Source: Kiritimatiellales bacterium
GTDB lineage: Bacteria; Verrucomicrobiota; Kiritimatiellia; Kiritimatiellales; Pontiellaceae
NCBI GenBank assembly: GCA_003252225.1
Contig: QKFE01000261.1
Location: 1-33,076, forward strand
DNA: 33,076 nt
Direction of reading: 5' to 3'
Part shown: positions 1-33,076 of the stretch, in pieces
How the letters are laid out: each line of letters opens with the position of its first letter
How positions within the stretch are numbered: the first letter of the stretch is position 1
Translations under genes and position numbers: made by a program
Notes under the pieces: generated by a model
What the model saw: only the letters and a program-made list of their open reading frames with translations
What the model was told of the DNA's origin: nothing
The model's database searches: none

Positions 1-88
1 CTGCCTGTCCCGGGAGGTGGGGTTCGATCTTTTCCCAAAGATCATCCGATATATCGTGCCTTTTGAAGGCGGGTTGTGTTGTTTTCAT
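1..88 (-). mobile_element. IS5-family transposase, N-terminus only (runs off the left edge)
   Basis: Reverse complement from ATG at 88 reads MKTTQPAFKRHDISDDLWEKIEPHLPGQA, resembling the N-terminus of IS5/DUF4096-type transposases (DxxWExIEPxLPG). Confidence 0.7.
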
Positions 89-223
89 GCCGGAAAGCCT
101 ATCAGCCTGACCCGGACAACGTAAATCTAAATCTCGTGACTACACGCTCTAGTGATTATTCGTGTCGATTCGTGGTTCCATTCACGAATTTAGGTTAATC
201 TGCGCAGAACAGGAAAGAATACA

Positions 224-256
224 GAAAGCCTTCGTGTATGCGGAGGCTTTCAGTTT
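224..256. terminator. Hairpin followed by short T-run
   Basis: GAAAGCCTTCG-tgtatg-CGGAGGCTTTC (one G-T wobble) followed by agtttt. Confidence 0.45.
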
Positions 257-334
257 TGGGATGAAGTAAGTTTCGAGGGCTTGGAAGAGAGCGTGTGTTA
301 GGATATGCTCGGCATTGAATAGAACCCATTGGTG

Positions 335-3220
335 ATGAAAGGAATAAAGGTAGTGAGACTCTGTGCCGCCATAATTTTATCCATGCTTTGCGAAGCTGCC
401 GGTGCTGCCACTGTTTTTGAATCCGATGGTTCTTCTATGGCTGGGTGGAAAGAGCAATGGCATTCTACGACAAGCGCAGATGTTGTTGCCCCTGTCTGGC
501 AGGCTGTCGGCGGGAAAATCAAGGGACAGGCATTTTATAGCGACTATCTCAGCGAAGATCTAGGCGGCACGATGTTTTATACCAACGGCTTCAGGCTGAA
601 GGTCGGCGAAGTGGCGACGTTGACTATGGATTTTGAAGGGAAGGGGATTCCTGCTCCCGATAATCTGAATCACTGGTGGTTTTCGTTTGGCTTCCGCACG
701 GGCGGGGATGAGCCGTGGATTGACGGCGATGTAGTGGCTTATGCTTCGATGCGCACCGGGGCCGGGATCAACCTGCCTAATGGGTTTGAGCTGTGGAATG
801 CGTGGCGCGATTCGTGGACAAAGCCTTATCCGCGCTGTGAGTTCCGCTCCGATGATACTTACCATTCGGATCCCATTACGGTGACCTATTCTGTTCCGCG
901 AACCGAAGCCGGCTTCGGTCCGTCAACCCTCATCATTTCCAACCACACGACCGGTATCCGATGTATGGCGACAAGTCTTTCGGAGGCGTCGGATAACACC
1001 GTTTCAATAGAGAGCAACCTCTATTTCTACTGCCAGATTCCGGCCCGGTTCGACTGGGCAGATGGGCTGTCGAGTCTGGATACATCGGTCAGCCTCAGCA
1101 ATGTCAAATTGACCGTGGAGGAAATAGGGAAACTTCCATCAGCGATGCCGGAGACAGAGGTGTCCGGAGCGCCGGTTCTGAGTGCATCTGAACCGTATGC
1201 AAGAAGCATTATGGAAATTAAGCAGCTTTCCAACGAGGCTGCCGGGAAACAGTATTCGGCCCGTATTTCCGGGCAGGTGCTGAATCTCCATCCGAGGCAG
1301 AGCCGGGTTTTTATTCACGACGGAACGGCCGGGTTGTATGTTGAACTCGACCGGCGCGTATTTGAATACAAGGGTTTGCGGGCGGGCAGCGAAGTCCAGT
1401 TTGATGGGGTAACGCTGGTTGGCGGATATTCCCCGATTGCTTACACCACCAACCTTACGGTGACGGGCTGGAGCCCGCTGCCGCGGGCGCACCGACTGGA
1501 TCGGACGGTTTTCAGGGCAACAAGCGTGGATGTGAACTGGGTGGAGGTTGAAGGGCGACCGATCGCGATGGAGTATGTGAAGTCCTATAACCATTATCTG
1601 ATCACGATGGAGGTGCTTGATACAACGGTTGAGGTTTATGTGCCCTATCAGTCCGGCGCGTTTGAAATGATGAAACCGTATATGTTTCAGGATGTGACGG
1701 TTCAGGGCGTTCTCGGCACAACCGCAAACCAGCACCGGCAGATGACGGGACGTATTCTTTACGTGAACTCCATTGATGATTTCCGGTTGAAGCCGGAGAT
1801 AACCGGCATAGTTCCCCGCCCTTTTCTCATGCACGAACTCATGCAGTATGGAAAAGCGAGCACCGGGCTGGTTAAAACGATGGGGACGGTGGTCAGCGCA
1901 TCGCCGGATACGCTGTATCTTCGGGGTGAAAAGGCAAATTTGAAGGCCTTGATTTTTCACGAAAAGGAACTCAGCCCGGGGGATTCCGTCGAGCTGGTCG
2001 GGTATGTCGATGTGCAGCCGGTCAGCCCATCCTTCCGTACGGTTTCCGTTCGCCGGATTGGCGAAGGCCCGCCGCCGGAGCCGATATATATTCAGATCGA
2101 AGAGAATGAAATTGATCCGGACTGGAATTATGATCTGGTCAGTCTGGATGCCGAGTTCGTTCATCTGGAAAAGGGTTTTTCGCCAAACGAAGCCGACGTT
2201 TCTGAGGGCAAAGTTACGGGCGGGGCGACAGATGTTTTATGGTGCCGTTCCGGGGAACGGTTGTTTGAGGCCAGATGGCCGGAAGGTATCCCAGCTCTCT
2301 CGGGAATACGACCGGGCAGTCGTATTCGTTTAACGGGCATTTGCCATGTTTCAAAAACGAAGAACCCCCGCCTTGATGCGATGGCCGGTTCACTCTGGCT
2401 GGAACTGCTCGACGAAAATTCACTCACCGTTATTCGCCGGGCATCCTGGTGGACTGCCGGTCGTCTGCTTTGGACATTGGGGTTCACCGTTTCGCTGACG
2501 CTCTTTTTCCTGATTTGGGCGATTGTTCTGCGGAAAGTGGTTGTACGGCAGACGCAGACCATCGGCAAACAGATCGAACGCGAAACTACACTGAATGAAC
2601 GCCAGCGGATTGCCCGTGAACTGCACGATACATTGGAGCAGAGTTTAACCGCCCTGATGCTTCAGCTGAAGCGGCTTAAAAGGAAGATTGAGGAGGAACT
2701 TCCGGCACAACTTGGAACGGTGGAAAAAGCGGAAAATATGCTCCAATTCTGCCGGGAGGAATCGCGCGCTTCCATACAGGATCTGCGCGGCGGGATTCTC
2801 GAAAAGATGGATCTGAAATCGGCGGTTGAAAAAAATATACTCCAATTGACCGAGGGTTCCGGTATCCAATTGTCGGTTGAAATGGAGGGGGAACCTTTGC
2901 GTCTGACCCTGTTTGCCGAACAGCAGCTGCTGCGCCTTGTTTCAGAGGCGGCAAGCAACGCGGTGCAGCACGCTTCGCCGGAAAAAATAGCTATCCAGTT
3001 CAGCTATTCGCCGGATCGCCTTGTGATTTCAGTCTGTGATGATGGCTGCGGTTTTGATCCTGCCATTGCTGAATCCTCCGGGCGTTTCGGTTTGCAGGGA
3101 ATGCACGAACGCGCCAACCGGCTTCACGGTAAACTGGAGATACAGAGTTCAGCGGGCGCAGGAACCCGGATAATCATCTCAATGCCGGTTAAGGCGTTTA
3201 TAAAGGAAGAGAGTTTATGA
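335..3220 (+). CDS. Sensor histidine kinase (HisKA_3/NarX-like) with signal sequence and large extracytoplasmic region
   Basis: H-box ERQRIARELHDTLEQSLTALMLQLKRL; ATPase motifs SEAASNAVQHASPEKI, VCDDGCGFDP, GRFGLQGMHERA; TM near WWTAGRLLWTLGFTVSLTLFFLIWAIVL; N-terminal signal-like sequence. ORF-track start at 329 is TTG; ATG is at 335. Confidence 0.9.
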   Translation: MKGIKVVRLCAAIILSMLCEAAGAATVFESDGSSMAGWKEQWHSTTSADVVAPVWQAVGGKIKGQAFYSDYLSEDLGGTMFYTNGFRLKVGEVATLTMDFEGKGIPAPDNLNHWWFSFGFRTGGDEPWIDGDVVAYASMRTGAGINLPNGFELWNAWRDSWTKPYPRCEFRSDDTYHSDPITVTYSVPRTEAGFGPSTLIISNHTTGIRCMATSLSEASDNTVSIESNLYFYCQIPARFDWADGLSSLDTSVSLSNVKLTVEEIGKLPSAMPETEVSGAPVLSASEPYARSIMEIKQLSNEAAGKQYSARISGQVLNLHPRQSRVFIHDGTAGLYVELDRRVFEYKGLRAGSEVQFDGVTLVGGYSPIAYTTNLTVTGWSPLPRAHRLDRTVFRATSVDVNWVEVEGRPIAMEYVKSYNHYLITMEVLDTTVEVYVPYQSGAFEMMKPYMFQDVTVQGVLGTTANQHRQMTGRILYVNSIDDFRLKPEITGIVPRPFLMHELMQYGKASTGLVKTMGTVVSASPDTLYLRGEKANLKALIFHEKELSPGDSVELVGYVDVQPVSPSFRTVSVRRIGEGPPPEPIYIQIEENEIDPDWNYDLVSLDAEFVHLEKGFSPNEADVSEGKVTGGATDVLWCRSGERLFEARWPEGIPALSGIRPGSRIRLTGICHVSKTKNPRLDAMAGSLWLELLDENSLTVIRRASWWTAGRLLWTLGFTVSLTLFFLIWAIVLRKVVVRQTQTIGKQIERETTLNERQRIARELHDTLEQSLTALMLQLKRLKRKIEEELPAQLGTVEKAENMLQFCREESRASIQDLRGGILEKMDLKSAVEKNILQLTEGSGIQLSVEMEGEPLRLTLFAEQQLLRLVSEAASNAVQHASPEKIAIQFSYSPDRLVISVCDDGCGFDPAIAESSGRFGLQGMHERANRLHGKLEIQSSAGAGTRIIISMPVKAFIKEESL

Positions 3221-3849
3221 GTGATAAAATCAGCGTTCTGGTTGTGGATGACAACACCCTTTTGCGCGTGGGTCTTCGCGATACGATTGAAGATGAGATC
3301 GATATGGTTGTGGTCGGCGAAGCGGCTAACGGGATGGAGGCCTTTGAAAAATATAAAGCGCTCCTGCCGGATGTGGTGACCATGGATTACCGTATGCCGG
3401 TTGAAGACGGGCTGAAAGCTTCGGCGCATATTCTCTCGGAATTTCCCGATGCACTGATTGTTTTTCTTTCGATCTATGAAGGGGAGGAGGATATCTGGAA
3501 TGCGTGGCAGACCGGTGTCCGTGCATACCTCTCTAAAACCGATGATCCCGAAAGCGTGGTTGAGGCGATCCGGGAAGTCGCAAACGGAAACAGTTATTTC
3601 CCGGCCGGAATCGCGAAAAAACTCGAAGCACGGAAAAACAAGGATTCACTGACGCCAAGGGAGCTGCAGGTGCTTGAACTGATTGTGAATGGCCATAGCA
3701 ATAAAGACATCATGGCGGCGCTCGATCTTTCCGCCAGTACGGTTCGGGTTCACGTTTCAAACATACTCGAAAAAATGGGCGTACTCGATCGGACGCAGGC
3801 CGCTGTTCAGGCCGTCAAACAGGGTATTGTCCACATCGATGCATTCTAA
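3217..3849 (+). CDS. NarL/FixJ-family response regulator (REC + LuxR HTH)
   Basis: VLVVDDNTLLRVGLRD receiver, DVVTMDYRMP phospho-Asp region, SLTPRELQVLELIVNGHSNKDIMAALDLSASTVRVHVSNILEKMGV LuxR HTH; ATGA overlap with the kinase. Confidence 0.95.
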   Translation: MSDKISVLVVDDNTLLRVGLRDTIEDEIDMVVVGEAANGMEAFEKYKALLPDVVTMDYRMPVEDGLKASAHILSEFPDALIVFLSIYEGEEDIWNAWQTGVRAYLSKTDDPESVVEAIREVANGNSYFPAGIAKKLEARKNKDSLTPRELQVLELIVNGHSNKDIMAALDLSASTVRVHVSNILEKMGVLDRTQAAVQAVKQGIVHIDAF

Positions 3850-3854
3850 TTAAT

Positions 3855-4183
3855 ATCCTCCGGTTGTTGAACTCCCTGACCTCATCAAAGACGGCGAGGG
3901 TGTTTTCGGCGGGGACTTCGGGCAGGATGTTGTGGATGGTGTTAAAAATGAAGCCGCCGCCGGGGGCGAATATTTCACACCGCTGAAGTACATGTTTACG
4001 GACTTCATCAGGTGTGGCTTTGTTTAAAACCGATGCTGTATCGCATCCACCGCCCCAGAAAGTGATTTGATCGCCGAACTCCGCCTTCAGTTTTTCCGGT
4101 TCCATTTCAACGCAGTTGGTTTGTATCGGGTTGATAATATCATAACCGGCTTCGATGAGGTCAGGCATAATTCGATGGATCAA
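3855..4183 (-). pseudogene. C-terminal remnant of URO-D-family (corrinoid) methyltransferase
   Basis: IHRIMPDLIEAGYDIINPIQTNCVEMEPEKLKAEFGDQITFWGGGCDTASVLNKATPDEVRKHVLQRCEIFAPGGGFIFNTIHNILPEVPAENTLAVFDEVREF matches the C-terminal third of MtaA/MtbA-like URO-D methyltransferases; no 5' two-thirds present. Confidence 0.75.
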
Positions 4184-4410
4184 TGCGGGAAACGGATCAA
4201 TCGATCACTGAAATCGGCTTCCTCTGCGGTTATGCAGGCAGTCAGTATTTTGCCGAAACATTTAAAAAATCCGCCCGGATGACCCCTTCGGAATACCGCC
4301 GAAGTGTTTCCGAACTGGATGCGATTTTGCGGTCAAACTGGAGCCATCCCGAGGCCCGTTCGGTTGATGACGAACACCGCCGCGCAAACCTGCTCAACCG
4401 GAAGGTTTGA
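4183..4410 (+). pseudogene. C-terminal remnant of AraC-family regulator (second HTH)
   Basis: RETDQSITEIGFLCGYAGSQYFAETFKKSARMTPSEYRRS is the distal half of an AraC HTH domain; no upstream coding sequence in frame. Confidence 0.75.
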
Positions 4411-5194
4411 TCCGGACAATGCGCTCGGAATGGTCGGCGGCAATCGTGCAGCCCGGCGGAACGGTTAAGAAGTTATCCTCATCCCAATCCCCGTTGAGCA
4501 GCTTCTGAATAAGCGCGAGATCGCCGGCGATTTTTTCAAAGCGCCATTTTTTTTCTTCCGCTTCATCTTTGGCGATCTGTTCAAAGCTTCCGTCCGGTTC
4601 AACGCCCATTTCAATGAAGGTGATTTTGGAATAGTTTTTTTCTGTGTTGCACAGCTCTTCCCACAGGAATTCAGCGTTATCTTCACCATATTGCGCAACC
4701 AGCTCTTCGTACGTCATATCCATGCCCATCTGGTTCGGAATGGAAAGCTGTTTCAGCTCCTCGGCAATTTCATCGCGTTCAATCCAGCCCGTCGTTTTAA
4801 AGTAGGTTCCGGGGTTGGCGTGGAAATAATCGTTGTATCTTTTCCGGCTGCCTAAAAACAGGGTGATGCAGTCGTGCGCCCGCGGAAGAATAAGCTGAAC
4901 ATCGCGCGCCTTCAGGCCATCGAGTCCGTTGTTGCAAAGGCCGTACCCGAGAATAATCGCGTCGTAGTTTCCCTTTGAGGCTTCATCCACCTGCGCCTGC
5001 AGCCGTTTGAGCATTTCATCCGTCGGAATATCGTGCAGTCCCTTCTGCATAAATTCGACCTCAATTTCGTGGGGCGACTGCTCCAAGAGAAACCCGATCT
5101 CTCGAAAAAAAATCTCACAGCTGATCAACTTCAGCTTTAACCGCGAATAACCGCGAATAGACGCTAATTCTTGATTGTTGTTATTCGTGTTCAT
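4394..5194 (-). CDS. DUF1638 domain-containing protein
   Basis: LKLISCEIFFREIGFLLEQSPHEIEVEFMQKGLHD...YDAIILGYGLCNNGLDGL...PRAHDCITLFLGSRKRYNDYF is a DUF1638-type sequence. The first ~17 residues are encoded by a dispersed repeat, so the start is uncertain. Confidence 0.85.
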   Translation of the reverse strand: MNTNNNNQELASIRGYSRLKLKLISCEIFFREIGFLLEQSPHEIEVEFMQKGLHDIPTDEMLKRLQAQVDEASKGNYDAIILGYGLCNNGLDGLKARDVQLILPRAHDCITLFLGSRKRYNDYFHANPGTYFKTTGWIERDEIAEELKQLSIPNQMGMDMTYEELVAQYGEDNAEFLWEELCNTEKNYSKITFIEMGVEPDGSFEQIAKDEAEEKKWRFEKIAGDLALIQKLLNGDWDEDNFLTVPPGCTIAADHSERIVRIKPSG

Positions 5195-5212
5195 TCGTAT
5201 TGATTGGTGGTT
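5141..5212. repeat. Dispersed ATTCGTG-family intergenic repeat, copy 2
   Basis: accgcgaataaccgcgaatagacgctaattc...ttattcgtgttcattcgtattgattggtggt; imperfect palindrome with words shared with ~150-195 and 9590-9652. Confidence 0.6.
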
Positions 5213-6849
5213 CAGATTATAACACTCGGGAAGTCTTCTTCTTCGAGGTTCGGGATGGCGAGGGCTTCCTGAAAATAACTGGTGAAGTGTGCCGTTTTAT
5301 TGAGGGTAATCACTTTTGGTTTATGAATGATATCGAGATAAGCCTGTTTGGTTGATTGGTCGAGCAGGGCAAGCGCTGCGCCGGCCAGTGATCCGTTTCC
5401 GATCACTTCGTATTTTTCAATCGGAACATCGGGCAGAAGACCGATGGTAATGGCGTTTTTAATATCGATGTGTTTGGCAAAGCCGCCGGCCAGAATGATG
5501 TGGTCGATTTCGTGAACGGTTTTACCCAATTCGGTCAGCAGAGTTTTCAGCCCGGAATAAATCGCGGCCTTTGCTTTCAGGATTTCGGCGATGTCGTGTT
5601 CGGTAACGGTGATGGATTCACCGGTCGCCGAGAGTTCCGCCGCAACCAGCATGCAGGCGTGCATTCCTTTCACGTTTTCGTAGCGGTCTTTTTCCTTTAA
5701 CAGGTCAACATCGTAGCGGCCGAACGCATTGATCAGCCCGCATTTGAAACCGTCGGCAATAAAATCGATAATGGCCGATCCGCAAAGGCCCATCGGGCTG
5801 GGATCGCCGATTACGGTCAGTTCAAAGTCGAGATTCCGGTCATATTTAACGGTATCAATCGCGCGGCTGGCCGCGCGTGCGCCGTGCAGCAAACCGGCGC
5901 CTTCAAAGGCCGGGCCGGCGGCGGTTGCGCAGGCGGTCATTTCTCCGTTCAGCGATGCCACCATTTCGCCGTTGGTGCCGATGTCAATCAGCAGAGTCAG
6001 CCCGTCTCTCTTCCATAGATTGCTGACATGCAGGTCGGAAGTGATATCGCCGCCGACATAGCCGGAAATCGACGGCACATCTTCAATCCGGGCGTCCGGA
6101 TTGACGTCAATTTTAAGTTCCCGGGCGGTGCTGCTGAAAGAGTTGCTGACCGGTTTGAACGGAATGACGCCGATCGTTTCCGGTGAGACGCCGAAGAAAA
6201 TGTGCATCATCACGGTGTTGCCGGAAAGGGTAACGTGAACAATGTCGTTTTTATCCGTTCCGGTTCCGTCGCACAGCTTGTGTATTAAAGGGTTCAGCGT
6301 GTGTTCAATCACCAGTTCCTGCAACGCTTCAAGGTTTCCTTCAATGCTGCAGAGGGAAATCCGCGAAACAACATCGTCGGCTTTTAAGATCTGCTGATTG
6401 TACAGCGATTCGCGGCTCATGATTTTGCCGCTTTGCAGATCAATCAAGGCGGCAACAACCGTTGTGGTTCCAATATCGACCGCAACGCCGAAGCCGGTTT
6501 TAAATTTCGGGTTGAAATGGTGTTCGGGAATATCCATTTCATCGGCAATGCGGGCGCCGGCAAAGGAGATGACTGATGAACGCGGCAGGAAAATTTCAGC
6601 GCAGTCGCCAATCACATAGGTCTGACAGGAGAGTACTTCTCGGCGCTGTTCGGGCATCACTTCAATCGTTTCGGTGAATACGCGGTAACACCCTTCGCCC
6701 AGCAGAACATTGCAGCTTGCGCACGAACCGCGGCCGCCGCATTTGGCATCAATATGCCACCCGGCTTTGCGCGCCAGCTCCATCACCGATGATTTGCCAT
6801 CGTTTTCAAGCACGACCATTTTGCCATCGAAGTTAATTTTGATTGCCAT
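5212..6849 (-). CDS. ASKHA-domain [2Fe-2S] protein, RACo-like reductive activator of corrinoid proteins (DUF4445)
   Basis: N-terminal ferredoxin-like CGGRGSCASC...C; ASKHA motifs VAVDIGTTTVVAALIDL, LLIDIGTNGEMV, ILAGGFAKHI; SD gagga upstream. Confidence 0.9.
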   Translation of the reverse strand: MAIKINFDGKMVVLENDGKSSVMELARKAGWHIDAKCGGRGSCASCNVLLGEGCYRVFTETIEVMPEQRREVLSCQTYVIGDCAEIFLPRSSVISFAGARIADEMDIPEHHFNPKFKTGFGVAVDIGTTTVVAALIDLQSGKIMSRESLYNQQILKADDVVSRISLCSIEGNLEALQELVIEHTLNPLIHKLCDGTGTDKNDIVHVTLSGNTVMMHIFFGVSPETIGVIPFKPVSNSFSSTARELKIDVNPDARIEDVPSISGYVGGDITSDLHVSNLWKRDGLTLLIDIGTNGEMVASLNGEMTACATAAGPAFEGAGLLHGARAASRAIDTVKYDRNLDFELTVIGDPSPMGLCGSAIIDFIADGFKCGLINAFGRYDVDLLKEKDRYENVKGMHACMLVAAELSATGESITVTEHDIAEILKAKAAIYSGLKTLLTELGKTVHEIDHIILAGGFAKHIDIKNAITIGLLPDVPIEKYEVIGNGSLAGAALALLDQSTKQAYLDIIHKPKVITLNKTAHFTSYFQEALAIPNLEEEDFPSVII

Positions 6850-6924
6850 TCTATCCTCGTTTTTATTCCGCGCGGCGGCTCGGAAATTATTCAGGCTATT
6901 TTTCTGCGCGATATAAAATGAATC

Positions 6925-6953
6925 AAAAAAGCCGCCGCAATGCGACGGCTTTT
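6925..6953. terminator. Bidirectional hairpin terminator between corrinoid-protein and RACo genes
   Basis: AAAAAAGCCGCCGCAATGCGACGGCTTTT. Confidence 0.65.
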
Positions 6954-6975
6954 CAGTGCGGATTGCCGGAATAAA

Positions 6976-7602
6976 TTAAGCGGCAATACCGAGTGCGATT
7001 TTGGTCGCTTTGACGCAGGTGTTTGCGTCATCGGAATATCCGTCAGCACCGATTTCGTCAGCATATTCCTGCGTCACCGGCGCGCCGCCGATCAGGATTT
7101 TCGCGCCGGAACCCGCCAGCCCTTTTACCACTTCTTTCATGTAGGGCATGGTGGTGGTCAGCAGGGCGCTGAGCAGAACCACTTTAGCACCGTTTTCGAC
7201 GGCTTCTTTGTACTTATCCACATCGCAGTCAACGCCGAGATCCATCACTTCAAAGCCGGCGCCTTTGAGCATCATTGCGCAGAGGTTTTTGCCGATATCA
7301 TGAAGGTCGCCTTTAACGGTTCCGATGGCCACTTTGCCGATCGGTTCGTGTCCGGCTTCCTGCAGCAGCGGATCGAGCAGATCCAGACCGGCCTGCATTG
7401 CGCGGGCGGCAATCAGCATTTCCGGAACATACGCTTCGTTGCGCGAAAAACGGTCGCCGATTTCCGCCATCGCCGGAACCATCGAATCCATCAGTATGCT
7501 TTCGACGTTTGTGCCGCCATCAATTTCCTGCTGAACAATTTCAGCCACATCTTTACGCTTCCCCTTAAGAACCGCTTCGTACAGTGCTTCATTTTTTGCC
7601 AT
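6976..7602 (-). CDS. Corrinoid (B12-binding) methyltransferase protein, MtbC/MtmC-like
   Basis: Helical cap (MLIAARAMQAGLDLL) plus GTVKGDLHDIGKN (DxHxxG cobalamin ligand motif), IGGAPVTQEYADEIGADGYSDDA; SD tggaggataactgac-ATG. Confidence 0.95.
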   Translation of the reverse strand: MAKNEALYEAVLKGKRKDVAEIVQQEIDGGTNVESILMDSMVPAMAEIGDRFSRNEAYVPEMLIAARAMQAGLDLLDPLLQEAGHEPIGKVAIGTVKGDLHDIGKNLCAMMLKGAGFEVMDLGVDCDVDKYKEAVENGAKVVLLSALLTTTMPYMKEVVKGLAGSGAKILIGGAPVTQEYADEIGADGYSDDANTCVKATKIALGIAA

Positions 7603-7703
7603 GTCAGTTATCCTCCATTAGGTATTTATCCAGTGTCCATGTTTACCTATTCAGGTCGATTTGGAATAGAATAAAAAAGTTGGTGTTTAAAACGATCTTG
7701 CTG

Positions 7704-7766
7704 AAAAAATGGGGCTTGATTGATTGGGGTTTCTGAAAAAAACCTATATTTATCAATTCAAGCCCC
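7704..7766 (-). terminator. Long stem-loop with U-tract downstream of fhs
   Basis: Plus-strand arms ggggcttgattgat (7711-7724) and atcaattcaagcccc (7752-7766); on the minus strand the second arm is followed by ATTTTTT. Confidence 0.65.
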
Positions 7767-7798
7767 TCTTTTACGGGTGTTTCTATAGGGGGTTATCT

Positions 7799-9562
7799 TT
7801 AGAACAATCCTGTCACCTTGCCGGTTTTAACATCGACATCGATCCGGCGGAATCCGGGATCTGATCCGGTGCCGGGGAGCAGTTTGATATCGCCCGCAAC
7901 CGGAACCACAAAACCGGCGCCTCTATAAATCAGTACATCGCGAATCGGCAGCGTCCATCCTTTCGGGCGGCCTTTCAGGGTTGGATCGTGTGAAAGACTG
8001 AGGTGGGTTTTCACCATGCACATGCCCATTTTTGAAGCTTCGGGGTCGTTTTGGAATCGGGTGATTTTCTTTTCCGCAACATCGGACCATTCAACGCCGT
8101 CGGCTCCATAAAGCTCGACGGCAATTTTTTCGACGCGGGCTTTCAACGGCAGTTCGAGGTCGTAAAGGAATCTGAACTGGTTTTCCTCTTCGCAGGCAGC
8201 CACGACAGCTTCGGCCAGTTCGCGCGCGCCTTCACCGCCGGCGAGCCAGTGTTGCGATACGGCGCAGCGGGCTCCGTTTGCTTCGGCGATTTTTCGAACC
8301 AGATTATGTTCCGCTTCGGTGTCGGTGTAAAATCCGTTGATGCAGACAACCGGATTGGCGCCGCTTTTCTTCACCGTTTCGATGTGTGCGATCAGGTTTT
8401 CGCAGCCTTTTTCCAGCAGGGTGAGTTCCTCCTGTGTGTAGGCTGGATCGAGCGGTTTTCCGGGTTTCACTTCGGGGCCGCCGCCGTGCATTTTCAGTGC
8501 GCGAACGGTGGCAACAATAACGACGGCATCCGGCTTCAGTCCGGAATAGCGGCATTTCAGGTTCCAGAATTTTTCGAAGCCGATATCCGCCGCAAACCCG
8601 CTTTCTGTCACAAGATAATCGCCCATCCGGATGCCGAGCATATCGGCAATTACGGAGTTCTGTCCAATGGCGATATTGGCAAACGGCCCGGCATGAACAA
8701 GCACCGGATTCCCTTCGATGGTTTGAACCAGATTCGGATTCAGCGCATTCACCATAATGGCGGTCATTGCGCCGTCGACTTCGAGGTCGGCGGTAGTGAC
8801 TTCTTCGCCGGAGCGGCTGTAGGCCACAACCATTTTTCCGATTCGTTCGCGCATATCGGCCAAGCTGTTCGCGACGGCGAGAATGGCCATCAGTTCGCTC
8901 GAAACGGTAATCTGAAATCCGGATTCCATTTCATAGCCGTCCATTTTGCCGCCTTTTCCGATGGTAATGTTACGCAGCGCCTGCGCGCAGAAATCCATCG
9001 CCCATTTCAGCTGTACGCGTTCGGGGTCAATATCCAGCCGTTTGAGGCCGATCTGCGCCAGCCGTTCATCGTCATAATTGCTTTCGTGCTGCATCCGGGC
9101 GGTGAGCGCAACCATACAGAGATTGTGTGCATTCGTGATGGCGTCAATGTCTCCGGTTAAGCCGAGCGAAAACGGGGCGAGGGGAATGCACTGCGCCAGA
9201 CCGCCGCCGGCTGCGGAACCTTTAATGTTGAATGTCGGGCCGCCGCTGGGTTGGCGGATGGCGCCGACCGGTTTTTTGCCGAGAACGCCGAGGCCTTCAA
9301 CGAGTCCCATTGTGGTGGTTGTTTTGCCTTCGCCGAGCGGGGTGGGAGTGATGGCCGTAACGTCGACATATTTTCCCGGCTTGACGTTTTTGATGCGAGC
9401 CCATGTTTTTGTGTAGTCAATTTTTCCGACGGCTTTTCCCATCGGGATCAGTTCGTCTTCCAGCAGTCCGAGTTTGGCTGCAATTTCCTGAATCGGTTTA
9501 ATGTTTTCTTCGGCGGCTTCTGCAATCTGCCAGTCCGCCATTTTGGTGGGGTCTAAATTCAT
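7799..9562 (-). CDS. fhs: Formate--tetrahydrofolate ligase
   Basis: [17 protein letters not shown]-loop, [52 protein letters not shown] before ATG at 9562 (ORF-track start at 9604 is upstream). Confidence 0.97.
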
Positions 9563-9589
9563 TGTTATCTCCGCATTAATAAAATTTTC

Positions 9590-9652
9590 ACCGCAAATTT
9601 TCACGAATCGTCACGAATAGGAAACCTATTAGTGAGAATTGGTGCGGATTAG
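9590..9652. repeat. Dispersed ATTCGTG-family palindromic repeat, copy 3
   Basis: Core TCACGAATAGG-AAA-CCTATTAGTGA (10 of 11 bp paired), flanked by ccgcaaattttc / gaattggtgcgg. Confidence 0.65.
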
Positions 9653-10500
9653 TGGTTTGCCTTTTCTGTAGTTTGTTTTCTCAAATAGAGTATCCAGTAA
9701 ATCGTGCCGACAAAGATTGCGCCGCCAACCATGTTTCCGATGGTTACGGGAATGAGGTTTTTAACGATGAATCCGGGCACAGTGAGGTTGGAAAGATCGG
9801 CGCCGTTTAATTGCGAAACAATTTCCGGGTTGGTTTTCAGCAGCAGGCCGGCGGGTATGAAATACATGTTCGCGATCGAGTGCTCAAAACCCATTGCCAC
9901 GAAAGCGGTGATCGGGAAAATGATCGCCAGGATTTTGTCGGTGACCGACCGTGCGCTGTAGCAGAGCCAGATCGCCAGACAGACGAGAATATTGCAAAGC
10001 ATGCCGCTGCTCAGCGCCTGCATAAAAGTGAGGTTCACTTTCGCGTTGGCGATTTTCAACGCGGTGACGCCGACGGCTCCGCCGTTGTTTGTCCAGTGGC
10101 CGCTGAAATAGACCAGCATCACAATACACATTGATCCGGCAAAGTTACCGAGAAATACCCGCAACCAGCTTTGCAGCATCTGACGTATTTTAAATTTCCG
10201 ACTGAAGCAGCCCATCACCATCAGCGTGTCGCCGGTAAAGAGGTCGGCCCCGGCGATGATCACGAGAATCAGCCCGAGCGAAAAGGTCAGGCCGCCGATC
10301 AGCTTGGTGAAGCCGACGCCCATTGAGCTGTCGTGAATAACGTGAGTATAAAGGGCGGCGCCGAATGCAACGAATGAACCGGCCTGTACGGCAAGGAAAA
10401 AGGCGCTGATCAAATCGCGGTTTGCTTTGCGGATGGCCGAGGCCTCCGCCCGCTTGGCCATTTCCGCCGGCATATAAGCATCTGTTATTGTTTCTTCCAT
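9649..10500 (-). CDS. focA: Formate/nitrite transporter family channel (FocA-like)
   Basis: Multi-TM FNT protein; AGADLFTGDTLMVM, LRVFLGNFAGSMCIVMLVYFSGH, VAMGFEHSIANMYFIPAGLL, NLIPVTIGNMVGGAIFVG; SD GGGGGAAAATA before ATG at 10500. Confidence 0.92.
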   Translation of the reverse strand: MEETITDAYMPAEMAKRAEASAIRKANRDLISAFFLAVQAGSFVAFGAALYTHVIHDSSMGVGFTKLIGGLTFSLGLILVIIAGADLFTGDTLMVMGCFSRKFKIRQMLQSWLRVFLGNFAGSMCIVMLVYFSGHWTNNGGAVGVTALKIANAKVNLTFMQALSSGMLCNILVCLAIWLCYSARSVTDKILAIIFPITAFVAMGFEHSIANMYFIPAGLLLKTNPEIVSQLNGADLSNLTVPGFIVKNLIPVTIGNMVGGAIFVGTIYWILYLRKQTTEKANH

Positions 10501-10520
10501 TATTTTCCCCCGGGTCAAAA

Positions 10521-12953
10521 TCATTTCCGCAGACTGTCGCAGAATTCGGTCATCAGTTCGATGGCATCGTTGGCTTTATCCATATCGCCGTCCATTGCGG
10601 CGTAGGCTTCGACCAGTTTAACCAGTTCCGGGTCGGCCGGTGTGTTGCCGAATTTGTGAGCCGCGTTTACGATACCGGCATCGAGGCCGTAACGCATGCC
10701 GACTTCAACATAGGCCCGCATGATACCGATTTTGCGTCCCGGCAAATCGCGGCAGCAGTTACTTATTCCCATTGAAAAATGCACCCCCTTCATTTCGGGT
10801 TTTGATTTGATGGCTTTAATGGTTTCAAACGCGCGGTACGTGTATCCGGCCTGTCCGGGCATCATCGGCATATCAATGGCTAAAGGAAATGCGGTGGCAT
10901 CAAAAATGACGGCATCATTTTCAAACCCGTATTCCATGGCTTTGGTATGAATCTGCGCGGCCAGTTTCACCAGATCCTCGACGGTGTCTTTTCCTGCGCC
11001 GGCGGCATCTTCATTCATCAGCAGGCCGATGAAGTTGTAATCAAACTCATTTTTAAGCGGCATCATTACATCCGCAGTGTGTGCTTTGATGGAGTTGATG
11101 AGGGGCTTTTTAACGGCGTCGGCGGTGTTGTACCACTCTTTGAGGCCGGCGATTAGAACCTTATCATCGGAGGAATCGATACAGACCGGAACGGTGCCGC
11201 CCCATTTGCGGACAAGCTTGACGTATTCAACCATAATGTCGACGGCGGTCTGCGGATTGGATTCGCCGAAGGCATCGACGTTGACGGCGATGTAATCGGC
11301 ACCGGCTTCCGCCTGGCTTTCGATGAGGGCGCGGACATAGTCGAGCTGCGGGCTGTCGTTGCGGTATGCGCCTTCGCCGAGTTTGTGCAGTTCGCGCATA
11401 ACTTTTCCGTGTTTGGGAATTGAAGCGTGAATTTCTTCACCGATGTTGATGATTGCATTTTTCATGGTGTGATCCTTTCCGAATAGATAGTTAAGAATTG
11501 AAGAGGTGTGTTCAAGCGATGGATTGCGGGGATTATTGATACTTCGGCGCAACCGGGCCAGACCGTCTTTCTCGGCTTTTGCCGCCCGGTAAATCTGTTC
11601 GCCGCGGCAGATGACGCCGTCTTCATTGCCGCAGGTTCCATCGACTTTGGCATCGCCGCACGGCGCATTGGCCAGCCCTTTGGCGCAGCCGCCCATCGTG
11701 CAGAATCCGAAGTTTTCAAAGAGGTAGCAGTCGCCGCACTCTTCGCATTCAAAGGCCGCGTGTTTCACGGCCCGCTCCATTGCAAAGAAAGCTTTCGCCG
11801 CCGCGCCGTCCGGTTTCTTTTTGGCGCCGGCCAGTTCCATGGTTTTGCTGAAAACGTGGAACCCTTTATGGTCGGGATCGAGCAGGGTTTTGTGCATGAA
11901 ATTAAACCAGCGCTGATGCAGCGTTTGTTTACCCGGTTCGAGCGGGGTGCGGCCGCCTTCTTCATCATAAAGGTAGAAGGTTTGTTCCGGCGGCCAGTAG
12001 AGGTTGGCCTGATATTTAATCCAGTCTTCACCGATTTCCGCCGCACGGTTCAGTATGTTGCAGAAGGTTTCATAGTCGTGCACACCGCCGATATCGACAC
12101 CGTCATACCCGAGAGTTTTAAACATCGCCACCTGTTGGGCGGCGCGTTCGAGATGCTCATCGAAGTTTTCGGAGTTGAGTTTTTCCAGCAGTTTGTCGCT
12201 GACATAACAGCCGGGCAGTTTGCCGGAATTCATCAGCCGCGGGGCTGCATTGGTGGTGGTCAGAAAATAGACGTTTCCGATGACGGGCACATTGAGTTCG
12301 GCCTCTTCCATGTAAAACTTCAGTTCGAGCGCTTTCTTCCAGTCCCAGCCTACCTGTGTAATCAGAAACCGCGCGCCGCTTGCGACCTTCTTTTCCATTT
12401 TGAAATACTGCTGAAGCTGGGAGGCTTCGGTGTATTTAAACGGCGAAACCGCCGCGCCCGCAAAAATCTGCTCCACCTCTTCGGGCCGGTTTCCGTCGGC
12501 CAGCAGCTCTTTCCGGTTCATTCGGGCGATCATTTGCAGCAGGCCGACCGCTTCGAGTTCAAAAACGCCTTTCGCCGAAACCGGCTTGTCGCCGGTCAGG
12601 GCCAAAACACTCCGGATTCCGCGCTGTTTGTATCCGACCAATATCGAGTGCAGCGCCGACTTGTTGTGGTCTTTGCAGCTGAGGTGGGGGATGACATCCA
12701 CTTGATCAAGCAGGCCGGTCGGAACCAGCTGGGCGAGCACATCCGACGGGTCGAGGTTGGAAACTCCGCCCGGATTCTGGGGGAGGGCGATGGCGGCAAA
12801 GTTGAATCCGGACGGTAAATCCGCCCCGCCGGTTTCGGCGTGTTTTTCGAGGAAATGCCGGATGGGATCAATTTTATAGCCGCGGCCGGACATCAGTTCG
12901 GCGACTACGGTGAATCCCTTTTCCTCGTTCAGTATGTTTTTCAGCCCGCTCAT
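10521..12953 (-). CDS. metF: Fused methylenetetrahydrofolate reductase (MetF) + MetV-like Cys-rich domain + pterin-binding methyltetrahydrofolate:corrinoid methyltransferase
   Basis: MetF part (SVLALTGDKP, NVPVIGNVYFLT); MTHFR_C/MetV Cys motif CEECGDCYLFENFGFCTMGGCAKGLANAPCG; DHPS-like MT part (INIGEEIHASIPKHGKVM, ESQAEAGADYIAVNVDAFGES, PVCIDSSDDKVLIAGL, GISNCCRDLPGRK). Confidence 0.9.
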   Translation of the reverse strand: MSGLKNILNEEKGFTVVAELMSGRGYKIDPIRHFLEKHAETGGADLPSGFNFAAIALPQNPGGVSNLDPSDVLAQLVPTGLLDQVDVIPHLSCKDHNKSALHSILVGYKQRGIRSVLALTGDKPVSAKGVFELEAVGLLQMIARMNRKELLADGNRPEEVEQIFAGAAVSPFKYTEASQLQQYFKMEKKVASGARFLITQVGWDWKKALELKFYMEEAELNVPVIGNVYFLTTTNAAPRLMNSGKLPGCYVSDKLLEKLNSENFDEHLERAAQQVAMFKTLGYDGVDIGGVHDYETFCNILNRAAEIGEDWIKYQANLYWPPEQTFYLYDEEGGRTPLEPGKQTLHQRWFNFMHKTLLDPDHKGFHVFSKTMELAGAKKKPDGAAAKAFFAMERAVKHAAFECEECGDCYLFENFGFCTMGGCAKGLANAPCGDAKVDGTCGNEDGVICRGEQIYRAAKAEKDGLARLRRSINNPRNPSLEHTSSILNYLFGKDHTMKNAIINIGEEIHASIPKHGKVMRELHKLGEGAYRNDSPQLDYVRALIESQAEAGADYIAVNVDAFGESNPQTAVDIMVEYVKLVRKWGGTVPVCIDSSDDKVLIAGLKEWYNTADAVKKPLINSIKAHTADVMMPLKNEFDYNFIGLLMNEDAAGAGKDTVEDLVKLAAQIHTKAMEYGFENDAVIFDATAFPLAIDMPMMPGQAGYTYRAFETIKAIKSKPEMKGVHFSMGISNCCRDLPGRKIGIMRAYVEVGMRYGLDAGIVNAAHKFGNTPADPELVKLVEAYAAMDGDMDKANDAIELMTEFCDSLRK

Positions 12954-13039
12954 TCAGAATGCCTTTCAAGATGATGGAAGACGTTGGCATATAAATCCGA
13001 TCGGCGAATAGGAGGTTTATATTTTAGGATGTTGCAATC

Positions 13040-13068
13040 TTGCTGTGATGTAGCGTAAAAGTTATATA
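13040..13068 (+). promoter_or_regulatory. Candidate sigma70 promoter for PocR-AraC gene
   Basis: TTGCTG-N17-TATATA upstream of the start at 13105. Confidence 0.4.
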
Positions 13069-13104
13069 AATAGCGCACTTGGAGGGGAATTTTTGGAGGT
13101 GTTT

Positions 13105-14316
13105 ATGTCAATCTTGTCAAAAAGGTTGTTAAGTTCGGTGGCGCGGGATTACCGTAAATCGGTCGGTTTAACCATTTGTCTTGTTGGCCCTGACGGGCGG
13201 ATTATTGATCCGGAATCAACCCGGGCGGTGGAAAATCTTCCGTCGCTTTGCCACATGCGGCTGCACAACTTAAACGAAGCGGCGCGGTGGGGAGAGCCGC
13301 AGGTCTTCTTTATTGCGCCCGGAATTATGAGCTGGATTATTCCGCTGGTTGACCGCACTGAATTGAAGGGCGGTCTTTGCGGCGGAAATATTCTGGTGGA
13401 GGACGATCAGCAGTCGGTCATTGCATCGGTGAACTATTTTGTCGGCGAAGGCGCAAAGCGGAAAGAGGCGCAGGCTTTTGTGGAAAAGCTCAGTTCGTTT
13501 GAACAGGGCAATGTCCGGAAAGCCGCTGACCAGCTGTATGAAATTTTTTACCAGTACAGCGGCTGGAATCCGCTGCTGTTGAAACGCAACCGCGATCAGA
13601 TGCACCAGCAGCGGCAGATTGCCGAAGAGATTCACCAAAGAAAAGTGGAGCAGAACCGGGCTTATCCGTACGACGACGAACGCATTCTGCTTTCACTGAT
13701 CCGCGTGGGCGACCGTTCCGGCGCGCGGAAAATGTTCAATAAAATGCTGGCCGCGATGTTTCTGTATTCGCCGAAGCCGGTGGTGGTGCGCGCGCGCGCC
13801 ATTGAAATGATGGGCTATCTCGTGCGTACCGCGGTGGAAGACAGCCCGCTTTCGGAGCCGCTGCTCGAACGGCATATGACCTGGATTGAGCAGATTGTGG
13901 AAACGCGCGATTTTGACGACCTGTGCAACGTGCTGCGCGATGCGCTCGACGATTTCATGAACAGTATTTTTCTTCAGGGGGTAAATCCGGTCAGTCCCGC
14001 AGTCAGTAAAGCGCTGGATTATATCGCCGCAAATTATACCGAGCAAATTTCGCTCGAACAGATTGCCGAGGCCGCCGGACTGAGTACGTTCCGCATTGCC
14101 CATTTATTGAAAGAGGCGACCGGGAAAACCGCGCTGCAGAACATCCACTATCTGCGGATTCAGGACGCCCGCCGACTGCTGGAACACAGCGATATGTCGT
14201 GCACGGATATCGCGTACGAAACCGGATTCGGTGATCAGTCCTATTTCATCAAGCAGTTCCGCAAATGGATGGGGATTACACCGGCCAAATACCGCAAAAC
14301 CGCAAAGGCACAATAA
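13105..14316 (+). CDS. AraC-family regulator with N-terminal PocR-type sensory domain
   Basis: PocR-like region ARDYRKSVGLTICLVGPDGRIIDPE...GIMSWIIPLVDRTELKGGLCGG; AraC HTH ISLEQIAEAAGLSTFRIAHLLKEATGKTALQNIHYLRIQDARRLLEHSDMSCTDIAYETGFGDQSYFIKQFRKWMGITPAKYR; SD TGGAGG before ATG at 13105. Confidence 0.92.
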   Translation: MSILSKRLLSSVARDYRKSVGLTICLVGPDGRIIDPESTRAVENLPSLCHMRLHNLNEAARWGEPQVFFIAPGIMSWIIPLVDRTELKGGLCGGNILVEDDQQSVIASVNYFVGEGAKRKEAQAFVEKLSSFEQGNVRKAADQLYEIFYQYSGWNPLLLKRNRDQMHQQRQIAEEIHQRKVEQNRAYPYDDERILLSLIRVGDRSGARKMFNKMLAAMFLYSPKPVVVRARAIEMMGYLVRTAVEDSPLSEPLLERHMTWIEQIVETRDFDDLCNVLRDALDDFMNSIFLQGVNPVSPAVSKALDYIAANYTEQISLEQIAEAAGLSTFRIAHLLKEATGKTALQNIHYLRIQDARRLLEHSDMSCTDIAYETGFGDQSYFIKQFRKWMGITPAKYRKTAKAQ

Positions 14317-14381
14317 GAGGAACGTTGCATTAGGGGGCGTTTTGCCGATAGGTTTCAGAACTTCAACGGGGAGTCGTTACA

Positions 14382-15623
14382 ATGAAAGAACAGGTTGAAT
14401 CACTTTTGGTTTCGTGGGGGGCTGCCGAGCATACGGCGGATGAATGGGCGACGGTTGTTTTAATGGCGCTGATTATTGCGGGCGCTTCGCTGGTTTATTG
14501 GCTGCTGCGGAACTATCTGCTGAAAATCATTCACCGGGTAACCGAAAAAACATCGAACAAGTGGGACGATGCGCTGATGGAATCGCGGATGTTTCACCGG
14601 GTTTTGCGGCTGATTCCGCTCACCGTTGTTTCGATCTGTATCGACCGGCTGATGCCCGGTGAATTCCTGCTGCTCAAACGCGCGGTTTTTGCGCTGATTA
14701 TTTTTGTCGGCGTCCGGACGCTCGAAGCCTTTTTGAATGCCGTATCCGATGTTTACCACCGCGACAGCAGCAAGGCCCGCAAGCCGATCCGCCCGCTGTT
14801 TCAGTCGCTGACGATTGTGGCCTATTTATTCGCCGGTATTTTCATCATCGCCGTGCTGCTGAATAAATCACCGTGGAATCTCGTCACATTAATGGGCGGA
14901 TTGACCGCGGTGACGATGCTGGTTTTCAAGGATACGATTCTCGGTTTTGTGGCCGGTGTCCAACTGGGCGCAAACGATATGGTTCGAGAAGGCGACTGGA
15001 TCGAAATGCCGAAATACGGCGCCGACGGCGACGTCATCGAAGTGGCGGTGAATACGGTGAAAGTCCGCAACTGGGATAAAACCGTCACCACCATTCCGAC
15101 CTATGCGCTGATTTCCGACTCGTTTAAAAACTGGCGCGGCATGAGCGAATCCGGCGGGCGGCGGATCAAGCGGAGCATCTGCATCGATATGAATACGGTT
15201 AAATTCGCCGATGAAACGATGCTCGAAAAATTTCGCAAAATGGCGCTGCTTAAAAATTATGTCGAAAAAAAGCAGGAGGAGATCGATGCCGAAAACGCCG
15301 CGCATAAAATTGATCTCTCCGCAACGGTGGTCAACGGACGCCGCCAGACCAACCTCGGGATATTTCGCGCCTATCTGGCCGAATACCTCCGCAATCACCC
15401 GATGATCAACAAAGAGATGACCTTCCTCGTGCGCCATTTACAGCCCACGCCGCAGGGCCTTCCCATCGAAATCTATGTCTTCAGTTCGGATAAAGTGTGG
15501 GCCAATTACGAAGCGATACAGGCCGATATTTTCGACCACATTCTCGCGGCCGTTCCGGAGTTCGGCCTCCGTGTTTATCAGCAGCCGTCGGGCACGGATA
15601 TCGCCGCATTGAAACTGGGGTGA
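14382..15623 (+). CDS. ybdG: MscS-family mechanosensitive channel, YbdG-like
   Basis: MscS core LMGGLTAVTMLVFKDTILGFVAGVQLGANDMVREGDWIEMPKYGADGDVIEVAVNTVKVRNWDKTVTTIPTYAL; YbdG-like C-terminus GRRQTNLGIFRAYLAEYLRNHPMINKEMTFLVRHLQPTPQGLPIEIYVF. Confidence 0.9.
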   Translation: MKEQVESLLVSWGAAEHTADEWATVVLMALIIAGASLVYWLLRNYLLKIIHRVTEKTSNKWDDALMESRMFHRVLRLIPLTVVSICIDRLMPGEFLLLKRAVFALIIFVGVRTLEAFLNAVSDVYHRDSSKARKPIRPLFQSLTIVAYLFAGIFIIAVLLNKSPWNLVTLMGGLTAVTMLVFKDTILGFVAGVQLGANDMVREGDWIEMPKYGADGDVIEVAVNTVKVRNWDKTVTTIPTYALISDSFKNWRGMSESGGRRIKRSICIDMNTVKFADETMLEKFRKMALLKNYVEKKQEEIDAENAAHKIDLSATVVNGRRQTNLGIFRAYLAEYLRNHPMINKEMTFLVRHLQPTPQGLPIEIYVFSSDKVWANYEAIQADIFDHILAAVPEFGLRVYQQPSGTDIAALKLG

Positions 15624-15626
15624 ATT

Positions 15627-16640
15627 ATGAAACCGAAGCTTTTCGCCGGATTACTTTTGGGCGGTGTTTTTATGAGTTCATTGGTTGAAGCAAAAACAGA
15701 GCGCGATGCGTTTTATTGGAACGACCAGATCGGGCGCGGCATCAACCTCGGCAACATGCTCGAAGGCCCGCTCAAAAAAAACGGGTGGGGGCGGGAACCG
15801 GAGATCCGCTATTTTGACCTGATAAAAGAGGCGGGTTTTGATTCGGTTCGAATGCCGGTGCGGTGGTCTGATTATGCCGATGAAAACGCCCCCTATGGTT
15901 TAGATGCGGCTTTCGTGAAAAAGGTGGACGGATATATTCAGGCCGCCATGGAACGAAAGCTCGTCGTCATTCTCAACATTCACCACTATGAAGCGGTTAT
16001 GGAATCTCCCGACGAACAGGAAGCCCGGTTTCTGGCCATCTGGCGGCAGCTCGCAAAACACTACAGCAAATACCCGCAGGCCCTCTATTTTGAAGTGCTC
16101 AACGAACCGACCCAAAAACTGACCGCCGAACGCTGGAACGAACTGCAGAAAAAGGCGGTATCCGAAATCAGACAAACCAATCCCGAACGGCCCATATTAA
16201 TTGCCCCCATCGGCTGGAACCGGATCGATAAACTCAAACAGCTCGAACCGCCGAAAACCAAAAACCTCATCGCCTCCGTTCATTTCTACGAACCCTTCAA
16301 ATTCACCCACCAAGGCGCCGGATGGGTGAAGCTCGATCTGCCCCTCGGAACCGAATGGGCCGGAAATGAAACCGACCGCCGCGAAATAGAGGCCGATTTT
16401 GAAGAAGCCGTCCGTTGGTCAGAAGAAAACAACATTCCGATACACGTCGGCGAATTCGGAGCCTACAGCAAAGCCGACATGCCCTCGCGTATCCGCTGGA
16501 CCCGGTTTGTCCGCGAACAGGCCGAACACAACCGCATGTCGTGGAGTTACTGGGAATTCAGCTCCAGCTTCGGCGTTTACGACCCCAACGGAAATACGTG
16601 GCGAACCGACCTCCTAAACGCCCTCATTCCGGCAAAATAA
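15627..16640 (+). CDS. Secreted GH5-family glycoside hydrolase (endoglucanase-like)
   Basis: Signal peptide MKPKLFAGLLLGGVFMSSLVEA; IGRGINLGNMLEG, FDSVRMPVRWSDY, YFEVLNEPTQKL (acid/base), IPIHVGEFGAYS (nucleophile). Confidence 0.93.
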   Translation: MKPKLFAGLLLGGVFMSSLVEAKTERDAFYWNDQIGRGINLGNMLEGPLKKNGWGREPEIRYFDLIKEAGFDSVRMPVRWSDYADENAPYGLDAAFVKKVDGYIQAAMERKLVVILNIHHYEAVMESPDEQEARFLAIWRQLAKHYSKYPQALYFEVLNEPTQKLTAERWNELQKKAVSEIRQTNPERPILIAPIGWNRIDKLKQLEPPKTKNLIASVHFYEPFKFTHQGAGWVKLDLPLGTEWAGNETDRREIEADFEEAVRWSEENNIPIHVGEFGAYSKADMPSRIRWTRFVREQAEHNRMSWSYWEFSSSFGVYDPNGNTWRTDLLNALIPAK

Positions 16641-16661
16641 AATCAGCCGATCCTCGGTTTT

Positions 16662-16689
16662 TGTAAGGGGGTGGGGCGCGGGGAGGGGG
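16662..16689 (+). repeat. 28-nt G-rich repeat copy A (G-quadruplex motif)
   Basis: TGTAAGGGGGTGGGGCGCGGGGAGGGGG; identical to 32409-32436. Confidence 0.85.
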
Positions 16690-16695
16690 GGATGC

Positions 16696-17304
16696 CTAAT
16701 CCGTTCCGAATTTTTCAGGGGAAGCACCCGAGATAACCGGGGCGAGCAGTTCCTCCAGATCTTCGCGGGTATCGAAATAGATTCCGACAACCATCAGGCT
16801 GTGCATGATTCTGCCGTTCCGGATCACCGCCATTGTGCCGGCGGGATAATTCTCCGCATTGAAAATGGTTGCGGCATAATTCCGGTCGCCGAGCGTACAC
16901 AGACCGGCCTGCTCTTCCGCCCGGCATCCGCCGATCTTTAATCCCACTTTCATGGCTCCGACCATTATTTTAAATGATTCCTCTGCATCCTTCTCGGTCG
17001 GTTCCAGCATGGCGTCTGACTGTAGATAAAAGACGTCGGATTCTGCATGCAGACTGTTGTCATATTCAAACTCGACCTCCGTTGATCCGTCGATATTCAG
17101 CTTGGCGGAATAGCTCCCGCAGGTTTCATGAAACAGGTTTGTGAATCCATACTGCTCGAAAACCTCCGACGTCAGGAGCATTGTTTTTTCTGCGGCAGTT
17201 GGTTCGCGGGTGGAGATACCCCGTATCCCGATAAAAAACAGAGAACCCAGACCGATAGCGCCAAGGACGAGAACTGCCAGAACAATAAGGATAACTTTTT
17301 TCAT
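16696..17304 (-). CDS. Hypothetical membrane-anchored/exported protein
   Basis: 202-aa ORF with N-terminal hydrophobic segment MKKVILIVLAVLVLGAIGLGSLFFIG; no family recognised. Confidence 0.75.
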   Translation of the reverse strand: MKKVILIVLAVLVLGAIGLGSLFFIGIRGISTREPTAAEKTMLLTSEVFEQYGFTNLFHETCGSYSAKLNIDGSTEVEFEYDNSLHAESDVFYLQSDAMLEPTEKDAEESFKIMVGAMKVGLKIGGCRAEEQAGLCTLGDRNYAATIFNAENYPAGTMAVIRNGRIMHSLMVVGIYFDTREDLEELLAPVISGASPEKFGTD

Positions 17305-17366
17305 GCAGCGATGTTGTCACAAACCAGCAGTCGATGGATACAAAAAAGGTCATGCACGCCGAGGAG

Positions 17367-17444
17367 AACGTAGACGCGACGCCCTCGTCGCGTTGTGCAC
17401 GAACAGCCTTTTATGGAACGCGACGGGGGCGTCGCGTCTACGTT
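17367..17444. repeat. Near-perfect 28-bp inverted repeat, 22-nt loop
   Basis: AACGTAGACGCGACGCCCTCGTCGCGTT (17367-17394) / AACGCGACGGGGGCGTCGCGTCTACGTT (17417-17444); 27 of 28 positions complementary, remaining one a wobble. Confidence 0.9.
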
Positions 17445-17460
17445 TTGCTCTAAAGATAGA

Positions 17461-18432
17461 TTAATCTTCGTAGCCGTTCGGATGGGCCTGATGCCAGCTC
17501 CACGCGCTTTGCACGATCTCTTTGAGGTCGGCGTGCTGCGGATTCCACCCGAGGACGGTGCGGGCTTTTTTGGCGTCAGCAACCAGTGCCGTACAGTCGC
17601 CGGCGCGGCGCGGCTGGAGTTCCGCCGGAATCGGATGCCCGGTGACTTCGCGGCAGACTTCGATGACTTCTTTTACGGTGTAACCGTCGCCGTTGCCCAG
17701 ATTGAACGCACCGGAAATGCCCGGTTTCAGCGCGAGAATGTGCGCCTGAGCGAGGTCTTTAATGTGAATGTAATCGCGGACGCAGGTGCCGTCGCGGGTT
17801 TCATAATCGTCGCCAAACATAAAGATCTTTTCGCGCTTGCCCATCGGAACCTGAAGAATGAGCGGGATAAGGTGGGATTCCGGATTGTGGGCTTCACCAT
17901 ATTTTTCGGTTGCGCCGCAGGCGTTGAAATAGCGGAGGAAAACGCATTCGATGCCGTGAATATCCTGCCCCCATTGAAAGATATGTTCGCACAGCAGTTT
18001 GGAATCGCCGTAAACGGATTCGGGTTTCTGCGGCAGGGTTTCGTCCATCGGAATGCGTTCGGGGGTTCCGTAGGTGGCGCAGGTGGAAGAGAAGATCAGT
18101 TTTTTACAGCCGGATTCGACCATCGCGGTCATCAGGTTCAATGAGCCGCTGACGTTGTTTTCATAAAAGGGCATCGGCGCTTTCATGGATTCGCCGACTT
18201 CAATATAGGCGGCAAAATGAATTACCGCTTCCGGCTTTTCGGAAACGAGCGCATTTTTTATATCGTCTTTATTTCGCAGGTCGCCCTGAATAAAACCGGC
18301 CCGCGGGTCGATCGCCGCTTTATGGCCGCGTTCAAGGTTGTCGAAAACCACCACATCGTGGCCTTCGTCGCAGAGCATTTCTGTGGTGACGCTGCCGATA
18401 TATCCGGCACCGCCGGCAACTAAAACTTTCAT
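17461..18432 (-). CDS. galE: UDP-glucose 4-epimerase
   Basis: MKVLVAGGAGYIGS Rossmann motif, FSSTCATYGTPERIPMDE, YGDSKLLCE (YxxxK), RDYIHIKDLAQAH; SD AGGAA. Confidence 0.96.
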   Translation of the reverse strand: MKVLVAGGAGYIGSVTTEMLCDEGHDVVVFDNLERGHKAAIDPRAGFIQGDLRNKDDIKNALVSEKPEAVIHFAAYIEVGESMKAPMPFYENNVSGSLNLMTAMVESGCKKLIFSSTCATYGTPERIPMDETLPQKPESVYGDSKLLCEHIFQWGQDIHGIECVFLRYFNACGATEKYGEAHNPESHLIPLILQVPMGKREKIFMFGDDYETRDGTCVRDYIHIKDLAQAHILALKPGISGAFNLGNGDGYTVKEVIEVCREVTGHPIPAELQPRRAGDCTALVADAKKARTVLGWNPQHADLKEIVQSAWSWHQAHPNGYED

Positions 18433-18451
18433 GATAAATTCCTTTTGTGAG

Positions 18452-18508
18452 GAGTGAGTCGTGAAGCGTGATTAATACAGATTAGAAATCACGGCTCAAT
18501 CGTCACTC
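18452..18508. repeat. Imperfect inverted repeat between galK and galE
   Basis: GAGTGAGTCGTGAAGCGTGATT ... AAATCACGGCTCAATCGTCACTC. Confidence 0.6.
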
Positions 18509-18512
18509 GTCA

Positions 18513-19679
18513 TTATTTGATAACCTGAGCACCTTCGGACGGAATAATCTTTTCGGCTGTCGGTTCGATCCCTTTTCCTTTGCAGATTTCGATGATTTCC
18601 TGACAGATTTCGTCGGCTTTATTTGCGTGTACGAGCGCGCAGACGCTTCCGCCCCAGCCGCCGCCGGAAAGGCGCGCGCCGAGTGCGCCGGCTTCTTTTG
18701 CGGCATTAACCACGATATCGAGCGCTTCGATCGAGTTTTCAAATGCGGTGCGGGAGGTTTCGTGGGAATCGAACAGGTATTGACCGAATTCGGCTACTTT
18801 GCCTTCAGCCAGCAGTTTGACGCCTTTTTCGACGCGGTCGATTTCATAGATGACGTGTGTCGCCCTCTGTGCGGCTTCCGGGTCGATTTTGTCTTTGTGC
18901 GCCAGAAATTCTTCCACGGAAACATCGCGCAGCGCTTTCACGTTACGGCCCAGCTGTTCGCCCAGTTCTTTGGCGGCTTTTTCGCAGCTCATGCGGCGGG
19001 CGTTGTACGGGGAATCGGCGAGCGTGTGTTTGATGTGCGGGTTGATCATCAGGAAAACGACGTCGTCGGGCAGTTTTACCGGATAGGTTTCGAGGGTGCG
19101 GAAATCGGAGTGAATGAGGCCGTGGTGTACGCCGTAGATGCTGGAGAACTGGTCGAGCAGTCCGCAGTTGCAGCCGGCGAAATTGTTTTCAGCGGCCTGC
19201 GCGAGAATACCGATTTCCTTTTTGTCGAGTTCGGTGCCGGTATAAGCCAGTACGGCGAACGCGGTCGCCACTTCAAGTGCGGCGGAGCTGGAAAGACCGG
19301 CGCCCATTGGAATGGAGCCGAGAAAGGTGCAGTCGATGCCGTCCGCTTTGATGCCCTGTTGGCTGAGGTAATACATGACGCCCTTGACATAGTTGGCCCA
19401 CTGGTATTTTTTCTCCAGCCGTTCGTCGGTTTCCGGGTCAAATTCTGCGGTTTCCCGAATGTCGCCGGCTGTAATGCGTACGCCCGGTTTGTCCGATTTG
19501 GAGATGCAGAAGCAGTGCCCCATGTTGATGGCGGTGGAAAAGGTTGTGCCTTCGTTGTAATCGGTGTGGTTGCCGAGCACTTCGATGCGGCCGGGGGCGT
19601 ACGAAACGGTGGTCGGTTCAGTGCCGTACGTCTCTTGGTGAATCTTTTGCGCCTGTTCTGCTACTTTTTCATCATACAT
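18513..19679 (-). CDS. galK: Galactokinase
   Basis: APGRIEVLGNHTDYNEG, IPMGAGLSSSAALEVA, GARLSGGGWGGSVCAL; SD CAGGAG. Confidence 0.96.
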   Translation of the reverse strand: MYDEKVAEQAQKIHQETYGTEPTTVSYAPGRIEVLGNHTDYNEGTTFSTAINMGHCFCISKSDKPGVRITAGDIRETAEFDPETDERLEKKYQWANYVKGVMYYLSQQGIKADGIDCTFLGSIPMGAGLSSSAALEVATAFAVLAYTGTELDKKEIGILAQAAENNFAGCNCGLLDQFSSIYGVHHGLIHSDFRTLETYPVKLPDDVVFLMINPHIKHTLADSPYNARRMSCEKAAKELGEQLGRNVKALRDVSVEEFLAHKDKIDPEAAQRATHVIYEIDRVEKGVKLLAEGKVAEFGQYLFDSHETSRTAFENSIEALDIVVNAAKEAGALGARLSGGGWGGSVCALVHANKADEICQEIIEICKGKGIEPTAEKIIPSEGAQVIK

Positions 19680-19798
19680 GGTTCGAACTCCTGAATCGAT
19701 TTTTGAGCGAAATACTATAGGAAAAGGGACGGGATAAATCCATGGGATAAGTCAGCAAAGACATGGACAAATCCGGCGCATTGTGGTGAATTTTACCC

Positions 19799-20662
19799 AT
19801 GTTGGAGTCCATGCACCATACGATCAGCCAAAAGGTGTCGGAAATTTTCGACCTCTATACAGAGCTGCACGATATCCGGATTTCGCTTTTCAGCCCGGAC
19901 GGACGCCTGATTTACCCCGATGTGGTCGGTCGGCCAAACTGCGACCATTGCCGTATGCTGCGCGAAACGCTGGGGCTGGATTCCGAATGCCGCGATCTTG
20001 ACCGCAAAATGATGCAGACTGCGTGGGAGCGAAAGGGGATGATTTCCTACACCTGCCACGCCGGGATGCGCGAAGCGGCGGTTCCGATTATCATTGAAGG
20101 CGAACTGGCTGGGTATGTGATGCTCGGCCAGTTCCGCTCCGAAGCCGCGCCGGCAACATCGCCCTATGCGGGCCGCTGGGAAAAGGAGCTGGGAAATAAC
20201 GCGCTGCAAAAAGCCTATGACGCCACCACCGTTTTCCCCGAGCGGAAAATTGAAACCCTGCTTTCCATGTTCCGGCATCTGCTCGAATTCATTATCGGCG
20301 ACCAGCTTATCCACCATAAAGACTACGATTTGGTTCTTCCGGTCATTGAGCGAATCCGGCAAATGCCCGAAAAGGAAATGACCATTGAATCCGCCGCAAA
20401 ACTGATCGGGCGCAGTCCGTCGACCGTGACCCGTCTTTTCAAAAAGGTGACCGGGAAAGGTTTTAAGCAATATCAGGTCAATTACCGGCTTGAAAAGGCC
20501 GCATCGCGGCTGCGCTCCATGCCGAACCACCCCGTTGCCGAAATTGCCCTGTCCGTCGGATACGACGATCCGCTCTATTTTTCGCGCGTATTTAAGAAGC
20601 GGTTCGGCTGTTCGCCTTCGGAATACCGGGCAGTGAATCCGGCTGAAAAAACGGCCCTGTAA
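19799..20662 (+). CDS. PocR-domain AraC-family regulator, divergent from galKE
   Basis: PocR-like N-terminus FDLYTELHDIRISLFSPDGRLIYPDVVGRPNCDHCRML...YTCHAGMREAAVPIIIEGELAGYVMLGQFR; C-terminal AraC HTH SPSTVTRLFKKVTGKGFKQYQVNYRLEKAASRLRSMPNHPVAEIALSVGYDDPLYFSRVFKKRFGCSPSEYR. Confidence 0.92.
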   Translation: MLESMHHTISQKVSEIFDLYTELHDIRISLFSPDGRLIYPDVVGRPNCDHCRMLRETLGLDSECRDLDRKMMQTAWERKGMISYTCHAGMREAAVPIIIEGELAGYVMLGQFRSEAAPATSPYAGRWEKELGNNALQKAYDATTVFPERKIETLLSMFRHLLEFIIGDQLIHHKDYDLVLPVIERIRQMPEKEMTIESAAKLIGRSPSTVTRLFKKVTGKGFKQYQVNYRLEKAASRLRSMPNHPVAEIALSVGYDDPLYFSRVFKKRFGCSPSEYRAVNPAEKTAL

Positions 20663-20679
20663 AAAGTGTATCGGGCCGA

Positions 20680-20708
20680 TTGACACGCCCGTGCGCCGTG
20701 CGTATATT
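20680..20708 (+). promoter_or_regulatory. Sigma70-type promoter of tRNA-Val
   Basis: TTGACA-N17-TATATT ending 16 nt before the tRNA 5' end. Confidence 0.8.
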
Positions 20709-20724
20709 CCGGGCTTCTTTTTGA

Positions 20725-20801
20725 GGGCGATTAGCTCAGTTGGTTAGAGCACTACCTTGACATGGTAGGGGTCGAAGGTTCGAGTCCTTTATCGCCCACC
20801 A
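20725..20801 (+). tRNA. tRNA-Val (anticodon GAC), CCA encoded
   Basis: Complete cloverleaf: GGGCGAT/ATCGCCC acceptor, GCTC/GAGC D-stem, CTACC-TTGACAT-GGTAG anticodon arm, GAAGG-TTCGAGT-CCTTT T-arm, ACCA end. Confidence 0.97.
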
Positions 20802-20806
20802 TCTTC

Positions 20807-20836
20807 AAAACCCCGTTCCGTTTGGAGCGGGGTTTT
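20807..20836 (+). terminator. Intrinsic terminator after tRNA-Val
   Basis: AAAACCCCGTTCC-GTTT-GGAGCGGGGTTTTT. Confidence 0.9.
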
Positions 20837-20948
20837 TGATTTCGGGCATTTTACCTCGTCTTTGATGGAGAGCCGCAATAAGCGTATTTCGGCGTTTATT
20901 CGCGCGGCGATATGTGGATAATCGCCGCCTTTGATTTCGGAGATGTTT

Positions 20949-22301
20949 ATGGGCAGGCTTTTTGGAACGGACGGGGTGCGCGATCGGGCGAACCGGGGGA
21001 ATATGACCGCCGAAACGGCACTGAAGCTGGGGCGGGCGGTTGCGCTCTATTTTAAGGATAGGGCTGAAGACGGCGAATTCCCGGCGATTGTGATCGGGCG
21101 CGATCCGCGGTTGAGCGGGGCGATGATTGAGTCGGCGCTGGCGGCGGGGATCTGTTCGGCGGGTGTTGATGTGCATCTGCTCGGCGAGGTTCCGACTCCG
21201 GCGGTGGCTGTTTGCGCACGCTGTACGGATGCGGTCGCCGGTTTGGTGGTTTCGGCTTCGCATAACCCGTTTTTTGACAACGGTATAAAGGTGTTCAAAG
21301 GTGACGGGTTCAAACTTTCCGACGAAGAGGAGTCGGCGATTGAAGATCTCTATTTCACCGACGAACTGGATCTGCCGGACGGGGATCAGATCGGTTCCGT
21401 TTTTACGGTTGAAAACGCGCCGGAAATTTATGCCGACTTTTGCGCGGGTCTTGTTGAAGCGGAAAACCCGCTGTCCGGATTAACGCTGGTTTTGGACTGC
21501 TCGAACGGCGCAACCAGTATTTGTGCGGAGACCATTTTTGAGCAGCTCGGTGCAGCGGTTTCGGTGATTCACGATGATCCGGACGGCATTAACATTAATG
21601 CCAATTGCGGCTCGCAGCACACGGAGGATTTGCGTGCAAAAACGGTCGAACTGGGCGCGAATGCCGGACTGGCTTTTGACGGCGACGGCGACCGGTTAAT
21701 TGCCGTCGATGAAACCGGCGCGGAATTGACCGGTGATCAGATTATGGCGATCTGCGCGAAGGCGTATAAAGAATCCGGCCAACTGGAAAATAACCGGGTG
21801 GTTGCGACCGTGATGAGCAACGTCGGGTTTCACGCCGCGATGAAAGCGCTGGAAATTGAGACGGATACGGCGGGAGTCGGCGACCGTAAAGTACTCGAAC
21901 GGATGCTCGAAACAGGGGCTGTTTTGGGCGGCGAGGATTCGGGGCATATGATTTTCCTCGATTGCCACACGACGGGCGACGGAATCGTTTCGGCCATTAA
22001 GCTGCTGCAGGCGCTGAAACAGTCCGGTCAAACGATGTCCGGACTGGCAAAAATTATGACCCCGTTTCCGCAGAAGCTGATCAATGTGGATGTGAAGGAA
22101 AAACCGCCGGTTGAAACGGTGCCGGAATTGGCGAAAGCGATTGAAGCGGCCGAGGCGGAACTGGGCGATAAGGGCCGGGTTTTGATCCGTTATTCGGGTA
22201 CGCAGCCGATGTGCCGCGTGATGGTGGAAGGGCCGACGGAAGAACAGACCGGTGAAATCGCGGGGCGTTTGGCTGAAGTGGTGAAAGAGTGTATCGGTTG
22301 A
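20949..22301 (+). CDS. glmM: Phosphoglucosamine mutase
   Basis: MGRLFGTDGVRDRAN, VVSASHNPFFDNGIK phosphoserine loop, AFDGDGDRLIAVDE metal loop, RYSGTQPMCRVMVEG; SD GGAG before ATG at 20949. Confidence 0.95.
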   Translation: MGRLFGTDGVRDRANRGNMTAETALKLGRAVALYFKDRAEDGEFPAIVIGRDPRLSGAMIESALAAGICSAGVDVHLLGEVPTPAVAVCARCTDAVAGLVVSASHNPFFDNGIKVFKGDGFKLSDEEESAIEDLYFTDELDLPDGDQIGSVFTVENAPEIYADFCAGLVEAENPLSGLTLVLDCSNGATSICAETIFEQLGAAVSVIHDDPDGININANCGSQHTEDLRAKTVELGANAGLAFDGDGDRLIAVDETGAELTGDQIMAICAKAYKESGQLENNRVVATVMSNVGFHAAMKALEIETDTAGVGDRKVLERMLETGAVLGGEDSGHMIFLDCHTTGDGIVSAIKLLQALKQSGQTMSGLAKIMTPFPQKLINVDVKEKPPVETVPELAKAIEAAEAELGDKGRVLIRYSGTQPMCRVMVEGPTEEQTGEIAGRLAEVVKECIG

Positions 22302-22969
22302 TGAATAAAATTCTTACAGCGGAAAATATCGAACGGACGTATAAAATCGGCCAAACCAGCCTCCGTGTTTTGAAAGGCGTTTCGCTGGATGTAAACGAGG
22401 GCGAAACCGTCTCGATTATGGGCGAAAGCGGATCGGGAAAAAGCACGCTTTTGCACGTGCTCGGGGGACTGGATACGCCGAAATCCGGAAACGTGAAATT
22501 TCGCGGCCAAAGCGTCTACGGCATGTCGGCCGGAAAACGGGCGAAATTCCGGGCGGAAAAGGTCGGGTTTGTCTTCCAGTCGTTCCACCTCCTGCCGGAA
22601 CTCGACATCGTTGAAAACGTCGCGCTGCCTTCAATGGCGAAACGCGGGGAAACGGATCCCGTTGCGCGCGCAAAAGAGCTTTTAACCGAAGTGGGGCTGG
22701 GCGAACGGATCGGCCACCGTCCCGCCGAATTGTCCGGCGGTGAACGCCAAAGGGTGGCAATTGCCCGGGCTTTGATGAATGATCCGGAGATTGTTTTCGC
22801 CGATGAACCGACCGGAAATCTCGACTCGAAGACGGGTGAAAAAGTGTTGAATTATTTGTTTCAACTGGTTGAAACGAGAAGGCATACTCTCGTGCTCGTT
22901 ACCCATAGTAAGGAAGTTGCTTCCCGCTGTTCGCGCGAACTTTTCCTGAAAGACGGGTTGCTGGTTTAA
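22301..22969 (+). CDS. ABC transporter ATP-binding protein, LolD-like
   Basis: Walker A GESGSGKST, signature LSGGERQRVAIARAL, Walker B EIVFADEPTGNLDS; ATG overlaps the glmM stop. Confidence 0.93.
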   Translation: MNKILTAENIERTYKIGQTSLRVLKGVSLDVNEGETVSIMGESGSGKSTLLHVLGGLDTPKSGNVKFRGQSVYGMSAGKRAKFRAEKVGFVFQSFHLLPELDIVENVALPSMAKRGETDPVARAKELLTEVGLGERIGHRPAELSGGERQRVAIARALMNDPEIVFADEPTGNLDSKTGEKVLNYLFQLVETRRHTLVLVTHSKEVASRCSRELFLKDGLLV

Positions 22970-23041
22970 TTTAAACAGAAGGGCGCAAAGAACGTGAAGC
23001 ATTCAGCTCGCTTTGCGGACTTAGCGGTCTTGGTGTTAAAT
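22969..23041. repeat. Imperfect palindromic intergenic repeat (GCGCAAAG...CTTTGCGG type)
   Basis: tttaaacagaagggcgcaaag...ctttgcggacttagcggtcttggtgttaaa; complementary inner arms and TTTAAACA / TGTTAAA ends. Confidence 0.5.
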
Positions 23042-23078
23042 TTCCGCCGAATTACAGAGATTTTTGGAGAAATTGGAA

Positions 23079-23948
23079 ATGAAGATTTTTTTAGGTGATA
23101 AATTGGTTGATGAAAAGGATGCCGTTGTGTCGGTGTTCGACCACGGGCTGCTTTACGGTGACGGCGTGTTTGAAGGTATCCGCGCTTATAATAGACGGGT
23201 GTTTCTGCTGGATGAGCATATCGACCGGCTTTACGATTCGGCCCGGGCGATCGCGTTGAATATCCCGATGAGCAAAGCGGAAATGGTGCAGGCGGTGGTC
23301 GATACCTGCAAAGCGAACGAGATCGTTGACGGATATATCCGGCTGGTCGTTACCCGCGGAAAAGGTTCGCTCGGTCTCAATCCGTTTCTCTGCGACAAAG
23401 CGGAGGTGATCATCATCGCGGCGGCGATTCAGCTTTATCCGCAGGAACTGTACGACAACGGCCTGCGCATCGTTACCGTCGGCACCATCCGCAATCATCC
23501 GGAAGCGATCAATCCGCGGATCAAAAGCCTGAATTATCTGAATAACGTTTTGGCGAAAATTGAAGCCATTAACGCCGGCTGCATGGAATGCCTGATGCTG
23601 AACCACAAAGGGGAAGTGGCGGAAGCTTCCGGCGATAATGTTTTCGCGATCAAAAACGGGGTGATCACCACTCCGCCGAGTACCTGCGGCGCGCTCGAAG
23701 GGCTGACCCGCAATAAAGTCATCGAACTGGCGCGAAAAGCCGGCTACGAAGTCCGCGAAGCGACGATGGCCCGTTATGACCTTTATGTGGCCGATGAGGT
23801 CTTTTTGACCGGCACGGCGGCAGAAATCATTTCGGTGGTCGATATTGATAAACGGGTGATCGGAATCGGAAAACCGGGCGAAATAACCGGAAAACTGGCC
23901 GAACTGTATCACCAATGCGCCAATTCCGAAGGTACGCCGATTCTTTAA
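23079..23948 (+). CDS. ilvE: Branched-chain-amino-acid aminotransferase (class IV PLP)
   Basis: SVFDHGLLYGDGVFEGIRAYNRRVFLLDEHIDRL, RLVVTRGKGSLGLNP, KSLNYLNNVLAKIEA, EVFLTGTAAEIISV; ATG at 23079 with upstream GGAG. Confidence 0.93.
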   Translation: MKIFLGDKLVDEKDAVVSVFDHGLLYGDGVFEGIRAYNRRVFLLDEHIDRLYDSARAIALNIPMSKAEMVQAVVDTCKANEIVDGYIRLVVTRGKGSLGLNPFLCDKAEVIIIAAAIQLYPQELYDNGLRIVTVGTIRNHPEAINPRIKSLNYLNNVLAKIEAINAGCMECLMLNHKGEVAEASGDNVFAIKNGVITTPPSTCGALEGLTRNKVIELARKAGYEVREATMARYDLYVADEVFLTGTAAEIISVVDIDKRVIGIGKPGEITGKLAELYHQCANSEGTPIL

Positions 23949-23949
23949 T

Positions 23950-24038
23950 TGGCGATTTTTGATTGAAGATTTCTGATTACTGCGAAGGATTGCCGCCTTT
24001 TTTTCTAAGTCAGCAATCTGAAATCTAAAATCGAAAAT
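23950..24038. repeat. Long imperfect inverted repeat (ATTTTAGATTTCAGATT type)
   Basis: gcgatttttgattgaagatttctgattactg ... cagcaatctgaaatctaaaatcgaaaat. Confidence 0.65.
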
Positions 24039-24039
24039 A

Positions 24040-24060
24040 GTTGAGCCGAAACGGCTCAAC
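24040..24060. promoter_or_regulatory. Perfect 9-bp hairpin/palindrome upstream of mcsA (operator or terminator)
   Basis: GTTGAGCCG-AAA-CGGCTCAAC; no T-tract directly after. Confidence 0.6.
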
Positions 24061-24104
24061 GATCTACCCTTCCTGTTGTCTTAATTAGGAAACAGGATTT
24101 TTGA

Positions 24105-24632
24105 ATGAAATGTGAATGCTGTCATGAAGCGGAAGCGACGATCCATCTGACGCAGGTGATCGACGGTGAAGTGAAAAAGCTGAATCTCTGCCAGATTTGC
24201 GCGCAGGAAAACGGAATAGATCTCAACTCCCCGATATCGATAACCGATGTGCTGCTCGGGCTTGGTGCTGCACAACAGAGCAGTCTGCCCAAGCAGAAAA
24301 ATATGTCGGAATTTGATCTCAGCTGTAGCCGGTGCCAAATGACGCGCGCGGAATTTAAAAAGCGCGCGCGGCTCGGTTGTCCGGAGTGCTACAACGCGTT
24401 TATGGGCGAACTGAGCGCCATCACGCAGGCGATGCATCACAGTCGCCAGCATGTTGGTAAAATACCGGCGCGGCAAGGCAACGAGGCGCGGGTTACCGCC
24501 CAGATCGCCGCCCTTCAGAAGGATATTGAGACTGCGATTGCCAAGGAAGAGTATGAAAAAGCCGCGAGTCTGCGCGATAAAATCAAGGCACTAAAATGTT
24601 GCGTGCAGCGTTCCGAGGGAGGTGCCCAATGA
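24105..24632 (+). CDS. mcsA: Protein-arginine kinase activator McsA
   Basis: Zn-ribbon motifs MKCECCHEAEATIHLTQVIDGEVKKLNLCQICA and CSRCQMTRAEFKKRARLGCPECY; C-terminal UVR motif EEYEKAASLRDKIKAL. Confidence 0.93.
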   Translation: MKCECCHEAEATIHLTQVIDGEVKKLNLCQICAQENGIDLNSPISITDVLLGLGAAQQSSLPKQKNMSEFDLSCSRCQMTRAEFKKRARLGCPECYNAFMGELSAITQAMHHSRQHVGKIPARQGNEARVTAQIAALQKDIETAIAKEEYEKAASLRDKIKALKCCVQRSEGGAQ

Positions 24633-25687
24633 CGTTGGACGATATGGTTCGCCGCCACGGAAGCTGGCTCGAAGCAGGGATTGATGAAGGGCCGGTGGTG
24701 AGCAGCCGCATCCGGCTGGCGCGCAATATTGAGGAATATTCGTTCCCCGGCTGGGCCAGCGAAGAGGAAAAATATGCCGTCTGGAAACAGTCGGAGGAAA
24801 TTTTCAATTCGCTCGATCAGCACTACATCAACTGGAGCATGACCGATACGCCCCGGCTCGATAAGGAAATCCTTTTTGAACGGCACCTGATCAGCCAGGA
24901 TCTGGCGCGGGAGGATGACAGTTGCGGTGTTTTTGTAACGCCGAATGAATGCATCTCGGTAATGGTCAACGAAGAAGACCATATCCGCATCCAGTCGCTC
25001 CAGCCCGGTTTGAATCTGGAGGAAGCGTGGCGCGCGGCGGATAAGGTCGACGATCAGCTTGAGGCCGAACTGACCTATGCTTTTTCGCCGAAAATGGGTT
25101 ATCTGACTTCGTGCCCGTCAAATGTCGGCACAGGGATGCGGGCATCTGTCATGCTGCATCTGCCCGGACTGGTGCTGATGGAAGAGATGGATCCGGTTAT
25201 TAACGGGATTTCAAAAATCGGGCTGGCTGTACGCGGTATGTGGGGCGAAGGCACGGAAGCCGCCGGCAATATGTTTCAGGTTTCAAATCAGATTACCCTC
25301 GGCCGCCGCGAAGATGAAATTATCAGCCATTTGGAGCAGATTGTCCTCGAACTGATCGAGCACGAAAACAATGCCCGTATCCGGCTGATGAACGATCGTT
25401 CGCTGATTGTTGAAGACCATGTGGCCCGGGCGTTCGGAATCCTCTCGAATGCGCGGCTGATTTCGAGCGGTGAAGCATTGAACCTGCTTTCGACGCTGCG
25501 GCTTGGGCTCGACCTCGGAATGCTCGACCAGTTTTCCCGGCGGCAGCTCGATACCCTCTTTATTTCCATTCAGCCGGCTCACCTGCAAAAGCTCGAAGCC
25601 AAAGCGCTGGAGCCGGAAGAGCGGGATGTTGTCCGCGCCGAAATGTTGCGCGACTTTATGGATAATGCTACGGAAGACGACGGTTAA
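24629..25687 (+). CDS. mcsB: Protein-arginine kinase McsB
   Basis: SSRIRLARNIEEYSFPGW, LTSCPSNVGTGMRASVMLHLPGL, RGMWGEGTEAAGNMFQVSNQITLG, C-terminal RDVVRA; ATGA overlap with mcsA, SD GGGAGG before ATG at 24629. Confidence 0.95.
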   Translation: MTLDDMVRRHGSWLEAGIDEGPVVSSRIRLARNIEEYSFPGWASEEEKYAVWKQSEEIFNSLDQHYINWSMTDTPRLDKEILFERHLISQDLAREDDSCGVFVTPNECISVMVNEEDHIRIQSLQPGLNLEEAWRAADKVDDQLEAELTYAFSPKMGYLTSCPSNVGTGMRASVMLHLPGLVLMEEMDPVINGISKIGLAVRGMWGEGTEAAGNMFQVSNQITLGRREDEIISHLEQIVLELIEHENNARIRLMNDRSLIVEDHVARAFGILSNARLISSGEALNLLSTLRLGLDLGMLDQFSRRQLDTLFISIQPAHLQKLEAKALEPEERDVVRAEMLRDFMDNATEDDG

Positions 25688-25709
25688 ATAAGGAAACACA
25701 GGCGGATTT

Positions 25710-28214
25710 ATGGATAATTTTACACCACGCGCTCAACAGGTTCTTCAGCTGGCTCGAAAAGAGGCTGACCGGTTCAATCACGGCTATGTCGGCACCGAGC
25801 ATATCCTTCTCGGGCTGATCGCCCTCGGCCACGGCGTTGCAGTGAATGCGCTGCAGGCGTTGGGAATTGATTTGGCATCAGTACGGATGGAAGTTGAAAA
25901 AGCGGTCGGTACCGGCCCCGAAACCAAAACCATCGGAAATATTCCGTTCACTCCGCGCGCAAAAAAGGTGCTGGCGCTTTCGGCCAGTGAAGCGCGCGGT
26001 TTGGGCCATAGCTATGTCGGTACTGAACACATTCTTTTGGGGCTGCTTCGCGAGGGCGAGGGGATTGCCGCCCGTGTGCTCGAAAATCTCGGAGTGGATC
26101 TCGATGAAACCCGCTACGAAATCATGAAAACCCTCGACCCGGATTACGACCCCGCCGCCGAAGGCGAATACGAGGAAGAGGATGAGCGCGATGCGGGAAT
26201 CGCCAGCCAGCAGCAGCGCGGTAAAGGCAAATCCAAAACCCCCGCGCTGAACACCTTCGGACGCGATCTGACCAAACTGGCCAAAGACGGCGAACTTGAC
26301 CCGGTGATCGGCCGTAAAGATGAAATCGAACGCGTTATCCAGATTCTCTGCCGCCGTACCAAAAACAACCCGGTTCTGCTGGGCGAAGCCGGCGTCGGAA
26401 AAACCGCTATCGCCGAAGGGCTGGCGCAGGCCATTACCGACGGGAATGTGCCGGATTTGCTGGTCGATAAAAAAGTCATCACGCTCGACCTCGCGCTGAT
26501 GGTTGCGGGCACAAAATACCGCGGCCAGTTTGAAGAGCGCATCAAAGCCGTGATGGATGAAATCCGCAAAGAGAAAAACATCATTCTCTTCCTCGATGAA
26601 CTGCACACGATTGTTGGCGCCGGTTCCGCCGAAGGGACGATGGATGCCGCCAATATTATCAAACCCGCGCTCTCCCGCGGCGAACTCCAGTGTATCGGCG
26701 CAACCACACTGAAAGAATACCGCAAGTACATCGAAAAAGACGCCGCGCTCGAACGCCGTTTCCAGACGGTCAATGTGAAAGAACCCACCATCGAAGATGC
26801 CGTGCAGATTATGAAAGGGCTGCGCGCGAAATATGAAGAACACCACCACGCGCAGTTCACGGATGCCGCGCTTCGCGCCGCCGTTGAATGTTCTTCCCGC
26901 TATCTGCCGGATCGCTTCCTTCCCGACAAAGCGATCGACCTGATTGACGAGGCCGGCGCCCGTGCGCGTATCGGCAGTATGAGCCGTCCGCCCGAACTCA
27001 AAATGCTCGAAGAAGACATTCTGATGTACGAGAAAAAGAAAAACGACGCCATCCACGAACAGAAATTTGAAAATGCCGCCAACTACCGCGATCAGGAACG
27101 GCAGGCCAAAGAAAAGCTCGAAGGCCTGCTCGAAAAATGGCGGAAAGAGCGCGATGAAAACCGCACCGTTGTCACCGATGAAGACATTATGGTTGTCGTC
27201 TCCAAATGGACCGGTATTCCGGTTATGAAAATGGGCGAAAAGGAGATGGCGCGTCTGCTTCGAATCGAAGAAGTCGTCGGCGAACAGGTGGTCGGCCAAC
27301 AGGAAGCCGTCAGCGCCATTGCCCGCGCACTGCGCCGTTCGCGCGCCGATCTGAAAGACCCGAAACGTCCGATCGGCTCCTTCATATTCCTCGGCCCGAC
27401 CGGCGTCGGAAAAACCCTGCTGGCCAAAACACTCGCCGAATTTATGTTCGACGATCCCGAATCATTCATTCAGATCGATATGTCCGAATACATGGAAAAA
27501 TTCAATGCCTCCCGTTTGGTCGGTTCGCCTCCGGGCTATGTCGGCCACGAAGAGGGCGGCCAGCTGACCGAGCGCGTGCGCCGTCGGCCCTATTCCGTTG
27601 TGCTGTTCGATGAAGTTGAAAAAGCCCATCCCGACGTGATGCACATGCTGCTCCAGATTATGGAAGAAGGCCGCCTGACCGACAGCCTTGGACGCAGTGT
27701 CGATTTCCGCAACACCGTCGTCATCATGACGTCGAACCTCGGGGCGCAGGAGGTGAAGAAAGCCGGTGCGCTCGGTTTTGCGCCGTCGAACGAAGAGGTC
27801 GATTACAAAAAGCTCAAAGAGCTGATGATGGCGATCGCGAAGCGTACCTTTAAGCCGGAACTGCTGAACCGCCTCGACGATATGATTGTTTTCCGCGAAC
27901 TGAACCGCGACGATCTCGAAACCATCATCAACCTTGAACTGGCGAATATTCAGAACCGGGTGCTGGGGCGGAATATTGAACTGAAAATTTCTAAACCGGC
28001 CCGCGACTTCCTGCTCGAAAAAGGATACGACAAAGCCTACGGAGCCCGTCAGCTCCGCCGCACTGTCGAGCGTTACCTCGAAGATCCGCTGGCGGAGGAA
28101 ATCCTGCGCGGCGTCATCGAAAACGATTCCGTCGTTATGGTGAAAGCCACCAAAACAGGCCTCACCTTCAAAGGCGCTCCCGCCGCCGTTGAAGAATCCG
28201 CAACAGAGGAATAA
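25710..28214 (+). CDS. clpC: ATP-dependent Clp protease ATPase subunit ClpC
   Basis: Clp_N repeats, two Walker A motifs (GEAGVGKTAIAEG, GPTGVGKTLLAK), UVR-containing middle region, LGF tripeptide in D2 (ClpP-binding type). Confidence 0.95.
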   Translation: MDNFTPRAQQVLQLARKEADRFNHGYVGTEHILLGLIALGHGVAVNALQALGIDLASVRMEVEKAVGTGPETKTIGNIPFTPRAKKVLALSASEARGLGHSYVGTEHILLGLLREGEGIAARVLENLGVDLDETRYEIMKTLDPDYDPAAEGEYEEEDERDAGIASQQQRGKGKSKTPALNTFGRDLTKLAKDGELDPVIGRKDEIERVIQILCRRTKNNPVLLGEAGVGKTAIAEGLAQAITDGNVPDLLVDKKVITLDLALMVAGTKYRGQFEERIKAVMDEIRKEKNIILFLDELHTIVGAGSAEGTMDAANIIKPALSRGELQCIGATTLKEYRKYIEKDAALERRFQTVNVKEPTIEDAVQIMKGLRAKYEEHHHAQFTDAALRAAVECSSRYLPDRFLPDKAIDLIDEAGARARIGSMSRPPELKMLEEDILMYEKKKNDAIHEQKFENAANYRDQERQAKEKLEGLLEKWRKERDENRTVVTDEDIMVVVSKWTGIPVMKMGEKEMARLLRIEEVVGEQVVGQQEAVSAIARALRRSRADLKDPKRPIGSFIFLGPTGVGKTLLAKTLAEFMFDDPESFIQIDMSEYMEKFNASRLVGSPPGYVGHEEGGQLTERVRRRPYSVVLFDEVEKAHPDVMHMLLQIMEEGRLTDSLGRSVDFRNTVVIMTSNLGAQEVKKAGALGFAPSNEEVDYKKLKELMMAIAKRTFKPELLNRLDDMIVFRELNRDDLETIINLELANIQNRVLGRNIELKISKPARDFLLEKGYDKAYGARQLRRTVERYLEDPLAEEILRGVIENDSVVMVKATKTGLTFKGAPAAVEESATEE

Positions 28215-28268
28215 GCCAGTTTAAAATAGGCGGCGTTCGGAAGAGAAGCTGGCATCTGTTCCGGGGGA

Positions 28269-28392
28269 ATGAAAAACGTGGTTCTTTGCGAAAAGGCCAC
28301 GTTAGTGTTTTCCCGTAGACGAAAAAGCCCGCGCCCCAGTCAGGTTGACATCATCAACCAGGCTTCGTCTGCGTTTTGGGGGTTGATTTTTT
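28269..28392 (+). promoter_or_regulatory. Structured clpC-argS intergenic leader; candidate attenuator/terminator
   Basis: Hairpin AACGTGG/CCACGTT (28275-28303); AGACGAA..GCC (28317-28329) / GGCTTCGTCT (28361-28370) enclosing GGTTGA-CATCA-TCAACC (28343-28359); alternative ATCAACC (28353-28359) / GGTTGAT (28381-28387) followed by T-tract. Confidence 0.5.
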
Positions 28393-28435
28393 ATAGGGGT
28401 GAAAATAACCTCGGCCCCTTTTACGGAGAGAGAAA

Positions 28436-30169
28436 ATGCGCGAATTTGCAACGTTTGAAGAGAAGCTTTCGGCCTGGACGGCGGAGTCGATGAAATCTGT
28501 TTTCGGGCTGGATGAGTCGGAAATCCATCTGGGTGTTTCGCCGACGAATAATGAGCAGTTCGGCGATTATCAGTGCAACGCGGCGATGGCGCTTTCTAAA
28601 GCGTTGAAAAAGGCGCCGCGCCAGATTGCGCAGGAGTTTGTGGAAGGGGCCGTATTGCCGGACTTTATTGATCGGGTTGAAATCGCCGGGCCGGGATTCA
28701 TTAATTTTTTTCTCTCGAACAGCGCGGTTGCCGGATATATCCAGTCGCTCGAAAATGATGCCAAACTAGGCGCTGAGCCGGTGGGTGAAGGCAAAACGGT
28801 GGTCATTGATTATTCGAGTCCGAACGTGGCGAAACCGATGCATATCGGGCATATCCGTTCGACGGTGATTGGAAATTCGATTGACCGGCTTTACCGTTTT
28901 CTCGGTTATAATGTGATTGCGGATAACCACCTCGGCGACTGGGGCACCCAGTTCGGTTTAATGCTGGTCGGATACCGCGCATTCGTAAATGAAGCGGCAT
29001 TGGCGGAAGCACCGGTTGAAGAGCTGGAACGTATTTATGTCGCCAGTTACAACAAGTCGAAAGAAGACGAAACGTGGCGGGAAAAGGCGAAAACCGAATT
29101 GGTGAAACTACAGCAGGGGAACGAAGAAAACCGGGCGCTGTGGAAAAAATTTATCGAACTTTCGATCGAGGAATTTGACACCATTTATAATCGGCTCGGC
29201 GTGAAATTTGACCTCTATCGCGGCGAGAGTTTTTATAACGACCGTTTGCCGAAAATCATCGAACAGCTCGAAGCAAAAGAACTCGCAAAAGAGAGCGATG
29301 GCGCGCTGATTGTTGATCTGGAAGAGGACGGTATGCCGGTCTGCATCGTCCGGAAAAGCGACGGCGGGTACAACTATGCCACAACCGATTTAGCGACGGT
29401 CGAATCGCGCATCGAAGAGTTCAGTCCGGAGCGGATTATTTATGTGACGGATGAACGTCAGCAGCTTCATTTTAAACAGTTTTTCAAAATCTCTGAAAAG
29501 CTCGGGCTGGAAGCCAATCTGGTGCATGTCTGGTTCGGGCTGATGCGGCTGCCGGAAGCAACGTTTTCAACCCGCGAAGGCAACGTAATTAAATTGGCGG
29601 CGTTGCTGGATGAAGCGGAAGCGCGCGCGCTTGAACTGGTCAAATCGAGCAGCCCGGATATGCCGGAAGCGCAGCAGAAGGATTTGGCGAAAGCGATCGG
29701 GATCGGCGCCATCAAATATACCGATCTCAGCCAGAATCCGCAAAGTCTGGTGACATTCACATGGGAAAAGGCGCTGAATATGGAGGGGGAGGGTAATTCC
29801 GCGCCGTATCTGCAATATGCCTATGCCCGTATTTCATCGGTGAGCGATAAATATAAGGCACAGTTCCCGGACTCCGATTTGAACCGTTATCCGCTGGTAA
29901 TTGAGCACGAACTTGAGCGCAGGCTGGCCATTAAGCTTGCGCGTTTCCCGGCGGCGGTCAGCGGCGCGGCGGATAATTACCGTCCGAATATTCTGGCGGA
30001 TTATCTTTATGACCTCGCCCAGATTTACAGCAGCTTCTATTCAAACGTCCCGTTTCTGAAAGCGGACGAGGGCGTGCGCGAAAGCCGTATCCGCCTTTGC
30101 CGGTCAATCGCTGCGGTGCTGAAACAAGGGCTCGATTTGCTGGGGATTGAAACACGCGACCGGATTTAA
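28436..30169 (+). CDS. argS: Arginyl-tRNA synthetase
   Basis: SSPNVAKPMHIGHIRSTVIGNS (HIGH motif), DNHLGDWGTQFGLM, YATTDLATVESR, C-terminal DALR region YLYDLAQIYSSFYSNVPFL; SD ggagagag. Confidence 0.97.
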   Translation: MREFATFEEKLSAWTAESMKSVFGLDESEIHLGVSPTNNEQFGDYQCNAAMALSKALKKAPRQIAQEFVEGAVLPDFIDRVEIAGPGFINFFLSNSAVAGYIQSLENDAKLGAEPVGEGKTVVIDYSSPNVAKPMHIGHIRSTVIGNSIDRLYRFLGYNVIADNHLGDWGTQFGLMLVGYRAFVNEAALAEAPVEELERIYVASYNKSKEDETWREKAKTELVKLQQGNEENRALWKKFIELSIEEFDTIYNRLGVKFDLYRGESFYNDRLPKIIEQLEAKELAKESDGALIVDLEEDGMPVCIVRKSDGGYNYATTDLATVESRIEEFSPERIIYVTDERQQLHFKQFFKISEKLGLEANLVHVWFGLMRLPEATFSTREGNVIKLAALLDEAEARALELVKSSSPDMPEAQQKDLAKAIGIGAIKYTDLSQNPQSLVTFTWEKALNMEGEGNSAPYLQYAYARISSVSDKYKAQFPDSDLNRYPLVIEHELERRLAIKLARFPAAVSGAADNYRPNILADYLYDLAQIYSSFYSNVPFLKADEGVRESRIRLCRSIAAVLKQGLDLLGIETRDRI

Positions 30170-30410
30170 TCGCAGATTAAACGAGCTCTCTGTTGCGCTG
30201 TTTCGCGGAGTTCATTCCCGGGCTTCGGTCGGTGCTTTTATATAACCCGATCCGGCTTTTTGGTGAGAGCCTTCACATTCTGATGTGCGGTTTTGTTTGG
30301 CAAAAAACCGTATTAATTAGACGCATTGCAATATATCAGCTTCTCCCATCCTGCCGTAGTTTGCTGACTATGGAGTGATGAAAGCATCTACAGTTGGATG
30401 GAGGTTTGGG

Positions 30411-32288
30411 ATGAAAAATGGAAAGAAAGCCCCCGGCAAGGTAAACAAAGGAGCGCCGAGCGGATTTGTAATCAGTTTAATCGTACATGCCGCGGCGTTT
30501 CTGCTGGCCGGTATGCTGGTTGTTTTTACGGTTGTTCAGAAAGATGAGCCGAAGTTTGAACCGCCGAAGCCGGTTGACCGGCCGAAAATGAAGCTGAAAA
30601 AACCGAAGGTGAAGGTTAAGAAAACCGCCAAGCCGAAATCGACGCAGCGCATCGTCACGAAAGTGAAGAAAGCGAATATGCCGGATATCCAGCTGCCGGA
30701 AATGTCGGGACTGGGGGCTGGACTGGGCGAGGGCGTCGGCGGGTTTGACCTCGGCGGGATTGAGCTGACTCCGACAGTAATGGGCGATGATATCTCTTCC
30801 GGCAACGATCTGGTTGGAACCTTTTACAGTATCATGCGCGACCGCAAAGGCCGGCCGCTGACCTACAGCAAAGAGGAACATCAGCAGGCGATCCGCCGCT
30901 TTTTGAAGAGCGGGTGGAAAACCTCGACGCTGTCTCGTTATTATCAATCTCCGAAAAAGCTGTACGGATCGATGATCATGATTCCGGAAATGTTTTCTTC
31001 GGTTGCTCCGCAGTGTTTCGGCGAAAGCGACCGCGACAGCCAATACTGGATGGTTCACTACAAAGGCCAGATTGTTTATCCGGAAGATATCACCTTCCGT
31101 TTTGTTGCGCAGGCGGACTCCACGGTGGCTGTGCGGATTAACGGCGAAATCGTTATCGGCGGCTATTGGTACACCCATCAGGAGTCGGAGATGGGGGACA
31201 TCTGGCGTTCAAATTCGGCGGATGACCGCAAATGGTGGATGGGAAACTGGACGGCGGTGGTCGGCGACTGGGTAACGCTGAAAGCCGATGAACCGGCCGA
31301 TATTGAAATTCTGATTGCCGATGCCGGCGGCATCTGCTGCCTAATGCTGGCCGTGCAGGAGCAAGGGGTTGATTATGAAATTCGTCCCGGCGGCGGGCCG
31401 CGTCTTCCCGCATTTAAAACCGCCATGCCTTCCCACGATTTGCAGGACATTATTTATCGAGACATGGTCGTTGGCGAAGTCTGTCTGACCAACGGGCCGG
31501 TTTTCAATGACTTCGGAAAAATGTCGGCAGAAAAGGCAAAAGAAGCCGCAGAGCTGCTCAAGCAGGTTAACGCCGTAACCGTTGAACCGGCGGTCACCGA
31601 AGCCAATATCGAAACCCGTGACTGGACGTTTAATGACGGCAATATTTTAACCGGTTCGTTTGTAACCCGGATCGGCGATAAAGCCGTACTCAAAACAGCA
31701 GATGGAAAACAGAAAAAACTTCCGTTGGCTGCGTTCAGTGCGGCGGATTTGGAATATATCGACCTGTGCAATCCTCCGGATCTGATGGTTTCGGTTACCA
31801 GTAAAGAGGAGCCCGTCCATGCATACGAAGACGGGGCCAAAGTGGAGATTGTCGGCTACGACGCAACCTACACCGCGAAAATCCGGAAAAAAGGCGCCAA
31901 GCCCTATCCGCACGAACTCAAAGCCGAATACTACGCCATCGGAAAACAGCGCCATGCCGATGTATATATCCTGCTCGACCGGCAGGAAACCGAGTTTTCG
32001 CTGGATGAAAGCAACAACTTCTCCTTCGATTTTTCCGGCAAACCCGTACACCTGCGTCGGATTGAGCCGCGCGAGTGGGAAAACGCCGATTTCACCGTAC
32101 GCGGCGAAGAGGGTTACGGAAGCCTGATTGTCGTCAAAGACAAACGCGGCGTGATTGTCGCCGAAAAAGCCTCCGCACAATGGATCCGCGATGCCTACGA
32201 AAAACTACAGGCTTTCCCCGTCGGTCGCTACATGAACGACCACGCCGAACGCGTATTCCCCGAAGGCATCCCGCGCGCGCGCTATTAA
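30411..32288 (+). CDS. TonB-like N-terminus + PA14-like region + SHD1 domain envelope protein
   Basis: Single TM then P/K-rich stretch EPPKPVDRPKMKLKKPKVKVKKTAKPK; GLGAGLGEGVGGFDLGG; PA14-like FRFVAQADSTVAVRINGEIVIGG; SHD1-like RDWTFNDGNILTGSFVTRIGDKAVLKTADGKQKKLPLAAFSAADLEYI. SD GGAGG before ATG at 30411. Confidence 0.8.
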   Translation: MKNGKKAPGKVNKGAPSGFVISLIVHAAAFLLAGMLVVFTVVQKDEPKFEPPKPVDRPKMKLKKPKVKVKKTAKPKSTQRIVTKVKKANMPDIQLPEMSGLGAGLGEGVGGFDLGGIELTPTVMGDDISSGNDLVGTFYSIMRDRKGRPLTYSKEEHQQAIRRFLKSGWKTSTLSRYYQSPKKLYGSMIMIPEMFSSVAPQCFGESDRDSQYWMVHYKGQIVYPEDITFRFVAQADSTVAVRINGEIVIGGYWYTHQESEMGDIWRSNSADDRKWWMGNWTAVVGDWVTLKADEPADIEILIADAGGICCLMLAVQEQGVDYEIRPGGGPRLPAFKTAMPSHDLQDIIYRDMVVGEVCLTNGPVFNDFGKMSAEKAKEAAELLKQVNAVTVEPAVTEANIETRDWTFNDGNILTGSFVTRIGDKAVLKTADGKQKKLPLAAFSAADLEYIDLCNPPDLMVSVTSKEEPVHAYEDGAKVEIVGYDATYTAKIRKKGAKPYPHELKAEYYAIGKQRHADVYILLDRQETEFSLDESNNFSFDFSGKPVHLRRIEPREWENADFTVRGEEGYGSLIVVKDKRGVIVAEKASAQWIRDAYEKLQAFPVGRYMNDHAERVFPEGIPRARY

Positions 32289-32307
32289 CCTTCATCATAT
32301 ACATCCC

Positions 32308-32350
32308 AGCCCCATGGCGAAAAGTGATACTTGAGCCATGGGGCTTTTTT
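32308..32350 (+). terminator. Intrinsic terminator
   Basis: AGCCCCATGGC-gaaaagtgatacttga-GCCATGGGGCT-TTTTT. Confidence 0.9.
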
Positions 32351-32408
32351 GTTCACCGGTTGTCCGGCACACTAACGCCGGTTCTGAAAATCCCTGTCAG
32401 TTGTGCCA

Positions 32409-32436
32409 TGTAAGGGGGTGGGGCGCGGGGAGGGGG
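32409..32436 (+). repeat. 28-nt G-rich repeat copy B (G-quadruplex motif)
   Basis: TGTAAGGGGGTGGGGCGCGGGGAGGGGG; identical to 16662-16689. Confidence 0.85.
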
Positions 32437-32521
32437 TGTTTCAAAACTTGAAACTGTAAACCTGAAATTTGAAAGCCGATTGGCCGGATTTTTTCTCCGG
32501 TTTACCCTTCCTGTTTCCTGA

Positions 32522-33076
32522 CTATTTCGACACTTCTTCGAGCGCGATTTGTGCCCACTCCCAAAGTCGTTGAGGCTGATAACGAACCGTGGAAATATCT
32601 TTCATGATGAATTCCATATTGGCACCCCGACCGATATCAAGCACGCGGCGGATTTCCGCGCGGGCGCGCTGCGGATGCCAGTTGTCCTCCGCCAGAATTG
32701 CCGGGCTGGGCTTGATCGAATAAACCATATCGGCGCCCAGTCCGTTCATCAGCTTTTCAACATTGCACCACGCGCTGGTTGAGACCTTCCGCAGGTTCGG
32801 AATGCGTTTCAAAATTTCAGCTTTATTGTGTAGCGGTTCGCAGCAGCCGTAATAGTTCACACCCCATCGCTCCATCCAGCGCATATCGTGCTCGAGCGCA
32901 AACTCCCAGTGCATATCGGGCGAAACCTCCGAAAAAATCTGCGCGTTGGAACAGCCCCACATTTCAGACGGCTTTACATGCGCCGGTTCATTTTCGAGAT
33001 TGGGCAGTGTTGAAATATAGCCGTAACCGCCGGAACCGACGCGCACATTCGAATTATCCAGCGAAAGCAGGTTCTG
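32522..33076 (-). CDS. URO-D superfamily (uroporphyrinogen decarboxylase-like) protein, C-terminal part, truncated by window end
   Basis: EFALEHDMRWMERWGVNYYGCCEPLHNKAEILKRIPNLRKVSTSAWCNVEKLMNGLGADMVYSIKPSPAILAEDNWHPQRARAEIRRVLDIGRGANMEFIMKDIST; reading frame appears to continue past the right edge. Confidence 0.6.
   Translation of the reverse strand, partial: QNLLSLDNSNVRVGSGGYGYISTLPNLENEPAHVKPSEMWGCSNAQIFSEVSPDMHWEFALEHDMRWMERWGVNYYGCCEPLHNKAEILKRIPNLRKVSTSAWCNVEKLMNGLGADMVYSIKPSPAILAEDNWHPQRARAEIRRVLDIGRGANMEFIMKDISTVRYQPQRLWEWAQIALEEVSK

Follow-up and report, generated by a model that had tools for sequence, protein, structure and literature searches.

Joined 3' remnants of a methyltransferase gene and an AraC-family regulator gene as the probable scar of an internal deletion in a Pontiella-type bacterium

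How did fragments of two genes on opposite strands come to stand back to back beside the C1 operon of an uncultured marine Pontiella-type bacterium? The window analysed here, a stretch of 33,076 nucleotides, is one whole contig (C189) of the source genome G000, whose assembly comprises 3.0 Mb in 373 contigs and is 85.7% complete. Near position 4183, homologies to URO-D methyltransferases on the minus strand and to AraC regulators on the plus strand begin back to back, an arrangement described in the initial annotation and borne out by the frames, the profiles and the orthologue alignments alike. The junction between them very probably marks where a single internal deletion removed about 4.1-4.3 kb from a methyl-transfer locus. 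Table 1 lists the features concerned.

Table 1. Features around the junction and in the adjoining C1 core (window coordinates).
Position	Strand	Feature	Basis
3217..3849	+	LuxR-type response regulator, complete, left neighbour	PF00072, PF00196
3860..4180	-	URO-D methyltransferase remnant, residues 307-413 of the 413-aa orthologue	Pfam, identity, orthologue alignment
4177..4184	+	GGATCAAT copy 1, spans the junction	exact match
4181..4183	.	Putative deletion junction, bases assignable to neither parent gene with certainty	codon alignment
4184..4410	+	AraC-family regulator remnant, last ~74 of 320 residues: second half of HTH_18 and tail	Pfam, orthologue alignment
4194..4201	+	GGATCAAT copy 2, within AraC coding homology (T-D-Q-S codons)	exact match, register
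4394..5140	-	DUF1638 gene, intact right flank, convergent with AraC and overlapping its end as in G027 and G008	PF07796
5212..6849	-	RACo-type corrinoid reactivase	PF14574, PF17651, Fer2; in 11 relatives
6976..7602	-	Corrinoid (B12-binding) protein	PF02310, PF02607; MtgC/MtbC-like by NCBIfam, below cut-off
7799..9604	-	Formate-tetrahydrofolate ligase	NF010032 above cut-off
9649..10524	-	Formate/nitrite-family transporter	TIGR00790 above cut-off
10521..12953	-	MTHFR-like and pterin-binding methyltransferase fusion	PF02219, PF12225, PF00809
13093..14316	+	PocR-type AraC regulator, divergent from the C1 core	PF10114, PF12833

The minus-strand open frame that carries the URO-D remnant occupies 3815-4183 and reads TTG(4183)-IHRIMPDLIEAGYD from its start. 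It covers only positions 252-346 of the 346 in the URO-D profile PF01208, which identifies it as a C-terminal piece, and scores 36.8 bits against 74-80.6 bits for the intact copies, all above the curated cut-off of 23.9 for the family. Orthologues of the remnant were searched for in 27 other genomes of the same genus, eight of which carry an intact one (79-85% identity to the remnant), the records including Pontiella sulfatireligans F21, Pontiellaceae bacterium B12227 and Kiritimatiellales MAGs. Each of the eight aligns over 411-413 residues of a 413-aa protein, and the remnant matches only the last 107 of these.

On the other strand, the frame from 4183, ATG(4183)-RETDQSITEIGF, aligns to residues 246-316 of a 320-aa AraC orthologue. 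It covers positions 43-79 of the 80 in the HTH_18 profile, against 1-79 in the intact orthologues. The sensor domain is wholly absent and the HTH domain partly kept, so that the remnant lacks the two HTH motifs (complete HTH_18) expected of an AraC/XylS protein; with the sensor domain and the first helix-turn-helix lost, it should not work.

The undisturbed arrangement was found in P. sulfatireligans F21 (G027) and in the Kiritimatiellales MAG SZUA-380 (G008), both of the same genus as the source, where the order is URO-D, rhaM-like gene, SSS symporter, divergent AraC, convergent DUF1638, RACo and corrinoid protein. Both truncated genes and the right flank have the same orientation there as in the window, in which the convergent AraC/DUF1638 overlap is retained at the right edge of the scar; DUF1638 is 74-76% identical, in the same order, in the loci L033 and L035. 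Measured from the homologue of window base 4180 to that of base 4189, the intervening sequence comes to 4,326 bp in G027 and 4,146 bp in G008; in the intact loci L033 and L035, 4.1-4.3 kb lies exactly between the break points, with the right flank in common and the left flank not. Shorter versions, of about 3.5 kb, occur in G010 and G001, the first of which lacks the rhaM-like gene. We infer an ancestor with the rhaM-like gene from G027, G008 and most of the others, and likewise the exact size of the deletion in the lineage of the window.

As G027 and G008 have all these genes in place and share the window's right flank, the junction is best read as an internal deletion. From right to left, the ancestral locus would have begun with a C1 core whose last gene was DUF1638; next would have come AraC, convergent with it, then the SSS symporter, divergent from AraC, and finally the rhaM-like gene and URO-D. 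The deletion would have taken AraC codons 1 to ~246, the AraC/symporter promoter region and URO-D codons 1-306, together with two complete genes, the symporter and the rhaM-like gene. The initial annotation had supposed that a divergent regulator/target pair lost both 5' parts and the promoter between them. The 3' parts of divergently oriented genes were indeed joined, and both genes are whole and divergent in G027 and G008; however, URO-D and AraC are not neighbours there, 4.1-4.3 kb and two genes lying between them, and the intergenic region that is gone is the one between AraC and its true divergent neighbour, the symporter. The further claim that a methyltransferase was lost next to the C1 module stands, as the enzyme is of the URO-D family and the intact loci share the right flank.

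The N-terminal part of URO-D, a close symporter and the N-terminal part of AraC were not found elsewhere in the G000 contigs. A move of these pieces to another place in G000 was rejected, since the search gave distant paralogues only. A rhaM homologue on contig C115 is 52% identical to that of the cassette and has neither URO-D nor a symporter beside it; this lone gene (L051 5991-6764, G000:C115) has no evident signal sequence. To the left of the scar, the closest relatives of the response regulator sit elsewhere in other genomes, and the left neighbour of URO-D in the window (HK-RR) differs from that of the relatives. The left boundary was therefore also rearranged at some time, and more than one rearrangement has touched the locus.

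The scar is a case of ordinary pseudogenisation and gene loss. As in pseudogenisation by internal deletion generally, truncated 3' remnants abut, the flanks are syntenic and the intermediate genes are gone; unlike in the usual examples, the cut truncated two divergently oriented genes and at the same time took out two more entirely.

Codon alignment of the junction, against eight intact loci on the URO-D side and five on the AraC side, extends the URO-D homology to the Ile307 codon (4178-4180) and starts the AraC homology at about 4184-4186. The two meet within 3-4 bases, and bases 4181-4183 are one or two changes off the expectation from either parent. A double truncation of this kind is far beyond chance. 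The 8-bp direct repeat reported at this place is also real: GGATCAAT is exact at 4177 and 4194 and has only one further plus-strand occurrence in the contig. It is the weaker observation, chosen after the fact, and 0.8% of the 35-bp stretches of the contig contain such a repeat. A short filler copied from the AraC end (GGAT of URO-D plus CAAT) might conceivably account for the repeat. The simplest reading is that the ends were joined almost blunt, probably through end-joining or through replication slippage that needed little or no homology.

An exact repeat at the junction invites the explanation, offered in the initial annotation, that the deletion arose by recombination between the two GGATCAAT copies. 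Such an event would leave a single copy, yet both remain, the second starting ~10 bp beyond the start of the AraC homology, and the intervening bases (ten) are AraC homology as well. The break regions of the intact loci share no word longer than 7 bp, and none in register. Deletion mediated by the short direct repeat was rejected on register and on the presence of two copies, and we give this route almost no credence. It is just as hard to believe that each short frame is a genuine small gene starting at the junction, one for a mini URO-D and the other for a mini HTH protein. They are open, with TTG and ATG starts at 4183, and little decayed, but full-length proteins genuinely starting here were looked for and none was found, all close orthologues being longer and complete; neither the zinc ligands nor the greater part of the barrel is left, one HTH is gone, and the starts overlap on opposite strands, each lying inside the upstream region of the other.

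A false join requires more attention. In an artefact of assembly, amplification or strain mixture, the cassette would be intact in the organism and the contig would either join its ends wrongly or represent a minority deletion variant. The genome is fragmented and incomplete, an intact copy could be unbinned, and both remnants are little decayed, the AraC remnant having no excess of changes. Against this, the junction contains no word of 14 or more bases repeated within the contig and has no second copy in the genome within 3 mismatches, so no k-mer collapse is apparent, and no other contig carries the missing parts. Where all eight intact copies agree, the URO-D remnant is changed at three sites, while each intact copy has at most one such change, and the remnant lacks the stop codon at the orthologous position, suggesting, as far as sequence can tell, lost constraint; dN/dS is saturated at silent sites and adds little beyond these counts of unique changes. 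So few changes would fit a recent deletion and are too few to count decisively against an artefact, which we regard as unlikely. At 3850-3866 the remnant runs on into the convergent response-regulator gene, possibly via a one-base frameshift. The changed left neighbour and the missing URO-D stop could also speak for several steps, in which the cassette decayed or suffered inversions or the insertion of an element and the ends met later, but the original orientation at both ends and the right-flank order are kept, the ends abut within 3-4 bases and no element remnant lies between them, which makes this course very improbable. One internal deletion thus remains the favoured account.

As to what was lost, the predicted structure of an intact URO-D orthologue has a mean pLDDT of 93.1, and its best structural neighbours are MtaA (4AY8/4AY7), followed by uroporphyrinogen decarboxylases; the Foldseek comparison with MtaA of Methanosarcina mazei (PDB 4AY7/4AY8) gave an E of 2e-14 and a TM by target of 0.69. 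A PDB search with the single sequence found no match and one with a profile found weak HemE and MtaA matches, the structure comparison alone being clear. His302 and Cys304, invariant in 18 homologues, align with the H-x-C of MtaA, so the motif is present in the intact orthologues; in MtaA, the residues at these positions are zinc ligands. The cut falls two residues beyond Cys304 and leaves the remnant without the predicted zinc ligands His302-x-Cys304. As these and most of the barrel are gone, the URO-D remnant should be inactive. For the third zinc position, judged from sequence only, His389 is invariant and no conserved Cys is found C-terminal of Cys304 in the family alignment.

The shared H-x-C motif, the structural fold match and the nearby corrinoid protein and reactivase liken the intact enzyme to the MtaA/CmuA-type corrinoid methyltransferases. 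It differs from MtaA in having only about 15% identity and, in the family alignment, an invariant His389 with no cysteine at the C-terminal ligand position, and its 43.6 bits against TIGR01463, with a cut-off of 235.4, place it outside that MtaA/CmuA subfamily. Type 1 mlp clusters also unite a URO-D-family methyltransferase, a corrinoid protein and a reactivase in one locus, but with His-Cys-Cys zinc sites and sulfur/selenium partners, whereas the invariant candidates here are His, Cys and His and the partners are a rhaM-like protein and a symporter (for the mlp clusters, Kountz and Balskus, PMC10418091). In this superfamily, a His-Cys-Cys zinc site characterises the S-methyltransferases, and one or both of its cysteines are missing in the O-methyltransferases (Kountz and Balskus, PMC10418091). 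The invariant candidate residues His302, Cys304 and His389 would, on sequence, lean towards an oxygen substrate.

The division of labour readable from the genes is that of the anaerobic corrinoid O-demethylase systems (methyltransferase I, corrinoid protein, reactivase, THF methyltransferase), with the difference that the partners point to methyl ethers of sugars and not of aryl compounds, and that formate-THF ligase and a formate transporter are in the operon. Five 2-O-methyl-L-fucosidase genes are predicted in P. sulfatireligans F21 (PMC7356697), which makes methylated deoxysugars plausible substrates. From its gene context, namely the rhaM-like neighbour and the symporter, the intact cassette is possibly a sugar methyl-ether demethylase tied to the conserved corrinoid/THF operon. 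A more specific proposal, offered tentatively and as something we would not yet bet on, is that the cassette encodes a corrinoid-dependent demethylase system, not described before, that acts on O-methylated (deoxy)sugars from algal polysaccharides and includes a probably exported rhaM-like protein; the methyl groups would pass via the adjacent corrinoid/THF operon to formate, and the strain would be a natural knockout of the entry step that kept the core. Literature searches found no paper on the URO-D/rhaM-like/SSS/AraC cassette.

Several observations concern the surroundings of this cassette. URO-D orthologues of 56-61% identity adjoin a rhaM-like gene in Akkermansiaceae and Anaerolineae MAGs (L070, L071, L072), so that the pair is conserved across phyla. 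Genes for membrane fatty-acid desaturases/hydroxylases, which usually use oxygen, recur beside intact cassettes (L033 5108-6109, L035 8450-9439, L032 5267-6187, L037 2693-4150, L053 6693-8138); some have a Rieske domain, the hosts are fermentative anaerobes, and such a pair is on contig C336 of G000. At 32522-33076 on the minus strand, the contig stops within a gene whose 431-aa relative in L037 (G018:C111) is 82% identical and lies some 2.3 kb upstream of the symporter-rhaM-URO-D cassette of that locus. Neither the fragment nor the intact L037 gene has a Pfam match; by eye, the contig-end gene resembles divergent URO-D-type proteins.

To the right of the scar, the window carries an operon of MTHFR/pterin fusion, formate transporter, FTHFS, corrinoid protein, RACo and DUF1638 (4394-12953) with the PocR-type regulator (13093-14316), with small variations among relatives. 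At 5140-5200, the conserved start of DUF1638 lies 18 codons inside the listed frame, whose beginning falls in a region with short repeats such as ACCGCGAATA. The conserved C1 operon suggests that methyl groups are oxidised to formate, and the regulator is conserved beside it, with a 76-83% identical neighbour in L055, L115, L118 and L119. The intact core, with this regulator of its own, would presumably serve other methyl donors. It is present in 11 relatives, comprising all eight with a close URO-D orthologue and three without (G016, G021, G026), and is therefore used without the URO-D enzyme elsewhere. Other URO-D-family genes of G000 are on C86, C96 and C336, with part of one on C371 and a strong HemE-like match on C92, while no MttB-type replacement methyltransferase was found in this genome. 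Given these other genes and the use of the core without the URO-D enzyme elsewhere, loss of core function is not implied; the deletion probably disables one methyl-harvesting route, and the loss of one substrate is the likelier phenotype.

This locus suggests that the corrinoid/THF core acts as a common hub and can persist when a single step removes a substrate-specific entry enzyme together with its transporter and regulator. The intact cassette is a more interesting lead than the scar, and is to be taken as a lead, not a result: it is uncharacterised and taxonomically widespread, and may demethylate sugars without oxygen, which, if true, would bear on the anaerobic breakdown of methylated algal polysaccharides.
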